Assembly (NCBI RefSeq): GCF_014204915.1
Contig: NZ_JACHMH010000001.1
Coordinates: 1,550,001 to 1,614,000 of the forward strand
DNA: 64,000 bases
Source of the DNA: Crossiella cryophila
Lineage (GTDB): Bacteria; Actinomycetota; Actinomycetes; Mycobacteriales; Pseudonocardiaceae
Direction: 5' to 3'
Part shown: positions 1-64,000 of the stretch, piece by piece
Numbering within the stretch: position 1 is the stretch's first letter
How the letters are laid out: each line of letters opens with the position of its first letter
Made by a program: the position numbers and the translations under genes
The notes under the pieces: generated by a model
What the model saw: only the letters and a program-made list of their open reading frames with translations
Told to the model about the DNA's origin: nothing
Databases searched by the model: none

Positions 1-569
1 TGCTTGAGGCCGACCACGGTGATCACCACGGTGCCGACCTTGAGCTTGGTGTCCACCGAGGAGCTGGGCGGGGTGGCCGCCGAGGTCGAGGTGGCCGAGG
101 AGCCGGTGGGGCGGCCCGCGGAGGAGGTGGGCGCGCCGGAGGTGCTGGTCGGCGCCGCGCTCGTGGTGGCCGCGCTGGTGGTGGCGTGCTCGGGCTCGTT
201 CAGCTCCGCGCGGATGGCGAAACCGGACGGGATGGCGGCGTCGCCCTTGATCTCGACCGAACCGGCGCCCTCGGAGCTGACCGAGACGAGCTTGTCGTCG
301 TTGGTCCCGCTGTTGACCAGGGAGATGCCCAGGGAGGCGTTGCTCTTGGCCGGGTAGTACTTCTTGGGGTTGTCCGAGGGGAAGGCGAGCTGGCCATCAC
401 GCAGTTCGATGGCCCCGACCTTGCCGCTCGCCCCGTTCACCGCGGCGACCTGGACCGAGGTCTGCGAGTTCATGCCGGCGCCACAGCCGGTCACGGCCAG
501 CGCGATACCCAGACCCAGCGCCGCCGGGACCAGGCGGGCACGGACTGCCTTCTGCTCTACACGGCTCAC
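1..569 (-). CDS. Secreted lipoprotein, partial (3' end outside window)
   Basis: The reading frame starts at GTG 567-569, nine bases after GGAAGG, and stays open to the left edge, so the C-terminus is missing. Residues 1-33 form a lipoprotein signal: MSRVEQKAVRARL, a hydrophobic stretch, then the lipobox LAVTGC with the acylated Cys at about residue 29. The next ~100 residues look like a compact extracytoplasmic beta domain (short Val/Ser/Gly-rich strands) of the kind often annotated in actinobacteria as copper chaperone-like or DUF4232/DUF461-like, but no metal ligands are clear. After it comes a long Ser/Thr/Ala/Pro-rich linker, probably spanning the envelope, followed by a hydrophobic VGTVVITVVGLK stretch at the edge. 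It is divergent from carD. Function not assigned; secretion and lipidation are well supported. Confidence 0.75.
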   Translation of the reverse strand, partial: MSRVEQKAVRARLVPAALGLGIALAVTGCGAGMNSQTSVQVAAVNGASGKVGAIELRDGQLAFPSDNPKKYYPAKSNASLGISLVNSGTNDDKLVSVSSEGAGSVEIKGDAAIPSGFAIRAELNEPEHATTSAATTSAAPTSTSGAPTSSAGRPTGSSATSTSAATPPSSSVDTKLKVGTVVITVVGLK

Positions 570-745
570 AGCGCGCCGATCCTTCCCTGGAGTACCTGGT
601 GAACTCCTCGGCCGCAGCCTAACCACCCGCGCCCGCGTGGGTGGCACCTGGTGGCCGTGCCAGGTGGCGGGTATTGATGATCACCTGTTCGCGCAATACG
701 GCGTAGGCCATTTCGCCGTGCCCCGGACTTTCACGGAGATCAAAA

Positions 746-758
746 GTCCACTGTGGAC
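746..758. repeat. Copy of recurrent 13-bp palindrome GTCCAnnnTGGAC
   Basis: GTCCACTGTGGAC in the gap between the lipoprotein gene and carD. By eye the same palindrome, with up to three different central bases, recurs at 6569-6581, 8650-8662, 8811-8823, 14961-14973, 33448-33460 and 57348-57360. Most copies are within coding sequence and are read in different codon phases, which argues for a DNA-level role and not a conserved peptide. Confidence 0.6.
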
Positions 759-879
759 CCGGCGTTGTCCTGCGCTGACCGGGGGAAGCATGTCCCGCTC
801 TGGTTTGTCAACCCCTCCCGTGGCCGCTGACCTGCGCTTACAGATCGCACGGGGGTCGAGCGGAGATGGCCGGACGTGT

Positions 880-885
880 TAGGAT
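880..885 (+). promoter_or_regulatory. carD: Candidate -10 element of the carD promoter
   Basis: TAGGAT lies 27 bases before the carD start codon, a good actinobacterial SigA -10 hexamer. No convincing -35 hexamer is seen 16-18 bases upstream. The rest of the 570-912 gap holds only the palindrome copy at 746-758 and no supportable gene. Confidence 0.4.
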
Positions 886-912
886 GGGGGCAGCGAAAGG
901 GGCAGAGGACAC

Positions 913-1401
913 ATGGTTTTCAAGGTCGGAGAGACCGTCGTCTACCCGCACCACGGTGCCGCTCTCATCGAAGCAATTGAGACCCGCGTGATCAAGGGCG
1001 AGGAGAAGAAGTACCTCGTCCTCAAGGTCGCGCAAGGAGACCTCACCGTCCGGGTGCCCGCGGACAACGCCGAGATCGTCGGTGTGCGGGATGTTGTCGG
1101 TCAGGAAGGTCTGGATCGGGTCTTCGAGGTGCTGCGTGCTCCGCACACCGAAGAACCCACCAACTGGTCTCGGCGGTACAAGGCCAACCTCGAGAAGCTC
1201 GCCTCCGGCGATGTGAACAAGGTTGCCGAAGTGGTGCGCGATCTCTGGCGACGGGAGAAGGACCGCGGCCTGTCCGCTGGTGAGAAGCGCATGTTGGCCA
1301 AGGCTCGGCAAATACTGGTGAGCGAGCTGGCCCTGGCCGAAGGCACTGACGAGGACAAGGCCGAGGTTCTCCTCGACGAAGTCCTCGCCACCGCCTCCTG
1401 A
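913..1401 (+). CDS. carD: CarD-family RNA polymerase-binding transcription regulator
   Basis: 162 residues, the normal length of actinobacterial CarD. The N-terminal ~60 residues ([20 protein letters not shown]) are the Tudor-like RNA polymerase beta-subunit interaction domain (CdnL/TRCF family); the C-terminal helical half, with [10 protein letters not shown] and [18 protein letters not shown], is the DNA-binding part that carries the conserved Trp wedged at the upstream edge of the -10 bubble. CarD stabilises open complexes at rRNA and housekeeping promoters and is essential in mycobacteria. ATG 913 is preceded by AGAGGAC. Its position directly before ispD and ispF is the standard actinobacterial order. 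Confidence 0.96.
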
Positions 1402-1429
1402 CAAGTCGAGAGAAGACACCGCCGCTGCC

Positions 1430-2143
1430 ATGAGTGTTGTCGCGCTCGTGCCCGCTGCCGGGCGAGGTGAGCGGCTCGGTGCCGGTGTGCCGAAGGCCCT
1501 CGTCGAAGTCGGCGGCGAGCCGTTATTGGTACACGCGGTACGTGGGTTGTGGCGTTCGGGCTGTGTCCAGCAGGTCGTCGTCGCCGCACCACGCTCCGAG
1601 GTTGACGTCGTGACCGCCGCACTGGCTTCTGTCGGTGCGGCGGTGCACGTCGTTGTCGGAGGCGCCGAGCGTTCCGAATCAGTCAAGCTGGCCCTGGACG
1701 CCGCGCTGGAGATCGTCCCGGACGCCGAGGTCGTGCTCGTGCACGACGCGGCCCGCGCCTTCACCCCGCCGGAGTTGACCGCCGCGGTGGTCGAAGCAGT
1801 GCGAGCGGGCGCCAAGGCGGTCATCCCGGCCCTTCCCGTGGCCGACACGATCAAGCAGGTCGATGCCGAAGGTGTGGTTCGCGCCACGCCCGACCGGACC
1901 ACCCTGCGTGCCGTGCAGACCCCCCAAGGCTTCGCCGTCGACGTGCTGCGCCGCGCCCACGAGGCCGCGCTGGCCGACGGTGTGGCCGCCACCGACGACG
2001 CCGGCCTGGTCGAGCGCATCGGCATCCCGGTGCACACCGTGCCCGGCCACGCCGATGCGATGAAGGTCACCACCCCGTTCGACCTCACCGTGGCCAACGC
2101 CCTGCTGGCCGCGCGCACCCAAGCTGTGGAGGGCAAGGCGTGA
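1430..2143 (+). CDS. ispD: 2-C-methyl-D-erythritol 4-phosphate cytidylyltransferase
   Basis: 237 residues. It transfers CMP from CTP to MEP, the third step of the non-mevalonate isoprenoid pathway, in the cytosol. The nucleotide-binding signature [24 protein letters not shown] is at residues 4-27; [14 protein letters not shown] (about 103-116) carries the conserved Asp and Arg; the C-terminal [18 protein letters not shown] is typical of the family. It starts 28 bases after carD and its TGA stop overlaps the GTG start of ispF, so the two MEP-pathway enzymes are translationally coupled and probably co-transcribed with carD. Confidence 0.96.
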
Positions 2144-2613
2144 TCCCGCCGCGTGTCGGAGTCGGCACCGATGTGCACCCGATCGAGCCCGGCCGCGACT
2201 GCTGGATGGCTGGCCTGCTGTGGGAGGGCGTGGACGGCTGCGCCGGTCACTCCGACGGCGACGTGGCCTCACACGCCCTGTGCGACGCCCTGCTCTCCGC
2301 CGCGGGCAAGGGCGACCTGGGCGCGGTCTTCGGCACCGGCGACCCCCGCTGGTCCGGCGCGCACGGCGTGGAACTGCTCGCCCACGTCCGCGACCTGCTG
2401 GCCGAGGACGGCTGGCAGCTGGGCAACGCGGTGGTGCAGGTGATCGGCAACGCCCCGCGCATCGGCAAGCGCAGGGACGAGGCCCAGAAGGTGCTCTCCG
2501 AGGCTGCCGGCGGCGACGTCGCGGTCTCCGGCACCACCACCGACGGCCTGGGCCTGACCGGCCGCGGCGAGGGCATCGCCGCGGTGGCCACCGCCCTCAT
2601 CTACCGCGCCTGA
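2140..2613 (+). CDS. ispF: 2-C-methyl-D-erythritol 2,4-cyclodiphosphate synthase
   Basis: 157 residues, full length. It cyclises CDP-ME 2-phosphate to MEcPP with release of CMP. The family signature [13 protein letters not shown] near the N-terminus contains the metal ligands Asp and His; [29 protein letters not shown] supplies the third His ligand and the active-site loop; the C-terminal [23 protein letters not shown] matches the trimer core. GTG start with the GTGA overlap to ispD. Two hairpins follow the stop, so the carD-ispD-ispF transcript probably ends here, unlike relatives in which cysS follows directly. Confidence 0.96.
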
Positions 2614-2617
2614 CCCG

Positions 2618-2671
2618 GCTGTCCGGATCCGGACAGCACAAAAGGAACTACCCGGCACTCCCGGGTGTTCC
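2618..2671 (+). terminator. Double hairpin after ispF
   Basis: Two inverted repeats follow the ispF stop: a perfect 20-bp palindrome at 2618-2637 (CTGTCCGG/CCGGACAG arms) and a nested stem at 2644-2671 (GGAAC outer arms, ACCCGG/CCGGGT inner arms, CACT loop). There is no long T run, as is common for actinomycete terminators. It could stop transcription from either side. Confidence 0.6.
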
Positions 2672-2696
2672 TCCCGATGTGACCTTTCTCAAGGCG

Positions 2697-2972
2697 CTAC
2701 AGCCCGGCGGACACCCCGGACGCGGCCCGCGTGGTGATCAAGATGGCCCCGGACCGGGTGACTGGCAGCCGGGCCTGCTGGATCCGCCGCGCGGTCGCCG
2801 CCGCCCGGCACGCACGTGGCGCCGGTAGCCGACGCTCCCTGATCTCCCTGGTGGCCTTCCGAGCCTGCCGCCGAGCCAGATTCGCGCGCAGCTTCTTCGA
2901 GTGCCACACAAGATCCACAACACTCAGCAAAACCGGCAAAATCACGAAAAGTGGTAGCAGAGCGTTCACCAT
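2697..2972 (-). CDS. Small membrane-anchored basic protein
   Basis: 91 residues, not recognised. An N-terminal hydrophobic helix (residues 2-21, VNALLPLFVILPVLLSVVDL) is followed by a strongly basic tail (KKLRANLARRQARKATREIRERR). ATG 2970-2972 has a good ribosome binding site, GGGGAAGGGG, six bases upstream. The composition suggests a single-pass protein with a cationic cytoplasmic tail. It stands alone, convergent with ispF across the double hairpin. The start context is the main support; the last ~30 residues are low in complexity and the protein might be shorter in relatives. Confidence 0.5.
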   Translation of the reverse strand: MVNALLPLFVILPVLLSVVDLVWHSKKLRANLARRQARKATREIRERRLPAPRACRAAATARRIQQARLPVTRSGAILITTRAASGVSAGL

Positions 2973-3144
2973 GTCGCGCCCCTTCCCCGATCACACCACT
3001 CTTTCGGAGCATCCCTGATATCGACGGTCTCGCTCCGTGATTGAACAGGGAAGCTTGTATCCAAAGGCTTTATCGGACTGTTAGCTCTCTCGGTGTGTCC
3101 ATCGGCACACCGTGTTGATCGAACTACTGTCCGTGTGATTACGC

Positions 3145-3160
3145 CTTACCGACCGGTAAG
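3145..3160. promoter_or_regulatory. TetR-type palindrome without an adjacent regulator
   Basis: CTTACCGACCGGTAAG: arms CTTACCG/CGGTAAG around AC. This has the TTACCGnnCGGTAA form typical of TetR-family operators and resembles the site at 55034-55049. No TetR gene is next to it. The remaining sequence from 2973 to 3281 has only out-of-character open frames, so nothing else is called there. Confidence 0.45.
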
Positions 3161-3281
3161 TCTGTTGGGGTGCCAGGGTTGTTGCCCGTTCGTGCAGCTC
3201 ACCACGGAGCGTGTTCAGCACCACGCTTTCGGCTTCGCCCTCAGGATCGCCGGTACGGAGGGTCAGCACGGCCCGGCTCGA

Positions 3282-3418
3282 TCGCTCGAAGGGTTGACGA
3301 TCAACAGCCAGCCTCATTGGCACCAAGATCGAGTTCCAGAACAACTTCTCCCGCCCTGGACCAACCAGCTCAGAAAGCCTCGGCAATCGGCCCTGACCTG
3401 CTGGTTCTTCAGCGTCGC
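3282..3418 (+). repeat. Degenerate repeat unit A (relic of the symporter 5' region)
   Basis: This stretch is a mutated, internally deleted version of repeat unit B at 4145-4350. It keeps the operator-like TCGCTCGAAGGGTTGACGAT, then CATTGGCACCAAGATCGAGT (compare CATCGGCACCGCGATCGAGT in the symporter gene), then ACAACTTCTCCCGCC, and ends with a 26-base segment (3393-3418) identical to 4325-4350. About 60 bp present in unit B are missing. No intact frame remains. Confidence 0.65.
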
Positions 3419-3422
3419 CCGG

Positions 3423-4118
3423 TCACGTGCCCACGCCCACGCAGCGGGCGATCTGGGACATGGCGCCACTGATCGCGTCCGCTCCGGCCTTGGCGAGCCG
3501 GGCATCCTTGCCGGGCTTGTTCGCATAGCCGATCGTGCGGGCTCCAGCGGCGTGGGCTGCCTCGATGTCGGTAACCGAGTCCCCGACGAGCACGCACTCC
3601 CCGATCGGGACGCCCAGCATCGCGGCGGCCGCGTCGACCAGGTGCGGGTTCGGCTTCAACAGAGCCGGGTCCGGCTGGGCACGTGCGGAAATGGCGTCGA
3701 TGTCGCGGTGCAGGCCATGCAGACCGAGATAGCTCTCGATGGCTGCGGCCGAGTTGTTGCTGACGATCGCGAGCGGGCGACCGGTCTGTCTCCAGGCGCT
3801 GATGAGGTCGACGGCGCCTGGGGTTGGCTCGGCGTTGCCGGTCGCCTTGGCCTCGTGGGCGCGCAACGCGGCCTCCACGCGGTGGGCCGCCTCGGGGCCG
3901 AGGACGGCGGCGTGGCGTAGCACGTCGAACGGATCGCCGGATGCGGGTAGGTCGGTGTGGCCACCGGCTGCCAGCAGTTCGCGGAGCTGGTCGGCGACCA
4001 CGGGCGCGGGGAAACCGGAGAAGACGGAGCACACCGGGCCGTCGAAATCGAGCAACAGGGCCTGGGCGGTGTGCAGGACGCGGTGCAGCTGGTCGGCGTC
4101 GTCGACCCGGGTTGTCAC
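3423..4118 (-). CDS. HAD-superfamily phosphatase (phosphoglycolate phosphatase-like)
   Basis: 231 residues. HAD motif I is LLLDFDGPVCSVF (nucleophile and acid/base Asp at about residues 24 and 26); motif II is LAIVSNNS with the Ser/Asn; motif III Lys lies in ALLKPNPHLVDAAAAML; motif IV is CVLVGDSVTDIEAAHAAG. The helical cap between motifs I and II fits subfamily IA. Such enzymes remove phosphate from small metabolites in the cytosol; the substrate cannot be read from sequence. In many actinomycetes a similar protein accompanies regulators or transport genes. The gene is bracketed by repeat units A and B in direct orientation, suggesting it entered or was retained as part of a duplicated segment. 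Confidence 0.8.
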   Translation of the reverse strand: MTTRVDDADQLHRVLHTAQALLLDFDGPVCSVFSGFPAPVVADQLRELLAAGGHTDLPASGDPFDVLRHAAVLGPEAAHRVEAALRAHEAKATGNAEPTPGAVDLISAWRQTGRPLAIVSNNSAAAIESYLGLHGLHRDIDAISARAQPDPALLKPNPHLVDAAAAMLGVPIGECVLVGDSVTDIEAAHAAGARTIGYANKPGKDARLAKAGADAISGAMSQIARCVGVGT

Positions 4119-4144
4119 GCCGATCGCCTCCCCGCCCCGGACAG

Positions 4145-4350
4145 CCTGACATGATCGATCGAAGGATTGACGATCACTCGCGCCGGTACCAGGCTGCCCC
4201 GTGTGACCAGGTCAAACGGGATGACCCGGATCGCCCTCGCCAGCTTCATCGGCACCGCGATCGAGTTCTACGACAACTTCTCCCGCCTCTGGCCGACCAG
4301 CGCCTATAGCCTAGACAACCGGCTCTGACCTGCTGGTTCTTCAGCGTCGC
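4145..4350 (+). repeat. Repeat unit B: duplicated operator plus truncated symporter 5' end
   Basis: Positions 4145-4278 match 5129-5263 closely: the same CCTGACATGATCGATCG leader, the GGATTGACGATCAC operator half, CCAGGTCAAACGGGATGACC, and the first codons of the symporter. After the codons for TAIEFYD the two diverge; unit B continues with ACAACTTCTCCCGCC, shared with unit A, and ends with the 26-base segment also found at 3393-3418. A partial further copy of the leader (CAGACGGCCTG, twice) is at 4381-4402, matching 5111-5132. Confidence 0.75.
4221..4328 (+). pseudogene. Truncated symporter N-terminus (35 codons)
   Basis: From ATG 4221 the frame reads MTRIALASFIGTAIEFYD, identical to the start of the intact symporter (from ATG 5204), then NFSRLWPTSAYSLDNRL and a TGA at 4326-4328. 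It is therefore a 5' fragment of a duplicated transporter gene fused to unrelated sequence. It could still yield a short membrane-inserting peptide, but decay of a tandem duplication is the simpler reading. Confidence 0.6.
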
Positions 4351-4536
4351 GTTCCATCGTGTTCCGGCCGAAATCGACGTCAGACGGCCTGGAGACGGCC
4401 TGGCACGACCTGATCGTTTGAGCCCCGTGCCGACCTCTGCGCCTTACGGGAGGGGTGCGGTAACGCTTGAGTCTCCAACTGGCTCAGTTATGTCTACGGG
4501 GGACACGAACCAGCCCTGGGGACCGATCAAGCCAGC

Positions 4537-4770
4537 GTGACGGTCAGAAAACCCGCCCAGGGAACTCGGCATCGCCGTCCTCGGCGCCGCCTCCCGAGCG
4601 TCGAAGAGTGGCCGTGTTGGCTGGCGCTGTTGGTCTACCTCCTGCTGCTGGCCGTCCTGGCCGTGGTCGGGTTTTTCGGCCTTGTCCTGCTGGCCTGGTT
4701 GCTGAGCCATCTCCCGGACCTGCTCGGTGGTTTCAGCGGCAGCGAGTGTGGCGGCCATCGTTGGTGCTGA
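4537..4770 (+). CDS. Small integral membrane protein
   Basis: 77 residues, not recognised. A basic, Pro/Arg-rich N-terminus (VRKPAQGTRHRRPRRR) precedes two closely spaced hydrophobic helices, about residues 27-42 and 44-59 (WLALLVYLLLLAVLAVVGFF, VLLAWLLSHLPDLL), and a short Cys-containing tail. The GTG start overlaps the TGA stop of a preceding 16-codon frame, ATG 4490 to 4540, encoding MSTGDTNQPWGPIKPA, by four bases. Either the short frame is a coupled leader peptide or a frameshift has split one ~93-residue protein. Neither start has a strong ribosome binding site nearby. Confidence 0.4.
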   Translation: MTVRKPAQGTRHRRPRRRLPSVEEWPCWLALLVYLLLLAVLAVVGFFGLVLLAWLLSHLPDLLGGFSGSECGGHRWC

Positions 4771-5110
4771 CCGGCCACGGGAATCATTGGCCGTCGGCGC
4801 GCAGCGTCGGCGGGCGTCGATCGCCGGAACCAGCCAGGCAAGATGACCACCCGGCGATCGTCACGGCCTGGAGTAGCGCGCGAGTGGCTTCTTTGGGCGG
4901 CGCGCGGCTGCTGGTGTCGGCCGGGAGGTGCCGGGTCGCCGGGCGCAGCGGCGGGTCGGCCGCCGCAGCGGAGCGGATGGCGGCCGTGCCCGGATGGGTG
5001 CGCCCGGCGAGCCAGCGCGACCACCCGCCGCGCGCCGCTTGGCGTCGCGCCTTGAGGTCACAGGGCTCGATCCGGCGGGCGATCCGGCCTCCGGGACGGC
5101 CTCGGAACTC
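4771..5110. other. Gene-poor stretch, possibly decayed
   Basis: The 340 bases before the symporter control region carry only overlapping, Arg/Pro-rich open frames on both strands with no recognisable domain, start signal or codon-position pattern. A minus-strand frame (4784-5161) might be a relic of a regulator because it would read towards the duplicated operators, but no helix-turn-helix can be identified. No gene is called. Confidence 0.35.
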
Positions 5111-5134
5111 CAGACGGCCTGAGGACGGCCTGAC

Positions 5135-5160
5135 ATGATCGATCGTAGGATTGACGATCA
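5135..5160. promoter_or_regulatory. Operator-like inverted repeat before the symporter gene
   Basis: TGATCG (5136-5141) and CGATCA (5155-5160) flank GGATTGA-type sequence, giving a roughly 25-bp site 26 bases before the symporter start. Near-identical copies occur at 4151-4176 and, mutated, at 3282-3303. The ATTGACGATCA half resembles GntR- or LacI-type half-sites, but the cognate regulator is not in the window. Confidence 0.45.
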
Positions 5161-5185
5161 CGAGCCGGTGGCTCAGGCTCGGTAT

Positions 5186-6460
5186 ATGCCCAGGTCAAAC
5201 GGGATGACCCGGATCGCCCTCGCCAGTTTCATCGGCACCGCGATCGAGTTCTACGACTTCTACATCTACGGCACCGCGGCCGCGCTGGTGCTCAACGCCA
5301 CCTTCTTCCCCGACCTCTCCCCGGTGGTCGGCACCCTGGCCGCGTTCTCCACCTTCGCGGTGGCCTTCGTGGCCAGGCCGCTGGGCTCGTTGCTGTTCGG
5401 GCACTTCGGGGACCGGGTGGGGCGGAAGTCGATGCTGGTCGCGTCGTTGCTGACGATGGGGTTGGCGACGGTGGCGATCGGGTTGTTGCCGGGGGCGGCG
5501 GAGATCGGGGTGCTGGCGCCGGTGCTGCTGGTGGTGTTCCGGTTCCTGCAGGGGCTGGGGCTTGGTGGGGAGTGGGGTGGGGCGGCGTTGCTGGCCACCG
5601 AGCACGCGCCCAAGGGCAAGCGGGGCTGGTACGCGGCGTTTCCGCAGCTGGGGCCCTCGGTCGGGTTCTTCGCGGCCAGTGGGTCGTTCCTGCTGCTCTC
5701 GGCGTTGCTGGACGACGCGGCGTTCCGGGAGTGGGGCTGGCGGGTGCCGTTCCTGGCCTCGGCGGTGCTGGTGGTGGTCGGGTTGTTCGTGCGGTTGCGG
5801 ATCGCCGAGACGCCGGTGTTCACCGAGCTGGTGGACAAACAGGAGCGGGCGTCCATGCCGCTGGTGGAGATGTTCCGGCGGGCGCCGCGGCGGCTGGTGC
5901 TGGGTGGCGGCGTGATCGTCATCTGTTACGTGCTCTTCTACACCGCGACCACGTTCTGCCTCTCCTACGGCACCACCGTGCTCGGGTACTCGCGCAACAC
6001 CATGCTGATCCTGTCCATCATCACCATCTGGGCCCTCGCCCTGGGCACGATCGTCTCCGCCAGGGCGGCCGACGCCTATGGGCGCAAACCGGTGCTGATC
6101 TTCGGGACCTCGTTCTCGGTGCTGGCCGGACTGTTGCTCTTCCCACTGCTGGGCAGCGGCAGCGTGGTACTGGCCGGGGTGGCGCTGGCACTGGCGCTGG
6201 GTGCGATGGGCCTGGTCTACGGGCCGCTGGGCGCGTTCCTGCCCGAGCTGTTCGACACCAGGTTCCGCTACTCCGCGTCCTCCTTCGCCTACAACCTCGG
6301 TGGGGTGGCCGGTGGCGCGCTGGCGCCGACCGTGGCGGCGGCGCTGGCCGCGGACTTCGGGCCGGGGGCGGTCGGGATCTACGTCGCGGCGGCCGCGGTG
6401 CTCAGCCTGCTGTGCGTGCTGGGGCTGCCGGAGACCAGGGACGTGGAACTCACCGGCTGA
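5186..6460 (+). CDS. MFS metabolite:H+ symporter (MHS family)
   Basis: 424 residues from ATG 5186 (ATG 5204 is an alternative; the longer frame back to 5135 would include the operator). The N-terminus ALASFIGTAIEFYDFYIYGTAAALV is the hallmark of the metabolite:H+ symporter branch (ShiA, KgtP, ProP, citrate carriers), with the acidic residues of TM1. The MFS motif FGHFGDRVGRKSML follows TM2, GLGLGGEWGGAALL is the TM4-5 motif, and DAYGRKPVLIFG repeats the loop signature in the second half. Twelve hydrophobic segments are present. It imports a small organic acid, sugar acid or osmolyte with protons; substrate not predictable. Its 5' part has been duplicated upstream (4145-4278). Confidence 0.85.
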   Translation: MPRSNGMTRIALASFIGTAIEFYDFYIYGTAAALVLNATFFPDLSPVVGTLAAFSTFAVAFVARPLGSLLFGHFGDRVGRKSMLVASLLTMGLATVAIGLLPGAAEIGVLAPVLLVVFRFLQGLGLGGEWGGAALLATEHAPKGKRGWYAAFPQLGPSVGFFAASGSFLLLSALLDDAAFREWGWRVPFLASAVLVVVGLFVRLRIAETPVFTELVDKQERASMPLVEMFRRAPRRLVLGGGVIVICYVLFYTATTFCLSYGTTVLGYSRNTMLILSIITIWALALGTIVSARAADAYGRKPVLIFGTSFSVLAGLLLFPLLGSGSVVLAGVALALALGAMGLVYGPLGAFLPELFDTRFRYSASSFAYNLGGVAGGALAPTVAAALAADFGPGAVGIYVAAAAVLSLLCVLGLPETRDVELTG

Positions 6461-6590
6461 GTGGTTCGGCCACCGGCGTCGGCTGGGGTTCGGCGGCGGC
6501 CGGGTAGGCCAGGGTGGCGCCCGCGGCCAGCAGGGCGCCGAGGGCGAGGGCGAGCAGGTGCCTGCGTAGTCCATTGTGGACGGTGTTCAT
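6450..6590 (-). CDS. 46-residue predicted exported peptide
   Basis: Too short for usual gene calling but well supported: the ATG at 6588-6590 follows an ideal AAGGAGG with a 7-base spacer. The product begins MNTVHNGLRRHLLALALGAL, a basic N-region and hydrophobic core, followed by a plausible signal peptidase I site after LAYPAAA (about residue 33) and a short Pro-rich tail, EPQPTPVAEPLSR. The mature part would be only about 13 residues. It converges on the symporter gene with an 11-bp overlap of the 3' ends and is divergent from the HAD gene at 6693. No known family is recognised; a secreted peptide or a small membrane-retained protein are both possible. Confidence 0.6.
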   Translation of the reverse strand: MNTVHNGLRRHLLALALGALLAAGATLAYPAAAEPQPTPVAEPLSR

Positions 6591-6692
6591 CCGTTGGCCT
6601 CCTTGGGTTCGATCATGAGATCGCGCATCGTCGCTGTTCGTTTCGCCACGAAGGTGTGATCACGGTTGGGTCTCTGGGTTAACGTCGGGCCC

Positions 6693-7364
6693 GTGACCAT
6701 TCGCGGGGTGCTCTTCGACTTCTCCGGCACGTTGTTCCGGCTCGAACTGGGCGACAACTGGCTGGACGGCCTGATGGACGACGCCGCGGCCGCCGACCTG
6801 CTGCGGCAGCTCACCGCGCCCACCGGACGGCTCGAGGGCCTGCCGCCGGAGCTGCACGAGGCGTGGGACCGCCGGGACCTGGACCCCGACCTGCACCGCG
6901 AGGTGCACCTGGCCGCGCTGGCCAACATCGGGGTGCCGGACGCCGCGCTGGCCGGCAAGGTCTACGACCGGCTGCTCGAGCCCGCCTCCTGGCAGGCATA
7001 CCCGGACACCGCCGCGGTGCTGGGCGAACTCAAGGCCGCCGGTTACCCGGTCGGCGTGCTGAGCAACATCGCCTGGGACATCCGCACCGTCTTCGACCGG
7101 CACGGGGTGGCCGGCCTGCCCGATGAGTACGTGCTCTCCTACGTGGAGGGGCGGGTCAAGCCGGACCCGGAGCTGTTCCGCACCGGCTGCGCCCGGCTCG
7201 GCCTGGACCCGGCCGAGGTGCTCATGATCGGCGACAGCCAGGAGGCCGACGGCGGGGCCACGGCGATCGGCTGCGCCTTCGCGCTGGTGCCGCCGCTGCC
7301 TACCATCGAACGCCCGGACGCGCTGCGGTCCGTCCTGCGGGAGCACGGCCTGCTTCCGGCGTAG
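6693..7364 (+). CDS. HAD-superfamily hydrolase with Asp-Phe-Ser motif I
   Basis: 223 residues from GTG 6693; the open frame extends to 6666 but the domain begins at once with TIRGVLFDFSGTLFRLE. Motif I is DFSGT, in which Ser replaces the usual second Asp acid/base, a variant seen in some HAD subfamily IA proteins. Motif II is PVGVLSNIAWD, motif III EGRVKPDPELF, motif IV EVLMIGDSQEADGGATAIG. The cap domain is helical. Expected to be a cytosolic phosphatase or dehalogenase-like hydrolase acting on a small molecule; substitution of the second Asp makes phosphatase activity less certain. Paralogous in fold, but not closely similar, to the HAD protein at 3423-4118. Confidence 0.8.
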   Translation: MTIRGVLFDFSGTLFRLELGDNWLDGLMDDAAAADLLRQLTAPTGRLEGLPPELHEAWDRRDLDPDLHREVHLAALANIGVPDAALAGKVYDRLLEPASWQAYPDTAAVLGELKAAGYPVGVLSNIAWDIRTVFDRHGVAGLPDEYVLSYVEGRVKPDPELFRTGCARLGLDPAEVLMIGDSQEADGGATAIGCAFALVPPLPTIERPDALRSVLREHGLLPA

Positions 7365-7447
7365 GCCACAGCGCCGAGTGGTGGAAACTGAAATCCCGGT
7401 GGGTGGGCTGGTCAATAGCACGTTCGCCGAACCCGTACCCTTGATGG

Positions 7448-8839
7448 GTGGCTCTCCGACTTCATGACACCGCTACCAGGAGCATGCGGGAATTCCACCC
7501 GCTCCGGTCTGGGGCTGCGTCGATCTACGTCTGTGGGGCCACGGTGCAGGGCGTGCCGCACATCGGGCACGTGCGCAGCGGGCTGAACTTCGACGTGCTG
7601 CGCCGCTGGCTGGCGCGCGATGGCGACGACGTCACGCTGGTGCGCAATGTCACCGACATCGACGACAAGATCCTGGCCAAGGCCGCCGAGCACGGCAGGC
7701 CGTGGTGGGAGTGGGCGGCCACGCACGAGCGTGCCTTCATCTCCGCCTACGACGCGCTGGGCTGCCTGCCGGCCTCGGTCGAGCCGAGGGCCACCGGGCA
7801 CGTGCCGCAGATGATCGAGCTGATGGACCGGCTGATCGAGCGCGGCCACGCCTACGCGGCGGCCGGCGACGTGTACTTCGCTGTGGCCTCCTTCCCCGAG
7901 TACGGCGCGCTGTCCGGGCAGAAGCTGGACGAGGTGCAGCAGGGCGAGTCCGCGGCCACCGGCAAGCGCGACCCGCGCGACTTCACGCTGTGGAAGGCGG
8001 CCAAGCCCGGCGAGCCGTCCTGGCCGACGCCGTGGGGCCGGGGCCGTCCCGGCTGGCACCTGGAGTGCTCGGCCATGGTCACCGCCTACCTCGGGCCGGA
8101 GTTCGACATCCACGGCGGCGGGGTGGACCTGGTCTTCCCGCACCACGAGAACGAGCAGGCCCAGTCGCGGGCGGCCGGGGACGGCTTCGCCCAGTACTGG
8201 ATGCACAACGCCTGGGTGACCATGAGCGGCGAGAAGATGTCGAAGTCGCTCGGCAACACGGTGACCATCCCGGAGATGCTGCAGCGGGTGCGCGCGCCCG
8301 AGCTGCGCTACTACCTGGTCACCCCGCACTACCGGTCCACCATCGAGTACTCCGAGCACGCCCTGCACGACGCGGTGGCCGGGTACCGGCGGATCGAGGG
8401 CTTCCTGCGGCGGGTGGTGCAGCGCACCGGCTGCGTCGGGGAGGAAGGGCTGCCCGGCGATTTCGTGGCGGCCATGGACGAGGACCTCGGCACACCGTCG
8501 GCCATCGCCACGGTGCACACCAGCGTCCGGGACGGCAACGCCGCGCTCGACGCCGGTGACGATGAGAAGGCCCGTGAGATCGCCGCCTCGGTGCGCGCGA
8601 TGACCGGGCTGCTTGGCCTCGACCCGTTGTCGGAGCAGTGGGAGGTCGAGTCCACTGTGGACGAAGGCTCCCGCACCGCGCTGACCACGCTGGTCGAGGG
8701 ACTGTTGGAAGAGCGGCAGAAGGCACGGGCCGGCAGGGACTTCGCAACGGCGGACCTGCTGCGCGACCGACTGCTCGCGGCCGGAGTGGCGGTAGAGGAC
8801 ACCGCCTCCGGTCCACTATGGACATTGAAGGACTGCTGA
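7448..8839 (+). CDS. cysS: Cysteinyl-tRNA synthetase
   Basis: 463 residues, class I aminoacyl-tRNA synthetase that charges tRNA-Cys in the cytosol. HIGH-type motif PHIGHVR at 37-43; zinc ligands Cys29, Cys207 (GWHLECSAM), His232 and Glu236 (FPHHENEQ); KMSKS at 263-267. The C-terminal DALR-like region ([30 protein letters not shown]) is present. It lacks the features of the MshC cysteine ligase paralogue (shorter, no full tRNA-binding tail). GTG 7448 lies seven bases after TACCCT, a possible -10 hexamer, so the mRNA may be leaderless. rlmB follows four bases after the stop. Two copies of the GTCCAnnnTGGAC palindrome fall inside, in different frames. Confidence 0.96.
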
Positions 8840-8843
8840 GAAC

Positions 8844-9809
8844 ATGGCCGGAAACTCCAGGCGCAAGGGTGCCATGCGCAACGCTGGCTCGAAGAAGGGC
8901 GCCGTTGTCGGCTCCGGCGGCCAGCGGAAGAAGGGCTTGCAGGGCAAGGGACCCACGCCGCGAGCCACCGAGCGCGAGCACCACCCCGCCGCGCGCAAGG
9001 CCGCCGCGGCGACCAAGGCCGAGCAGGCCAGGGCGCGGCGCAAGGGCGAGGCGACCAACTCCGAGTACGTGGCCGGGCGCAACCCGGTGGTGGAGTGCCT
9101 GCGTGCGGGGGTGCCGTCCACGGCGCTGTACGTGGCGCTGGGCATCGAGACCGACGAGCGGGTGACCGAGGCGGTGCGGATGGCCGCCGACCGGGGCATC
9201 TCGGTGCTGGAGGTCTCCCGGCCGGAGCTGGACAAGCTCACCGGCGGCGCCATGCACCAGGGCATGTCCCTGCAGATCCCGCCGTTCAGCTACAGCCACC
9301 CGGACGACCTGCTGCAGATCGGCCGCGACTCCGGCGTGCCGCCGCTGCTGGTGGCCCTGGACGGGGTGACCGACCCGCGCAACCTGGGTGCGGTGATCCG
9401 CTCCGCGGCCGCCTTCGGCGCGCACGGCGTGGTGGTGCCGCAGCGGCGCAGCGCGAGCATGACCGCCGTCGCCTGGCGCACCAGCGCGGGCACCGCGGCC
9501 CGGCTGCCGGTGGCCATCGCGGTCAACCTCAACCGCACGCTCAAGGACTGGGCCACCGCGGGCCTGATGGTGGTCGGCCTGGACGCCGACGCCACCATGA
9601 ACATCGACGAGCTGGAACTGGCCACCGGTCCGCTGGTGGTCGTGGTCGGCTCCGAGGGCCGCGGCCTGTCCCACCTGGTGAAGAAGCACTGCGACGCCAC
9701 CATCGGCATCCCGATGGCGCCGGGCGTGGAATCGCTCAACGCCTCGGTGGCCGCCGGAGTGGTGCTGGCCGAGGTCGCCCGTCGCCGCCGGGCGGCAAGC
9801 CGGATCTGA
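8844..9809 (+). CDS. rlmB: 23S rRNA (guanosine-2'-O-)-methyltransferase, SpoU/TrmH family
   Basis: 321 residues. A basic, Ala/Lys-rich N-terminal extension of ~70 residues ([12 protein letters not shown]...ARRKGEATN) typical of actinobacterial RlmB precedes the L30e-like substrate-binding domain starting at [15 protein letters not shown]. The SPOUT knot is shown by motif 1 [20 protein letters not shown], motif 2 [16 protein letters not shown] and motif 3 [27 protein letters not shown]. It methylates G2251 (E. coli numbering) in the 23S P-loop using SAM. The four-base gap to cysS and the same strand make a two-gene operon, a widely conserved actinobacterial pair. Confidence 0.93.
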
Positions 9810-9868
9810 CCATCCGGACCTGGTTGCTCCGATAGGGTCAGCGGGCTGCACCGTGACCCGAGGTAGAG

Positions 9869-11305
9869 ATGTCCTTCGTCAGCCCGCTGTTCCTGTGGTA
9901 CTTCATGCCGCTCACCCTGGCGGCGTTGCTCGTGCTGCCGCGAACCTGGCGCAACGGCGTGATCGCGGTGGCCAGCCTGGTCTTCTACGCCACCGGGTCC
10001 GGCTCGTCCACGCTGTTGCTGCTGGCCTGCATCGTGGTCAACTTCCTGGCCGGGCCGTGGCTGCAGCCCAAGGAGCACGAGCCGGAGCCGGTGGCCAAGC
10101 GGCGCCGGTACCTGCTGATCGGCGTGGTCGGCTTCGACCTGGCGATCCTGCTGGTCTGGAAGTACCTGGGCTTCGCCACCGAGCAACTGGCTAGCCTGGC
10201 CAGGCTGTTCGGCGGCGACTTCCCGGTGACCCACCTGACGCTGGTCATCGGCATCTCCTTCTTCACCTTCCACCACATCTCCTACGTGGTGGACATCTAC
10301 CGCGGTGAGCGGCCGGCACTGCGCGACCCGGTCTCCTTCATCACCTACATCGCGATGTTCCCGCAGCTCGCGGCCGGTCCGATCGTGCGCTACCGGGAGA
10401 TCTCCGAGCAGCTCCCGCAGCTGCGCACGCACCGGCTGGACGACATCGCCAGCGGCTTCCCGCGCTTCGCCCTCGGCCTGACCAAGAAGGTCGTGATCGC
10501 GGACTCGCTGGCGCCGATGGTGGACGCCTGCTTCGCCACCCCGCCGGACAAGATGACCTTCGCGGTCGCCTGGCTGGGCGCGCTGGGCTTCACCCTGCAG
10601 CTCTACTTCGACTTCTCCGGCTACTCCGACATGGCCATCGGCCTCGGCCGGATGCTCGGCTTCCGGCTGCCGGAGAACTTCGCCCGCCCGTACTCCTCGG
10701 TCACCGTGACCGAGTTCTGGCGGCGCTGGCACATGTCGCTGTCCCGGTGGTTCCGCGACTACGTCTACATCCCGCTCGGCGGCAACCGGCACGGCACCGC
10801 GCACACCTACCGGAACCTGGCGATCGTGTTCGTGCTGACCGGTTTCTGGCACGGCGCGAACTGGACCTACCTGGTCTGGGGCGTCTACCACGGCATCCTG
10901 CTGGTGATCGAACGCGCCCGCCGCTGGGACCGCCCGCCTGCCTCTGTCGGCCACCAGCTCGGCCGCCGCGCGCTCACCCTGCTGCTGGTGATCATCGGCT
11001 GGATCTTCTTCAAGTCCACCACCCTGGGCGCGGCGTTCGCCATGCTGGGCAACATGTTCCTGCCGGACTTCACCGGCCTCACCGACAGCGTCGCCGCCGC
11101 CCTGACCAACCAGCGCCTGCTGCTCCTGCTGCTGGCCCTGGTGATCGTCTTCCTGCCGGCCCGCCCGCTGGGCCCGTACCTGGAGTCGACGCGCTCGCCG
11201 CAGGCCACCGCGCTGCGCATCACGGTGCTGACCGTCGGCCTGGCCTACTCCGCGATCCTGGTCGCCACCGGCACCTTCTCCCCGTTCCTGTATTACCAGT
11301 TCTGA
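9869..11305 (+). CDS. MBOAT-family membrane O-acyltransferase (AlgI/DltB-like)
   Basis: 478 residues with about ten hydrophobic segments. Family signatures are QLYFDFSGYSDMAIGLGRMLG, FWRRWHMSLSRWFRDYVYIPLGGNR and the invariant His in LTGFWHGANWTYLVWGVYHG. AlgI-type proteins pass acetyl groups from cytoplasmic donors across the membrane to partner transferases that modify a polysaccharide outside. A matching AlgJ/AlgX-like partner is encoded at 18033-19364, and the neighbours are a GT2 synthase and another acyltransferase, which points to O-acetylation of an exported glycan. ATG 9869 follows GAGGTAGAG. A hairpin after the stop separates it from the GT2 gene, so regulation may differ. Confidence 0.9.
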   Translation: MSFVSPLFLWYFMPLTLAALLVLPRTWRNGVIAVASLVFYATGSGSSTLLLLACIVVNFLAGPWLQPKEHEPEPVAKRRRYLLIGVVGFDLAILLVWKYLGFATEQLASLARLFGGDFPVTHLTLVIGISFFTFHHISYVVDIYRGERPALRDPVSFITYIAMFPQLAAGPIVRYREISEQLPQLRTHRLDDIASGFPRFALGLTKKVVIADSLAPMVDACFATPPDKMTFAVAWLGALGFTLQLYFDFSGYSDMAIGLGRMLGFRLPENFARPYSSVTVTEFWRRWHMSLSRWFRDYVYIPLGGNRHGTAHTYRNLAIVFVLTGFWHGANWTYLVWGVYHGILLVIERARRWDRPPASVGHQLGRRALTLLLVIIGWIFFKSTTLGAAFAMLGNMFLPDFTGLTDSVAAALTNQRLLLLLLALVIVFLPARPLGPYLESTRSPQATALRITVLTVGLAYSAILVATGTFSPFLYYQF

Positions 11306-11311
11306 TCCGGC

Positions 11312-11340
11312 CGCGGTGAGCAAGAACACCGCGAGCTTTT
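11312..11340 (+). terminator. Hairpin terminator after the MBOAT gene
   Basis: CGCGGTG (11312-11318) and CACCGCG (11327-11333) form a 7-bp stem with an 8-base loop, followed by AGCTTTT, a short T run. Reads as a factor-independent terminator on the plus strand. Confidence 0.6.
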
Positions 11341-11392
11341 CGCCCCGGTGACCTCTGCCACGAGCAACGTTGGGAATTTTTCTGAATCGTTC

Positions 11393-11408
11393 AATGGTCT
11401 ATACCATT
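11393..11408. promoter_or_regulatory. DasR-type (dre-like) operator before the GT2 synthase
   Basis: AATGGTCTATACCATT matches the DasR/NagR consensus ACTGGTCTAGACCAGT at 13 of 16 positions and is nearly palindromic. It lies 48 bases before the GT2 start codon. DasR is the GntR-family repressor of streptomycetes and relatives that releases DNA when glucosamine-6-phosphate or GlcNAc-6-phosphate accumulates, so the synthase operon may respond to GlcNAc supply. Confidence 0.6.
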
Positions 11409-11455
11409 CGGAGCTGGGTCCCACCGGACCCGCCGCCATCGCTTCGGAAGAGACC

Positions 11456-13165
11456 ATGTCGCACAGCACGCTCGTCCCCGTTCCGACCACGATCGCCGAC
11501 CTACCGCCCGACCCCGCCGCGCTGCTGCCGCGGCCACCAGGTGACGAGGAGGTGTACGGGTACTTCGGGCCGCAGCGGCGCTGGGTGCTGGTGCTGTCCT
11601 CGCTCTCCTTCGTCTTCACCGCGGTCGCGTTGTTCCAGTTCTCGGTGCGCACGCCCTGGCTGTGGGTCTTCCTCGGGGTGCTCGTGCTCAACGTCGCCGG
11701 AGTGGTGATGTCGTTGCTGGACAACGGCAATCCGCGCCGGGTCAGCCGGGATCAGCACGATCTGCTGGTCCGGGTGTGGCGGCCCGCGGTGCTGCAGAGT
11801 GTGGATGTGTACCTGCCGACCTGTGGTGAGCCGATCCCGGTGCTGCGCAACGCCTACGAGCACGTGTCCCGGCTGGGCTGGGACGGGCGGCTGCGGATCT
11901 GGGTGCTCGATGACGGGGCGCGCCGGGAGGTGCGCGAGCTGGCCGCGGAGTTCGGGTTCGACTACGTGGTGCGGCCCGATCGCGGGCACCTGAAGAAGGC
12001 CGGCAACCTCAACCACGCGCTGACCGTCTCCGCCGGTGAGCTGATCGTCATCCTGGACGCGGACTTCTGCCCTCGGCCGGATCTGCTGGTGCACCTGGCG
12101 CCCTACTTCGAGGACGCGGGAGTGGGCATCGTGCAGACCCCGCAGTGCTTCGCCACCGACGCCTCGATGAACTGGCTGCAGCGGGCCGCGGGCGCGGCGC
12201 AGGAGTGGTTCTTCCGCTGGATCCAGCCCTCCCGGGACGCCAATGACGCGGCGATCTGCTGTGGCAGCAACGCGATGTACCGGCGGGCCGCGATCGAGGA
12301 GGTCGGCGGGTTCGCCAAGCTGGACCACAGCGAGGACATGTACACCGGACTGGCCCTGCTCGGCCGCGGCTACCGGACCCAGTACCTGCCGTTATTGCTG
12401 GCCAAGGGGTTGTCCCCGGATACCGTGCCGGCCTTCGTCAGTCAGCAGTACCGCTGGGCCATGGGCAACCTGCACCTGCTCACCGCACGCGAGGTGGTGC
12501 GGGTCGGCGCCGGTCGCCGGTTGCTGCTGTCGTACTGGAACGGCGTGGTCAGCTACCTGCTGACCGCGGTGAACGTCTTCGCCGCGCCGCTGCCGCCACT
12601 GATCATGCTGGCCCTCACCCCAGGCGAGGTCCGGCCCTGGCACATGCTGCCGTTCCTGCTGCCGGTGTGGACCTGGCTGGTGCTGATCCCGGCGGTCTCC
12701 CGCACCCGGTGGAGCATGCAGGTGATCCGGGCGCACCAGCTGGTCGGGTTCGCCAGTGCGGCCGCGGTCTGGCACACGCTGCGCGGACGCGGCGCGAGCT
12801 GGGTGCCGACCGGGGTGAGCCAGGGGCGTGGCGGACTCGCGCGCCGGGTGAGCCTGATCGCCTTCACCTGGCTGGGAATCACCACGCTGGCGGGCTGGAT
12901 CGGTTTCGCCGCCGGGGTTTTCGCCTATGGGATCGCGAACTACTGGGCGCTGGCGGGGTATCTGCTGGTGCAGGGCTACCTGAGCGTGCCGTTGCTGGTG
13001 GACCTGGCGAACTCGCTGTGGCGTCCGGACCGGCAGCCGATCGGGGCCGGGAACCGTTGGGCGGCAACGGCCGCGCACCGGAGCTGGCCGGAACTGCTGG
13101 CGATCACGGTGGCACTGGGCGTGTTCGGGCTGCTCGCCTCCGGTCTGGTGGACGGGATCCTGTGA
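11456..13165 (+). CDS. Cellulose synthase-like processive glycosyltransferase (GT2)
   Basis: 569 residues from ATG 11456, preceded by GGAAGAG; the longer frame from 11348 would run over the dre-like site. Two TM helices (about 43-61 and 66-88) precede the cytosolic GT-A domain: nucleotide-binding DDG at 152-154, DAD at 201-203, the TPQ acceptor motif at 228-230, catalytic SED in HSEDMYTG at 292-294 (usually TED) and QQYRW at 330-334, the processive-synthase signature. Five or more C-terminal helices make the translocation channel. No PilZ domain is present, so c-di-GMP control as in BcsA is not expected. It should polymerise a beta-linked glycan from UDP-sugar and extrude it; sugar and linkage unknown. 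Its TGA overlaps the ATG of the next gene by one base. Confidence 0.9.
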   Translation: MSHSTLVPVPTTIADLPPDPAALLPRPPGDEEVYGYFGPQRRWVLVLSSLSFVFTAVALFQFSVRTPWLWVFLGVLVLNVAGVVMSLLDNGNPRRVSRDQHDLLVRVWRPAVLQSVDVYLPTCGEPIPVLRNAYEHVSRLGWDGRLRIWVLDDGARREVRELAAEFGFDYVVRPDRGHLKKAGNLNHALTVSAGELIVILDADFCPRPDLLVHLAPYFEDAGVGIVQTPQCFATDASMNWLQRAAGAAQEWFFRWIQPSRDANDAAICCGSNAMYRRAAIEEVGGFAKLDHSEDMYTGLALLGRGYRTQYLPLLLAKGLSPDTVPAFVSQQYRWAMGNLHLLTAREVVRVGAGRRLLLSYWNGVVSYLLTAVNVFAAPLPPLIMLALTPGEVRPWHMLPFLLPVWTWLVLIPAVSRTRWSMQVIRAHQLVGFASAAAVWHTLRGRGASWVPTGVSQGRGGLARRVSLIAFTWLGITTLAGWIGFAAGVFAYGIANYWALAGYLLVQGYLSVPLLVDLANSLWRPDRQPIGAGNRWAATAAHRSWPELLAITVALGVFGLLASGLVDGIL

Positions 13166-15915
13166 TGACGGGTTACCACCCTGGCCGCCGGGGCGATATC
13201 GAGGGTCTGCGCGCGGTGGCCGTGCTGACCGTGCTGGGTTTCCACGCGAGCGTGCCGTTCTTCGGCGGCGGGTTCGTCGGCGTGGACGTCTTCTTCGTCA
13301 TCTCCGGGTTCCTGATCACCGGCTTGCTGCTGGCCGACATCAGCACCGCGGGCGGCTTCTCGCTCAAGGAGTTCTACGCGCGCCGGGCCCGGCGGATCCT
13401 GCCCGCGGCCGGGGTGGTGCTGGTCGTGGTGGCGCTGCTGAGCTGGCTGCTGCTGCCGCCGTTGCGGGCCAAGGACGTCGCCTACGACGTGCTCTTCGGC
13501 GCGCTGAACCTGGCGAACTGGCGGTTCGTGGCCAACCAGACCGACTACCTGGCCGCGGCCCGCGACCACAGTCCGGTGCTGCACTTCTGGTCGCTGGGCG
13601 TGGAGGAGCAGTTCTACCTGGTCTGGGCGCCGCTGCTGCTCGGCCTGGCCGTGCTGGCCCGCAAACTCGGGCGGCCGGCGGTGCCGGTGATCGCCGGGGT
13701 GATCGGGCTGCTGACGGTCGGCTCGTTCCTGCTGTCGGTGCGCTGGACGGCGAGTTCGGAACCCCTGGCCTACCTGGGTTCGCCGACCCGCGCCTGGGAG
13801 TTCGGCCTCGGCGCGCTGGCCGCGATCGCGCTGCCCTGGCTGCGGTTGCCGGGACTGGCGCGCTGGGTGCTCGGGCTGCTGGGCGCGGGCGCGATCGGTG
13901 CGGCCACCGTGCTGTTCAGCTCGGCGACCGCCTTCCCCGGCTCCGCCGCGCTGCTGCCGGTGCTGGGCACGGTCGCGGTGATCATGGCCCAGGGCAACGG
14001 GATCGGTGGTTTCCTGAGCACCAGGCCGATGCGTGCGATGGGGCGGCTGTCCTTCTCCTGGTACCTGTGGCACTGGCCGGTGCTGGTCTTCGCCGAGGCG
14101 GTCGCCGGAGAGCTGGCCTGGCCGGTGAAGCTGGCGCTGGTGCTGGCCGCGGCCGGACCGGCCTGGCTGACCGCGAGACTGGTGGAGCGGCCGGTGCGGT
14201 TCTCCCCGACCATCTCGGCACTGCCGGTGCGCGGGCTGGCCATCGGGGTGACCGCGGTGCTGCTGCCGGTGGCCGCCGGACTGGTGACCGGCAGTGCGGC
14301 GCAGCGGATGATGGGCGGCGGGATCACCGAGCTGGCCGCCACCCTGCCACTGGCCGCCGCCGACGGCCCCGACCTGCTCACCGGCCCGGCCCCCGGGCTG
14401 ACCCCGCCGGTGGACCTGGCCCGCGCCGACGTGCCGCCGGTGCCGGGCTGCGAGCTGTTCCCGGCCGAGCTGACCGGGCCGGAGTGCCTCTTCGGCGATC
14501 CGGCCGCGCCGCAGGTGCTGCTGATCGGCGATTCCCATGCCAGTCAATGGTTTCCGGCGATCCGGCAGCTGGCCGAGCGGCGGGGCTGGGCGGTGCGGGT
14601 GCGGGTCAAGCAGGGCTGTCCGCTGCCTGAGCTGACCGTGTACAACCCGACCCTGGGCCGGGCCTACACCGAATGCGACACCTGGCGGAAGGACACCCTC
14701 GACCAGGTCGCCGGGACCAGGCCGAAACTGGTCTTCCTGGCCTCGCTCAACCAGTACACCGCGGACCAGGAGCTGCTCGCCGCGGCCTGGCAGCGCAGCC
14801 TGGACCGGCTGGCCGCCACCGGCGCGCCACTGGTCTACCTGCGGGACACCCCGTTGCCCGGCAAGGACATCCCGGCCTGCGTGTCCGCGGACCCGACGGC
14901 CTGCGATTTCCCGCGCAGCCAGGCGTTGCGGCCCGATCCACTGGTCAACCGGGCCGGACTGTCCACAGTGGACATGAACGCGGTGCTGTGCCCCGGCGAG
15001 AGCTGCCCTGCGGTGCGCCAGGGCGTGCTGCTCTACCGGGACGATTCGCACCTGACCGCCACCGCGGTCGCGCTACTCGGTCGCCGGGTGGAGAAAACCC
15101 TTCAGCGCCAAGGACTTCTGCCGCCGGTGTGGCAGCAGGTCTTCCGCGAGGACTTCGACGGCCCGGAGGGCTCCGCACCCGATCCGCAGCGCTGGCAGCA
15201 CGCCACCGGCACCTGCCACCCTGGCTGCCCGGCCCCGCAGTGGGGCACCGGCGAGATCGAGACCATGACCGACTCGACCGACAACGTGCGGCACAACGGC
15301 AAGGGACAGCTGGCCATCACCCCGATCCGGGCCAACGGCCAGTGGACTTCGGGCAGGCTGGAATCCCGGCGCACCGACTTCCGCGCGCCCGCCGGCGGCC
15401 TGCTCCGGGTGGAGGCGGTGCTCAAGCTGCCCGAGGTGGGCAAGGCCGACGGCGCCGGGTACTGGCCGGCGTTCTGGCTGCTCGGCGACGGGGTGCGGCG
15501 GGACAACACCGGCTGGCCGGGCGTCGGCGAGATCGACGTGCTGGAGTCGGTGAACGGCCGCGAGTCGGTGTTCGGCACCTTCCACTGCGGCGCGATGCCC
15601 GGCGGCCCGTGCCAGGAGCCGATGGGCCTGGGCAGCGGGGAAACCCCGTGTGTGGACTGCCAGCGGGACTTCCACCGGTACGCGATCGAACTGGACCAGG
15701 CCAAGGGCGAGATCCGCTGGTACCTGGACGGGCGGCAGACCTTCGCGATCACCCGCGACCGGGTGGGCGAACCGGCCTGGCGGCAGGCCACCGACCACGG
15801 GTTCTTCCTGATCCTCAACGTGGCCATCGGCGGCCGCCTGGCCGGGGATCCCAACGCCGCCACCGCCTCCGGCCGGCCGATGCTGATCGACTCGGTGACC
15901 GTGGCTACCGGCTGA
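13165..15915 (+). CDS. Acyltransferase-3 / SGNH / GH16 triple fusion protein
   Basis: 916 residues, about 250 longer than ordinary OafA-type acyltransferases. Residues 8-375 are a ten-helix acyltransferase-3 domain (GDIEGLRAVAVLTVLGFHAS with the catalytic His; GFVGVDVFFVISGFLITGLL; HFWSLGVEEQFYLVW). Residues 425-650 are an extracytoplasmic SGNH domain: GDSHAS at 455-460 and the Asp/His pair in DDSHL at 626-630. Residues 655-916 are a GH16 beta-glycanase fold with the catalytic motif GEIDVLE (nucleophile Glu789, Asp791, acid/base Glu794) and GYWPAFWLLG before it. Expected role: acylate a glycan outside the membrane and cut or transglycosylate it. Translational coupling to the GT2 gene (TGATG) implies that the substrate is the GT2 product. 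The GH16 part is intact, not a relic. Confidence 0.88.
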   Translation: MTGYHPGRRGDIEGLRAVAVLTVLGFHASVPFFGGGFVGVDVFFVISGFLITGLLLADISTAGGFSLKEFYARRARRILPAAGVVLVVVALLSWLLLPPLRAKDVAYDVLFGALNLANWRFVANQTDYLAAARDHSPVLHFWSLGVEEQFYLVWAPLLLGLAVLARKLGRPAVPVIAGVIGLLTVGSFLLSVRWTASSEPLAYLGSPTRAWEFGLGALAAIALPWLRLPGLARWVLGLLGAGAIGAATVLFSSATAFPGSAALLPVLGTVAVIMAQGNGIGGFLSTRPMRAMGRLSFSWYLWHWPVLVFAEAVAGELAWPVKLALVLAAAGPAWLTARLVERPVRFSPTISALPVRGLAIGVTAVLLPVAAGLVTGSAAQRMMGGGITELAATLPLAAADGPDLLTGPAPGLTPPVDLARADVPPVPGCELFPAELTGPECLFGDPAAPQVLLIGDSHASQWFPAIRQLAERRGWAVRVRVKQGCPLPELTVYNPTLGRAYTECDTWRKDTLDQVAGTRPKLVFLASLNQYTADQELLAAAWQRSLDRLAATGAPLVYLRDTPLPGKDIPACVSADPTACDFPRSQALRPDPLVNRAGLSTVDMNAVLCPGESCPAVRQGVLLYRDDSHLTATAVALLGRRVEKTLQRQGLLPPVWQQVFREDFDGPEGSAPDPQRWQHATGTCHPGCPAPQWGTGEIETMTDSTDNVRHNGKGQLAITPIRANGQWTSGRLESRRTDFRAPAGGLLRVEAVLKLPEVGKADGAGYWPAFWLLGDGVRRDNTGWPGVGEIDVLESVNGRESVFGTFHCGAMPGGPCQEPMGLGSGETPCVDCQRDFHRYAIELDQAKGEIRWYLDGRQTFAITRDRVGEPAWRQATDHGFFLILNVAIGGRLAGDPNAATASGRPMLIDSVTVATG

Positions 15916-17407
15916 GCGCGCGCCAGCGGGCCGTCAGCGCCTTGATGGCCCGCCGGGCGGCGGCCGGACTCACCTGCTCGGGCAGGTCGATGGTCAGCTT
16001 GGCCGCGGCCTCGGCCAGCGCCCGGTGCCCGGCCGTGCCGAGCAGGGTGGCCAGGTCGATCCGCTGCAGCAGCTTCTTGGTGATCGGGCGCTTGGCGTCC
16101 CAGAACACCAGCGCGGACAACAGGGTCGCGGTGGTCCGGCCGCGCAGCAACGCGGTCAGCACCGCGGCCTCGGCCAGGTCGGCGCAGGAGAGGAAGTAGC
16201 AGGTGTCATCCAGCAGCACCGGCCGGTCCCCGATTGGCGCGACCAGCCGGAACTCCACCTTCTTGTACATCCCGGAGATGGCCACCTTGTACGGCGCGAA
16301 GGTGTACTCGCCGATGCCGAACACGCTGAACCGCGGCCGGGCGCGGTAGATCGCCGACCGCCGGTTGTCCAGCGCCTCGGCGTGCGCGAGCAGGTAGCGC
16401 CACAGCTTCGGCGCGGTGCCGGCCAGCGCGGCGGTGTCCTCGCCGAGGCTGCGCTGCGGCAGCACCAGCCTGCGCCGGGCGGTGGTGGTGTTGCCGTGCA
16501 CCAGGTCCGAACTCTTGAGCAGCGGGTAGAGGTGCTCGTCCTCGATCGGCGCCGGACCGGTCAGCTCCATCACCGCGGTGGCGTCGTGCTTGACCCCCTG
16601 CCGCCACTCCAGCTGGCAGGCCCCGTCCGCCTCGGCGGTCCGGTCGTACGCCTCGACATCGGCCACCAGCTTGCCGCGGACCAGGCCGAAATGCCGGGAA
16701 GGCGTTGCCGCGTCGAGGGAATCGTAGAGCGCGCAGGTGTACTCGCCTGGCGTGTCACCGAGCCGGAGGGTGAGCAGACCGGCGTCCACGTTGGCCCCGA
16801 ACCAGCGGTGCGAGTCGATCAGCCGCAGGGTGGCCGCCTCGACCGGGATCTCCTGCTCGGCGCAGTGCCCGAGGATGTTGCGGGCCACCTGGGTCTTGCA
16901 CAGCAGCGCGATGGTCGGCCGGTGCGCGCGCAGTTCGCCGAGCAGCTTCTGCCAGATGTACTCGGCCACGTCGAAGTTGGACTCACCGGTGCGCGCGGCC
17001 ATCCCCGGCCGGTTCCTGGTGTTGGCCTTGACCGGCACGTTCGCCGACCCGAACCGGGTCAGATCGGCCATGGTCACCCAGGGCGGATTGCCCAGCACCA
17101 GCAGTTCGCCCCCGGCCACCCAGGGCAGGTCGGCGCCCAGGTCCAGGCCGAACACGCACTGCTCGCGGATGTCACCGTGCGCCCTGGCCAGTTCGGCGTG
17201 CGCGGGCTGGATCTCCACCCCGATCCGTTGCGGCACACCCAGTTCGGCCGCGGCGGCCAGGAAACTGCCGGTGCCGCAGGTCGGTTCCAGCACCTTGCGG
17301 TAGTCCCGCGGCGGCAGCGTGGCCACCACCGCGCGAGCCAGCGTCAGCGGGGTCTGGAAGTCACCGAACTCGTTGTTGGGCAAGAAGGGTCCGCCATTCT
17401 CGGTCAA
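15905..17407 (-). CDS. Solitary N6-adenine DNA methyltransferase
   Basis: 500 residues from a TTG at 17405-17407. SAM-binding motif I is EPTCGTGSFL (41-50), preceded by the NNEFGDFQTP motif (11-20) common in TaqI-like and type I/IIG methylases; catalytic motif IV is NPPW (107-110), identifying an amino-methyltransferase acting on adenine N6. The C-terminal ~300 residues would form the target-recognition region and include IYRARPRFSVFGIGEYTFAPYKVAISG, typical of Eco57I/type IIG-like enzymes. No nuclease domain or neighbouring restriction gene is visible, so it is an orphan or its partner lies elsewhere. The start is uncertain: it overlaps the end of the upstream GNAT gene by 47 bp. Its 3' end overlaps the fusion gene by 11 bp. 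Confidence 0.82.
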   Translation of the reverse strand: MTENGGPFLPNNEFGDFQTPLTLARAVVATLPPRDYRKVLEPTCGTGSFLAAAAELGVPQRIGVEIQPAHAELARAHGDIREQCVFGLDLGADLPWVAGGELLVLGNPPWVTMADLTRFGSANVPVKANTRNRPGMAARTGESNFDVAEYIWQKLLGELRAHRPTIALLCKTQVARNILGHCAEQEIPVEAATLRLIDSHRWFGANVDAGLLTLRLGDTPGEYTCALYDSLDAATPSRHFGLVRGKLVADVEAYDRTAEADGACQLEWRQGVKHDATAVMELTGPAPIEDEHLYPLLKSSDLVHGNTTTARRRLVLPQRSLGEDTAALAGTAPKLWRYLLAHAEALDNRRSAIYRARPRFSVFGIGEYTFAPYKVAISGMYKKVEFRLVAPIGDRPVLLDDTCYFLSCADLAEAAVLTALLRGRTTATLLSALVFWDAKRPITKKLLQRIDLATLLGTAGHRALAEAAAKLTIDLPEQVSPAAARRAIKALTARWRALSR

Positions 17408-17924
17408 GCAGACCGTAGTGCACGTCGTCGGCGAAACCGTCCCCTTCCCACCACGCCTCGCGGTGCCGTCCCTCCTCGGTGAACCCGGCGGCCAGCGCCG
17501 CCTTCTGCATCGGCACGTTGCGCACCCCGGTGACCAGCCGGACCCGGTGCAGCCCGAGCACGAAGAAGGCGTAGTGGCAGACCACCCGCAGCGCGTCGGT
17601 GGACAGCCCGCGGCCGCGGAAGTCCGACCGCAGCCCGATGCCGATCTCGCCGTTGCGGTGGTGGTAGTCGATCGCCCACAACGTCACCGACCCGGCCAGC
17701 TCCCCGTTCTCCTCGATCGCGAACGTCGCGCTCTTGGGCAGCGGTTTGGACCAGTGGTCATCCACCGGCTCCCAGCTGGCCAGCACCGTCTCCATCGGCA
17801 CCGGGAACCAGGGGGCGGAGGAACTGAGCATGAAACCGGGCACGTCCGCGCGTTGCTCGGCGAAGAGCACCGCGATGTCTTCCTTGGTGCAGGGCCGGAG
17901 CACGACCTTCTCGCCACGCAGCAT
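17361..17924 (-). CDS. GNAT acetyltransferase, RimJ/RimL type
   Basis: 187 residues. The N-terminus LRGEKVVLRPCTKEDIAVL and the acetyl-CoA pyrophosphate loop GIGLRSDFRGRGLSTDALRVVCHYAF (Q/RxxGxG/A) define the RimJ/RimL branch, followed by LHRVRLVTGVRNVPMQKAALAAGFTEEGRHREAWW. These cytosolic enzymes acetylate protein N-termini or small-molecule amines. It precedes the DNA methyltransferase on the minus strand and overlaps it by 47 bp, suggesting one transcript, though no functional connection is known. It is divergent from the AlgJ-like gene, with 108 bp between the starts. Confidence 0.85.
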   Translation of the reverse strand: MLRGEKVVLRPCTKEDIAVLFAEQRADVPGFMLSSSAPWFPVPMETVLASWEPVDDHWSKPLPKSATFAIEENGELAGSVTLWAIDYHHRNGEIGIGLRSDFRGRGLSTDALRVVCHYAFFVLGLHRVRLVTGVRNVPMQKAALAAGFTEEGRHREAWWEGDGFADDVHYGLLDREWRTLLAQQRVR

Positions 17925-18032
17925 TGGCCGAGGCTAACTCCGGCGACCGGTCGTGGCCTCCTATTTTCCGGCCGGACACCGGGCCGGGTGGATCGGCGAA
18001 CACCGACCGTGCCCGCCGGTTACCGTGGTCGG

Positions 18033-19364
18033 GTGAGTGTCCAGGACAACCCGCAGCACCGGCTGCCCGGCGTGCACGAGGCGCTGCTGCCCCGTGAGCA
18101 CGCGCTGCACCGGCCGCGGCACGGCCACCGCCAGCGCACCGCGCTGACCACGGCCGGGATCTTCTTCCTGACCCCGCTGCTGGTCTGGGTGCTGGGCGCC
18201 CGGCCGGAGGCGTTCGAGAACCGGCCGCTGGCGGAGTTCCCGAGCCTGGGCGACGGCTGGGGCTTCTTCACCGGCCTGTCCCAGTGGGCCACCGACCACC
18301 TGGTCTTCCGGCAGGACGCGGTGCGCGCCGCCGACGGGATCAGCGAGGGGCTCTTCGGCGAGTCCGCCCCACTGGACCGCGGCCAGCAGCAGGGCCCGGT
18401 GCCGGGCAACCAGACCAGCTCGCCGCAGCCGCAGCCGAACGCGCCGGACCAGCCGGTCCCGGTGGACCAGCAGACGGTGCTGCCCGGCTTCACCAAGGTC
18501 ATCCAGGGCAAGGACGACTGGCTCTACTTCGGCCTGGACATGCAGGCCAAGTGCGTGCCGGACAAGCCGCTGGACGAGGTGCTCCTCCGGCTGCGCAAGC
18601 TGCGTGCGGTGGTGGAGTCCTCCGGCCGGGCCTTCATCCTGATGATCCCGCCGGACAAGAGCACCATGGAGCCGGGCTACCTGCCGGAGGCCTACGGCGG
18701 CAAGGACTGCGCGAACGCGGCTGGCACCGCGTTCTGGAACCGGTTCAGCGTCGAACCCGGCGTGCTGGACCTGCGGCCCATCCTGAACGAGACCAAGCAG
18801 CGGCTGGGACGGCCGGTCTACCACAAGGACGACACGCACTGGAGTGACGAAGGCGCGGTCTCCGCGGTGCGCTCACTCAGCGAGCGGCTCAACCCAGGGG
18901 TCACCAAGCCCTGGTCGATCTCGCTCGGCGTGCCCTACAGCGGGCCAGGCGACCTGGCGCTGATGTCCGGCAAGCGGGGCAAGGTGGCCGGGTTCCGGTA
19001 CGAGATCCGCCCGGACGGCGCCGAGGACCGGGTGAAGTCGCTGGACAGCAAGTTCACCGAGCCGGAGCGGGTGACCTCCAAGGAGATCCCCGGTGTGGTC
19101 GGCGGCCAGGTGATGATCTTCGGCGACTCGTTCCTGGAGTCCACCGGCCGGTACCTGCACGCCGCGCTGGCCAACTTCACCGCCTACCACTACGGCCACG
19201 CGGTCAAGGATCCGGCGCGCTCGGGCCGGCTGGCCGCCAACAACGACGTGGTCGTCTTCGAGGCCGTCGAGCGCAACCTCACCAGCGGCACCGCGGGCTT
19301 CCTCAGCAACGAGTTCATCGACGCCTTCGGCAAGGAACTGGCGGCAAAACCCCGGCCCAGGTAG
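18033..19364 (+). CDS. AlgJ/AlgX-like SGNH O-acetyltransferase, membrane anchored
   Basis: 443 residues from GTG 18033 (the open frame extends upstream but across the divergent promoter region). A basic cytoplasmic N-terminus and one TM helix (about 38-55) are followed by a Gln/Pro-rich spacer (110-148) and the catalytic domain beginning at GKDDWLYFGLDMQ (159-171). The family catalytic residues are visible: DTHW at 267-270 (Asp-His dyad) and GDSF with the Ser nucleophile at 364-367. AlgJ/AlgX/PatB-type proteins take acetyl from an MBOAT partner and place it on an exported polysaccharide. The MBOAT at 9869-11305 and the GT2 synthase are the obvious partners. Confidence 0.85.
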   Translation: MSVQDNPQHRLPGVHEALLPREHALHRPRHGHRQRTALTTAGIFFLTPLLVWVLGARPEAFENRPLAEFPSLGDGWGFFTGLSQWATDHLVFRQDAVRAADGISEGLFGESAPLDRGQQQGPVPGNQTSSPQPQPNAPDQPVPVDQQTVLPGFTKVIQGKDDWLYFGLDMQAKCVPDKPLDEVLLRLRKLRAVVESSGRAFILMIPPDKSTMEPGYLPEAYGGKDCANAAGTAFWNRFSVEPGVLDLRPILNETKQRLGRPVYHKDDTHWSDEGAVSAVRSLSERLNPGVTKPWSISLGVPYSGPGDLALMSGKRGKVAGFRYEIRPDGAEDRVKSLDSKFTEPERVTSKEIPGVVGGQVMIFGDSFLESTGRYLHAALANFTAYHYGHAVKDPARSGRLAANNDVVVFEAVERNLTSGTAGFLSNEFIDAFGKELAAKPRPR

Positions 19365-19435
19365 GGGAAAGTCCCCAGGCGGTTCGGGGGCTCAGACCTG
19401 GTGTGCGCGCCGGAGTGGCCCGGCAGGCTGGGCGT

Positions 19436-20602
19436 ATGAAGATCACTGGGGTGAAGGCGGTCGCCGCGGTCGGCGCGGCGGTCGTGCTGGCCGGGCTGCC
19501 GATGGCGGCGCAGGCAGGCGAATCGGGCCGGGGGACGCTGTTGTCGGCGACCTCGGTCGGTGGGGTCGAGGCGACGGCGATGCCGGGGTACCTGGCCAGG
19601 TTCAACCTGTCCTCGCCGCTGGCCACCCGCGGGGTGGACGGGTTCCGGATCGAGTACAAAACCGTTGACGCGCAAGGGAAACCCACCACGGCGACCGGGC
19701 TGGTGGCGGTGCCGCGGGGAGCGGGGCGGGAGCTGAACGCGGTCACCTGGTTGCACGGCACCCAGGTCTACCGGGGTGAGCAGGCATCGGTGCGGGCCGA
19801 GAGCGGGGACCGGGCGACCAGCTACCTGTTCGCCTCGGCCGGGAACCTGGCGGTCGCGCCGGACTACCTGGGGCTGGGGCAGGGCGCGGGGTACCACCCG
19901 TACATGCAGAACGGCCCGCTGATCACCGCGAGCGCCGACGCGGTGCGCGCGGCCCGGACGCTGGTGCGGCGGCAGGGGATCGCGGTGGACCGGCGGTTGC
20001 TGGTGACCGGGTTCTCCCAGGGTGGGTCGGGGGCGATGGCCTTCGGGCAGGCGTTGTAGCAGGGGCGGGTGCCGGGGCTGGGGGTGCGGGCGATCGCGGC
20101 GGTCAGCGGGCCGTACGACTTCCCGGCCGCGGTGACCGACGCGCTGGCGGGCAACGTCAAGAACTCAGTGGCCTACCTCGGGTACGCGGTGACCTCCTGG
20201 CAGCGGCTGCACCACCTCTACGACGACCCGGCGAAGGTCTTCCAGAAGCCGGAGCTGGCCGCGTTGTTCGACGGGCACACCCCGCCCCAGGAGATGTTCC
20301 CGAAGCTGCCGGGCAGGCTGGATGAGTTCTTCACGCCGGAGTTCCTGGACCGGCTGCGCAACCCGGAACCGGCACTGCGGGCGATCCTGGCCAGGGAGGG
20401 CACCAGCTGCCAGTGGCGGCCCAGGGTGCCGGTGACCCTGTTCGCGGCCACCGGCGACCAGGACGTGGCCTTCCGGCACAGCGAGACCTGTTCGCGGCAG
20501 AGCGGGGCGCCGGTGGTCAACCTCGGCGGCGTGTCGCACAACAGCTCGGCGCGGCTGGCCGCGGTTCAGACCGTGGCGGACTTCGCCCGGTTCAGCCGGT
20601 AA
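19436..20602 (+). pseudogene. Secreted alpha/beta-hydrolase (lipase-like) interrupted by an amber codon
   Basis: One continuous frame of 388 codons is broken by TAG at 20057-20059. The first part starts at ATG 19436 with a signal peptide (MKITGVKAVAAVGAAVVLAG, then MAAQAGES cleavage region) and contains the nucleophile elbow GFSQGGSGAM about 15 residues before the stop. The second part resumes in frame (QGRVPGLGVRAIAAVSGPYDF) and carries the acid VTLFAATGDQDVAF and His GGVSHNSS of the triad. TAG would be CAG (Gln) after one base change, and the codon before is Leu, the one after Gln. It resembles secretory lipases and S9-like hydrolases. Either a recent nonsense mutation, a sequencing error or stop-codon readthrough. 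Its end overlaps the znuB end by 37 bp. Confidence 0.75.
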
Positions 20603-21435
20603 CCGCCGACCCCCCGGCAGATCAGGTAGATCAGGAAGCTCAGCGCGGTGATGAACGCGCTGACCGGGACGCCTGGGGCCAGTGACAACAGGATGCCGCC
20701 GATGGCCGCCACCTCGGCGAAGAGCACCGAGAGCAGGATCGCCAGGCCGGGCCGGGCGGTGATCCGGGCGGCGGCCGCGCCGGGGGTGACCATCAGGGCC
20801 AGCACCAGCAACGCGCCGACGGTCTGCACGCCCAGCGCGGTCGCCACGCCGACGAGCACCGCGAACAGCGGGGTCAGCAGCCGCACCGGGACACCCCTGG
20901 CGGCCGCGACCTGCTCGTCGGCGCTGGCGAACAGCAGCGGCCGGTAGATCAGCGCGAAGACCAGCAGCACCACCGCGGCGGTGATCGCGAACAGGGCGAG
21001 TTCGCCCGAGTCCACGGTCACGATCTGCCCGATCAGCAGGCTGAATTTATTGTTCGTCCGGGTCGGATTCACCGCCAGCAACAGCACGCCGAGGCCCAGT
21101 CCGAAGGACAGCACCGCGCCGATCACCGAATCCCGCTCGGTGTCCTTCTGCCCGAGCAGGCCCAGCATCAGCGCGGCCACCACCGAACCGAGCAGCGCCC
21201 CGGTGCCCACGCTCAGGCCCAGCAGCAGCGCCGCGGCCGCGCCGGTGAAGGCCAGCTCGGCGGTGCCGTGCACGGCGAAGGACATCTTCCTGGCCACCAC
21301 CATCGGCGCCAGCACCCCGGACACCAGGCCCAGCACCAGCCCGGTGAGCAGCGCGTTCTGTACGAAGTCCTCGTTGAGCAGGGTCAGCGTGAGCTGGAGG
21401 TCGAACAGCTTGGCGAAGAAGGTCTCCAGGCTCAT
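20566..21435 (-). CDS. znuB: Metal (zinc/manganese) ABC transporter permease
   Basis: 289 residues with eight to nine hydrophobic helices. ABC-3 family signatures: QNALLTGLVLGLVSGVLAPMVVARKMSFAVHGTAELAFTGAAAALL near the N-terminus and VQTVGALLVLALMVTPGAAAARIT in the second half. It forms the membrane channel for the ATPase and binding protein encoded just upstream; ATGA overlap with the ATPase gene shows translational coupling. Metal specificity is inferred from the His-rich loop of the binding protein. Confidence 0.88.
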   Translation of the reverse strand: MSLETFFAKLFDLQLTLTLLNEDFVQNALLTGLVLGLVSGVLAPMVVARKMSFAVHGTAELAFTGAAAALLLGLSVGTGALLGSVVAALMLGLLGQKDTERDSVIGAVLSFGLGLGVLLLAVNPTRTNNKFSLLIGQIVTVDSGELALFAITAAVVLLVFALIYRPLLFASADEQVAAARGVPVRLLTPLFAVLVGVATALGVQTVGALLVLALMVTPGAAAARITARPGLAILLSVLFAEVAAIGGILLSLAPGVPVSAFITALSFLIYLICRGVGGYRLNRAKSATV

Positions 21436-22256
21436 CGCAGTTCCTCCGCGGGCTCGCGCACGTGCCTGCAGTCCTCGGCGGTGGTCTCGGCCTCCGCGCC
21501 GACCACCACGATCCGGTCCCGCAGCCGGAGCACCTCGACCCGGGTCCGGTACAGCTCGCTGAGTGTCTCGGTGGTCATCACCTCGGCCGGCGGGCCGATC
21601 CGGAACCGGCCGTCCACCAGGTACAACACCCGGTCGACCTGGTCCAGCACCGGGTTGATCTCGTGCGTCACGAACAGCACCGCCGCGCCGCTCTGCCGGG
21701 CCCGCTCGCCGATCAGCGCGCTGACCACCCGCTGGTGCGCCAGGTCCAGGGAGAGCAGCGGCTCGTCGCAGAGCAGCACCGCGGGCTCGCCGACCAGGGC
21801 CTGGGCCACCCGCAACCGCTGCTGCTCGCCACCGGAGAGCAGCCCGACCGGGGCTTTGGCGTATCCGGCCGCGCCCACCGAGGTCAGCGCGGCGTCGATC
21901 CGGTCCCGGCGGGCAGCCCGCGCACGCAGCGCGAACGGGCCCCAGCGGTGGCCGTCCAGGCCGAGTCCGACCAGGTCCCGGCCGCGCAGGGTGAGCGAGG
22001 TGTCCACCGCGCGCTGCTGCGGGATGTAGCCGATCTTGGTGCTGCCCCGGCGGACCGGCTCGCCGCCGACCTCGGCGGTGCCGCCGGAGAGCGGGTGCAT
22101 GCCCAGCAGCACCCGCAGCAGGCTGGTCTTGCCGGAGCCGTTCGGGCCGAGCACGGCCAGGAACTCACCCGGCGCCACATCCAGGTCCAGCCCGTCCCAC
22201 AGCACCCGGTCGCCGTAGGCGAGCCGGGCCTGCCGGAGGCGGACCGCGGCGGTCAC
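21432..22256 (-). CDS. znuC: Metal (zinc/manganese) ABC transporter ATP-binding protein
   Basis: 274 residues from GTG 22254-22256, which overlaps the stop of the binding-protein gene (GTGA); the longer frame to 22301 is rejected. Walker A is LGPNGSGKTSLLR, the Q-loop IGYIPQQRAVD, the ABC signature LLSGGEQQRLRVAQAL, Walker B VLLCDEPLLSLD and the switch His in LFVTHEINPVL, all typical of ZnuC/MntA-type ATPases. It powers uptake through the permease at 20566-21435. Confidence 0.9.
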   Translation of the reverse strand: MTAAVRLRQARLAYGDRVLWDGLDLDVAPGEFLAVLGPNGSGKTSLLRVLLGMHPLSGGTAEVGGEPVRRGSTKIGYIPQQRAVDTSLTLRGRDLVGLGLDGHRWGPFALRARAARRDRIDAALTSVGAAGYAKAPVGLLSGGEQQRLRVAQALVGEPAVLLCDEPLLSLDLAHQRVVSALIGERARQSGAAVLFVTHEINPVLDQVDRVLYLVDGRFRIGPPAEVMTTETLSELYRTRVEVLRLRDRIVVVGAEAETTAEDCRHVREPAEELR

Positions 22257-23203
22257 TGCTTCAGCGCCGCGGCCAACTTGTCGATCTGCTCGCCCATCCA
22301 CTGGGTGTAGTCCTTGCCCTCCGGGAGCGTCTCGGTGAGTTCGACCACCGCGACGTTCGCCTTGACCGCGTTCTCCTTGACCTGCTTGGTGACCGGTGAC
22401 TCGGTCTGCGGGTTGTACACCAGCACCCTGGCCGTCCGCTCGGTCACCAGCTTCTGGATCTCCGCGATGGCGGCCGCAGGCGGGTCATTCTCCTCCTCGA
22501 CCGCCTTGCTGAACTGGGCCGGGGTGACATCGGCGAGTCCGGCCTCATCCAGCAGGTAGTGCGCGATCGGCTCGGTGGCGGTGACCTTCACGCCGGTGTG
22601 CGCGGCCTTGATCGCGTCCACCTTCTGCTCCAGCGCGTCGATCCTGGCGGTGAACGCCTGCGCGTTGGCGGTGAACTTGTCCTTGGCGTCGGCCTTCAGT
22701 TCGCCGAGCTTGGCGGCGATGGCCTTGGCCACGTCCTCGACCACGTCCAGGTCGTACCAGAGGTGCTCGTTGGCGTGCTCGTGCCCGGCCTCGGCGGTCT
22801 CCGGCTTGGCGTGCTCGTCCTGGCCGGCGACCTTCATCGCCTCGACCACGGGCTTGCCGGTCTCGTTCTTGATGATCTGCGGCACGAAGTCGTCGTAGTG
22901 GCCGCCGTTGAACACCACCAGCGCGGCGCCGCGCACGGTGGCCGCGTCGGCCGCGGTGGACTCGTAGGAGTGCGGGTCGCCGGTCGCGCCAACCACGGCC
23001 TTGACCGAGACCGCGTCCCCGCCGACCGCGCGGGCCACATCGGCCCAGACGTTGGTGGAGGCCACCACGGATAACCTGCCGTCCGCGGCCGGGGCCGGGT
23101 TGCCGCTGTTCGCGGCCGGGGTGCCGCCGCAGGCGGTCAGGGTGAGCGCGGCCGCGGCGAGGGCGGCGACCGCACCCGTCCGCCGGGTGTTACGCGGGGT
23201 CAT
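22253..23203 (-). CDS. znuA: Metal-binding lipoprotein of ABC importer (ZnuA/AdcA-like)
   Basis: 316 residues from ATG 23201-23203, which follows GGAGGAGG. A lipoprotein signal ends in LTLTACGGT (lipobox Cys at about residue 25). The cluster A-I solute-binding fold is shown by VVASTNVWADVARAVGGDAVSVKAVVGATGDPHSYE (first metal His), FNGGHYDDFVPQI, the acidic His-rich loop DEHAKPETAEAGHEHANEHLWYD, and ATEPIAHYLLDEAG with a further His. The His-rich loop favours zinc. It heads a three-gene operon with znuC and znuB. Confidence 0.9.
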   Translation of the reverse strand: MTPRNTRRTGAVAALAAAALTLTACGGTPAANSGNPAPAADGRLSVVASTNVWADVARAVGGDAVSVKAVVGATGDPHSYESTAADAATVRGAALVVFNGGHYDDFVPQIIKNETGKPVVEAMKVAGQDEHAKPETAEAGHEHANEHLWYDLDVVEDVAKAIAAKLGELKADAKDKFTANAQAFTARIDALEQKVDAIKAAHTGVKVTATEPIAHYLLDEAGLADVTPAQFSKAVEEENDPPAAAIAEIQKLVTERTARVLVYNPQTESPVTKQVKENAVKANVAVVELTETLPEGKDYTQWMGEQIDKLAAALKQ

Positions 23204-23237
23204 CGGATCCTCCTCCGAACGGGGTGGCTGCACTCAT

Positions 23238-23276
23238 AAGAATGGAAACCGTTGTCGAGTTCAGCCTAACCCGCCG
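23238..23276 (-). promoter_or_regulatory. Metal-responsive promoter region of znuABC
   Basis: On the minus strand a TAGGCT hexamer (about 23264-23269, possible -10) is followed by the imperfect palindrome AACGGTTTCCATT (23242-23254), a candidate Zur-type operator 40 bases before the gene. The GGTTAGGCT core also resembles the conserved middle of IdeR/DmdR iron boxes, but the flanks match poorly. Assigned as a metal-regulated promoter by context. Confidence 0.35.
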
Positions 23277-23312
23277 GAGCGAGTGCCGGTAACGAGGCGT
23301 GCCTCATATGCG

Positions 23313-23351
23313 GAACGGCGTGGTCACGAATGCATCGCGACCACGCCGTTC
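23313..23351 (-). terminator. Strong hairpin after the msiK-like gene
   Basis: GAACGGCGTGGTC (23313-23325) and its exact complement GACCACGCCGTTC (23339-23351) form a 13-bp stem with a 13-base loop, 17 bases after the ATPase gene stop. No T run; stem strength and place suggest transcription termination. Confidence 0.65.
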
Positions 23352-23367
23352 GGCGAGTAAGACCAGA

Positions 23368-24477
23368 TCAGACGGTGGTCGCCGTGAGGCGGTCGCCGCT
23401 CTCCGGGTGGAACAGGTGGATCTCGCCCTGGTCGCGCAGGCCGACCTTCACGGTCTGGCCAAGCGCCGGGGGAGTACGGCCGTCGACACGCACGGTGAAC
23501 CGCTCCGGGCGGTCGCCGATGCGCACGCTGCCGTAGAGGATCGCGTCCGCGCCCAGCTCCTCGACCAGCTCGACCACCATGCTCATGCCCTCGTCCTCGG
23601 ACGGGACCAGCTTGAGCGACTCCGGCCGGACACCGAAGGTGACCTCGGTCAGGCCTGCCGAGCCGACCTTGTCCAGCACGGTCCGCGGCAGCGGCACCTC
23701 GAAGCCGTCGATCTGGGCTCCGCCGCTGGTCAGCGGCACCGTCTTGAGGTTCATCGCGGGCGAGCCGATGAAGCCGGCGACGAAGGCGTTGGCGGGGGTC
23801 TCATACAGCGCGCGCGGGGTGTCGCACTGCTGCAGCAGACCGTCCTTGAGCACCGCGACCCGGTGACCCATGGTCATCGCCTCGACCTGGTCGTGGGTCA
23901 CGTAGATGGTGGTGGTGCCGAGCCGCTGCTGGAGGGTGGCGATGTTCGCCCTGGTCTCCACCCGCAGCTTGGCGTCCAGGTTGGACAGCGGCTCGTCCAT
24001 CAGGAAGACGCTGGGCTCGCGCACGATCGCCCGGCCCATCGCGACCCGCTGGCGCTGACCACCGGAAAGCGCTTTCGGCTTACGCTCGAGGTACTTCTCG
24101 AGGTCGAGCATCTTGGCCGCCTCGAGGACCTTCTCCTTGATCTGCGGCTTCGGCACGCCGCGGAGCTTGAGCGCGAAGCCCATGTTCTCCCCGACGGTCA
24201 TGTGCGGGTAGAGCGCGTAGGACTGGAACACCATGGCGATGTCGCGGCCCTTCGGCGGCACGTTGGTGACGTCCTTGCCGCCGATCTGGATCGCGCCCTC
24301 GTCGACGTCCTCCAGTCCGGCGAGCATGCGCAGCGCGGTGGACTTGCCGGAGCCGGAGGGGCCCACGAGCACGAGGAACTCGCCATCGGCAATGTCCAGC
24401 TGGAGCTGGTCCACAGCTCGCACCGGGGGAGTGCCCGCGTAGACCCGCGAGGCGTTGACGTAGGCGACCTCGGCCAT
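23368..24477 (-). CDS. msiK: Multi-sugar ABC importer ATPase (MsiK/UgpC type)
   Basis: 369 residues from ATG 24475-24477 (MAEVAYVNASRVYAG), preceded by AAAGGGA. CUT1-type ATPase: Walker A VGPSGSGKSTALRMLAGLE, Q-loop MVFQSYALYPHMTV, signature LSGGQRQRVAMGRAI, Walker B VFLMDEPLSNLD, switch His YVTHDQVEAMTMG, then a C-terminal OB/TOBE regulatory domain (FGVRPESLKLVP). In streptomycetes MsiK energises many carbohydrate importers that lack their own ATPase. Here both sugar importers in the window (24600-27669 and 58379-61603) lack one. It has its own promoter region with a dre-like site, separate from malG by 122 bp. Confidence 0.88.
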   Translation of the reverse strand: MAEVAYVNASRVYAGTPPVRAVDQLQLDIADGEFLVLVGPSGSGKSTALRMLAGLEDVDEGAIQIGGKDVTNVPPKGRDIAMVFQSYALYPHMTVGENMGFALKLRGVPKPQIKEKVLEAAKMLDLEKYLERKPKALSGGQRQRVAMGRAIVREPSVFLMDEPLSNLDAKLRVETRANIATLQQRLGTTTIYVTHDQVEAMTMGHRVAVLKDGLLQQCDTPRALYETPANAFVAGFIGSPAMNLKTVPLTSGGAQIDGFEVPLPRTVLDKVGSAGLTEVTFGVRPESLKLVPSEDEGMSMVVELVEELGADAILYGSVRIGDRPERFTVRVDGRTPPALGQTVKVGLRDQGEIHLFHPESGDRLTATTV

Positions 24478-24557
24478 GTGTGGTCCCTTTCGATGTGATG
24501 CAGGTGACGCCAAACTAGCTGGTGAGCGGTCTCACGTCAGCCCCCTGGGCGACACTA

Positions 24558-24573
24558 ATTGGTAAAGACCACA
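24558..24573. promoter_or_regulatory. Dre-like site upstream of the msiK-like gene
   Basis: On the minus strand TGTGGTCTTTACCAAT keeps the TGGTCT-ACCA skeleton of DasR sites (11 of 16 consensus positions). It is 81 bases before the ATPase start. Weaker than the site at 11393-11408. Confidence 0.4.
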
Positions 24574-24599
24574 GACAGTTGCAGGATGCGCTGCCCGTT

Positions 24600-25457
24600 T
24601 CACCCCTTCACCGCGCCCGCGGAGAGCCCGGTTACCAGGAATCGCTGGACGAGGTAGAACACGATCACCGCGGGGATCGCGACCAGGATCGATGCAGCGG
24701 CCAGATGGCCCCACTCGGTGCGGTTCTGCTGCACGAACACCTGCAGGCCGACCGCCAGCGTCTTGCTCTGATCGGCCGCGGACAGGAACGCCGAGGCGAA
24801 GGCGACCTCGCCCCAGGCGGTCAGGAAGGCGTAGAAGGCGGTCACCGCCAGGCCCGGCCGGGCCAGCGGCATGACCAGTCGCCAGAACACGCCGAAGTGC
24901 GAAAGTCCGTCGATTCGCCCGGCCTCGTCGATATCGGCCGGGATGGTGTCGAAGTAGCTCTTGAGCATGTAGGCGCAGAACGGGATCGCGGTGGTGCAGT
25001 AGATCAGCACCAGGCCGAGGCTGCTGCCCTGCAGGCCGAGGCTGAGCATGATGTTGTAGAGCGGCACGATCAGCACCGCGAACGGGAACATCTGGATGAG
25101 CAGGAAGCTCAGCATGGTGGCCCGGTAGCCGGGGAAGCGGAACCGGCTGACCGCGTACCCGGTGGTCGCGGACAGGAACACCGCGATCACCGTGGTCAGC
25201 GCGGCGATCAGCACCGAGTTGCCGAACCAGGACAGGAAGTCGCCCTTGGCCCCGGTGAGCACGTCGGTGTAGTTGCCGGTGGTGAACTCGTTGATCAGCT
25301 TCGGAGTGGGCTCCACCGCGCGCGAGTCCGGTTTGAACGAGGTGACCAGCACCCAGAACACCGGGAACACCGCGATCGCCGAGGCGAGCACCAGGGTGGC
25401 GTGCAGTCCGAAACTGGCCAGGGGGGAGCGCGCTCCGCGCTTGCGCTGTGTCGACAT
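24600..25457 (-). CDS. Maltose-type ABC transporter permease, MalG/LacG class
   Basis: 285 residues from ATG 25455-25457, which overlaps the malF-type stop by one base. Six TM helices; the EAA loop that contacts the ATPase is EAGRIDGLSHFGVFWRLVMPLARPGL. The C-terminal LSAGAVKG ending is standard for this class. Forms the inner-membrane channel together with the adjacent permease. Confidence 0.9.
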   Translation of the reverse strand: MSTQRKRGARSPLASFGLHATLVLASAIAVFPVFWVLVTSFKPDSRAVEPTPKLINEFTTGNYTDVLTGAKGDFLSWFGNSVLIAALTTVIAVFLSATTGYAVSRFRFPGYRATMLSFLLIQMFPFAVLIVPLYNIMLSLGLQGSSLGLVLIYCTTAIPFCAYMLKSYFDTIPADIDEAGRIDGLSHFGVFWRLVMPLARPGLAVTAFYAFLTAWGEVAFASAFLSAADQSKTLAVGLQVFVQQNRTEWGHLAAASILVAIPAVIVFYLVQRFLVTGLSAGAVKG

Positions 25458-26377
25458 CACCAGACCTCGCCTTGCTTGCGCAGTGCCCTGCGGTACGCCG
25501 AGGCGAACACCAGCAGCAGCGACAGGATCAGCACGCCGTAGGTGGAGGCGATCGCGTAGTCCCTGGAGGCGCCGGAGAAGAACCGCTCGAAGGCGTAGAT
25601 GACCAGGATGCGGGTGTTCGGGTTGATCCCGCCGGTGACCAGGTAGATCACCGCGAACATGTTGAAGGTCCAGATCGTGCCCAGCAGCACCACCGTGCTG
25701 GACACCGAGCGCAGACCGGGCAGCGTGATGTTGCGGAAGCGCTGCCAGGCGGAGGCGCCGTCGATCTCGGCGGCCTCGTACAGCTCGCCTGGGATGGACT
25801 GCAGCCCGCCGAGCAGGGCCACCATCATGAACGGCACGCCCAGCCAGACGTTCACGATGATCACCGCGACCAGGGCCAGATCGGACTGGCCCAGCCACAC
25901 CGGCTGCGGCAGCCCGACCGCGCCGAGCAGCTGGTTGATGATCCCGTACTGCGCGTTGAACATGTACTTCCAGGCGAACGCGCTGATGAAGGCGGGCACC
26001 GCCCAGGGCAGGATCAGCAGCACCCGGTACAGCCCGCGCCCGGCGATGCGCCGGTTGAGCAGCACCGCCAGGCCGAGGCCGATCGCGTAGTGGCAGAACA
26101 CGCTGGCGAAGGTCCAGATCAGCGTGCGCACCAGCACGGCCCAGAAGTCCCCGTAGGAGGGGTCCCCGGAGAGCACGTTGAGGTAGTTGGTCAGGCCGAC
26201 CCACTCGTAGGTGGCGGGCCGGTCCAGGATCGGGTTGGCGATCGTGGCTTCGTTGATGTTGGTGAAGCTGTAGTAGACGCCCTGTGCCAGTGGCAGCAGG
26301 ACGAGCACCCCGATCACCACCACGACCGGCAGCACCATCGCGTAGGCGTACCAGTGCCTGGCGAAGAAGTTCCGCAC
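25457..26377 (-). CDS. Maltose-type ABC transporter permease, MalF/LacF class
   Basis: 306 residues from GTG 26375-26377. Six or seven TM helices, starting YAYAMVLPVVVVIGVLVLLPLAQGVYYSFTN; EAA loop is EAAEIDGASAWQRFRNITLPGLR. It lacks the long periplasmic P2 loop of enterobacterial MalF, as usual in actinobacteria. Second gene of the binding protein-permease-permease operon; 32 bp separate it from the binding-protein gene. Confidence 0.9.
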   Translation of the reverse strand: MRNFFARHWYAYAMVLPVVVVIGVLVLLPLAQGVYYSFTNINEATIANPILDRPATYEWVGLTNYLNVLSGDPSYGDFWAVLVRTLIWTFASVFCHYAIGLGLAVLLNRRIAGRGLYRVLLILPWAVPAFISAFAWKYMFNAQYGIINQLLGAVGLPQPVWLGQSDLALVAVIIVNVWLGVPFMMVALLGGLQSIPGELYEAAEIDGASAWQRFRNITLPGLRSVSSTVVLLGTIWTFNMFAVIYLVTGGINPNTRILVIYAFERFFSGASRDYAIASTYGVLILSLLLVFASAYRRALRKQGEVW

Positions 26378-26409
26378 GACTAACTCATCTCTCCCCGAGG
26401 ACCCTCAGC

Positions 26410-27669
26410 TCAGGAGTAGTCCTTGACGACCTGGTCCTTGTAGGTCTTGGCGACCTCGTCCAGGGCGGCCTTGGCCGTCTTCTTGCCGGAGAGCACGTCC
26501 GCGTAGGCGATCTTGAGCGGGTCGAACAGCTCGCCGCCCTGCGGGATCCACGGGCGCGGGTGCGCCTTCTGCACCACCGGGGTGAACCCCGCGACCACCG
26601 GCTGCGCCTTGACCTCGGCGGACTCGTACGCCGACTTGCGGGTGGGCAGCAGGCCCAGCTCCTTGGCGATGCTCACCTGGGAGGCGGTGCTGGACATGCA
26701 CTGCACCAGCTTGATCGCGTTGTCCTTGGCCTTGCTGCCCTGGCGAACCACGTAGTCGTGCCCGCCGACCGGGGAGCTGCTGCCGGCCGGACCACCGGGG
26801 ACCGGCGCGATGCCCAGGTTGGCCGCATCCTTGAACGCGTCGCCCTTGAGCAGGTCCACCGCGGCCCACGGGCCGTCGATGACCATGGCGACCGCGCCGG
26901 TGGAGAAGGCGGCCTTCATGTTGGTGTTGGAGTTGGTCGGGTCCTGCGCGGTCTGCGCGGCCTTGGCGTCGAGCAGGCCCTTGGCCGTCTCCAGGCCCTT
27001 CACCGACTCCGGCGAGTTGACCAGGATCTTCTTGTTCGCGGTGTCCACCAGGTCACCGCCCTGGCTGTAGATGAACGGCAGCGCGTAGTAGCCGTCGTTG
27101 TTGATGAACAGCGTCTTCTCGCCGAGCTTGGCGCCGGCGGCCTTGACCTCGTCCCAGGTGGTCGGCACCGCGACACCGGCCTCGGCCAGCGCCTTCTTGT
27201 TGTAGTAGAGCGCCAGCGCGTCGGTGACCTGCGGGACGCCGTAGGTCTTGCCGTTGAACTTGGTCGAGCCCAGCGGCACCTCGAGGAAGTCCGCGGTGTC
27301 CTTGCCGAGCGCGGTGTCGGTCAGGTCGACCACCAGGCCGTTGTTGGCCAGCTCCGGCACCCAGGCCACCTCGGCCCGGAACACGTCCGCGCCCTGGCCG
27401 CCCTGCGCGCTGGTCTTGAAGTTGCTGCGGGCCTGGTCGAAGGCCACCGTCTCCACCGAGACCTGGTAGCCGTCCTTGCTGGCGCAGCCCTCCGCGATCT
27501 TCTTGAACACGGGGGACTCGTTGGGACCGCTGGTGTCCCAGTAGACGACCTTGTTGGGGTCGCCTGCCGCGCCGCCGCCACCGCAGGCGGTGAGGGTCAG
27601 CGCGCCGGCCAGGCCAAGGGTGGCGACCTGGACGAGCTTCGAAACCTGTCCTCGGGAAGTGCGTCGCAT
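26410..27669 (-). CDS. Maltose/oligosaccharide-binding lipoprotein (MalE-like)
   Basis: 419 residues from ATG 27667-27669 (MRRTSRGQVSKLVQ), after GGAGGG. Lipobox LTLTACGGG with Cys at about 28. The cluster D solute-binding fold shows VYWDTSGPNESPVFKKIAEGC, ADVFRAEVAWVPELA, LALYYNKKALAEAGV, TTWDEVKAAGAKL and AMVIDGPWAAVDLLKGD; the family is closest to MalE/AglE-type proteins of Streptomyces (maltose, maltodextrin or alpha-glucosides). Divergent from its probable LacI repressor, with matching operators on both sides of the intergenic region. First gene of the importer operon. Confidence 0.88.
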   Translation of the reverse strand: MRRTSRGQVSKLVQVATLGLAGALTLTACGGGGAAGDPNKVVYWDTSGPNESPVFKKIAEGCASKDGYQVSVETVAFDQARSNFKTSAQGGQGADVFRAEVAWVPELANNGLVVDLTDTALGKDTADFLEVPLGSTKFNGKTYGVPQVTDALALYYNKKALAEAGVAVPTTWDEVKAAGAKLGEKTLFINNDGYYALPFIYSQGGDLVDTANKKILVNSPESVKGLETAKGLLDAKAAQTAQDPTNSNTNMKAAFSTGAVAMVIDGPWAAVDLLKGDAFKDAANLGIAPVPGGPAGSSSPVGGHDYVVRQGSKAKDNAIKLVQCMSSTASQVSIAKELGLLPTRKSAYESAEVKAQPVVAGFTPVVQKAHPRPWIPQGGELFDPLKIAYADVLSGKKTAKAALDEVAKTYKDQVVKDYS

Positions 27670-27706
27670 CGTTGCTGTCGTTCCCTCCGGTACCCGCTGC
27701 ATCTTT

Positions 27707-27718
27707 GCAAGCTTTTGC
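27707..27718. promoter_or_regulatory. LacI-type operator, importer side
   Basis: GCAAGCTTTTGC, an inverted repeat (GCAA/TTGC) 38 bases before the binding-protein start. It has the TTGCAA-N-TTGCAA character of MalR/AglR operators and pairs with the site at 27826-27837. Confidence 0.55.
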
Positions 27719-27825
27719 GTTGAGGCTGACGCGGATTTCATACCCAATGCCCTGGTTTGGTCAAGGTCTGACGCGTAACCAAGCCGTAACGGGGGTAGCT
27801 GACAGCTCCACTTGGACCAGTGATT

Positions 27826-27837
27826 GCAAAAACTTGC
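27826..27837. promoter_or_regulatory. LacI-type operator, regulator side
   Basis: GCAAAAACTTGC, GCAA/TTGC arms, 23 bases before the LacI-regulator start. Together with the site 119 bp away it suggests one repressor controlling both divergent promoters, possibly through DNA looping. Confidence 0.55.
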
Positions 27838-27860
27838 TGTGGCGTGCAGGCTGTCGGCTC

Positions 27861-28919
27861 GTGACGGGACTTGCCGATATCGCGCGTGCGGCCGGGGTCA
27901 GCATCTCCACGGTCAGCCGGGTGCTGAACCGGCGGGCCGGGGTCAACGAGGCCACCCGGCAACGGGTGCTCGGGGTGCTCGCGGACCTGCCCTACACCCC
28001 GCGCGGCCTGGGCGCGCTGCAACGCACCGGCGTGATCGGCCTGCTCGTGCCCGAGCTGTCCAACCCGGTCTTCCCCGCCTTCGCCGAGGCGCTGGAGACC
28101 AGGGCGGCGCGCGCCGGGTACGGCTCACTGCTGTGCAACACCCGCTCGGCCAGCCTGCGCGCCGACGGCGCCGACCACAACGGCGAGAGCCGGGAGCTGG
28201 TCGAGGAGGAATATGTCCGGATGCTGCTCGCCCGCGGCGTCGAGGGCATGGTCTTCGTCTCCCCGGAGATCACCAACGCCGAGGACGGCGGCGCGGGCTA
28301 CTACGGGAAACTGCTGGCCGACGGCGTGCAGATGGTCTTCGTCAACGGCGGCGCGCCCGCGCTGGACGTGCCGGATGTGACCGTGGACGAACAGGTCGCC
28401 GGCTACCTGGCCACCCGGCACCTGGTCGAACTCGGACACCGGCGGATCGGCTTCGTCTGCGGCCCGGCCCGCTCACTGCCCTCCCGGCTCAAGCGCGCGG
28501 GCTGGTCCGCGGCCCTGGAGGAGGCCGGACTGCCCGCCGACCCCGGACTGATCGCGCACGCCCCCTACGGCGCGGCCGGCGGCGCCACCGCGATGAGCGC
28601 GCTGCTCGACGGCCCGCGCCCCAGCGCGGTGATCTGCTCCTCCGACCACATGGCCCTCGGCGCCATGCGCGAGGCGCACCGGCGCGGACTCAGCGTGCCC
28701 GCCGAGTTGTCCATCGTCGGCTTCGACGACATCCCCCTGGCCGCCTACTGCTCGCCCGCGCTGACCACCCTCGCGCAGCCGATCGAGGAGATGGCCAGGG
28801 CCGCGGTGGACGAATTGGTCCAGCGGCTCAACCCGGCGATCCGGCGTGGCGGCGGCAGTTACAGCCGGGTGTTCCGGCCGAAGCTGGTGGTCAGGGAGTC
28901 GACCGCGCCGCCGTCCTGA
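27861..28919 (+). CDS. LacI-family repressor of the maltose-type importer
   Basis: 352 residues from GTG 27861; the longer open frame would cross the operators. Residues 2-28 are the LacI helix-turn-helix and hinge (TGLADIARAAGVSISTVSRVLNRRAGV). The periplasmic-binding-like effector domain follows (TGVIGLLVPELSNPVFPAFAEAL, HLVELGHRRIGFVCGP, AVICSSDHMALGAMREAHRRGL, SIVGFDDIPLAAYCSPALTTL). By position and paired operators it controls the divergent importer and itself, releasing DNA on binding a sugar. Similar in arrangement to MalR and AglR of Streptomyces. Confidence 0.88.
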   Translation: MTGLADIARAAGVSISTVSRVLNRRAGVNEATRQRVLGVLADLPYTPRGLGALQRTGVIGLLVPELSNPVFPAFAEALETRAARAGYGSLLCNTRSASLRADGADHNGESRELVEEEYVRMLLARGVEGMVFVSPEITNAEDGGAGYYGKLLADGVQMVFVNGGAPALDVPDVTVDEQVAGYLATRHLVELGHRRIGFVCGPARSLPSRLKRAGWSAALEEAGLPADPGLIAHAPYGAAGGATAMSALLDGPRPSAVICSSDHMALGAMREAHRRGLSVPAELSIVGFDDIPLAAYCSPALTTLAQPIEEMARAAVDELVQRLNPAIRRGGGSYSRVFRPKLVVRESTAPPS

Positions 28920-28926
28920 CCTCTGA

Positions 28927-28942
28927 GATGGTCTAAACCAAT
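28927..28942. promoter_or_regulatory. Dre-like palindrome between two LacI genes
   Basis: GATGGTCTAAACCAAT keeps the TGGTCTA-ACCA core of DasR sites (12 of 16 positions). It is 100 bases before the second LacI gene. GGTTCTGAACC at 29016-29026, nearer the start, is a separate palindrome that could be an autoregulatory LacI site. Confidence 0.45.
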
Positions 28943-29042
28943 CTGATCAGGGGTCACTCGAATGAGCTGGTCTTTCCTGGCTCTGAACACAGCTTGGTCA
29001 CCCAGGCTTCACTAGGTGGTTCTGAACCGTTACGGTCACTTC

Positions 29043-30143
29043 ATGGCGCGGTCTTTGAACGCGCGGCGCCCCGCGACACTGGCGTCGCTGGCAGCAGAAC
29101 TCGGGGTCTCCCGCACAACGGTCTCCAACGCCTACAACCGGCCGGACCAGCTCTCGCCGGAACTGCGGCGCAGGGTGCTGGAAACAGCCCGCAGGCTGGG
29201 CTATCCGGGGCCGGACCCGGTGGCGCGCTCACTGCGCACCCGCAAGGCGGGCGCGGTCGGGCTGCTGCTCACCGAGAACCTCTCCTACGCCTTCCGCGAC
29301 CCAGCGGCCATCGCCTTCCTCGAAGGACTGGCGCTGGCCTGCGAGGACGCCGGCACCGGGCTGATGCTGGTGCCCGCGAGCCCCGAGCGCGAGGACGTGG
29401 CCGCGGTGCACCGGGCCGGGGTGGACGGCTTCGTCGTCTACTCGGTGCCCGATGACGACCCGCACCTGGCCGCGGTGCTGGAGCGCCCGGTGCCCACCGT
29501 GGTCTGCGACCAGCCCGAGATCGGCACCGTGGACCGGGTCGGCATCGACGACCGCGGCGCGATGGGCCGGATGGCCAGGCACCTGATCGAACTGGGCCAC
29601 CGCCGGATCGGCGTGATCTGCATGCGGCTGGCCCGCGATCGCAACGACAGCTTCGTCCCGGTGCACCGCCAGCACGAGGCGCACTTCCACGTGCAGCGCG
29701 CCCGGCTGGAGGCGCTGGCCACCGAGTTCACCTCGGCAGGCGTGGACTGGACCGGCGTGCCGGTGGTGGAGCGCTTCGACCACACCATCGCCTCCGGCTC
29801 CACCGCGGCCGCCCAGCTGCTCGACCGCGATCCGGAGATCACCGCGATCATCTGCACCTCCGACATCCTCGGACTGGGTGCGCTGGCCGAGGCGCAGCGG
29901 CGTGGGCTGCGGGTGCCGCAGGACCTGACCGTGACCGGTTTCGACGGCATCCCGGAGGCCGAGCGCCTCGGACTGACCACGGTCCGCCAGCCGGTGCTGG
30001 AGAAGGGCAGGGCCGCGGGCCGGTTGCTGCTGGACACGGTGGACCCCGGCAGGCCGCGCACGGTCACCCTGGACACCGAACTGATCGTGGGCACCAGCTC
30101 GGGCGCGCCTAAGCCAGCCGCTCAGCAGTGGTACGGCCCCTGA
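29043..30143 (+). CDS. LacI-family transcription regulator
   Basis: 366 residues from ATG 29043. Helix-turn-helix TLASLAAELGVSRTTVSNAYNRPDQLS near the N-terminus, then the effector domain (GAVGLLLTENLSYAFRDPAAIAFLEG, HLIELGHRRIGVICMRL, ITAIICTSDILGLGALAEAQRRGL, TVTGFDGIPEAERLGLTTVRQP). The TVSNAYNRP recognition helix differs from the sugar-repressor TVSRVLN type, so it should bind another operator class. No dedicated target gene is adjacent; its 3' end overlaps the pentapeptide gene by 35 bp. Confidence 0.85.
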   Translation: MARSLNARRPATLASLAAELGVSRTTVSNAYNRPDQLSPELRRRVLETARRLGYPGPDPVARSLRTRKAGAVGLLLTENLSYAFRDPAAIAFLEGLALACEDAGTGLMLVPASPEREDVAAVHRAGVDGFVVYSVPDDDPHLAAVLERPVPTVVCDQPEIGTVDRVGIDDRGAMGRMARHLIELGHRRIGVICMRLARDRNDSFVPVHRQHEAHFHVQRARLEALATEFTSAGVDWTGVPVVERFDHTIASGSTAAAQLLDRDPEITAIICTSDILGLGALAEAQRRGLRVPQDLTVTGFDGIPEAERLGLTTVRQPVLEKGRAAGRLLLDTVDPGRPRTVTLDTELIVGTSSGAPKPAAQQWYGP

Positions 30144-31329
30144 CCTCGAGCACCTTGCCCTTGCGGTCCAGCACCGCGCGCCAGCCCCGGGGCAGCCGAA
30201 GCCGGTCCTCGGGGTTGGTCAGCTCGACGTTCTGCATGCCAAGCACCTCGCCGATGTCGGCCAGGTCCAGGTTCAGCGTCTCGATGGTCGATTCGTCGAA
30301 CAGTGCGGCGCGTTTGAACACCGCGCTTTCCAGGTTGACGTATTTGAACGCCTTGATGAAGCTGAAGATCGCGTCATCGTGGAATTGCGTTTCGGCGGCC
30401 TGCACCTCGCCGTGGAACTCCGAGGTGCTGAAACTCGCCTTTCCGTAGAAGTGACTGCCGGTCAGCTCGACGGTGCCGATGAAGGTGACCGCGTCCAGGG
30501 TGAATCCGGCGTACATCTCCGCGTCGGTGGCGCTGAAGGTCTCCACCCGGCATTTGGTCAGCGCGAAGTTCTCCAGCACCGCACCGGTGAGGTCCAGGCT
30601 GCACACCACCTCTTCCGGGGCGTTGCGCAGGATCTCCGCGATCAGCCGTTGCGCGGCCAGCCTGACCTGGCGCTCCCGGTCATCCGCCCTGGTCTGGTCG
30701 TCCTCGACCCCCGGCAGTTTCTTGGGCTCCTTGATCGGCTGGATGTCATCGCCGGCGAGCTGGTCCCGCAGGGCCCCGTACCGCTTGTGCTGGAACGGAC
30801 GGCGCAGGTAGGAGCAGAGCACGTCCACCACGGTCTGGGTGCGGCCGGGATGCGCACGGGCCAGGCCGACCAGCGCGTGCAGCGCGCCCACCCGAACCTG
30901 GTCGGCCTCGTGCCCGAGCAGCTCCACCGAGCGGGCGAAGCGCTCGTCGGCCACCCGCTCCCGGTCGTGCACGGCCCGCACGCGTTCCAGTTCCTGGCGG
31001 GCGACCTCCACGGTCTGCCGGTCCCGCTCGATCTCCCGCCGGTCCTCCTCGGTCCGCCGCCGCCGGTCGTTGAGCCACAACGCGTACAGCGCGATCAGCG
31101 CGCCGGAGGCCACCCCGCCGGTCTTGAGCGCCTCGGCCCGCCCTGCCCCCGGATCGGAGCTGAGCAGCCAGCCGACGGCCAGCCCGAGCACGCCGATCGC
31201 ACCGGCGATGGTGGCGCCGAGCATGACGCTCTGCTTGTCCTTGTCCGCCCGCCGGGCGCGCACGATCAGCAGCACGGTCGCGGTCACCAGACCCGCCGCG
31301 CCACCGCCGATCCACAGCCAGGGCTCCAT
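30109..31329 (-). CDS. Pentapeptide-repeat-like membrane protein
   Basis: 406 residues from ATG 31327-31329 (the longer frame to 31410 lacks a ribosome binding site). Three hydrophobic helices (about 4-24, 36-56, 71-86) are followed by a charged coiled-coil (RRRRTEEDRREIERDRQTVEVARQELERVRAVHDRE), an ARM-like helical part with VRVGALHALVGLARAHPGRTQTVVDVLCSYLRRPF, and a C-terminal right-handed beta-helix of degenerate pentapeptide repeats (SLDLTGAVLENFALTKC, ELTGSHFYGKASFSTSEFHGEVQAAETQFHDDAIF, VNLESAVFKRAALF). Common but uncharacterised in actinomycetes; probably a membrane-tethered scaffold. Divergent from the tetR gene. Confidence 0.75.
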   Translation of the reverse strand: MEPWLWIGGGAAGLVTATVLLIVRARRADKDKQSVMLGATIAGAIGVLGLAVGWLLSSDPGAGRAEALKTGGVASGALIALYALWLNDRRRRTEEDRREIERDRQTVEVARQELERVRAVHDRERVADERFARSVELLGHEADQVRVGALHALVGLARAHPGRTQTVVDVLCSYLRRPFQHKRYGALRDQLAGDDIQPIKEPKKLPGVEDDQTRADDRERQVRLAAQRLIAEILRNAPEEVVCSLDLTGAVLENFALTKCRVETFSATDAEMYAGFTLDAVTFIGTVELTGSHFYGKASFSTSEFHGEVQAAETQFHDDAIFSFIKAFKYVNLESAVFKRAALFDESTIETLNLDLADIGEVLGMQNVELTNPEDRLRLPRGWRAVLDRKGKVLEVRGRTTAERLA

Positions 31330-31477
31330 GTCCAGATTGTCTCTCCCGATCTGCCGTTCCTCCTGGTGAAGGATGTTTTTCCACCCGGACGGCCGAGAGA
31401 ATGAACTCACAATTCGGCCGATGCTGTCGAATTGTCAACGTGCGCCTTCGTAAATCCAGCCGGTTATCCTTGCCGCT

Positions 31478-32101
31478 ATGACTCAGGCGCCGCGCACACG
31501 GGGCAGGCTGAACCGGTCGCTGGTGCTGACCAAGGCCATCGAGCTGATGGACGCCGAGGGTGTGGACGGCCTCACCATCCGCGCCCTGGCCACCGCGCTG
31601 GGCGCCAAGCCGATGGCGATCTACACCTACTTCGCCGGCAAGGACGAGCTGTTCACCGCGGCCTACGCGGAGCTGGTCGCGGGCATCCCGCTGCCCGGGA
31701 TCGAGGACGGGATCGCCGGGCTGAAGCAGAACCTGCGGGCGCACCGGGCGGTCATGCTGGCCCATCCCTGCGTACTGCAGCTGGTGCTGCGGCTGGGCAG
31801 GCCGACCGAGTACAACCTGCGGCTGAACGAGGCCGCCTTCGGCGTGCTGCTGCACCTCGGGCTGGCCCCGAGGGAGGCGCTGCTGCGGGCCATGGCGGCG
31901 AGCTGGCTGGCCCTGGGCAGCGCCACCAACAGCACCTCCCGGCTGGCCACCAACCCCGTTGTGCTGCCGACCGCGGCGGACTTCCCGCCGGAAACGCACC
32001 CGGCCCTGCACGCGGTGCTGTCGGTGCTGCCCGGCCTCGACGACGCGGAGCTGTTCGAGGCCGGGCTGGACCTGGTGCTCGGCCCTACTTCCGACAGGTG
32101 A
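31478..32101 (+). CDS. TetR-family transcription regulator (TetR_C_1 type)
   Basis: 207 residues. N-terminal HTH: LNRSLVLTKAIELMDAEGVDGLTIRALATALGAKPMAIYTYFAGKDELFTAAYAELV. The rest fits the tetracycline-repressor C-terminal class. ATG 31478. It converges on the peptidase gene with a 17-bp 3' overlap and is divergent from the pentapeptide protein gene, its most likely regulatory target besides itself. Confidence 0.85.
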   Translation: MTQAPRTRGRLNRSLVLTKAIELMDAEGVDGLTIRALATALGAKPMAIYTYFAGKDELFTAAYAELVAGIPLPGIEDGIAGLKQNLRAHRAVMLAHPCVLQLVLRLGRPTEYNLRLNEAAFGVLLHLGLAPREALLRAMAASWLALGSATNSTSRLATNPVVLPTAADFPPETHPALHAVLSVLPGLDDAELFEAGLDLVLGPTSDR

Positions 32102-33548
32102 CGTCCTTGGCGGGCAGTGCGCCGCCGAGCAGGTAGCGGGTCACCTCGCCGTCCACGCAGGCGTTGCCGTAGCGGGCGTAGAGGCCGTGCATGCGGGCAT
32201 CGGTCAGGGTCACCAGCCGGGCCTGCTCACCGAGCATCCGGCGCATGCTGACCGCCCCGGAGTACGGGGTGGCCGAGTCCCCGGTGGCCCCGACCACCAG
32301 CGAGCTGTGCCTGGCCGCCCTGATCCGGGTGGTCGGCTCCAGCGGCCGGTGCGGCCAGTACGCGCACGGCCCGATCCCGGCCGCGGCCGCGCCGAAGAAC
32401 GGGTACCGCTTGGCGTCCACCGCCGATTCCACCGCGTACCTGGCCGGGTTCCGGTCCCAGTCCGCGTCGGTGCACTGCACGGCGAGGAAGACCGAGACGA
32501 AGTTGTCCGCGGGGAAGGTGGCCAGCACCGCGTCCAGGAAGCCACGCACCGCAGGGTCACTCAGCTGCCCGTCGGCCAGATCGGCGACCAGTCCGGCGAG
32601 CACCGGATCGCTGTGGTCGTTGTACAGCACCAGCCTGCTGACCTCGCGCAGGGTGTTGCCGTCCAGCTGGAGCTGCCCGTACCGCACCGGCCGCTCGTCC
32701 AGCGCCCGCTCCAGCTTCGCGTAGTGCGCGCGCACCGCCGCCACGGTCGCGCCGAAGTGATAGGTGGCGTCCTGGCCGGCGGCCCAGTCCACCCAGTCCG
32801 CGAACGCGGTCTCCGCGGCCGGACCCCAGCCCCGGTTCATCCCGTGCCAGACCTTGGCCGGGTCGATCGCCCCGTCCAGCACCATCCGGTCCACCCGGTC
32901 CGGGAAGAGCTGGCCGTAGACCGCGCCCAGGTAGGTGCCGTAGGACCCGCCGTAGAAGCTGATCCGCGCCTCGCCGAGCCCGGCCCGGATGACGTCCAGA
33001 TCCCGTGCGGCATTGCGGGTGGAGGCGAAGGGCAACAGGTCCCCGGCCGCCCGCTGGCACTGCTCGGCGACCTTCCTGGCCTCCCGCGCCTCGGCCGCGA
33101 ACCCGCCGGGCCCAGGCAACCGCGGCCACAACGCGTCGAACACGGTCCCGGTGAACCCGCAGGAGAGCGGACTGCTCCTGCCGACGAACCGGGGGTCGAA
33201 CCCGATCAGGTCGTACCGGTCGAGCACGTCCTTGGGGAAGGTCTGCGCCACCCCCAACGGCATGTCCAGTCCACTGCCACCAGGCCCACCCGGGTTGACC
33301 AGCAACACCCCGCGCCGCTTGGCCGGATCGGCGGCCTTGATCCGGGAGATCGCCAGGTCCACGGTCTTGCCGCCCGGAGACCGGTAGTCCAGCGGGGCAC
33401 GCAGGGTGGCGCAGTCCAGTGGGGTGGCCGGGTTCCCGTCGCAGTCCGTCCACTGTGGACTCTGCGGCGCCGCGGTCAGCGGCGGGGACAGGGAAAGCGC
33501 CAGGAGCGCCGTCAGGGATGCCACGAACGCGGCACGGCTGGTACGCAT
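32085..33548 (-). CDS. Secreted alpha/beta-hydrolase, tripeptidyl aminopeptidase type
   Basis: 487 residues. Signal peptide MRTSRAAFVASLTALLALSL with cleavage near TAAPQS. The core shows the oxyanion region VLLVNPGGPGGSGLD (83-95), DLIGFDPRFVGRSSPLSC, and the nucleophile elbow FYGGSYGTYLG (Ser202). The C-terminal TAP-like domain contains HSSLVVGATGDSATPYSGAVSMRRML (acid) and TLTDARMHGLYARYGNACV (His). SlpD/SlpE/TAP-like enzymes of Streptomyces release tripeptides from secreted proteins. Exported, single gene. Contains a GTCCAnnnTGGAC palindrome copy near its 5' end. Confidence 0.87.
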   Translation of the reverse strand: MRTSRAAFVASLTALLALSLSPPLTAAPQSPQWTDCDGNPATPLDCATLRAPLDYRSPGGKTVDLAISRIKAADPAKRRGVLLVNPGGPGGSGLDMPLGVAQTFPKDVLDRYDLIGFDPRFVGRSSPLSCGFTGTVFDALWPRLPGPGGFAAEAREARKVAEQCQRAAGDLLPFASTRNAARDLDVIRAGLGEARISFYGGSYGTYLGAVYGQLFPDRVDRMVLDGAIDPAKVWHGMNRGWGPAAETAFADWVDWAAGQDATYHFGATVAAVRAHYAKLERALDERPVRYGQLQLDGNTLREVSRLVLYNDHSDPVLAGLVADLADGQLSDPAVRGFLDAVLATFPADNFVSVFLAVQCTDADWDRNPARYAVESAVDAKRYPFFGAAAAGIGPCAYWPHRPLEPTTRIRAARHSSLVVGATGDSATPYSGAVSMRRMLGEQARLVTLTDARMHGLYARYGNACVDGEVTRYLLGGALPAKDVTCRK

Positions 33549-33601
33549 GCTTCCGAAATTACGGGACGGCCTAGTTTTTGCCGTCGGCCGTAAGAAGGGT
33601 T

Positions 33602-34510
33602 TCAGGTGGCGACCACGACCCGGATCCGCAGCGACTCGCTGAGTTCGGCGAGGTCGCGTTCGAACCCGCGGGGGTTGGTGATCCGGCGTTTCGGGTCGTA
33701 GATGTAGATGAAAAGCGCGTCCACGTCCGGATGTGCGCGAAAGTACAGGATGTCGTTTGCCAGCTGTTCCCGGACTCTCTTCGTGGTGAGGTCCGGTCGC
33801 ATGTACTTGGTCTCGACCGCCACCCGCTCGTCTTTCAGCAGGAAGTCGAGCCGGGACGAGCCGCTGGCGACAGAAGGTGTGGGTTCCTCCACCCGGACAT
33901 CGTCAAAGTGCAGCATCGCGACCGCGTGCAGGACTCGCTGCACGTCGTATTCGTTCTGGATCCTGACCGCGGTCTGCCCGTGGCCGCAGTTCGCCAGCAC
34001 CGCGTACATCTCCGGCATGCGGCGCGTGAGCCGTTCCAGCAGGTCGAACGTGTCTACCCGGGTCGGCGTAGGTGCCGGTGTCACCGCTGCGGAGTTGAGG
34101 CGGGAGAGCGCCTCCATCAGCAGCTTGCGCTGGGTGCCGATCGGCCCTTTGAAGCGATCGTTGTATGGGTGCTGCCAATAGCCCAGAATCCCGGTGAATT
34201 CACTCGGTTTTCCGTTGCCGCCACCGAAGAGCTTCGGGCGAGGACGAACCGGCTCATGTAGGAAGTGTCTGATCCGGTACCGCAGCGCGGCCACGTTTCC
34301 CTCGTACTCGAAGCGGAACTTCTTGCACAGGTCGCTGGGAAGCAGCGGCAGGCAATCGGTGAACCAGATGTCGTAGGCGGCGGATAGTTCCGCAGCCGCC
34401 GATCTACCGGCGGCGAAGTCGTCGACCTGTACTCGCTGCGCGAGTTCGTCGAGTGCCGTGACCTGGGCGATGAGTGCTTCGAGCCGGGGCGCCCGAACCT
34501 GCACTGACAT
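33602..34510 (-). CDS. DpnII/MboI-type PD-(D/E)XK nuclease-domain protein
   Basis: 302 residues. The C-terminal half (about 160-295) matches the REase_DpnII-MboI family pattern: RMPEMYAVLANCGHG, NEYDVQRVLHAVAMLHFDDVRVEEPTPSVA, GSSRLDFLLKDERVAVETKYMRPDLTTKRV, HPDVDALFIYIYDPKRRITNPRGFERDLAEL. The PD-(D/E)XK residues are Asp222 and Glu233-Thr-Lys235. The N-terminal ~150 residues are helical and unassigned. This nuclease family is common in defence islands as a fused or stand-alone effector; no partner is visible here. Its GC content looks lower than its neighbours, suggesting transfer. TACAAT ends six bases before the ATG, so the mRNA may be leaderless. Confidence 0.75.
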   Translation of the reverse strand: MSVQVRAPRLEALIAQVTALDELAQRVQVDDFAAGRSAAAELSAAYDIWFTDCLPLLPSDLCKKFRFEYEGNVAALRYRIRHFLHEPVRPRPKLFGGGNGKPSEFTGILGYWQHPYNDRFKGPIGTQRKLLMEALSRLNSAAVTPAPTPTRVDTFDLLERLTRRMPEMYAVLANCGHGQTAVRIQNEYDVQRVLHAVAMLHFDDVRVEEPTPSVASGSSRLDFLLKDERVAVETKYMRPDLTTKRVREQLANDILYFRAHPDVDALFIYIYDPKRRITNPRGFERDLAELSESLRIRVVVAT

Positions 34511-34545
34511 GTGCGGATTGTAGTCGCGGATCCCGACAGCCGAGC

Positions 34546-34578
34546 GTGGCGTTCCCGCAGGACCTGCGGGAACGCCAC
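34546..34578. terminator. Near-perfect 33-bp palindrome
   Basis: GTGGCGTTCCCGCAGG (34546-34561) and its exact complement (34563-34578) around a single A. It lies seven bases after the end of the otsB-GH15 gene and would terminate it before the nuclease gene; it could also cruciform or act as a binding site. Confidence 0.6.
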
Positions 34579-34585
34579 TGCCTAC

Positions 34586-37114
34586 TCAGGCGTCGAGCAA
34601 CTGGGCGCAGCGGATCAGGCCCAGGTGCGAGTACGCCTGCGGGTGGTTGCCCAGCGAGCGCTCGGCCACCGGGTCGTACTCCTCCGGCAGCAGGCCGGTC
34701 GGCCCGGCGCAGTCCACCATCTGCTGGAACAGCTCCTCGGCCTCGGTGCGGCGGCCGGTGAGCAGGTACGCCTCGATCATCCAGGCCGCACACAGGTGCC
34801 AGCCGCCCTCGGTGCCGGGCAGGCCGTCGTCGCGGTGGTAGCGGTAGACGGTGACGCCGGAGCGCAGTTCGGCCTCGGTCGCGGTGACCGTGGCCTGGAA
34901 GCGCTCATCCGCCGGGTCGATCAGGCCGGACAACCCGATGTGCAGGGTGGCCGCGTCCAGGTCGGTGCCGTCGTAGGCCGTGGTGAAGGACTGGACCTCG
35001 TCGTTCCAGCCGTGCTCCAGCACGTCAGCGGCGATGGTCTCGCGCAGGGTGGCCAATTCCGGGTCGACCTCGCGGCCGAAGCTCTCGCCGAGGGCGAGCG
35101 CCCGGTCCAGGGTGACCCAGCACATGACCTTGGAGTACACGCGGTGCCGGGGTGCGGCCCGCTCCTCCCAGATGCCGTGGTCGGGCTCGTGCCAGCGGCG
35201 GGTGACCGCCTCGGCCATCGCCTGCACCATGCGCCAGTCCTCGTCGGTGAGCTTGCCCCTGGCTTCGGTCAGCTTCTTGACCAGGTCGACCACCGGGCCG
35301 AACACGTCGAGCTGGACCTGCTGGTTGGCCAGGTTGCCCACCCGCACCGGGCGGGAGCCCGCGTAGCCGGGCAGGGTGTCCAGCACGGCCTCCGGGCCCA
35401 GCGTGGTGCCGTGCAGGGTGTAGAGCGGGTGCAGCCGCTCCGGGCTGGCCAGCGTGCCCAGCACGGTGTGCAGCCAGCCCAGGTACGCCTCGGCCTCGGC
35501 CAGCGAGCCCACCGACACCAGTGCCTGCGCGGACAGCGCAGCGTCCCGCACCCAGCAGTAGCGGTAGTCCCAGTTGCGGACGCCGCCGATCTCCTCCGGC
35601 AGTGAGGAGGTGGCCGCGGCCAGGAACGCGCCGGTCTCGCCGTGCTGCAGACCGCGCAGCGTCAGGGCGGAGCGGGCGACCAGGTCGCGCTGGGTGCCGG
35701 GCAGGTCCAGTCCGGCCAGCCACTCGGTCCAGTAGGAGTCCGCGCGGCCGCGCCGCTCGGCCTCCGGGGTCGCCGCGGCCGCGAGGTCGTCGGTGCCGCA
35801 GCGGAGTTCGAGCACCACCGGCGAGCCGGGGTGCACCGCGACGATGGCCTGCGCGGTGTCGTGCTGGCCGTCGCTGGTGATCTGCCAGTGCACGCCGGGG
35901 GAGCGCAGCACGATCGGGTCGGAGGTGCCCAGCACCCGCAGCCCGTCGTCCTCGGCCACCAGCGACACCGGGACCTGGCCGAACTCCGGCCGCGGCGCGA
36001 AGGTGACCAGCGCGGTGGTGTTGCCGGAGATCACCCGCACCAGGTCGGTGCGCTGAGCGGGCGCGTAGTGGTCCAGGTAGTCGGTGACCAGCAGCTTCGA
36101 CCAGCGGGTTTCCACGGTCATCGTGCCCGGCACGTAGCGCTGGCCCAGTGGCAGGCCGTTGCGCTCGGGCTTGATCGAGAAGTGACCGGCGGACGGGCCG
36201 CCGAGCAGGTCGGCGAAGATCGCGGCCGAGTCCGGCTCGGGGTGGCACAGCCAGGTCAGCCGGGCGTCCGGGGTGACCAGGGCGACCGAGCGTTCGTTGG
36301 CCAGCATGGTCAGCCGCTCGATCGGCACCGCCTGCTCGCCGTAGAGCCAGTGGCGGCGCTCCTCCAGCAGGAAGGCCAGCACCAGGGCGACCTCGGCGGT
36401 GTCCGGGATCCGGTACTCCGCGGCGGTCTCCCCCTCGCCCACCTTGATGCCGAGGTCGGGGCCGGTGAGCCGGACGAAGGCCTTCTCGTCGGTGACGTCG
36501 TCGCCGATGAAGAACGCGGCCGAGGCGGCGACCTGGTGCCGCAGCACGTCCAGGGCGTGGCCCTTGTCGGTCTGGATCACCGCCAGCTCGATCACCGCCT
36601 TGCCCTCGGTGACCTGGATGTCCGGCCAGGTGCACGGGCCCTGGCGGACGGCCTCGAAGACGCGCTCGCCGATCTCGGGCTCGGCACGCCGGGAGTGCAC
36701 CGCCACCGAGGCGGGCTTGAACTCCAGGTGCACGCCGGGAGCGTCGGTGACGATCTCCTCGATGGCCCGGCGGACCCTGGTGAGCCGGTCCTTGGCGGCG
36801 GCGTCGAGTTCGTGCACGAAGCCGACGTCGAACTCGGAGCCGTGCGAGCCCACCAGGTGGACCTCGGCAGGCAGTCTGGACAGGGTGGCAAGGTCGCGCA
36901 GCGCGCGTCCGGAGATGACCGCGATCGTGGTGGCGGGCAGGGCGGCCAGCGATCGCAGCGCGTTCACCGATTCCGGCAGCGGCCGGGCACGTTCGGGATC
37001 GGCGACGATCGGGGCCAGGGTCCCGTCGTAGTCGCAGGCGACCAGCAGCCTCGGAGTACGAGCCAGCTGAATGATCGCGCGCCGCAACTCGATGGGGAGG
37101 GTCTCGGCGGTCAA
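34586..37114 (-). CDS. otsB: Trehalose-phosphatase / GH15 glycoside hydrolase fusion
   Basis: 842 residues from TTG 37112-37114, chosen because AGGAGG stands six bases before it and the OtsB domain begins at once. Residues 1-255 are a HAD phosphatase: CDYDGTLAPIVADPERARPLP (Asp28, Asp30), TTIAVISGRAL, and FFIGDDVTDEKAFVRL. Residues ~270-842 are a GH15 (alpha/alpha)6 barrel like actinobacterial trehalases: GNTTALVTFAP, LTLRGLQHGETGAFLAAATSSLPEEIGGVRNWDYRYCWVRDAALSAQAL, HGIWEERAAPRHRVYSKVMCWV with a catalytic Glu, and GLLPEEYDP. One protein could thus finish trehalose synthesis and also hydrolyse trehalose or a related alpha-glucoside. Follows otsA by 70 bp. Confidence 0.88.
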   Translation of the reverse strand: MTAETLPIELRRAIIQLARTPRLLVACDYDGTLAPIVADPERARPLPESVNALRSLAALPATTIAVISGRALRDLATLSRLPAEVHLVGSHGSEFDVGFVHELDAAAKDRLTRVRRAIEEIVTDAPGVHLEFKPASVAVHSRRAEPEIGERVFEAVRQGPCTWPDIQVTEGKAVIELAVIQTDKGHALDVLRHQVAASAAFFIGDDVTDEKAFVRLTGPDLGIKVGEGETAAEYRIPDTAEVALVLAFLLEERRHWLYGEQAVPIERLTMLANERSVALVTPDARLTWLCHPEPDSAAIFADLLGGPSAGHFSIKPERNGLPLGQRYVPGTMTVETRWSKLLVTDYLDHYAPAQRTDLVRVISGNTTALVTFAPRPEFGQVPVSLVAEDDGLRVLGTSDPIVLRSPGVHWQITSDGQHDTAQAIVAVHPGSPVVLELRCGTDDLAAAATPEAERRGRADSYWTEWLAGLDLPGTQRDLVARSALTLRGLQHGETGAFLAAATSSLPEEIGGVRNWDYRYCWVRDAALSAQALVSVGSLAEAEAYLGWLHTVLGTLASPERLHPLYTLHGTTLGPEAVLDTLPGYAGSRPVRVGNLANQQVQLDVFGPVVDLVKKLTEARGKLTDEDWRMVQAMAEAVTRRWHEPDHGIWEERAAPRHRVYSKVMCWVTLDRALALGESFGREVDPELATLRETIAADVLEHGWNDEVQSFTTAYDGTDLDAATLHIGLSGLIDPADERFQATVTATEAELRSGVTVYRYHRDDGLPGTEGGWHLCAAWMIEAYLLTGRRTEAEELFQQMVDCAGPTGLLPEEYDPVAERSLGNHPQAYSHLGLIRCAQLLDA

Positions 37115-37184
37115 CGCCTTCCTCCTACGTGGCGTTCGGGGCGGTTGAGAACTATGTGGGCGCGCCCCGGGGGATGGGCGCCAC

Positions 37185-38624
37185 CTATGTTGCGTTGCTC
37201 TGCGTGCCCAGGGCTTCCAGGAACGATCGAGCCCAGCGGTCGACGTCGTGGGTGAGGACCTGGCGGCGCAGCGCGCGCATCCTACGGCGGCCCTCGGCCG
37301 GATCAACGGTGAGGGCAGCCTGCAAAGCGTTCTTCACGCCGTCCAGATCATGCGGATTGACGAGAAAAGCGCTCGTGAGTTCGGCGGCGGCTCCGGCGAA
37401 CTCACTCAGGACAAGTGTTCCACCGAGGTCGTGTCGGCAGGCCACATACTCCTTGCAGACGAGGTTCATACCATCTCGAACCGGTGTCACCACCATCACA
37501 TCAGCGGCACAGAAGAAGGCGGCCAGCTCCTTGCGGTCCACCGACTGGTGCAAATAGTGCACGGCCGGGTGACCCACCCTGGCGAACTCGCCGTTGATCC
37601 GCCCGACGCCGCGTTCGATGTCCTCGCGCATCTGCTGGTAGTGCTCGACCCGCTCCCGGCTGGGGGTGGCGAGCTGGATCATGGTCACGTCCTGTGAGTT
37701 GATCCGCTCCTCGGCGAGCAGCTCGTGCAGCGCGCGCAGCCGGACGTCGATGCCCTTGGTGTAGTCCAGCCGGTCAACGCCGAGCAGGATCTTCTGCGGA
37801 TTGCCCAGCTCACGGCGGATCTCCGCGGCCCGCGCCTGCACCTCGCGGGTACGGGCCAGGGTGTCCAGCCCTGCGGAGTCGATGGAGATCGGGAACGCGC
37901 CCACCCGCACCAGCCGGTCACCCACCGGCACCAGGCCGGGCCGGGTGCGCACACCCACCGCGCCCCTGGTCGGCTCCAGGCCGAGCAGCCTGCGGGCCAG
38001 CCAGAGGAAGTTCTGCGCGCCACCCGGTCGGTGGAATCCGACCAGATCCGCGCCGAGCAGCCCGCGGATGATCTCCCCGCGCCAGGGCAGCTGCATGAAC
38101 AGCTCCACCGGCGGGAACGGGATGTGCAGGAAGAACCCGATCCGGAGGTCGGGCCGCTGCTCTCGCAGCATCGCCGGCACCAGCTGCAGCTGGTAGTCCT
38201 GCACCCACACGGTCGCGCCCTCGGCGGCGATCTTCGCGGTGGCGTCGGCGAAGCGCTGGTTGACCTTGACGTAGGCGTCCCACCACTTGCGGTGGTAGGC
38301 CGGCGGGGCCACCACGTCGTGGTAGAGCGGCCACAACGTGCCGTTGGAGAAGCCCTCGTAGTAGTCGCGCACCTCCTGCGCGCTCAACTGCACCGGGTGC
38401 AGTTGCACCCCGGTCTCCTCGAACGGCTCGACCTGGGCGTCGGCCACGCCTGGCCAGCCGACCCAGGCGCCGCTGCGCGAGCGCAGGAAGGGTTCGAGCG
38501 AGGACACCAGGCCACCGGGACTGCGCTTCCACCGCTCGGTGCCGTCGTCCAGCCGCTCCAGGTCGACGGGTAGGCGGTTTGCGATCACGATGAAGTCAGC
38601 CGTCGAGTCCATCGTGGTACCCAC
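37185..38624 (-). CDS. otsA: Trehalose-6-phosphate synthase
   Basis: 479 residues, GT20. It joins UDP- or ADP-glucose to glucose-6-phosphate. Signatures: [10 protein letters not shown] (N-terminus), [62 protein letters not shown] with the phosphate-binding Arg and Lys, and [17 protein letters not shown] for the nucleotide. GTG 38622-38624 follows GAGGAGG by eight bases. Operon with the otsB-GH15 fusion; trehalose serves as osmoprotectant and reserve. Confidence 0.95.
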
Positions 38625-38666
38625 CGGGTCCGCCTCCTCAAGTCGACAGGGATCCGTGACCCGAGG

Positions 38667-38675
38667 TTATCCACA
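38667..38675 (+). promoter_or_regulatory. Single DnaA-box-like nonamer
   Basis: TTATCCACA inside the small inverted repeat GAGGTT-N6-AACCTC, upstream of otsA. A perfect consensus match but isolated, so a titration or regulatory site at most. Confidence 0.3.
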
Positions 38676-38788
38676 ACCTCCGAGAGCTACCTGTTGGCGT
38701 AACGGCTGTCACAGTGCGCAATCGGGCGGTTGTTATGCGGTTCGAGCATCGCCGCATACGATGTTCCCGGCACTCGCCGGAGTGCCGT

Positions 38789-38861
38789 GCCGGTGTAGCT
38801 CAATTGGCAGAGCACCCGCCTTGTAAGCGGAAGGTTACGGGTTCAAGTCCCGTCACCGGCT
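38789..38861 (+). tRNA. tRNA-Thr (anticodon TGT)
   Basis: 73 nt cloverleaf: acceptor GCCGGTG/CACCGGC perfectly paired, D arm GCTC-AATTGGCA-GAGC, anticodon arm CCCGC-CTTGTAA-GCGG(A) with TGT reading ACA, T arm ACGGG-TTCAAGT-CCCGT, discriminator T. CCA is not encoded. A TACGAT hexamer at 38757-38762 could be its -10 element. Confidence 0.96.
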
Positions 38862-38872
38862 CCCCGTACTTC

Positions 38873-39232
38873 TCAGAACCCCAGCCAGGCCGTCAGCGCC
38901 CCCAATGGCGTGAGCAGGGCCGCGCCCGCGGTGGCCAGGGCGCCAGCGCGCTGCAGCAGTGTGGTCAGCCGGTTGGTCTGGGTGGCGATGCGGCTGCGAT
39001 CCGGTTGCGGGGACTGGAGTTCCTGGGCCACCTCGTCCAGCGCGCGGTCGGCCTCGCGGCGTTCGGCGCCGGTCAGCCGGAGGTCGTCCAGGGCCCGGCG
39101 CAGGGACTGGATCTCGGTGAGCAATTCGTGGCTGGAGCCGATGTGCTGGTCGCGGCCTGCCACGTACTGCTGGCCGGGGCCGATGTTGACGTTGGTGCCG
39201 TGCACACCCCTGATGTCGTAACTGTCGCGCAT
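38873..39232 (-). CDS. Small protein with VHG/NIGPG/VAGRDQ motif and C-terminal helix
   Basis: 119 residues, no known function. The N-terminal RDSYDIRGVHGTNVNIGPGQ-QYVAGRDQ segment (2-29) recurs in the FHA protein encoded 12 bp upstream (its residues 111-138). A helical, charged middle (LLTEIQSLRRALDDLRLTGAERREADRALDEVAQELQ) could form a coiled coil or helical hairpin like those of effector-associated helper domains. The last ~25 residues (AGALATAGAALLTPLGALTAWLGF) are hydrophobic and may insert in the membrane. ATG 39230-39232. Probably made from the same transcript as the FHA gene. Confidence 0.7.
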   Translation of the reverse strand: MRDSYDIRGVHGTNVNIGPGQQYVAGRDQHIGSSHELLTEIQSLRRALDDLRLTGAERREADRALDEVAQELQSPQPDRSRIATQTNRLTTLLQRAGALATAGAALLTPLGALTAWLGF

Positions 39233-39244
39233 GGTCCCTCCGGA

Positions 39245-40045
39245 TCAGTAGCGGTTGCGCCGGCGCTCGGCGCGATCCCGGCGGCGGCGGGCGGACTTGG
39301 CCATCGCGCCGCCGATGGAGGCGATGATGCCGCCCGCGGCGAAGGCGCCGAAGCCCAGCGGCACCGCGGGCAGGCCGTAGAACTTCATGCCGAACGGGTC
39401 GATCGGCCTGCCACCGGAGATCCCGGACATGCCGGAGAAGATCGTCCAGGCGAACAGCGCGAACCCGGCCAGCGCGATCACCAGTCCCAGCGCCATGATC
39501 AGCCGGCCAACCCCAGCGCCCTCGGTGAGCGCGGTCATCGGGTCGGTGTCGATGTTGATGTGCGCTTCCTCGTACCGGCGCTGGTCGTAGCGCCGCTGGT
39601 CGTAGGAGCGGTTGTACGAGCGGTTGTCGTACTGGTCCCGCCCGGCCACGTGCTGCTCGCCGGGCCCGATGTTGATCGCCCCGCCGTGCACGTCCTGCAC
39701 CCGGTAGCTGTCCCTCGGGTAGTACTGACTGGGCCCGCTGGGCGCGGAGTACCGCAGCTCCAGCCCACCCAGCCGGAGCAGGTCGCCGTCGCGCAACGGG
39801 CGCGGCCCGTGCAGCCGCTGCCCGTTGAGCCAGGTCCCGTTGGTGGACCCGAGATCGCTGACGTAGACCTCGTCCCCTGCCCGGTCCAGGGTGGCGTGCC
39901 TGCGGCTGACCGCGTCACTGGGCAGCGCGATGTCCCCGGTCCGGCCCACCGCGGACCGCCCTGGCGGCACCACGAAGACGAACCGGTGCATGGTGCCCCG
40001 GGAGACCACGGTGAACCGGGGTTCGTGGGCGGCTGGATCGACCAT
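39245..40045 (-). CDS. FHA-domain membrane protein
   Basis: 266 residues from ATG 40043-40045 (GGGGAGG six bases before). Residues ~10-100 are a forkhead-associated phosphothreonine-binding domain: SAVGRTGDIALPSDAVSRRHATL with GR, S and RH, then VSDLGSTNGTWLNG and PLRDGDLLRLGGLELRY. Next come the shared motif RDSY..VHG..INIGPGEQHVAGRDQ (111-138) and a Tyr/Arg repeat tract (RSYNRSYDQRRYDQRRYEE, 142-160). Two TM helices (about 183-205, 228-248) and a basic tail (RRRRDRAERRRNRY) end it. It likely reads Ser/Thr kinase signals at the membrane together with the downstream protein. Confidence 0.82.
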   Translation of the reverse strand: MVDPAAHEPRFTVVSRGTMHRFVFVVPPGRSAVGRTGDIALPSDAVSRRHATLDRAGDEVYVSDLGSTNGTWLNGQRLHGPRPLRDGDLLRLGGLELRYSAPSGPSQYYPRDSYRVQDVHGGAINIGPGEQHVAGRDQYDNRSYNRSYDQRRYDQRRYEEAHINIDTDPMTALTEGAGVGRLIMALGLVIALAGFALFAWTIFSGMSGISGGRPIDPFGMKFYGLPAVPLGFGAFAAGGIIASIGGAMAKSARRRRDRAERRRNRY

Positions 40046-40168
40046 GTGTCCTCCCCCGAACAAGAGGTGCACACAGGGTCCGGATCCGGCTGACCAGGTG
40101 ATACCGCCATCCAGGTGCGCCGACTGCCCAAAGGGGACGACTCGGGCCGCGGCTGGTGCGCCGATTGT

Positions 40169-40313
40169 CCAGACCAATGGCGGTCGCGGAATTGTTTTGC
40201 GCTGAACAACATTCCCGGCAGTGCTGCTCGCAAATATCGCTTCGGCGGCAATAGGTCAGGTTAGGCTGACCTGTTTCGACCCGCGTCCTCATTGGTCTGG
40301 TAGTCGACCAATG
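40169..40313. promoter_or_regulatory. Inverted CATTGGTCTGG elements and palindrome upstream of the FHA gene
   Basis: CCAGACCAATG (40169-40179) and CATTGGTCTGG (40290-40300) are exact inverted copies 110 bp apart. The second is part of CATTGGTC-N8-GACCAATG (40290-40313), an 8-bp-arm inverted repeat. They surround the iron-box-like site at 40256-40274. Together this looks like a control region for the FHA gene or for the small gene at 40527. Confidence 0.4.
40256..40274. promoter_or_regulatory. IdeR/DmdR iron-box-like site
   Basis: TCAGGTTAGGCTGACCTGT matches the actinobacterial iron box TTAGGTTAGGCTAACCTAA at 15 of 19 positions and is itself an inverted repeat (AGGTCAG/CTGACCT). It lies 211 bp before the FHA gene and 253 bp before the 40527 gene. 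Confidence 0.45.
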
Positions 40314-40526
40314 GAGGTTCTGAGCTGCTGGAACTTCGTTCGGTGAAAGTTCCGGTTCGGAGTGTGAGCTAAATCGGCCCTGGTTGCCTCGTGGCGGTTT
40401 GGTGATCGATCCAGAGATGGGGGACTATCTGGATGAGCCGGTGGGCAGGCGTTCCGAGACTCCAGGGTTCCCCTAATTCGGGAGTCCGGATCCGACCGGG
40501 CCACGACCATCAGGAGAAACCGCCCG

Positions 40527-40757
40527 ATGGACAACTTCAAACGAGGAGCCTGGCGTCGTCTCGGCAGCTTCCTTGCCGAACTCGGGGACCGCATTCGGGT
40601 CCACCTGTTCGGCGAGGGTCGATCGGCGATCAGCGGCGACCTCGGGTGCCGAGCATGCGAGAAGCGCCTGAGCCGCTGGTTGGCGATCCAGACGCTTCTC
40701 ACCGTGCTCCGGATCGGGCTGTGGCTGGTCGCTCTGCAAGCGGACCACAGTCACTGA
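40527..40757 (+). CDS. Small protein with C-terminal hydrophobic helix and CxxC
   Basis: 76 residues, not recognised. N-terminus MDNFKRGAWRRLGSFLAELGDRIRVHLFGEG is amphipathic and basic; GCRACEKRL gives a CxxC pair at about 41-44; residues 52-70 (LAIQTLLTVLRIGLWLVAL) look like a membrane helix. ATG 40527 follows AGGAG by ten bases. Its codon use is ordinary for the genome. Preceded by a possible hairpin (GACTCC/GGAGTC arms, 40458-40486). Confidence 0.5.
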   Translation: MDNFKRGAWRRLGSFLAELGDRIRVHLFGEGRSAISGDLGCRACEKRLSRWLAIQTLLTVLRIGLWLVALQADHSH

Positions 40758-41486
40758 TCCATTCCCGTGCGGAGTCGGCCGGTGTTGCACCACCGGTCGG
40801 CTCCGCACACCTTTGTGACCGGAACAATTACCGTCACCGTTTGTGACCTGCAACACCCCAGTTGTAGGTGGCACCAGTGTCTCTGATTTTCCGCGATGTA
40901 GTCAACCTGACGGGCGAGGGCTTCGGACTGTGTGGTCACTGTTTGTGTCCGAGTGCCGCCCGTTTACCTCGGAAGACTGGCGTGGGGCATTCACTGTAAG
41001 CGGTTGGACGCCTGAAGTTTTAAGGTCTTATTGAGATAGGCGGCCCTGGATGGCCGGGAGCGGCCACCTGATTGACGGTTGCTGAGCTGCACTGACGGTG
41101 CCGACCCGGCGGTGGCTTGTGCTCCATCTGTGTCTCAAATGCGACCTTGCGGCCAGCTTAGGTTACCCACTGTGAGCATGCGGCCGGTAATCCTGTGGTG
41201 TGGCGTGCCTCTCCGTCGGGTGCACCTGTGGTGCGTCTCCAGTCCACCTGCGGATTGGTATGCGTTGACCCTTGGTAATTTTCCGGTAAGTCAATGGCAG
41301 GGTGCCAGGTCGTTATGAAAAATATCGAAGACTGGCCACTAAAGAGCGCCCAGACGGGCAGGGGGTCCGCGCTCGTCCGCGCTCGGGGGGCTGCTCCGGA
41401 TGGCTCAGCATGGTTTAGTTGGGCGTCCAACCTATCTAGCGCGGGCCGTCGACCGCGTGACCGCGACGCACACCACTGGGAGCAGC
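40758..41486. other. Long gene-poor region, lower GC
   Basis: About 730 bases with no supportable gene on either strand; open frames are short and lack start signals or codon-position bias. It contains a TTTGTGACC direct repeat (40812-40820 and 40840-40848) and the inverted pair CTGCAAC/GTTGTAG (40848-40867). Base composition is visibly lower in GC than the flanks. Could hold an untranslated regulator, decayed DNA or the promoter of the reductase gene. Confidence 0.4.
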
Positions 41487-42512
41487 GTGTCCTACCTGGC
41501 CGACTCCGCGCGTTATGACCAGATCAGCTACCGGCGCTCCGGGCGCAGTGGGCTCCAGCTGCCCGCGGTCTCGCTGGGACTGTGGCAGAACTTCGGCGGT
41601 GACCGCCCGTACGAGACCGGGCGGGCCATCGTGCGCCGGGCCTTCGACCTCGGGGTGACCCACTTCGACCTGGCCAACAACTACGGCCCGCCCTACGGCG
41701 CGGCCGAGGAGAACTTCGGGCGGATGCTCGCCGACGACCTGCACCCCTACCGGGACGAGCTGGTCATCTCCACCAAGGCCGGGTACGACATGTGGCCGGG
41801 GCCCTACGGCAACTGGGGCTCCCGCAAGTACCTGCTCGCCTCGCTGGACCAGTCGCTGGAGCGGATGGGCCTGGACTACGTCGACATCTTCTACTCCCAC
41901 CGGGTCGACCCGGAGACCCCGCTGGAAGAGACCATGGGCGCGCTGGCGGCCGCGGTGAACAGCGGGCGGGCGCTCTACGCGGGCATCTCCTCCTACTCCG
42001 CCGAGCGCACCCGCGCCGCCGCCGCGCTGCTGCGCGAGATGGGGGTGCCGTTGCTGATCCACCAGCCCTCCTACTCGATGCTCAACCGGTGGATCGAGCC
42101 GGAACTGCTCGACGTGCTGGAAGAGGTCGGCGCGGGCTGCATCGCGTTCTCGCCGCTGGGGCAGGGCCTGCTGACCGACCGCTACCTCGGCGGCGTGCCC
42201 GAGGGGTCCCGGGCCAGCCGGGCCGGGTCGCTGTCCACCGATCTGCTCACCGAGGAGAACCTCGGGCGGGTGCGCGCGCTCAACGAGATCGCGCAGCGGC
42301 GCGGGCAGTCGCTGGCCCAGCTGGCGATCTCCTGGACGTTGCGGGACAGCCGGGTCACCTCGGCGCTGATCGGGGCCAGTTCGGTCGCCCAGCTGGAGGC
42401 GAACCTGGCCGCCACCGGGCACCTGGACTTCAGCGCGGACGAGCTGGTGGAGATCGACAAGTACGCGGTGGACTCCGGGATCAACCTGTGGGCCGGGTCC
42501 TCGGACAGCTGA
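41487..42512 (+). CDS. Aldo/keto reductase, YghZ (L-glyceraldehyde 3-phosphate reductase) type
   Basis: 341 residues from GTG 41487 (VSYLADSARYDQISYRRSG); the frame extends upstream but without homologous content. AKR core: GVTHFDLANNYGPPYGAAEENFGRML with the catalytic Asp and Tyr, ISTKAGYDMWPGPYG with Lys, DIFYSHRVDPETPLEETM with His, and NADPH-binding SALIGASSVAQLEANL. The insert YDMWPGPYGNWGSRKYLLASLDQSLERMGLDYVD is diagnostic for the YghZ/Kv-beta-like branch. It reduces small aldehydes such as methylglyoxal or L-glyceraldehyde 3-phosphate. Confidence 0.9.
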   Translation: MSYLADSARYDQISYRRSGRSGLQLPAVSLGLWQNFGGDRPYETGRAIVRRAFDLGVTHFDLANNYGPPYGAAEENFGRMLADDLHPYRDELVISTKAGYDMWPGPYGNWGSRKYLLASLDQSLERMGLDYVDIFYSHRVDPETPLEETMGALAAAVNSGRALYAGISSYSAERTRAAAALLREMGVPLLIHQPSYSMLNRWIEPELLDVLEEVGAGCIAFSPLGQGLLTDRYLGGVPEGSRASRAGSLSTDLLTEENLGRVRALNEIAQRRGQSLAQLAISWTLRDSRVTSALIGASSVAQLEANLAATGHLDFSADELVEIDKYAVDSGINLWAGSSDS

Positions 42513-42520
42513 GCATTGAG

Positions 42521-42568
42521 CACGCCGGGGACATGATCGCCGACCTTCGGCGGTCATTCTCCGGCGTG
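42521..42568 (+). terminator. Long nested hairpin after the aldo/keto reductase
   Basis: Outer arms CACGCCGG/CCGGCGTG (42521-42528, 42561-42568) enclose a second stem, ATGATCGCCGA / TCGGCGGTCAT, with a three-base loop. Strong fold right after the reductase stop; no T run. Confidence 0.6.
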
Positions 42569-42652
42569 ATCTCGCTCTGACGGCGGATTCTCCCGGCCGC
42601 CCGGCCCACTAGGTTCGGCCAAAAGCCGATCTGGGGTCGGGGGGAAAACGAC

Positions 42653-45106
42653 ATGGTGGTCACGCTTCCCGGAGTACAGGAATGGTCGGCGGGTGGCGAC
42701 GCCTTCACCTTCCGGCCCGGCAGCCGGATCGTGGTGGACGCGGCGCACGCCGATCGGCTGCTGGCCGACGCGCGCACGCTCGCCGCCGATCTGACCGCGG
42801 CGCTGCTGGTGCCCGAGATCGGCGTGCACCAGGGGCCGCCGCAGAACGCGGTGCCCGGCGATCTGCTGCTCACCCTGGGCGGCAACGATCCCCGGCTCGG
42901 CGCGGAGGGCTACGAACTCGCCGTCGGCGCGGTGCTGCGGATCAGCGCGCCGCAACCGGCCGGGGTGTACTGGGGCGGGCGCACCGCCGTGCAGCTCTTA
43001 CGCGGCTCCACCAACCTGCCCGGTGGGCGGGTGCGGGACTGGCCGCGCTACCCGATGCGCGCGATGCTGATCAACAACGCCACCAAGCATTTCGGGTTGT
43101 CCTGGTGGGAGAACCAGATCCGCGATCTGTCCTACCAGAAGTTCAACGAGCTGCTGATCTACGTCGACGGGGTCGGCAGCACCCGCGACGAGCTGATCAA
43201 GATCAATGAGCTGGGCCAGCGGTACCACGTCACGATCGTGCCGCAGCTCAACATGCCGGGGCACATGGACCAGGTGCTGCCCGCCCGCCCGGAGTTCCAG
43301 CTGCGCGAGCAGAACGGCAACCGGCGGCCCAACGCACTGGACCTCAGCAACGACGCGGCCCGTGCCTGGGCGCTCGGGCTGATCGAGGACCACATCGGAC
43401 TCTTCGACGGTCCCTGGTGGCACCTGGGCGCGGACGAGTACCCGCACTGGGGCCCGATCGACGACTACCCGCAGCTGGCCGAGTACGGCCGCCGCAGGCA
43501 CGGCCCGCAGGCCAACGGCTGGGACACCTTCACCGGGTTCATCATGGACGCCCATGAGGTGATTCGCCGGCACGGCAAGAAGATGCGGGTCTGGAACGAC
43601 ATGCAGCGCACCTTCCCCAAGGTGGTCAAGCTGGACCCGGAGATCGTGGTGGAGCACTGGAACTCCACCCACGGCGGCTCGGTCACGGTCAGCCAGTTCG
43701 TCGCCCGAGGGCACGGCCTGGTCAACTGCCACGACGACTTCCTCTACCACGTCGGCGGCCGCAATCCCGATGGCACGCAACGGCCCAAGTCCGATGCCAG
43801 GCGGATCTACGAAACCCTGCGGGTCGGCGATTTCCAGGGCGCCGAGGACCTGCCGGACGACCACCCCAAGCTGCTCGGCATCCGGCTCTCCCAGTTCAAC
43901 GACCCGCCCATCGAGCTGCACGAGAGCAACGAGGCCACCGCGGCCGGGTTGTTCGAGACCTACCGTGCGGTTGGCCAGCTCGCCTGGGGCTCGCCGCGGC
44001 CGCAGGCGCGCTGGACCGACCTGCGCGGCGCCGTCTACGGCCTGGGCCGCGCGCCCGGCTACCGGCACGTGCCCACCCTGCCCACCGGGCCGGGACCGGG
44101 CGTGGCCAGGGACGGCTACGAGAAGATGACCTTCTTCGCCACCAGGGTGGACGGGAAGATCGAGCACGGCTGGCAGTACACCCCCGGCAACGGGCCGTGG
44201 CGGCGGGACACCGTCGGCGGGGTCAAGGGCGGCGGCGTGGTCGGCAACCCGGTCACCGTCCGGGACATCAACGGGCGGCTGCGCTACCTGGCCCGCACCC
44301 GCAACGGCACCCTGGAACACGGCTGCCAGTACAGCCCCGGCACCGGACCGTGGGAGTACGACGAACTCGGCAGCGGGCTCACCGGCTCGCCCGGCATGGT
44401 GCTGGACGCGGCCGGGCGGCTCTGCTTCCTGGCCAGGCGCAGCAACGGCGGCCTGCTCTTCGGCCGGGAACGGGTGGCCGGTTCCGGCGGGCCGTTCGAG
44501 CTGACCGAGGTGGGCAACGCCTCGGCGGCCGGGGATGCCGCGCTCGCACTGGACGTGCAGGGACGGCTGGTCTTCTTCGCCAGGCGCAGCAACGGGAAAC
44601 TGCTGCACGGCTGGCGGACCGCGGCCCTGGTCGGCGGGTCATGGGACTTCGCCGAGATGGGCACCGACGTGGCGGGCGATCCCGGCATCGCCTTGGACAC
44701 CAGCGGAAAACTCTGCTTCCTGGCCCGTCGTGCCGACGGTCAGCTGCTGCACGGCTGGCAGCGCACCCCCGGCAACGGACCGTGGGAGTTCACCCAGCTC
44801 GGCTCGGCGGTCGCCGGTGATCCGGCGGTGCTGCTGGACGTGGCCGGGCGGCTCACCTACTTCGTGCGCCGGGACAACGGCAGGCTGCTGCACGGCTGGC
44901 AGACCCGGCCCGGCCTCGGCCCGTGGGACCAGGCCGAGCTGAGCGGGGACCTCACCGGCGATCCGGGCGTGCACCTGGACCACGTCGGCCGGTCGGTGTT
45001 CTTCGTGCGGGCCGACAACGGGCGCATCCGGCACGGCTGGCAGGGGTCACCCGGTCAGGGGCCTTGGGGTTACACCGAACTGGGCAACGACATTCTCGAT
45101 CTATAA
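42653..45106 (+). CDS. GH20-type hexosaminidase-like protein with seven-repeat propeller tail
   Basis: 817 residues. An N-terminal ~125-residue alpha/beta domain (VVDAAHADRLLADARTLAADL, GVYWGGRTAVQLL) as in GH20 enzymes precedes the TIM barrel (about 130-470): YPMRAMLINNATKHFGLSWWENQI, LNMPGHMDQVL, and the catalytic Asp261-Glu262 in WWHLGADEYPHW (canonical H-x-G-G-D-E, here with Ala in place of the second Gly). From about 490 to the end seven ~47-residue repeats follow (LxFxARRxNGxLLHGWQ..PGxGPWExxELG), most likely a seven-bladed lectin-type beta-propeller. No signal peptide or lipobox is visible although such a binding module suggests an extracellular glycan target. ATG 42653 follows GGGGGAAAA. 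Confidence 0.8.
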   Translation: MVVTLPGVQEWSAGGDAFTFRPGSRIVVDAAHADRLLADARTLAADLTAALLVPEIGVHQGPPQNAVPGDLLLTLGGNDPRLGAEGYELAVGAVLRISAPQPAGVYWGGRTAVQLLRGSTNLPGGRVRDWPRYPMRAMLINNATKHFGLSWWENQIRDLSYQKFNELLIYVDGVGSTRDELIKINELGQRYHVTIVPQLNMPGHMDQVLPARPEFQLREQNGNRRPNALDLSNDAARAWALGLIEDHIGLFDGPWWHLGADEYPHWGPIDDYPQLAEYGRRRHGPQANGWDTFTGFIMDAHEVIRRHGKKMRVWNDMQRTFPKVVKLDPEIVVEHWNSTHGGSVTVSQFVARGHGLVNCHDDFLYHVGGRNPDGTQRPKSDARRIYETLRVGDFQGAEDLPDDHPKLLGIRLSQFNDPPIELHESNEATAAGLFETYRAVGQLAWGSPRPQARWTDLRGAVYGLGRAPGYRHVPTLPTGPGPGVARDGYEKMTFFATRVDGKIEHGWQYTPGNGPWRRDTVGGVKGGGVVGNPVTVRDINGRLRYLARTRNGTLEHGCQYSPGTGPWEYDELGSGLTGSPGMVLDAAGRLCFLARRSNGGLLFGRERVAGSGGPFELTEVGNASAAGDAALALDVQGRLVFFARRSNGKLLHGWRTAALVGGSWDFAEMGTDVAGDPGIALDTSGKLCFLARRADGQLLHGWQRTPGNGPWEFTQLGSAVAGDPAVLLDVAGRLTYFVRRDNGRLLHGWQTRPGLGPWDQAELSGDLTGDPGVHLDHVGRSVFFVRADNGRIRHGWQGSPGQGPWGYTELGNDILDL

Positions 45107-45161
45107 CGATCAGATTTCCGAGGCAACTTTTTCCCGAGTTGTGGTTTCCCATTCATCAGTG

Positions 45162-45173
45162 GTGGTTAACCAC
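45162..45173. promoter_or_regulatory. Perfect 12-bp palindrome before the AftA-like gene
   Basis: GTGGTTAACCAC, 44 bases before the GTG start; a second GTGGTTT stands at 45141. Operator-like and likely to overlap the promoter of the glycosyltransferase gene. Confidence 0.4.
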
Positions 45174-45217
45174 AAAGGTCCTGTAGCCTGGCCTGGACTT
45201 TCTTTTGGGGGAAAGCT

Positions 45218-46855
45218 GTGTCCAGCCATACGGTCGAGCGGCCGCTCGACAACCAGACCGTCACGCTCGAAAGCACTCCGGTGACGCCCGGTAATCGCTC
45301 CACTTCCAGGTGGATAGCGCCACTACTGGAGATTGTCGTCGCCTTTGTCGCGCTGGCGATTTTCCTGGCCTGGAGCGGCACCATCGACGTCGATCCGCTG
45401 GACCGGCTCGGCCAGGTCAGCGGCCTGGCCGGACTCCAGTTCCGGTTCGTGCTGCTCGGCCTGGTGCTCATCGCCGTGGTGCTGCTGGCCGCGCGGATCC
45501 GCCAGGGCGCCGGGGTGGCGCTGGCCGGCAGGCTGGCCACCGCCGCCATCTCCGGCCTGGCCGGTGGCCTGGTCGCGGGCGGCGTGCTGGTCGCGCTGCG
45601 CGGCACCTCCTGGGCACTGCACGCCAACCACGGCGACTCCGGCGTGCTGATCCGCTGGGCCGAGGGCCTGCTCCGCGGCGAGTCGATGCCGAGCAACTAC
45701 CCGCCGCTGTCGGTCTACGCCCTCGCGGGCTGGACCTGGCTGACCGGCGAACCGGCCGGGTTCGCGTTGCAGGACGTGCAGATCATCGGCGTCGCGCTGT
45801 TCGCGCCGCTGGCCTACCTGGCCTGGCGGCTGGTGCTGCGGCCCGGCTGGGCACTGGGCATCGGCGTGGTCTCCACGCTGCCGCTGATCGACCCGCACAA
45901 GCCCTACGCCAACCTGGCGCTGGTCGTGTTCATCCCGGTGCTGGTCCGCTTCCTGCAGACGGTCCGCCGGGCCGACCAGGCCAGCTACCGCAAGCTGCTG
46001 CTGGGCGGTGCGGCCTTCGGCGTCGGGTTCGGGCTGCTGTTCCTGCTCTACTCCGGCTGGTACGTCTGGTCCGCGCCGGGCGCGGTGCTCGCACTGCTGC
46101 TGGTCTTCCCGTGGAAGGCGGCCCCGCGCAAGGGGGTTGCCCTGGTCGCGGTCACCACCGCGGTGTTCGCGCTGGTCAGCATCAGGCACCTGTACGGCCT
46201 GCTGCGCGGCGCCGGCAGCACCAAGGACCAGTACTTCTACTTCGACGTCTTCACCGACCCGGCCTACTTCTCCATGTGGCGCACCGACCTGCCGGGCCCG
46301 GTCGGGGTCTGGCCGCCGCTTGGCGAACTCGGCGGCGTCGGCCTGTTCACCATCGTGCTGGTCATCGGCCTCGCGGTGGCGCTGGGCCTCGGGCTGCGCC
46401 GGACCGTGGTGATCGCGGTGGTGGCCTGCCTGGCAGGCACCTGGTTGCTGCGCTTCTACTTCGCCAGCCGGATGTACGCCGAGAACGCCGTGCAGCTCTA
46501 CCCGCGCACGGTGGCCGAGATCCTCTACTGCCTGCTGGTGCTCACCGGCTACGCGGTGTTCCTGGCGGTGGAACGCTTCGGCGTGCCCCGGCCGCGGTTC
46601 GCACTGTCCGGCAAGGTCGGCCTGCCCGCCCGGATCGGCCTGCTGGCCGCGATGCTGCTGCTGCTCGGCTCGGCCGGGTCGGCCATCGCGGACCGGCACA
46701 TGCCGCGCAACGACGATTCGGTCGGCTTCCTGGCCTGGGTGGCCCAGGTCAACCGGATGCCGGACGGCCGCTGCTCGCCGTACGTGCCTGCCGATGCCTG
46801 CGTGACCCAGTACGACAAGCTGCGTGAGGTCAAGGTCCCGCCGCGGAAGAGGTGA
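45218..46855 (+). CDS. Multi-pass GT-C glycosyltransferase, arabinofuranosyltransferase AftA-like
   Basis: 545 residues with about eleven hydrophobic helices after a short cytoplasmic N-terminus. The first large external loop, LHANHGDSGVLIRWAEGLLRGESMPSNYPPLSVYALAGW, carries an acidic residue followed by NYPPL, the pattern of the AftA branch of GT-C enzymes, which use decaprenyl-phosphoryl-arabinose to put the first arabinose on galactan. YFYFDVFTDPAYFSMWRTDLPG and SRMYAENAVQLYPRTVAEILY are further loop motifs. It ends soon after the last helix, lacking a large C-terminal domain. GTG 45218 follows GGGGGAAAG. It is alone, not within a cell-wall cluster; assignment beyond GT-C is tentative. Confidence 0.65.
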   Translation: MSSHTVERPLDNQTVTLESTPVTPGNRSTSRWIAPLLEIVVAFVALAIFLAWSGTIDVDPLDRLGQVSGLAGLQFRFVLLGLVLIAVVLLAARIRQGAGVALAGRLATAAISGLAGGLVAGGVLVALRGTSWALHANHGDSGVLIRWAEGLLRGESMPSNYPPLSVYALAGWTWLTGEPAGFALQDVQIIGVALFAPLAYLAWRLVLRPGWALGIGVVSTLPLIDPHKPYANLALVVFIPVLVRFLQTVRRADQASYRKLLLGGAAFGVGFGLLFLLYSGWYVWSAPGAVLALLLVFPWKAAPRKGVALVAVTTAVFALVSIRHLYGLLRGAGSTKDQYFYFDVFTDPAYFSMWRTDLPGPVGVWPPLGELGGVGLFTIVLVIGLAVALGLGLRRTVVIAVVACLAGTWLLRFYFASRMYAENAVQLYPRTVAEILYCLLVLTGYAVFLAVERFGVPRPRFALSGKVGLPARIGLLAAMLLLLGSAGSAIADRHMPRNDDSVGFLAWVAQVNRMPDGRCSPYVPADACVTQYDKLREVKVPPRKR

Positions 46856-46856
46856 C

Positions 46857-47948
46857 TCACTCCGGCAGCAGGTAGTGCTCCTCGTCGAAGGGCAGCCCGG
46901 CACAGGATGCGGCCAGATCGCGGCCGGTCTGCTCGATCACGTCGGACAGCTCCAGCATGCCCAGCCACTCCCGTGGCAGCACCGCGGTGCCGTGCAGCGC
47001 GCCCAGGATGTTGCCGGTGATCGCCGCGGTGGAATCGCTGTCGCCGGAGTGGTTGGCGGCCAGCCGCAGCGCGTCAGGGAACTGCTCGGCCCTGCGGTGG
47101 GTCAGCGCGGCGTAGACCGCGATGGCCAGCGCCTCCGGACCCACCCAGCCCGCGCCCAGGCTCTCCACCGAGTTCGCCGACGGACCACCCGCGGGCACCG
47201 GCCTGCCGAAGGCACGGGCCTCGCGCACCCGGCGGGCGGCCGAGGAGTCGGCGGCGGCCAGCGCGGCCGCCGCGGCCAGCGCCAGTCCGGTCTCCTGGTC
47301 ATCGCGCAGCGCCCGGCCGGTGGCCTGGTCCACCGCGTCCCCCAATGGGCGTTGACGCACCGCCACCAGATGCACGATCAGGGCCAGTGCGCCCGCCGGG
47401 GCCCAGCCCGAGGGGTGACCGTGGGTGAGCGCGGCGAACTCGCAGCCCAGCTGGTAGGCGGTCTGCGGGGTGGGGGCGAACCCGGCGGGCGCGGCGCGGG
47501 CCACTCCGCCGCAGCCGCGGGAGTCGCTGGTGGTGTTGGGCAGGGTGGCCGACTGCAGCACCCGCAGGCAGGTCACCCCCGGCGCCCGGCTGGCGTACAT
47601 CCGCTTGTCCGCGAGCAGGCCGCGGGCCAGCGGGGCCGGGCCGTCCAGCTGCTGGGTGGTCAGCCAGCGCCGGTAGCTCTGCCACACCGTCTCGGTCGGC
47701 CCCCACACACCGCGGTGCTTGCCCCGCACCCAGGCGTGCAGGTAGCCCTCGGCGGTGAACAGGGTCAACTGGGTGTCGTCGGTGATCAGCGCAGGTCGCG
47801 GCGGGTCGGTGATGCCCGAGGGACCGAACTCGCGGCGGATCTCCGGCCGGGCCAGGAACTCCACCGGGGCGCCGAGGGCGTCGCCGACCGCGCCGCCGAG
47901 CAGGCAGCCGGCCCCCCGGTCCAGGAGCGCCGTCGGATCTGCGGGCAC
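46857..47948 (-). CDS. ADP-ribosylglycohydrolase family protein
   Basis: 363 residues from GTG 47946-47948 (GGAGG four bases before). All-helical DraG/ARH fold: LLGGAVGDALGAPVEFL near the N-terminus, the metal-binding ITDDTQLTLFTAEG, and the second metal site RLAANHSGDSDSTAAITGNILGALHG. These enzymes remove ADP-ribose from Arg, Ser or other acceptors on proteins or nucleic acids. No ADP-ribosyltransferase is adjacent. It is divergent from the tandem SARP regulators, which may be relevant to its control. Confidence 0.9.
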   Translation of the reverse strand: MPADPTALLDRGAGCLLGGAVGDALGAPVEFLARPEIRREFGPSGITDPPRPALITDDTQLTLFTAEGYLHAWVRGKHRGVWGPTETVWQSYRRWLTTQQLDGPAPLARGLLADKRMYASRAPGVTCLRVLQSATLPNTTSDSRGCGGVARAAPAGFAPTPQTAYQLGCEFAALTHGHPSGWAPAGALALIVHLVAVRQRPLGDAVDQATGRALRDDQETGLALAAAAALAAADSSAARRVREARAFGRPVPAGGPSANSVESLGAGWVGPEALAIAVYAALTHRRAEQFPDALRLAANHSGDSDSTAAITGNILGALHGTAVLPREWLGMLELSDVIEQTGRDLAASCAGLPFDEEHYLLPE

Positions 47949-48030
47949 TTCGCCTCCGGCGTCCTCGGGTGGATGACTCTGGTGAATGTCTCTGTGGAAA
48001 CCCTAACGAGCGATCCCCCGTCCGGGTCGT

Positions 48031-48057
48031 CCGTACTACTACGGAATGCGGTACCGC
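48031..48057. promoter_or_regulatory. Palindromes in the divergent promoter of the SARP operon
   Basis: CCGTA-CTAC-TACGG (48031-48044) and GCGGTACCGC (48048-48057) lie between the glycohydrolase and the first SARP gene, 33-59 bases before the latter. Possible autoregulatory sites. Confidence 0.35.
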
Positions 48058-48089
48058 TACTTACCCAGGGGATGGCGAAAGGTCGTAAC

Positions 48090-50918
48090 GTGCCCACCGT
48101 GCGGCGCGAAGACAAGGTGGCGGAGACCTGCTTGCCAGGGTCGACGATCAACCGCGTCGGGTTCCGCCTGCTCGGGCCGGTGGAACTCGTGGTGGACGGG
48201 GAATCGGTGCCGGTGGGCGGTGCGGGCGTGCGCTGCCTGCTCGCGGCGCTGGTGACAGAGCCGGGACAGGTGGTCAGCGCGGAACGAATCACCGAGGTGC
48301 TGTGGGCCGGACGGCCCCCGGCGACCGCGCGCACCATCGTGCAGGGCTACGTCTCCCGGTTGCGCAAACTCTTCACCGAGCTGGCGCTGCCTGTGTCCTT
48401 GGACACTAGGGCGCCCGGCTACCTGCTCCGGATGGATCCCGATCTGATCGACGCGCACCGGGCGCGCCGGCTGGCCGCGGCCGCCCGCGACCTGCCACCA
48501 GGCCCGCGTGCCGAGCTGCTCGGCCAGGTGCTCGACCTCTGGCGGGGCGAGCCGCTGAGCGGACTGGGCTCGCCGGTGCTGGAAGGGGAGGTGCGGCCGG
48601 AGCTGACCGAGCTGCGGCTGACCGTCACCGAGGAGTACTTCGCCGCCCAGCTCGCCCTCGGCAGGCACGAGGAGCTGCTGCCGCGGATCCAGCGACTGCA
48701 CGCCGACGAGCCGCTGCGGGAACGGCTGGCCGAGTACGCGGTGCTCGCGCTCTACCGCTGCGGCCGCCGCACCGAGGCGCTGCGCACCTACGAGGACTAC
48801 CGGGAACGCCTCTCCGCCAAGCTCGGCCTCGACCCGCGGCCGGAGCTGCGCGACCTGATCGACCGGGTGCGCACCGACGATCCAGCGCTGTGCGCCGCCC
48901 AGCCGGAGTGCGAGGCCAGCGCACCGCCCGCGCCCACCGAACTGCCCGCCCCCGCCGCCGGGTTCACCGGCCGCACCGCGGAGCAGTCCTGGCTGGACGG
49001 GCTGCTGAGCCGGGCCGAACAGGCAGGCGAGTCCGCGGTCGGGGTGCTGGCCGGGGCGGGCGGCATCGGCAAGAGCGCGCTCGCGCTGACCTGGGCCCGC
49101 CGTTCCGCAGCGCATTTCGCCGACGGAGTGCTCTTCGGCGCGCTGCGTGGCTTCGACCCCGAGCACCCGCCTGCCGACCCGGCCGAGCTGCTCCGGCAGT
49201 TCCTGCTGGAGCTGGGGCTGGCCGCGGAGGCGGTGCCGGTGCCCTTCGACGAACGGCTGGCGCTGTACCGCTCGATGCTGGCCGGCCGCCGGGTGCTGGT
49301 GCTGCTGGACGACGCCCGCGACTCCGAGCAGGTCCGCCCGCTGCTGCCGCCCGGCGGCGGCTCGCTGGCCCTGATCACCAGCAGGCGGCGGCTGGACGGC
49401 CTGGTGGTCAGCCACGGCGCGGGCATCCACACCCTGGGCACGCTGCCCCGCGCGGTCGGCGTCGCACTGCTGGCCAGCGAGGCCCGTACGGCCGACCCCG
49501 CGGTGCTGGACGAGCTGGCCGCGCTGTGCGGGGACCTGCCGCTGGCGCTGCGGGTGGTGGCCGCCCGGCTGGCCGCGGCGGGCAACCCCGGCAAGCTGGC
49601 CGCCGAACTGCGTGATGAGCAGCACCGGCTGGCCGGACTGGAGGAGGACGGCTCCTCGGTGCGCGGCGCCTTCGACATCTCCTACCGGGACCTCGCGCCC
49701 GAACCCGCCGCGGTGTTCCGGCTGCTCGGCCTGCACCCCGGCCCCAGCCTCACCCCCGACCTGGTCGCCGCGCTGGCCGGCACCACCCCGGCCGCGGCCC
49801 GGCGGGCGCTGCGCGGGCTCACCGCCGCGCACCTGCTGGCCGAACCACGCCGGGACCGCTTCGCCCTGCACGACCTGATCCGGCTGCACGCCCGCGAACT
49901 GGCCCGCACCGAACTGGGTGAAACCGCGAGGCGGGCGGCCCAGCGCAGGCTCATTCACTACTACTGGCGCTGGTGCGCGCACGCCGCGGTGAAGTTCAGT
50001 CCATCTACCCACGGTTTTGGCCTGCCACCGGGCGGCGAGGCCGATCCCGTGCCGGACTGGAGCGCGGAGGAAGCCCTGCGCTGGTTCGAGACCGAGCGCG
50101 CCAACGCCGTCGCGGTCATCCGGCTGGCCAGGGAGGAAGGCTTCCCCAGGGAGACCTGGCTGCTGGCCCGACCCGTTTCCATCTACCTGGCGGTGCGCAA
50201 CCGCGTGGAGGACTGGATCAGCGTGAACGAGCTGGGCCTTGCCGCGGCCACCGCGGCGGGCGAGGGCGCCGGAGTGGCGATGATGCTCAACGGCCTCGGC
50301 GCGGCCACCCACCGGCTCGGCCGCCGGGAGGAGTCGCTGCGCTACTACCGGGACTCGCTGGCCGCGGCCACCCAGGCCGGGGACCGGCACGCCGCCGCCA
50401 GGGCAGCCACCAACGTGGCAGGCGCGCTGGCCTGGCTGCGCCGCGCGCCCGAGGCCGAGATCGCCGCCGCCGAGGCGATCCGGCACAACCAGGAGATCGG
50501 CGACCGGCACGCCGAGTCCGCGATCAACAACACCCTGGGCGTGCTGGCCCTGGACTCCGGCAGGCCGGAACGCGCCGAGACCTATTTCCAGCGCGCGGTG
50601 GCCATCGACGAGGAGATCGGTGACGACAACTTCCTGGCCACCGCGCTGAACAATCTCGCGCGGGCCCTGCTGGCCCGCGGTGAGGTGGAGGGCGCGGCCG
50701 CGGCCAACCGGCGCGCGCTCGCCCTGGCCATCAGCCACGGCATGAACCGGACCGAGGCCTTCGCCCGGCGTGGCCTCGGCGATGTCGCCAGTGCCACCGG
50801 GGACGGCCCGGCCGCGGCCGCGCAGTGGCGGCGGGCACTGGAGATCCTGGACGCCTTCGACCGCGGTGAGGCCGAGACCGTGCGCGCCAGGCTGGCCGTG
50901 CTGGAGGGCCGCCCGTGA
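48090..50918 (+). CDS. AfsR/SARP-type regulator with NB-ARC and TPR domains (first of pair)
   Basis: 942 residues from GTG 48090 (AAAGG seven bases before; ATG 48072 is an alternative). Residues 22-112: OmpR-like winged helix (VGFRLLGPVELVVDG, ITEVLWAGRPPATARTIVQGYVSRLRKLF). Residues 113-262: bacterial transcription activation domain (BTAD; DAHRARRLAAAAR, LYRCGRRTEALRTYEDYRERLSAKLGLDP). Residues 290-600: STAND/NB-ARC ATPase with Walker A GAGGIGKS (322-329), Walker B VLVLLDDARDSEQVRPLLP and LALITSRRRLDGL. The last ~250 residues are TPR-like repeats (INNTLGVLALDSGRPERAETYFQRAVAIDE). Such AfsR-like proteins activate secondary metabolism or differentiation after signal-driven oligomerisation. Overlaps the next gene by four bases. 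Confidence 0.9.
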   Translation: MPTVRREDKVAETCLPGSTINRVGFRLLGPVELVVDGESVPVGGAGVRCLLAALVTEPGQVVSAERITEVLWAGRPPATARTIVQGYVSRLRKLFTELALPVSLDTRAPGYLLRMDPDLIDAHRARRLAAAARDLPPGPRAELLGQVLDLWRGEPLSGLGSPVLEGEVRPELTELRLTVTEEYFAAQLALGRHEELLPRIQRLHADEPLRERLAEYAVLALYRCGRRTEALRTYEDYRERLSAKLGLDPRPELRDLIDRVRTDDPALCAAQPECEASAPPAPTELPAPAAGFTGRTAEQSWLDGLLSRAEQAGESAVGVLAGAGGIGKSALALTWARRSAAHFADGVLFGALRGFDPEHPPADPAELLRQFLLELGLAAEAVPVPFDERLALYRSMLAGRRVLVLLDDARDSEQVRPLLPPGGGSLALITSRRRLDGLVVSHGAGIHTLGTLPRAVGVALLASEARTADPAVLDELAALCGDLPLALRVVAARLAAAGNPGKLAAELRDEQHRLAGLEEDGSSVRGAFDISYRDLAPEPAAVFRLLGLHPGPSLTPDLVAALAGTTPAAARRALRGLTAAHLLAEPRRDRFALHDLIRLHARELARTELGETARRAAQRRLIHYYWRWCAHAAVKFSPSTHGFGLPPGGEADPVPDWSAEEALRWFETERANAVAVIRLAREEGFPRETWLLARPVSIYLAVRNRVEDWISVNELGLAAATAAGEGAGVAMMLNGLGAATHRLGRREESLRYYRDSLAAATQAGDRHAAARAATNVAGALAWLRRAPEAEIAAAEAIRHNQEIGDRHAESAINNTLGVLALDSGRPERAETYFQRAVAIDEEIGDDNFLATALNNLARALLARGEVEGAAAANRRALALAISHGMNRTEAFARRGLGDVASATGDGPAAAAQWRRALEILDAFDRGEAETVRARLAVLEGRP

Positions 50919-53725
50919 ACCAGGAGTTGTTGCCGCCGTTGGAGTTCCGCGTGCTCGGGCCGGTCGAGCTGGTGGTCGGCGGCACCCCGCTGCCGATGGG
51001 CAGGGCCGGTGCGCGCTGCCTGCTGGCACTGCTCGCGCTGGAGGTCAACCAGGTCGTCGGGCACGACCGGATCCAGGCCACGCTGTGGGAGGACGAGCCG
51101 CCGCCGACCGCGCGCACCGTGGTGCACGGGCACGTCTCCCGGCTGCGCCGGGTGCTCACCGAGGCCGACCCGGCCGGTTCGGTCACCCTGATCACGCACG
51201 CCTCCGGCTACCTGCTGCGCGCCGACCCCCGGCTGGTCGACCTGCACCGGGCCCGCGCGCTGATCACCGCCGCCCGCGGCGAACCAGCCGCGCACCGGCG
51301 CGAACTGCTCAGCGAGGCGGTCCGGCTCTGGCGCGGACCAGTCCTCAGCGATGTGCCCTCCTCCCAGGTGCTGCGCGATGTCGCGCCCGAGTTGGAGGAG
51401 CTGCGGCTGGTCGCGGTGGAGGAGTGGATCCAGGCCGAACTCGACCTCGGCAGGCACGGCGAGGTCGTGGTGGAACTGCAGCGGCTGGTCGCCGAACAGC
51501 CGTTCCGGGAGCGGCTGGTCGGCCAGCTGGTGCTCGCGCTCTACCGCAGCGGGCGGCGGGCCGACGCGCTCGGCTCCTACCAGTCCTTCCGGGTCCGGCT
51601 GGTCGACGAGCTGGGCATCGACCCCGGCCCGACCCTGCAGGAACTGCACCGCCAGGTGCTCACCGACGAACTCGCCCCCGACCCGGCCAGCCAGCAGCGC
51701 GCGCTCGCCCCGCCCTCGGCGCTGCCCAGCGTGCCCGTGCAGCTGCCGCCGGCGCCCGCCGGGTTCACCGGCCGCAGTGCCGAACTGGCCTGGCTGAACC
51801 GCCTGGTCGGAATGGCCGACGGCCCGCGGATCGCGGTGCTGGCGGGCACCGCTGGCGTTGGCAAGAGCGCGCTCGCGCTGACCTGGGCGCAGCGGGCCGC
51901 CGCGGAGTTCCCGGACGGCCAGCTCTACGCCTCGCTGCGTGGTTTCGACCCCGAACACGCCCCGGTGGACCCGGCCGAGGTGCTGCGGCACTTCCTGGTC
52001 GCCCTGGGCGTGCGGCCGGAATCGGTGCCCGCGGAGTTCGACGAGCGGCTGGCGCTGTACCGCTCCACCATCGCCGGGCGGCGGATGCTGGTGCTGCTCG
52101 ACGACGCGCACGACTCCGACCAGGTCCGCCCGCTGCTGCCGACCAGCGGCGCGTTCACCGTGGTCACCAGCAGGCGGCGGCTGGACGGACTGGTGGTGAC
52201 CAACGGGGCCAGGGTGCTGCCGCTGGACACGCTGTCCATGGCCGACACCGTGCAGCTGATCAACCGGGTGGCCGGCGAACGGCACTCCGAGCACGACCTG
52301 GCCCAGGTCCGGCGGCTGGCCGAGCTGTGCGGCAACCTGCCGCTGGCGCTGCGCATCGCCGCCGCCCGGCTCGCGGTCAACCCCGAACGCGAGGTCGGCG
52401 ACCTGGTCGAGGAACTCGCCGACGAGCACGAACGGCTGGCCGCGCTGGACGTCGAGGAGACCGACACCTCGGTGCGCGGCGCCTTCGACCTGTCCTACCG
52501 GGACCTGCCGCCACCGCACGCCACCGTGTTCCGGCTGCTCGGCGGCCACCCCGGCCGGGACGTCTCGCCCTACCTGATGGCCACCATGGCCGAGGTCGGG
52601 GTGGCCCAGGCCCGCCGGTCGCTGCGCGCGCTGGCCGCCGCGCACCTGGTGATCGAACACGAGGTCGACCGCTTCTCCATGCACGACCTGATGCGCCTGT
52701 ACGCGCGGGCGTTGTTCCGCAACGAGACCGAGGAGAAGGAACGCGAGGGCGCGCTGCGCGGCCTGCTCGACTACTACCTGGTCGTGGCCGACCGGGCCCG
52801 GCGGCTGATGCGGCCCATCCTGGACGACCTGCGCCCCGGCCTGACCCGGCCGCACGTGCGTCAGCCAACGCTCAACGACCGGCAGCAGGCACTGGCCTTC
52901 TTCGACGCCGAGTGGGCCAACCTGACCTCGGTGGTCGTGCTCGCCGACGAGTCCGGCCAGCACGAGGCAGCCTGGCAGCTGCCGACCATGCTCAACCCGT
53001 ACCTGGACGCGCGCTTCCCGTGGGAGGACGCGGTCAAGGTCAACCTGATCGGCCTGGAGGCCGCCAGGCTGCTCGGCAACCGGTGGGGCGAGGTCCGCAT
53101 CCACACCGCCCTTGGCATGATCCACGGCCGCCGCGGGCTGCCCGAGCTGTCCCTGCACCACGACTCCACCGCGTACCGGATCGCCGAGGAGATCGGCGAC
53201 CTGGCCTCGCTGGCGTTGCTGTCCAGCAACATGACCCAGTACCTGTACGAGACCGGCCGCAAGGACGAGGCGGTCGAGTCCTGCCGCCGGGCCATCGAGC
53301 TGAGCAGGCGGATCGGCAACTTCTTCGTGCTGCCCATCGCGCTGACCAACATGGCCGAGATCGCCATCCGGCACCAGGACCACGAACAGGCCCTGGTGCA
53401 CCTGCGCGAGGCACTGGACATCTACCGCGACTCCAACAACAACGACCGGATGGCCATCGTGCTCGGCGGCATGGGCGATGTCAGCCGGGACCTGGGCAGG
53501 CTGGACGAGGCCGAGCGGTACTACCGGGACGCGGTGGCCGCCGCCGAGGCCGCCGGCTCCAAGCCGCAGGAAGCCCGGATGCTGATGGAGTTCGGCGAGG
53601 TGCTCATCTCCCGCGGCGACCCCACCGGAGCCAGGGTGGTCTGGCAGCGCTCGCTGGAGTTGTACGAGGTGCTGCGGCTGCCCGAACTGGAAGTGCTGCG
53701 CGACCGGCTGGCCAAACTCGGCTGA
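50915..53725 (+). CDS. AfsR/SARP-type regulator with NB-ARC and TPR domains (second of pair)
   Basis: 936 residues, same domain order as the preceding protein and clearly paralogous: winged helix 9-105 (LEFRVLGPVELVVGG), BTAD 106-255 (LYRSGRRADALGSYQSFRVRLVDELGIDP), NB-ARC from ~285 with Walker A GTAGVGKS (311-318), Walker B MLVLLDDAHDSDQVRPLLP, then TPRs (ALTNMAEIAIRHQDHEQALVHLREALDIYR). The GTG start overlaps the TGA of the first gene, so both are made from one mRNA, perhaps to form hetero-oligomers. An inverted repeat, TTTGTCGC-N5-GCGACAAA (53731-53751), follows the stop by five bases. No biosynthetic cluster is in the window, so the target genes are elsewhere. Confidence 0.9.
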   Translation: MNQELLPPLEFRVLGPVELVVGGTPLPMGRAGARCLLALLALEVNQVVGHDRIQATLWEDEPPPTARTVVHGHVSRLRRVLTEADPAGSVTLITHASGYLLRADPRLVDLHRARALITAARGEPAAHRRELLSEAVRLWRGPVLSDVPSSQVLRDVAPELEELRLVAVEEWIQAELDLGRHGEVVVELQRLVAEQPFRERLVGQLVLALYRSGRRADALGSYQSFRVRLVDELGIDPGPTLQELHRQVLTDELAPDPASQQRALAPPSALPSVPVQLPPAPAGFTGRSAELAWLNRLVGMADGPRIAVLAGTAGVGKSALALTWAQRAAAEFPDGQLYASLRGFDPEHAPVDPAEVLRHFLVALGVRPESVPAEFDERLALYRSTIAGRRMLVLLDDAHDSDQVRPLLPTSGAFTVVTSRRRLDGLVVTNGARVLPLDTLSMADTVQLINRVAGERHSEHDLAQVRRLAELCGNLPLALRIAAARLAVNPEREVGDLVEELADEHERLAALDVEETDTSVRGAFDLSYRDLPPPHATVFRLLGGHPGRDVSPYLMATMAEVGVAQARRSLRALAAAHLVIEHEVDRFSMHDLMRLYARALFRNETEEKEREGALRGLLDYYLVVADRARRLMRPILDDLRPGLTRPHVRQPTLNDRQQALAFFDAEWANLTSVVVLADESGQHEAAWQLPTMLNPYLDARFPWEDAVKVNLIGLEAARLLGNRWGEVRIHTALGMIHGRRGLPELSLHHDSTAYRIAEEIGDLASLALLSSNMTQYLYETGRKDEAVESCRRAIELSRRIGNFFVLPIALTNMAEIAIRHQDHEQALVHLREALDIYRDSNNNDRMAIVLGGMGDVSRDLGRLDEAERYYRDAVAAAEAAGSKPQEARMLMEFGEVLISRGDPTGARVVWQRSLELYEVLRLPELEVLRDRLAKLG

Positions 53726-53730
53726 GTCAA

Positions 53731-53751
53731 TTTGTCGCCAACTGCGACAAA
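53731..53751. terminator. Inverted repeat after the SARP pair
   Basis: TTTGTCGC (53731-53738) and GCGACAAA (53744-53751), perfect 8-bp arms with a 5-base spacer, just after the second SARP stop. May serve as terminator or as an operator; AT-rich ends make a binding site plausible. Confidence 0.4.
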
Positions 53752-53837
53752 AGCCTGGTACACCGGCGTCTCAGGCGGCACACTGGAGGCTACCCGCCAA
53801 GCCCCGCTGATCTCGTTTAGTTCGCGGTTAGGCTCCG

Positions 53838-53985
53838 TCAAGCGGACCATGAAATCTTAGTCCTGTCGGTGGTTGGTTCGCGCTGCACCACCGGCACGGC
53901 GGTACTGGGGGAGCCTTCTGGGGGAGGTTCACCGCCCACTCGTCACACCCGGCATCCGCGTCCCCGGATGCCGGGTGTGCTGTGT
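53838..53985 (+). ncRNA. Candidate small RNA ending at a strong terminator
   Basis: A TTAGGCT element (53828-53834, possible -10) is followed by ~110 bases without a credible gene but with two GGGGGAG tracts (53908-53914, 53922-53928), then a textbook terminator: ACACCCGGCATCCG (53945-53958) paired with CGGATGCCGGGTGT (53965-53978) and TTTTATT soon after. The GGGGGAG tracts could pair with C-rich sequences or be ribosome binding sites of tiny frames. Low-certainty call based on structure alone. Confidence 0.3.
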
Positions 53986-53993
53986 TTTATTGG
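53945..53993 (+). terminator. Factor-independent terminator
   Basis: 14-bp perfect stem, six-base loop (CGTCCC), followed by GCTGTGTTTTATT. The best terminator in the window; it must end a plus-strand transcript that begins after, or reads through from, the SARP genes. From 53994 to 54175 nothing else is called. Confidence 0.75.
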
Positions 53994-54175
53994 CGCGCTC
54001 CGCGCGCTGGATTTTTCGCTCTAAGTCGCCTCGTCGTGGCCTCGCCGCACGCGAAGCAAGCTTCGGATGCGTCGAGACCACGACAAGGCAACGCGAAAAA
54101 TCGGTACCGCGCTGCTGGTTAAGGGCCCGCCGTGTCGCTGCGCGCCACGCCTCTTTCGCAACAAGTGGGTGGTGG

Positions 54176-54976
54176 TCAGGGCTTCTCGCAGAGTTCCGCT
54201 AGTTGTGGGCGCTTGGGTTCGATGCCATCGGCGGAGGACTTGCCGGTCAGACGGCGGCCAAGCCAGGGAACGAAGTGCTGCTTGGCCCACTTCAGGTCTG
54301 CCCGCCGCAAGGTCAGCCAATCTGCGGGTGGGGCTTCGGGCCAGGGTTCTGACCAGTCCGCTGTCACGGGGATGCCCAGCTCGACGCACGCCCGTAGGGC
54401 TACTCGTTCGTGGCCTTCTGGGGAGAGGTGTAGGCGGTCTTCGCTCCAGGCTCGGGGGTCTTGGAGGACTGCCATGGACCAGAGGTCGACCACGTGGCAG
54501 TTGTGTTTGTCGGCGATCGCCCTCAGGTGGGCGTTGTAGGTGGCGACCTTGCCTCTTACCCGGCGCATTATCGGGACTTCTTTGGTGTCGAAGCCGGTGC
54601 AGATGACCACGTCGGCGCCGGTGGCGCGGAGTTCGGCGGTGGCTTCCTCGAACTGGGCGGCCAGGGCGTCCGGGTCGCTGCTGGGGCGGAGGATGTCGTT
54701 GCCGCCTGCACAGAACGTGACCAGGTCCGGACTCAGGTCTATCGCGGCAGGCAGTTGTTCGTCGATGATCTGGCCGAGCAGTTTGCCCCGGATCGCGAGG
54801 TTCGCGTAGCGGAGCTGGGGTCGGGCGCGGGCCAGGTGCGCGGCCAAACGGTCTGCCCAGCCACGGAAACTGCCGTCGGGCCATGGGTCGTCCATGCCCT
54901 CGGTGAAGCTGTCGCCCAAGGCGACGTAGGACCCCCAGAGGCGCGGTGCGGCCTCCCCTTCTCGCGGCGTGTGCAT
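54176..54976 (-). CDS. SGNH/GDSL hydrolase
   Basis: 266 residues without a signal peptide. Block I YVALGDSFTEGMDD (Ser nucleophile, about 22), block II Gly in YANLAIRGKLLGQI, block III FCAGGNDILRPS with Asn, block V DRLHLSPEGHERVALRA with Asp and His: the complete SGNH set. The C-terminal DLKWAKQHFVPWLGRRLTGKSSADG motif is common in actinobacterial cytosolic members of unknown substrate. A carbohydrate- or lipid-ester hydrolase. Divergent from the secreted protein at 55083, with two TetR-type palindromes in between. Confidence 0.87.
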   Translation of the reverse strand: MHTPREGEAAPRLWGSYVALGDSFTEGMDDPWPDGSFRGWADRLAAHLARARPQLRYANLAIRGKLLGQIIDEQLPAAIDLSPDLVTFCAGGNDILRPSSDPDALAAQFEEATAELRATGADVVICTGFDTKEVPIMRRVRGKVATYNAHLRAIADKHNCHVVDLWSMAVLQDPRAWSEDRLHLSPEGHERVALRACVELGIPVTADWSEPWPEAPPADWLTLRRADLKWAKQHFVPWLGRRLTGKSSADGIEPKRPQLAELCEKP

Positions 54977-55008
54977 CCTGGCAGCATGACAAGCCGAAGC
55001 CGACCTAC

Positions 55009-55049
55009 GCTACCGTCAGTTACGGTAGCGTCAGTTACCGATCGGTAAC
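55009..55049. promoter_or_regulatory. Two adjacent TetR-type operators
   Basis: GCTACCGT-CAGTT-ACGGTAGC (55009-55029, perfect 8-bp arms) and GTTACCGATCGGTAAC (55034-55049, perfect 16-bp palindrome) are four bases apart between divergent genes. The second has the TTACCG-N2-CGGTAA form of TetR-family operators. They would cover the promoters of both the SGNH gene and the secreted-protein gene. No TetR gene is adjacent. Confidence 0.6.
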
Positions 55050-55082
55050 ATACCCGGTTTTGTGGCTGGTCGGGCTGAAGGG

Positions 55083-56012
55083 ATGAACCTGGCGCGGCGG
55101 GGTCTGATGAGACTTCGGCGCATGCGCCAGGTTGTGATCGGGACGTTGGCAGTGCTGGGGGTGCTCACCGCGGTTCCGGCCGCGCAGGCGGCACCGGCTG
55201 ATCCGTGGCAGCGGGTCGGGGTGGACATCCTGTCCGGGGTCAGTGGCGCGGTCGTGGTGGACCGCGAGGATGGCCGGATCGACTCGTTGATCGTGCGGGA
55301 CAACAAGAAGCCGGGGCAGAACCGGATCGCCAGGGTGCGGCAGAGTCCGGGCAAGGCGCCCAAGGTCGAGCCGCTGGCCTGGCAGGGTGAGTTGCCGGTC
55401 GACCTGGAATCGATCGAGCCGGTGCCGGGGCGGCGCGGTGAGTTCCTGGTGCTGGGCAGCGCGGGCAAGGGCTTCCAGATCCGGGTCAGCGGCGGTGAAG
55501 CCGTTGTGCTGCGGACCTTCCAGGTGCCCACGGGGCAGCCGGGGGATGACTACGAGAGCTTCCAGCTGGCCTCGGTCAGTGGGCGGACCGTCGCGCTGTG
55601 GGCCGATCGTGGGCAGGACAGCAGGCCGGCCACGTTGTACGCGGCCGAGTTCGATCTGGCCAAGCTGACCTTCGGGCCCAAGCGCAGCGCGGAGATCCGG
55701 GTGCCCTATCCGAAGGCGAAGGTGCGGCACGTGTCCGACCTGGCGGTCCTGGCCAACGGGGAGCTGCTCATCTCCTCGGCCTCGGACCCGGGGGACGACG
55801 GGCCGTTCGACTCCGCGTTGTACTCGGCGGGTCGGGTTTCACTCGACAAGGACGGGGTCCGGCTGGAGGTGGCCAAGCAGCCCAAGAGCCTTGGCACCTA
55901 TGCGGGACACAAGATCGAGGCGGTGACCTGTGTGAGCAGCTCGTGCGCCGAGCTGTTGCTGGGCACCGACGATGAGAACGCCGGCGGCTACCTCAGAGTT
56001 GTCCGGCGTTGA
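55083..56012 (+). CDS. Secreted protein of unknown function, possible propeller fold
   Basis: 309 residues from ATG 55083 (GTG 55062 and ATG 55107 are alternatives). Signal peptide: basic LRRMRQ then VVIGTLAVLGVLTAV and a cleavage site after PAAQAA. The mature ~265 residues have repeating beta-strand signatures (SGAVVVDREDGRIDSLIVRDN, EFLVLGSAGKGFQIRVSGG, GRTVALWADRGQDSRPATLYAAEFDLAKL, VSDLAVLANGELLISSASDPGDDGPFDSALYSAGRVSLD, KIEAVTCVSSSCAELLLGTDDENAGGYLRVV), consistent with a beta-propeller. One Cys pair may form a disulfide. It follows the TetR-type operators and ends at a bidirectional hairpin. Confidence 0.72.
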   Translation: MNLARRGLMRLRRMRQVVIGTLAVLGVLTAVPAAQAAPADPWQRVGVDILSGVSGAVVVDREDGRIDSLIVRDNKKPGQNRIARVRQSPGKAPKVEPLAWQGELPVDLESIEPVPGRRGEFLVLGSAGKGFQIRVSGGEAVVLRTFQVPTGQPGDDYESFQLASVSGRTVALWADRGQDSRPATLYAAEFDLAKLTFGPKRSAEIRVPYPKAKVRHVSDLAVLANGELLISSASDPGDDGPFDSALYSAGRVSLDKDGVRLEVAKQPKSLGTYAGHKIEAVTCVSSSCAELLLGTDDENAGGYLRVVRR

Positions 56013-56018
56013 GGGAAA

Positions 56019-56056
56019 CCGGGTGGTCCCGACCAGGGCAGGACGGGACCACCCGG
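56019..56056. terminator. Bidirectional hairpin between convergent genes
   Basis: CCGGGTGGTCCCG (56019-56031) pairs exactly with CGGGACCACCCGG (56044-56056), 12-base loop. It lies between the secreted-protein gene and the end of the kinase gene. Confidence 0.7.
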
Positions 56057-56058
56057 CA

Positions 56059-57114
56059 TCACACGGCGGCCGGTTCCCCGGCGTCGCCGTCGGCGATTGG
56101 AGCGCTCTCATCGGTGGCGGGGGCCAGGAAGGACTCACGCAGCCGGATTTCCGCCGCCCGGTCGGCGCCCAGCGCGTCCAGGCCGGCCAGTGCCGCCCCG
56201 ACCACCGGGATGACCTCGACCACGCTGACCGTGGCCAGCGGGGCCACCGCCTTGCAGCGGCGGGCCACCTCGTCGATCACGGTGGCGCCCACGCCGGTGA
56301 GCACCCCGCCGCCGAGCACCACGTCCACCGGTTCCCCGGTCAGGCCAAGGCTTTGCAGGCTCACCGTGGCCAGCAGGCTGACCTCCTCGGCGAGGCGGTC
56401 CACCACCTCGGCGGCCACCGCGTCGCCGGCCGCGGCCACCCGGAACAGCAGCGGGCACAGCTCGTGCAGCACGTCCTCGGAGAGTTCGCCGAAGTGCAGC
56501 CGCTCGATCAGCTCCAGCATGCTGCCCACCGCGAAGTGCGCCAGCACCGCGGGCAGCAGCTCGGTCGGCAGGCCCCGGCCGTCCTCGGCCCGCACCGCCA
56601 GCCACAGTGCCTCGCTGCCCAGGTGCGCGCCGCCGCCCCAGTCACCGGAGATGCGGCCCAGCGCCGGGAAGCGGTGCACCCGGCCGTCCGGGGCCACCCC
56701 GACGGCGTTGATGCCAGCGCCGCAGACCACCGCCACCCCCGCGCCGGTCGGGCTGCCAGCGCGCAGCAGCGCGAAGGTGTCGTTGGCCACCATGGTGGTG
56801 GCCGACCAGCCCCGTGCGGTGATCGCCTCCTGCAGGAACTGCTCTTCCTTCGGCAGGTCGGCGCCTGCCAGGTAGGCCGAGGTGTGCGCGGCGAAGGGCG
56901 CTTCACCGCTGTAGCCCGCCTGCCGGGCGGCCTCGGTGATCAGGCGCTCGAAGGTGTCCAGACCGCGTTGCATGCCAACGGTCTGCGGCGGTGAGCCGGG
57001 CCCGCGGACCCGGGACAGCACCTGGCCGTCCCGGGTCACCAGCATCACGTCGGTCTTGCTGTTGCCACCGTCGATGGCCAGGACGAGATCACTGATCTCG
57101 GGTCTCTCGCTCAT
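56059..57114 (-). CDS. BadF/BcrA-type sugar kinase (N-acetylglucosamine kinase-like)
   Basis: 351 residues. ASKHA ATPase fold: phosphate-1 loop LVLAIDGGNSKTDVMLV, GMQRGLDTFERLITEAARQAG, VANDTFALLRAGSPTGAGVAVVCGAGINAVGV with the catalytic Asp and phosphate-2 loop, FPALGRISGDWGGGAHLG, and adenosine loop VDVVLGGGVLTGVGATVIDEV. The family includes eukaryotic NAGK and bacterial glucosamine/GlcNAc kinases. Last gene of the sugar operon; its ATG overlaps the GH4 stop (ATGA). It should phosphorylate an imported sugar or disaccharide in the cytosol. Confidence 0.85.
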   Translation of the reverse strand: MSERPEISDLVLAIDGGNSKTDVMLVTRDGQVLSRVRGPGSPPQTVGMQRGLDTFERLITEAARQAGYSGEAPFAAHTSAYLAGADLPKEEQFLQEAITARGWSATTMVANDTFALLRAGSPTGAGVAVVCGAGINAVGVAPDGRVHRFPALGRISGDWGGGAHLGSEALWLAVRAEDGRGLPTELLPAVLAHFAVGSMLELIERLHFGELSEDVLHELCPLLFRVAAAGDAVAAEVVDRLAEEVSLLATVSLQSLGLTGEPVDVVLGGGVLTGVGATVIDEVARRCKAVAPLATVSVVEVIPVVGAALAGLDALGADRAAEIRLRESFLAPATDESAPIADGDAGEPAAV

Positions 57115-58376
57115 GCCTTCGCCCAGGGCAGCAGGTCGGCGTTCTCCGCGACGAGCTGGTCGGCCAGCTTCTCCGCGATGCTCCACTGCCCGATCAGCGG
57201 GTGCGCCAGCAGTGCGTTGGCCACCCGGTCCCGGCCACCGTGCAGCGCGGCCTCCAGTGCCAGGTACTCGTAGCCGGTGACGTGGCTGATCAGGCCGGCG
57301 AAGGCCGGTTCCACCGGGGCCACCGGCAGCGGGACCGCCCCGTTGCTGTCCACAATGGACGGAACCTCGATCACCGCGTCGTCGGGCAGGAACGGCAGGG
57401 TGCCGTTGTTCTGCACGTTGACCACGTGTTCCTCGCCCTGCTCGCCGCCGGTGAGGGCGTGCACGAGCTGGACGGCGGCCTCGGAGTAGTAGGCGCCGCC
57501 GCGCTGGGAGAGCGCCTCGGGCTTGGTGACCACGGCCGGGTCGGCGTAGACACCCATGAGTTCCTTCTCCACCAGGCTCACCACCTCCGCCCTCGGCGGT
57601 TCGGTGCGCTGGGTCGCGACCACCTCGTCGTGGCTGTAGAAGTACTTCAGGTAGTACGAGGGCACCACGCCCAGCCTGCGCATCAGCTCGGCGGGCAGCC
57701 CGATGTGCGCGGCCACGTCCTCGCCGAACTCCGAGAGCAGCCGCGGCAGCACGTCCACGCCGTCCACCAGCACCTGGCGTTCCCAGGTCAGGTGGTTGAG
57801 GCCGACGTGGCCAAGCCGCACCTGTTCCGGGGCCGCGCCGAGCAGCTTGCCGACATAGCGCTGGAAGCCGATGGCCACGTTGCACAGGCCCACCGCCCGG
57901 AAACCGGACTGCACCAGTGCCCTGGTGACGATGCCGACCGGGTTGGTGAAGTTGACGATCCAGGTGTCCGGACCCGTCACCTTCCGCACCCGCTCGGCGA
58001 TGTCGAGCACCACCGGCACCGTGCGCAGCGCCTTGGCCAGCCCACCGGCGCCGGTGGTCTCCTGACCGACGCAGCCGCATTCCAGCGGGAAGGTCTCATC
58101 CGAGCGGCGGGCGGCCTGCCCGCCGACGCGCAGCTGCAGCAATACCGCCGCCGCGCCCTCGGCCCCGGACTCCAGGTCCGTGGTGGTGCGGACCCGGGCC
58201 GGGTGACCCGCGTGATCGAGCAACCGCTGGCTGAACTCGCCGATGACCGAGAGCCGGTGCTCGTCCGGGTCGACCAGCACGATCTCGTCCACCGCCAGGC
58301 TCGTTCTGCGCCCGGCGATGCCGTCGATCAGCTCAGGGGTGTAGGTGGAGCCGCCTCCGACGACGGTGAGCTTCAT
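57111..58376 (-). CDS. GH4 glycosidase (6-phospho-beta-glucosidase-like)
   Basis: 421 residues. GH4 enzymes use NAD and Mn2+ in an oxidation-elimination mechanism. NAD-binding VVGGGSTYTPELIDGI (5-20); VDPDEHRLSVIGEF; NFTNPVGIVTRAL; the Cys ligand motif GLCNVAIGFQ; the His ligand in VGHVGLNHLTWERQV-type sequence; and NVQNNGTLPFLPDDAVIEVPSIVD. The LDxxG/NxxNG pattern fits the 6-phospho-beta-glucosidase (LicH/CelF) branch. No PTS gene is nearby to make a phosphorylated substrate; the adjacent kinase may do this instead. Confidence 0.88.
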   Translation of the reverse strand: MKLTVVGGGSTYTPELIDGIAGRRTSLAVDEIVLVDPDEHRLSVIGEFSQRLLDHAGHPARVRTTTDLESGAEGAAAVLLQLRVGGQAARRSDETFPLECGCVGQETTGAGGLAKALRTVPVVLDIAERVRKVTGPDTWIVNFTNPVGIVTRALVQSGFRAVGLCNVAIGFQRYVGKLLGAAPEQVRLGHVGLNHLTWERQVLVDGVDVLPRLLSEFGEDVAAHIGLPAELMRRLGVVPSYYLKYFYSHDEVVATQRTEPPRAEVVSLVEKELMGVYADPAVVTKPEALSQRGGAYYSEAAVQLVHALTGGEQGEEHVVNVQNNGTLPFLPDDAVIEVPSIVDSNGAVPLPVAPVEPAFAGLISHVTGYEYLALEAALHGGRDRVANALLAHPLIGQWSIAEKLADQLVAENADLLPWAKA

Positions 58377-58378
58377 CG

Positions 58379-59275
58379 TTAACCCTTAACTCCGGTGAAG
58401 GTGATCCCTCGGACGAAGGACTTCTGCGCGAACAGGAACAACACGATGGCCGGGACCATGATCATCGCGGTGGCGGCCATCATCAGGTTCCACTCCACGG
58501 CGTGCTGGCCCCGGAACGAGGCGAGCGAGAGGGACAACGGCCAGTTGTCCTTGTTCTCGCCGGTGTAGATCAGCGGGCCGAAGAAGTCGTTCCAGGTGTA
58601 GAGGAAGCAGAACAGCCCGGTGGCCGCGATGCCCGGCCGGGACATGGGGATGAGCACCCGCCACACCGCGGTGAACTCGTTGCAGCCGTCGATCTTGGCC
58701 GCGTCGATGTAGTCCTGCGGGATGGTGAGGAAGAACTGGCGCAGCAGGAACACGCTGAAGGCGTCGAAGAGGAAATACGGCACGATCAGCGGCCACAGCG
58801 TGCCGGTCAGCCCGGCCTTGACCCACATGTCGTACAGCGGCACCGCCACCACCTGCGGCGGCAGCATCATCGCGGCGACCACCAGCAGGAAGACCGTGTT
58901 GCGGCCCTTCCACTTCAGCCTGGCCAGCGCGTAGGCGGCCGGGATCGCCGAGATCAGCATGCCAGCGGTGGCCAGCAGCGAGTACATCAGGCTGTTGACC
59001 GTGTACTGCAGCAGCGGCACCTTGTCGAAGACCCGGAAGAAGTTCTCGAAGTGCCAGGACTCCGGCCACAGGCTGGAGGACAGCGCCTGGCTGTCCGACA
59101 TCACCGCGGTCAGGAAGACGAACAGGATCGGCAGCGAGAAGGCCAGCGCCAGCGCGAGACCGATGCTGTGCGTGGCGACCCAGTAGAGCGTTTTCTGCCA
59201 GGACCCGTTGGGGTTTCGCTTGACTGGCCTGCGTCCCCGGCGGTGCGCCGGCCGGGTGGCGGTCGCGGTGGTCAT
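58379..59275 (-). CDS. Sugar ABC transporter permease, MalG class
   Basis: 298 residues from ATG 59273-59275. An Arg-rich N-terminus (HRRGRRPVKRN), six TM helices and the EAA loop DAAKIDGCNEFTAVWRVLIPMSRPGI; ends FVRGITFTGVKG. Overlaps the preceding permease stop by one base (TAATG). Two bases separate it from the GH4 gene, so the operon is tightly packed. Confidence 0.9.
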   Translation of the reverse strand: MTTATATRPAHRRGRRPVKRNPNGSWQKTLYWVATHSIGLALALAFSLPILFVFLTAVMSDSQALSSSLWPESWHFENFFRVFDKVPLLQYTVNSLMYSLLATAGMLISAIPAAYALARLKWKGRNTVFLLVVAAMMLPPQVVAVPLYDMWVKAGLTGTLWPLIVPYFLFDAFSVFLLRQFFLTIPQDYIDAAKIDGCNEFTAVWRVLIPMSRPGIAATGLFCFLYTWNDFFGPLIYTGENKDNWPLSLSLASFRGQHAVEWNLMMAATAMIMVPAIVLFLFAQKSFVRGITFTGVKG

Positions 59276-60258
59276 TAGCCCTCCTCGACGTGCGAGGCTC
59301 GACGCATCTGCCGCACCAGCAGTGCGGTGAAGATGAAGGAGACGATGAACAACAGGACCGCCATGGCCGCCGCGTAACCCATGTTGAAGTAGCGGAAGCC
59401 CTGGACGTAGAGCCAGACTGGGAAGGTCAGGGTGGAGTTCTGCGGGAAGCCGATGTCCTTGGCGTTGCCCGCGACCTCGGCCGAACCGGAGGCCACCGAA
59501 CCGGCCACCACGGCCTGGGTGAAGAACTGCAGCGCGAAGATCACCGAGTTGACGATGCTGAACATCAGCACCGGCGCGATGGTCGGCAGGGTGATGTGCA
59601 GGAACTTGCGCACCGGCCCCGCGCCGTCGATCTCGGCCGCCTCGTACTGCTCCTGCGGCACGTCCAGCAGCGCGGCCAGCAGGATGATCATCAGCTCGCC
59701 GGAGCCCCACAGGGCCAGGATGGTCAGCGCGGGCTTGGCCATGTCCGGGTCGGAGAACCACAGTCCGCCGTCGATGCCCAGGAACCGCAGGAACTTGTTG
59801 ACCGGCCCGAACTCCGGGTTGAACAGGAAGGCGAAGGTGATCGTGGCCGCCACCGGCGGCGCCAGCGAGGGCAGGTAGCAGAGCGTGCGGACCAGACCGA
59901 CCCCGCTCTTGAGCCGCGAGATCACCATGGCCACGCCGAGGGCGAACAACACCCGGCAGGTGGTCAGCACGACCACCAGCCACGCCGTGTTGTACATCGC
60001 GGTGAGCACCAGCGGCTCGCTGGTGAACATCCGGATGTAGTTGCCGAAGCCCAGCCACTCCGGTGCGTTGATCAGGTCGTAGCTGGTGAAGGAGAAGTAG
60101 ATGGTGGCGATCAGCGGGTAGCCGAAGAACACCGCGAACCCGATGATCGCCGGGGACATGAAGCCCAGGACGGTCAGGAAGTTCCGGCGCCGCCGCGCGG
60201 CCCGCCCCTGGTTGGGGGCAGGCCGCGCGGCGCTCGCGCGCTCAAGCGTGGCGGTCAT
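59275..60258 (-). CDS. Sugar ABC transporter permease, MalF class
   Basis: 327 residues. Six TM helices beginning LTVLGFMSPAIIGFAVFFGYPLIATIYFSFTSYDLI; EAA loop EAAEIDGAGPVRKFLHITLPTIAP. Larger external loop with VAGSVASGSAEVAGNAKDIGFPQNSTLTF before the last helices. Start four bases after the binding-protein stop. Confidence 0.9.
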   Translation of the reverse strand: MTATLERASAARPAPNQGRAARRRRNFLTVLGFMSPAIIGFAVFFGYPLIATIYFSFTSYDLINAPEWLGFGNYIRMFTSEPLVLTAMYNTAWLVVVLTTCRVLFALGVAMVISRLKSGVGLVRTLCYLPSLAPPVAATITFAFLFNPEFGPVNKFLRFLGIDGGLWFSDPDMAKPALTILALWGSGELMIILLAALLDVPQEQYEAAEIDGAGPVRKFLHITLPTIAPVLMFSIVNSVIFALQFFTQAVVAGSVASGSAEVAGNAKDIGFPQNSTLTFPVWLYVQGFRYFNMGYAAAMAVLLFIVSFIFTALLVRQMRRASHVEEG

Positions 60259-60262
60259 GGAA

Positions 60263-61603
60263 CTACTTACCGGCCTTCTGTGCCAGGGCGTCGTCCACCT
60301 GGGCGTCGACCTTCTTCAGCTCGCCCGGCAGATCGGTGACCTTGCCCGCCTGCCACTTCTCGGCGAAGTCGTTGACCGCCTTGAGGTGCGCGTCGCCGAT
60401 CGGGGTGGCCGGGTTGGACCACAGCTTGCCGGAGCCGAAGATGTCGATGAAGGTCTTGAACTGCGGGGTCATCTCCAGCTTCGGGTCCTTCATCGAGGCC
60501 TCGGTGGTGGGGATGTTCTTGATCGCGTTGGACAGCTGCACCAGGGTGTCGGTGTCCAGCGACATCTGCTTGACCAGCTCCCAGGAGGCGCCCGGGTTCT
60601 TCACGCCCTTGGGGATGCCGATGATGGTGCCGGTGGCGAAACCGCCGCCGTACAGCTCCGGCTTGCTCGGCGAGACCGGCGCGGGCGCGGTGCCGTAGCT
60701 GATCTCCTTGGCCTCGTTGGCCAGGAACGCGGTGCGGTACTCACCGTCGATCATCATCGCCAGCTTGCCCTTTTGGAAGGCGTGGTCGGCGGAGTACTCC
60801 TGGCCGAGACCGGCCCGGAACTTCTCGATCTTGTCGTAGCCGTAGAAGTCGACCAGCTTCTTCTGGAACTCGAAGAGTTCCTTCCACTCCGGGCTGTTGG
60901 CCAGGTTGGACTTGCCGTCCGTGCCCAGGTAGCGGGCGCCGAACATCGGCGTCCAGTTCTGCGCCTGGTTGCGGTAGTGCGGGATCAGCGGCATGAAGCC
61001 GGCGACCTTGATCGAGCCGTCCGGGTTGAACTCGGTCAGCTTCTTGGTCGCCTCGAGCAGCGCGTCGGTGGTCTTCGGCGGCTCGGTGATGCCCGCCTTG
61101 GCGAACATGTCCTTGTTGAAGTAGAAGCCGTAGATGTCGGTGAGCATCGGCATCGAGCACCGGTTGCCCTTGTACTCGGTGTAGTCCCGGACGGCCTTGG
61201 GGATGACGTTGAGGTCGGCCTTGTCCCGGTCGATGTAGGGCTGCAGGTTCTGGAAGCTGCCCGAGGAGCAGAACTGGCCCAGGTTGTCGGTGAAGAAGGA
61301 GATCGCCACGTCCGGCGGGTTGCCGCCGCGGATCGCGCCGGTGATCTTCTCGTCGTCCTGGGTGCCCTCGTGCTTGACCTCGAAGTTGGGGAACCGGGTC
61401 TTGATCCGGTTCAGCGCCTCGGTGACCGCCTTGTACTCGCGGCCCTCGAAGTTGCTGTAGACGGTGAGCGAGAGCTTGTCGTCCTTGCCGGGCGCGCCGC
61501 CGGGCGTGCCCTGGGTGCCGCCTCCGCCGGAACAGGCCGAGACGAGCAGCGCGGCTGCCGCGGCTGTGGCGCTGAGCAGGACCGCGCGAGAGGTCTTGCG
61601 CAT
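60263..61603 (-). CDS. Sugar-binding lipoprotein of ABC importer
   Basis: 446 residues from ATG 61601-61603 (CAGGAG five bases before). Lipobox ALLVSACSGG with Cys at about 24, Gly-rich linker, then a CUT1 solute-binding domain: SLTVYSNFEGREYKAVTEALNRI, GGNPPDVAISFFTDNLGQF, YGFYFNKDMFAKAGITEPPKTTDALLEATKKL, KLAMMIDGEYRTAFLA. The ligand should be an oligosaccharide; the GH4 and kinase genes downstream suggest a beta-linked disaccharide such as cellobiose or chitobiose. Confidence 0.87.
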   Translation of the reverse strand: MRKTSRAVLLSATAAAAALLVSACSGGGGTQGTPGGAPGKDDKLSLTVYSNFEGREYKAVTEALNRIKTRFPNFEVKHEGTQDDEKITGAIRGGNPPDVAISFFTDNLGQFCSSGSFQNLQPYIDRDKADLNVIPKAVRDYTEYKGNRCSMPMLTDIYGFYFNKDMFAKAGITEPPKTTDALLEATKKLTEFNPDGSIKVAGFMPLIPHYRNQAQNWTPMFGARYLGTDGKSNLANSPEWKELFEFQKKLVDFYGYDKIEKFRAGLGQEYSADHAFQKGKLAMMIDGEYRTAFLANEAKEISYGTAPAPVSPSKPELYGGGFATGTIIGIPKGVKNPGASWELVKQMSLDTDTLVQLSNAIKNIPTTEASMKDPKLEMTPQFKTFIDIFGSGKLWSNPATPIGDAHLKAVNDFAEKWQAGKVTDLPGELKKVDAQVDDALAQKAGK

Positions 61604-61619
61604 GCGAACTCCTGGATTT

Positions 61620-62891
61620 TCAGTGTGCGGTCGGGGAAATGTGTCGAGCGCGCAGCGGAGGCCGTCGGGGGCCCGGTGCTGCACCGGCGGGCTTTTTCAG
61701 CCCGCGAAACGGATCGGCTGTGGCGGCGACGAGTCCGAATACCTCTTCCCTCGCCAGGGCGAGCGCCGCGTGCAGTGCGCCGGAGCGCACCGGTTTCCCG
61801 GTGACCAGGGAGGTGCGCACCGGAGTTCGTGGGGTGACCAGCTGGTGCAGTTCGGCGGCGACCATGGCGCTGAACGCCTCGCCGCCCGCCTGCGCGGTCT
61901 CCCCGGCCAGCAGCACCAGCTGCGGGTCGACCACGCTCACCACCCCGGCCACCCCGGTGGCGATGCGGCGGGCCAGGTCGAGCAGGAACGCCTGGCCCTC
62001 GGGGCCCGCGTCCACCGCCTTGCGCAGTGCGATCGCGCCGCTGCGGGCGCTGAAACCGTGTGCCCTGGCCAGTTTGACCACCGAGCCGGTGGCCAGCAGG
62101 TCGCCGAGCCGGATGCCGCCGCGGTCCACACCGGTGTCCGCGGCGGCCCGGTCCGGCACCCGCATGGAGTCGATCTCACCGGCGCCACCGGTGGCCCCGC
62201 GCAGCAGGCGCCGGTTGATCACCACCGCGGAGCCGAGTCCGGCGCTGATCCAGATCAGCACGAAGTCCTGCACGTCCCCGGCCCGGCCGGAGGTCATCTC
62301 CTCCAGCGCGACCAGGTTCACGTCGTTCTCCACCGTCACCGGCACCGCGAGCAGCTCGGTGAGCGTGCCTGGCACGTCGAAGCCCTCCCAGGTGCGCAGG
62401 TGCGGGGCGAAGCCGAGGTGCCCGGTGACCGGGTTGACCCCGCCGGGCGCGCCGATGACCACCTGGCAGAGCCCGTTCGGGTCCACCCCGGCCCGGCTGG
62501 CCGCGGCGGCCAGGGCGAGCTGGAAGGAGGCCAGCACCGCCTCGTGGCCGCCCCTTGGCAGCGCGGTGTGGTGCTCGGCCAGCAGCAGGCCGGTGATGTC
62601 GGCGATGGCGATGTCCACCCCGCGCGGGGTGAGGTCCACCGCGGCCACGCTGGCCAGCGTGCCGTTGACGGTCCAGAGCTGGGCCCGTGGCCCCCGGCCG
62701 CCGCCGCGGAGCCCGGCGCGCACCACGGCGCCCTCGGTCTCCAGTCTCGTCAGCAGTGCCGCGGTAGCCGGTTTCGACAGCCCGATCTGGGCTTCCAGCT
62801 CGGACCGGGTGAGGGCGCCGTGCCGCAGCAACGCGTCAATGGCCGCGCGATCGTTGATCTCACGCAGCAGTCGCGGGCTACCGGCTCGCAT
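61620..62891 (-). CDS. ROK-family transcription repressor
   Basis: 423 residues from ATG 62889-62891; the frame extends upstream across palindromes. N-terminal MarR-like winged helix (REINDRAAIDALLRHGALTRSELEAQIGLSKPATAALLTRLETEGAVV), then the ROK ASKHA domain with VAAVDLTPRGVDIAIADITG, VVIGAPGGVNPVTGHLGFAPHLRTWEGFDV and FVLIWISAGLGSAVVINRRLLRGATGGAGEID. The usual Cys-rich zinc motif of ROK proteins is absent. First gene of the sugar operon, 16 bp before the binding-protein gene, so it is co-transcribed with and probably represses its own operon. Confidence 0.88.
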   Translation of the reverse strand: MRAGSPRLLREINDRAAIDALLRHGALTRSELEAQIGLSKPATAALLTRLETEGAVVRAGLRGGGRGPRAQLWTVNGTLASVAAVDLTPRGVDIAIADITGLLLAEHHTALPRGGHEAVLASFQLALAAAASRAGVDPNGLCQVVIGAPGGVNPVTGHLGFAPHLRTWEGFDVPGTLTELLAVPVTVENDVNLVALEEMTSGRAGDVQDFVLIWISAGLGSAVVINRRLLRGATGGAGEIDSMRVPDRAAADTGVDRGGIRLGDLLATGSVVKLARAHGFSARSGAIALRKAVDAGPEGQAFLLDLARRIATGVAGVVSVVDPQLVLLAGETAQAGGEAFSAMVAAELHQLVTPRTPVRTSLVTGKPVRSGALHAALALAREEVFGLVAATADPFRGLKKPAGAAPGPRRPPLRARHISPTAH

Positions 62892-62900
62892 GACCCTCCT

Positions 62901-62942
62901 GTCTGTTAACTTTCCAGACGATTTCGGGTCACCGTAGTGACC
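62901..62942. promoter_or_regulatory. Operator region of the ROK-sugar operon
   Basis: GTCTG-N9-CAGAC (62901-62919, with GTTAACTTTCC inside, typical of ROK repressor sites) and GGTCAC-CGTA-GTGACC (62927-62942). Both lie within 50 bases of the ROK start. The remaining sequence to 63082 holds the promoter of the divergent DUF3159 gene. Confidence 0.5.
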
Positions 62943-63082
62943 GCCCTCACCCCGGTCAACGGTTGGCATCCGTTTGTAACGTTCCTTACCGAAACAGGCA
63001 ACATCCGCCGCCACCTGGATCGGCTTAGGTTCGCCTCACTTCTTGGTGGGATCTGGGCGCTGGATGAGGCAGGCTGGTACCC

Positions 63083-63760
63083 GTGGAACCCTCCGCCGAT
63101 TCCCGTCCGGCCGCAGGCCAGGAGTCCCTCGGTGCCCTGCTCGGCGGCCGGGGCGGCGCGGTCGACGCCACCCTGCCGCCACTGGCGTTCGTGGTGGGCT
63201 GGCTGCTCTTCGACGAATCGATCTGGATCGGCTCGGCGGTCGCGCTGGTCGTCGGGCTGGCCATCGCCGGTTACCGGCTGAGCAAGGGCGACCGGCCGCG
63301 CGCGGTGCTGCTGGGCATGCTCGGGGTGTGCGCGGCCGCGCTGGTCGCCCTCTACACCGGCCGGGCCGCGGACTTCTTCCTGGTCCAGCTGCTCTCCAAC
63401 GTGGCGAGCGCACTGGCCTGGCTGGTCAGCATCGTGATCGGCTGGCCACTGCTGGGCGTGGTGGTCGGCACCGCGCTCGGCCAGCGCACCCGCTGGCGCC
63501 GCGACCCCGAGCTGCTGCGCGCCTACCGGCTGGCCAGCTGGGTGTGGGTCGGCCAGTACCTGGTGCGGATCGTGGTGTTCAGCTCGCTGTGGTGGATCGA
63601 CGCGGTGATCGCGCTCGGGGTGTCCAGGGTGGCGCTGAGCTGGCCGCTGGTGGCGCTGTGCGTGGCGGTCAGCGGCTGGGTGCTGTTCCGGGTGCTGCCC
63701 GCCGGCCACCCCGGCATCCGGCATCCCCGGACGCCGGAGCAGCAGGTCACGCCTGGCTGA
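63083..63760 (+). CDS. DUF3159-family membrane protein
   Basis: 225 residues from GTG 63083. About five or six hydrophobic segments in the layout of the actinobacterial DUF3159 family: LPPLAFVVGWLLFDESIWIGSAVALVVGLAIAGYRL, the family motif YTGRAADFFLVQLLSNVASALAWLVSIVIGWPLLGVVVG, and RRDPELLRAYRLASWVWVGQYLVRIVVFSSLWW. Function unknown; often next to trk or regulator genes. Its end overlaps the convergent partial kinase gene by 14 bp. Confidence 0.85.
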   Translation: MEPSADSRPAAGQESLGALLGGRGGAVDATLPPLAFVVGWLLFDESIWIGSAVALVVGLAIAGYRLSKGDRPRAVLLGMLGVCAAALVALYTGRAADFFLVQLLSNVASALAWLVSIVIGWPLLGVVVGTALGQRTRWRRDPELLRAYRLASWVWVGQYLVRIVVFSSLWWIDAVIALGVSRVALSWPLVALCVAVSGWVLFRVLPAGHPGIRHPRTPEQQVTPG

Positions 63761-64000
63761 GCTTGGCGTGCAGGGCCTGCGCGGCCGCCGGGTCGGTGAT
63801 CACCGCCAGCGCCGCCAGCCAGGCCGCGCCGATGGTGCCGTCCGCGGCCACCCGGACCGGACCGCCGGTACGCCGGGTCAGCTCGGCCCGGACCCGGTCG
63901 CCGACCGGGGTGTCCGCGGTGACCAGGCTGCCGGTGAGCACCACCGGAGAAGTGTCCTCGGCGGTGCGGGTGGCCAGTGCGATCCCGGTGAGGTGCTGGG
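63747..64000 (-). CDS. BadF/BcrA-type kinase, C-terminal fragment at window edge
   Basis: The last ~84 residues of a gene entering from the right. HLTGIALATRT, PVVLTGSLVTADTPVGDRVRAEL and RVAADGTIGAAWLAALAVI match the adenosine-loop and C-terminal helices of BadF/BcrA and GlcNAc-kinase-like proteins. It is a second kinase of the same superfamily as 56059-57114, outside that operon. Confidence 0.65.
   Translation of the reverse strand, partial: QHLTGIALATRTAEDTSPVVLTGSLVTADTPVGDRVRAELTRRTGGPVRVAADGTIGAAWLAALAVITDPAAAQALHAKLSQA

Follow-up and report, generated by a model that had tools for sequence, protein, structure and literature searches.

A putative two-gene module for an O-acylated surface beta-glycan in Crossiella cryophila and other actinomycetes, with a candidate DasR operator site

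Organization of the locus

The window analyzed here, a stretch of 64,000 nucleotides from the soil bacterium Crossiella cryophila, carries a gene for a processive GT2 polysaccharide synthase followed directly by a gene for a large three-domain fusion protein (Table 1). The two are tightly coupled, the stop codon of the GT2 gene (13163-13165) sharing one base with the ATG of the fusion at 13165. A sequence-only reading of this DNA had reported the GT2 motifs, the one-base overlap, the three fused domains, a palindrome of the DasR type and genes for an MBOAT and an AlgX-like protein, all of which were recovered where it had placed them. It had also set the MBOAT and AlgX-like genes on either side of the pair; both genes are present, but the second does not adjoin the fusion. 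Since two minus-strand genes, for a methyltransferase and a GNAT protein, intervene, the AlgX-like gene stands outside the GT2-fusion operon. A promoter and terminator scan over 9700-19500 detected no site.

Table 1. Features of the Crossiella cryophila locus (positions within the window).
Feature	Position	Strand	Basis or remark
MBOAT gene	9869-11305	+	PF03062, 1.1e-34; C-terminus FLYYQF; judged outside the module
dre-like palindrome AATGGTCTATACCATT, candidate DasR operator	11393-11408	.	within the MBOAT-GT2 gap
GT2 processive polysaccharide synthase, BcsA-like	11456-13165	+	PF13632/PF00535; start codon inferred
AT3-SGNH-GH16 fusion, 916 aa	13165-15915	+	domain matches
AT3 (Acyl_transf_3) membrane domain of fusion, aa 11-331	13195-14157	+	Pfam
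SGNH domain of fusion, aa 438-643	14476-15093	+	GDSH at 455-458
GH16 endo-1,3-beta-glucanase-like domain of fusion, aa ~653-915	15121-15909	+	homology
Type II DNA methyltransferase-like gene, outside the module	15905-17407	-	between fusion and AlgX-like gene
GNAT acetyltransferase gene, outside the module	17361-17924	-	between fusion and AlgX-like gene
AlgX/AlgJ-like gene	18033-19364	+	PF16822, 1.6e-15; DDTHW and GDSF motifs; judged outside the module

The GT2 synthase and the fusion protein

The translated GT2 contains the motifs DDG, DAD, HSED and QQYRW, and its predicted structure (pLDDT 82) finds its top structural matches in BcsA (TMq ~0.6), so that the D, DxD, (T/S)ED and QxxRW signature and a modeled BcsA-like fold with channel helices together point to a processive beta-glycan synthase. 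We chose the ATG at 11456 as the start; an in-frame GTG at 11348 is the alternative, and from it the palindrome would fall inside the gene. Pfam found no PilZ domain in the protein, which scores 173 bits with the cellulose-synthase CelA model (cut-off 699) and 76 bits with the NodC model (cut-off 550). The gating-loop motif FxVTxK, reported in the accessible part of PMC6821405 as fully conserved across BcsA, CrdS and BgsA, is absent in our alignment, where WVPTGV occupies its place. The residues at the linkage positions described there, counted by hand in the alignment, are mixed: a Gln at the QxPH/Q site and a Gln at the Asn298 site are CrdS-like, and a Glu at position 299 is BcsA-like. The window GT2 thus resembles the beta-glucan synthases CrdS (curdlan) and BgsA/RiGT2 (mixed-linkage) in being a GT2 with some CrdS-like channel residues, and differs from them in the Glu299 position and the gating motif. 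Because the linkage residues are mixed and the gating motif deviates, the product is unreadable from the sequence of the synthase, and filing the enzyme as BcsA, CrdS, CslA or MatB is unsupported by domains, model scores, residue alignment and identities.

The GH16 part of the fusion is only barely at the Pfam cut-off (22.1 against 22), and phmmer nevertheless aligns it with the endo-1,3-beta-glucanase 3dgt at 1.1e-78; against the 3dgt structure it reaches a TMt of 0.87 at 48% identity. Its closest solved structures are endo-1,3-beta-glucanases, and it combines the ExDxxE motif with close homology to named enzymes of this kind. An alignment of 33 fusions (that of the window and 32 picked from 51 fused loci) leaves His27 of AT3, the SGNH residues GDSH 455-458, D626 and H629, and the GH16 residues E789, D791 and E794 invariant. 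By its AT3 and SGNH domains and a catalytic Ser/Asp/His set, the protein classes as a putative AT3-SGNH acyltransferase, which would pass acyl groups to an extracytoplasmic glycan. The NCBIfam SucT model matches the fusion at 1.1e-68, yet with 232 of 1275 bits. The fusion shares the AT3 and SGNH domains and conserved catalytic residues with OafB, OatA and SucT, and departs from them in its C-terminal GH16 domain and its coupling to a synthase gene; the available portions of PMC9558356 and PMC9833829 make no mention of AT3-hydrolase fusions.

The module in related genomes

The distribution of the pair was surveyed in the best 80 of 314 relatives plus three more loci, one of which (L180) possibly duplicates one of the 80; the same 83 loci, four of them interrupted by a contig or locus end (L103, L147, L179, L180), underlie the AT3 and GH16 counts, the operator scans and the MBOAT/AlgX neighbor scan. 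AT3 follows GT2 in 78 of the 83, which supports the proposal that synthase and fusion form one exported-glycan module. GH16 is in frame with AT3 in 51 of these 78 loci, a count that includes L155 with its truncated GH16, in which the catalytic motif is missing; L114 and L128, with a frame break within the fusion, were scored as fused only in the tree and operator-position counts (53, otherwise 51). Ten further loci hold a split form, GH16 being a gene of its own directly behind AT3-SGNH, and all ten of these proteins have a lipobox-like Cys, judged by eye, and a GE(I/V/L)DxxE motif. A fused GH16 is not indispensable, since AT3-SGNH stands without one at L108, L116, L121 and L176, all four from Streptomyces, and at eight outgroup loci. 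At L173 and L179 a divergent GH16-like gene (31-33%) lies upstream on the opposite strand.

Neighbor clustering of 66 loci (L102-L167) placed GT2 in 60 and AT3 in 50, the next commonest neighbor occurring in 16. The fused label requires five changes on the GT2 tree and the split label three; this tree was a quick one with long branches, and the exact position of Crossiella in it carries no weight. Most fused loci belong to Streptomycetaceae, and the locus counts are therefore not independent. A sister group of the GT2 is paired with GH26 instead, assigned by homology in L009, L164, L181 and L182 and by eye in L006-L008. The single sister-group GH26 whose nearest relatives were compared, that of L009, is closest to endoglucanase H, which we take to be the lichenase CtLic26A, with mannanases well behind. 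As judged from these comparisons of predicted genes, the GT2-fusion module is scattered patchily among actinomycetes, and many Streptomyces relatives have it. No description of it was found in the titles and abstract openings of the open-access literature.

A recurring dre-like site

The palindrome AATGGTCTATACCATT has three mismatches to the 16-base dre consensus and one to its 12-base core. Taken alone, the window is weak evidence, with two matches at up to three mismatches against 0.32 expected, a number reached in 3 of 100 shuffles. The palindrome is identical in three other Crossiella stretches (L195-L197), and across the survey 58 of 83 loci have a core match of at least 10/12 within 500 bases upstream of GT2, whereas base shuffles predict about 1.1. 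In 68 loci, the density of dre-like sites is 6.9 per kb at -150 to +30 and 0.05 elsewhere. The site recurs upstream of GT2 in 51 of 53 fused loci, in agreement with the DasR-type operator postulated earlier; it is missing from all ten split loci and from the fused L112 and L167, so DasR control would not be universal.

Genome-wide in Crossiella cryophila, the pattern TGGTNTANACCA occurs at 13 sites, compared with three for the reversed control. Six of the 12 other sites adjoin GlcNAc- or chitin-type genes, namely a GntR-UTRA (dasR-like)/sugar-binding protein pair, an amidohydrolase (nagA-like), a PEP-utilizing enzyme (ptsI-like), a GH18 and two LPMO_10 genes. None of the remaining six adjoins a gene of this type: one is at a LacI gene, one at an ABC permease gene, one within a sugar-binding protein gene and three are unassigned. 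A dre-like palindrome upstream of the module and the same pattern at GlcNAc and chitin genes of the genome suggest membership of a DasR regulon.

Proposed mechanism and product

We favor, at a probability of roughly 0.55, a two-gene module under DasR control by which a surface beta-glycan would be polymerized, O-acylated and cut or transglycosylated, the MBOAT and AlgX-like genes being separate from it. Comparison among relatives supports it through the gene module and its co-inheritance, through predicted catalytic residues that stay conserved and through an operator-like site that recurs. In the proposed sequence of events, GlcNAc-derived signals would relieve DasR repression and turn the genes on; GT2, to judge by its BcsA-like motifs and fold, would polymerize the beta-glycan from a nucleotide sugar and thread the chain through its own membrane channel. 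By the AT3-SGNH mechanism, the AT3 domain would pass an acyl group through the membrane and on to the SGNH domain, which would O-acylate the emerging chain, and GH16, outside the cell on the same polypeptide, may cut or transglycosylate it. Because GH16 resembles endo-1,3-beta-glucanases, the likeliest product would be a glucan in which beta-1,3 bonds occur, curdlan-like or of mixed linkage.

A polymer other than plain beta-glucan, for instance a GlcNAc-containing or mannan-like one that GH16 grafts onto another glycan by transglycosylation, is an unlikely competitor. The GlcNAc-type operator, the CelA and NodC scores far under their cut-offs and the replacement of FxVTxK by WVPTGV speak for it, against which stand the beta-1,3-glucanases nearest to GH16 in structure and the sister-group GH26 that lies closer to endoglucanase H than to mannanases. 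Somewhat less probable still is that GH16 serves as a weapon against the beta-1,3-glucan of fungi, induced through DasR along with chitinases and LPMOs, while the GT2 product is merely an adhesive or holdfast. The same structural kinship and the presence of dre-like sites next to the GH18 and LPMO genes of this genome fit such a role, but the module GH16 appears membrane-held, by fusion or a lipobox-like signal, and adjoins a synthase and an acyltransferase, and the genome has other GH16 paralogues, 49% identical, away from the module.

The MBOAT and AlgX-like genes

The two flanking genes have the hallmarks of an MBOAT-SGNH pair, a C-terminal Tyr hexapeptide in the MBOAT (FLYYQF in 28 and FLYNQF in one of the 29 readable among 30 loci) and Asp/His and Ser in the partner, with D-x-HW and DSF in 30/30 AlgX alignments. 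Both occur in 30 of 36 genomes of the family Pseudonocardiaceae, and 25 of those 30 have no GT2. Among these 25 non-Crossiella genomes, MBOAT and AlgX lie within 11 kb of each other in the 11 stretches taken, where rlmB precedes MBOAT in 10; the spacing is 15 and 19 kb in G018 and G021, and the other 12 genomes have them on separate contigs or more than 300 kb apart. Conversely, 20 non-family genomes with the GT2-AT3 pair (three of them, L108, L169 and L172, without GH16; L104 is not among the 20) hold AlgX in two cases and MBOAT in three. The sequence-only reading had expected all four genes to be neighbors in relatives, which is true of 5/5 Crossiella genomes searched, with the order MBOAT, GT2-fusion, AlgX kept, and fails beyond the genus, neither MBOAT nor AlgX (at least 60 bits) appearing in any of 81 non-Crossiella loci (stretches of up to 8 kb each side, some shorter). 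Co-inheritance of an MBOAT and SGNH/DHHW pair with its synthase, as in the Ccs and Wss systems, is thus not seen in the gene content of relatives.

That all four Crossiella proteins serve one glycan, acylated through both the MBOAT/AlgX and the AT3-SGNH routes, is improbable: the conserved Crossiella order and the acetylation of cellulose by MBOAT/SGNH pairs in other bacteria (parts of PMC12148441 and PMC7710045) lend it some appeal, but the family genomes with the pair and no GT2, the rlmB-linked MBOAT, the gap of about 10.7 kb between MBOAT and GT2 in G001 and the rarity of both genes in genomes with a GT2-AT3 pair weigh against it. The four-gene system was rejected on the gene content of relatives, and the idea of two acylation routes is unsupported. 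MBOAT and AlgX look like an independent, family-wide acylation pair for another envelope polymer, and like an older pair than the GT2-fusion module.

Comparison with known systems

The clostridial cellulose synthase operon CcsZABHI and Wss, which makes the acetylated cellulose of Pseudomonas, resemble the module in equipping a GT2 with a dedicated extracytoplasmic O-acyltransferase and a glycanase, as far as described in parts of PMC7710045 and PMC12148441. They use MBOAT-SGNH and GH5, whereas the module uses AT3-SGNH and GH16, carries acyltransferase and glycanase on one polypeptide in its fused form, has a candidate DasR-type operator, and shows neither a PilZ match nor a further partner among commonly recurring neighbors. 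CslA/GlxA of Streptomyces likewise involves an actinomycete GT2 of the cellulose-synthase kind, and MatAB, the Streptomyces PNAG system, is likewise an actinomycete synthase-dependent glycan system with an extracellular tailoring domain (PMC5972031, in part). The module had been proposed to be distinct from both, and this holds in three module-bearing Streptomycetaceae genomes, where such GT2s occupy separate loci at 26-36% identity. Two of these, from Streptomyces, hold three GlxA-flanked GT2s, 28-36% identical to the window GT2 (core), and one has a deacetylase-GT2 fusion (L216), a separate gene at 26% identity. The window GT2 itself has no polysaccharide deacetylase domain, and no GlxA-type copper oxidase was found among the neighboring genes scanned.

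Conclusions

Alongside CslA and MatAB, the locus offers Streptomyces and relatives a candidate synthase-dependent glycan, which its operator-like site links to the GlcNAc regulator, and sets the family-wide MBOAT-AlgX pair of Pseudonocardiaceae apart from it. Since the same three functions come both fused and split, their partnership is open to testing in genera that grow easily. It is speculation that the acyltransferase-glucanase fusion could couple cutting to acylation. Tentatively, and as a possibility with somewhat less than even odds, the module may add to CslA/GlxA and MatAB a third actinomycete class of surface glycans that depend on a synthase. Its product would be an O-acylated glucan containing beta-1,3 bonds, curdlan-like or of mixed linkage, and would coat cells feeding on chitin or fungal remains; a two-protein membrane machine, induced through GlcNAc and DasR, would make, acylate and trim it.

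A two-gene module and its neighbors

As judged from sequence comparison, the GT2 synthase gene and the adjoining AT3-SGNH-GH16 fusion gene of Crossiella cryophila (genome size 10.06 Mb; window at G000:C1:1550001-1614000) make up a genuine and conserved glycan module of two genes, with a candidate operator of the DasR type, and no published description of this module was found in the open-access literature searched. The one-base overlap of the two genes and all the motifs listed in the sequence-only reading were recovered in the window.

Features of the module, its surroundings and a second dre-like core in the window
Feature	Position	Strand	Remark
rlmB-like gene	8844-9809	+	presumed name
MBOAT	9869-11305	+	
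dre-like palindrome	11393-11408		in MBOAT-GT2 gap
GT2	11456-13165	+	start inferred; alternative in-frame GTG at 11348
AT3-SGNH-GH16 fusion	13165-15915	+	
Type II DNA methyltransferase-like gene	15905-17407	-	PADLOC MTase_II, 2e-106; GNAT gene alongside
AlgX-like gene	18033-19364	+	
Alpha/beta-hydrolase-like frame (our reading)	19403-20602	+	one in-frame stop midway
Second dre-like core, TGGTCTAAACCA	28929-28940		upstream of LacI-type gene
LacI-type regulator gene	about 29016-30140	+	

The same reading had also counted the flanking MBOAT and AlgX-like genes as parts of the GT2 system, thereby merging in a neighboring acylation pair: GT2 is absent from 25 of the 30 Pseudonocardiaceae genomes that carry both. 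Each gene was found in 31 of the 60 genomes searched, every one within the family; 30 of the 36 family genomes have both, the remainder being one with MBOAT only (74% complete), one with AlgX only (86% complete) and four with neither. Among 11 of the 25 GT2-less genomes, picked by MBOAT-AlgX linkage for neighborhood reading, MBOAT follows rlmB in 10, and the MBOAT-AlgX distance ranges from 10 bases to 10.5 kb. Of 20 genomes with a GT2-AT3 pair, AlgX was found in two and MBOAT in three. The MBOAT C-terminus reads FLYYQF in 28 of 29 readable proteins (FLYNQF in the other), which fits the tyrosine hexapeptide that PMC12148441 reports for MBOAT-SGNH pairs, and the AlgX catalytic residues are conserved in 30/30 alignments. 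MBOAT and AlgX look like a working pair serving a different polymer, between which GT2 and the fusion would have been inserted in Crossiella. Since the order MBOAT, GT2-fusion, AlgX is conserved in all five Crossiella genomes, cooperation with the module may nevertheless occur within the genus.

Two minus-strand genes separate the fusion from the AlgX-like gene, and methyltransferase-like and GNAT genes occupy this position also in the four other Crossiella genomes (loci L100, L101, L196 and L197). Beyond AlgX, the hydrolase-like frame gave no match when both halves were scanned with Pfam, and its internal stop points either to gene disruption or to an error in sequencing.

Distribution and architecture of the module

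The spread of the module across genomes is patchy. In a phylum-wide sample, GT2 was matched at E <= 1e-80 in 5 of 396 genomes, among which the module type was present only in the source genome and in one other (G164, 60% identity). At E <= 1e-60, GT2 was found in 5/5 Crossiella genomes and in 0/31 other family genomes searched; Solihabitans and Actinocrispum, Pseudonocardiaceae outside Crossiella, do carry it. The window GT2 shares 97% identity with that of Crossiella sp. S99.2 and 88% with that of Crossiella sp. SN42.

The best 80 of 314 GT2 relatives from named genomes, together with three from the phylum-wide search, gave 83 loci, all of which were searched with the gene parts of the window. 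AT3 lies downstream of GT2 in 78 of them, with GH16 in the same frame in 51 of the 78 (truncated in one, L155). A separate GH16 gene directly follows AT3-SGNH in 10 loci (Longispora, Solihabitans, Catelliglobosispora, two Sinosporangium, two Streptosporangium, two Nonomuraea and one Streptomyces), all ten showing the catalytic motif as well as a lipobox-like signal. Since GH16 is either fused to AT3-SGNH or split with such a signal, the glucanase is predicted to be membrane-held at the outer face in both forms. AT3-SGNH occurs without fused GH16 in four Streptomyces loci and in eight loci from a more distantly related group (Microbacteriaceae, Gordonia, Sanguibacter and Flavimobilis), and in a GT2 sister group the partner is GH26, one member (G053) additionally having AT3-SGNH. 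When neighbors in 66 loci were clustered, 60 loci contained GT2 and 50 the AT3 protein; after these two, the most frequent family occurs in 16 loci (all 12 among those listed are Streptomyces).

The L164 locus of Streptomyces sp. NRRL B-3428 combines both hydrolase types, with GT2, AT3-SGNH, a split GH16 and an adjoining divergent GH26-like gene. Frame breaks within the fusion in L114 and L128 (one Streptacidiphilus, one Kitasatospora) reflect either decay or sequencing error.

A candidate DasR operator

The palindrome in the MBOAT-GT2 gap is similar to the dre consensus given in PMC4398421, A(G/C)TGGTCTAGACCA(G/C)T. At least 10 of the 12 core bases are found no more than 500 bases upstream of GT2 in 58/83 loci, with about 1.1 expected from base shuffles, and in 68 loci the site density is 6.9 per kb at -150 to +30 vs 0.05 per kb in the rest of these loci. 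Across the full set of 83 loci, the site accompanies 51 of 53 fused loci, 4/4 Streptomyces loci without GH16, 0/10 split loci and 3 of the 16 others, counts that are not independent because the fused loci are mostly Streptomycetaceae. Such sites extend across five genera, and several Streptomyces loci have two.

In the source genome, a relaxed dre pattern occurs at 13 places vs 3 for the reversed control. Six of the 12 further sites adjoin a GntR-UTRA regulator/sugar-binding protein pair, a PEP-utilizing enzyme, an amidohydrolase, GH18 and two LPMO_10 genes; the regulator, amidohydrolase and PEP-utilizing enzyme are, on our reading of their domains, probably dasR-, nagA- and ptsI-like. The site between the dasR-like and sugar-binding protein genes (G000:C1:1635257) lies about 21 kb, and that upstream of the nagA-like gene (G000:C1:1628089) about 14 kb, to the right of the window. 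The other six are beside a LacI gene, beside an ABC permease, within a sugar-binding protein gene or without an assigned neighbor.

Putative function and product

The structures matched by the predicted GT2 model (pLDDT 82, pTM 0.81) are BcsA and further processive synthases. In the fusion model (pLDDT 79, pTM 0.47) the placement of domains is unsure, and all 50 structural matches listed fall within its GH16 portion (the best being 3dgt, with TMt 0.87 and 48% identity), AT3 and SGNH having been assigned by Pfam. The catalytic residues of AT3, SGNH and GH16 do not vary among 33 fusions. The GT2 channel residues give a mixed signal on linkage; GH16, together with a sister-group GH26 that is closest to endoglucanase H, a lichenase, suggests a beta-1,3-containing glucan. 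By analogy with known families, GT2 would synthesize and export this glycan, AT3-SGNH would acylate it, as the family function described in PMC9558356 and PMC9833829 implies, and GH16 would trim it.
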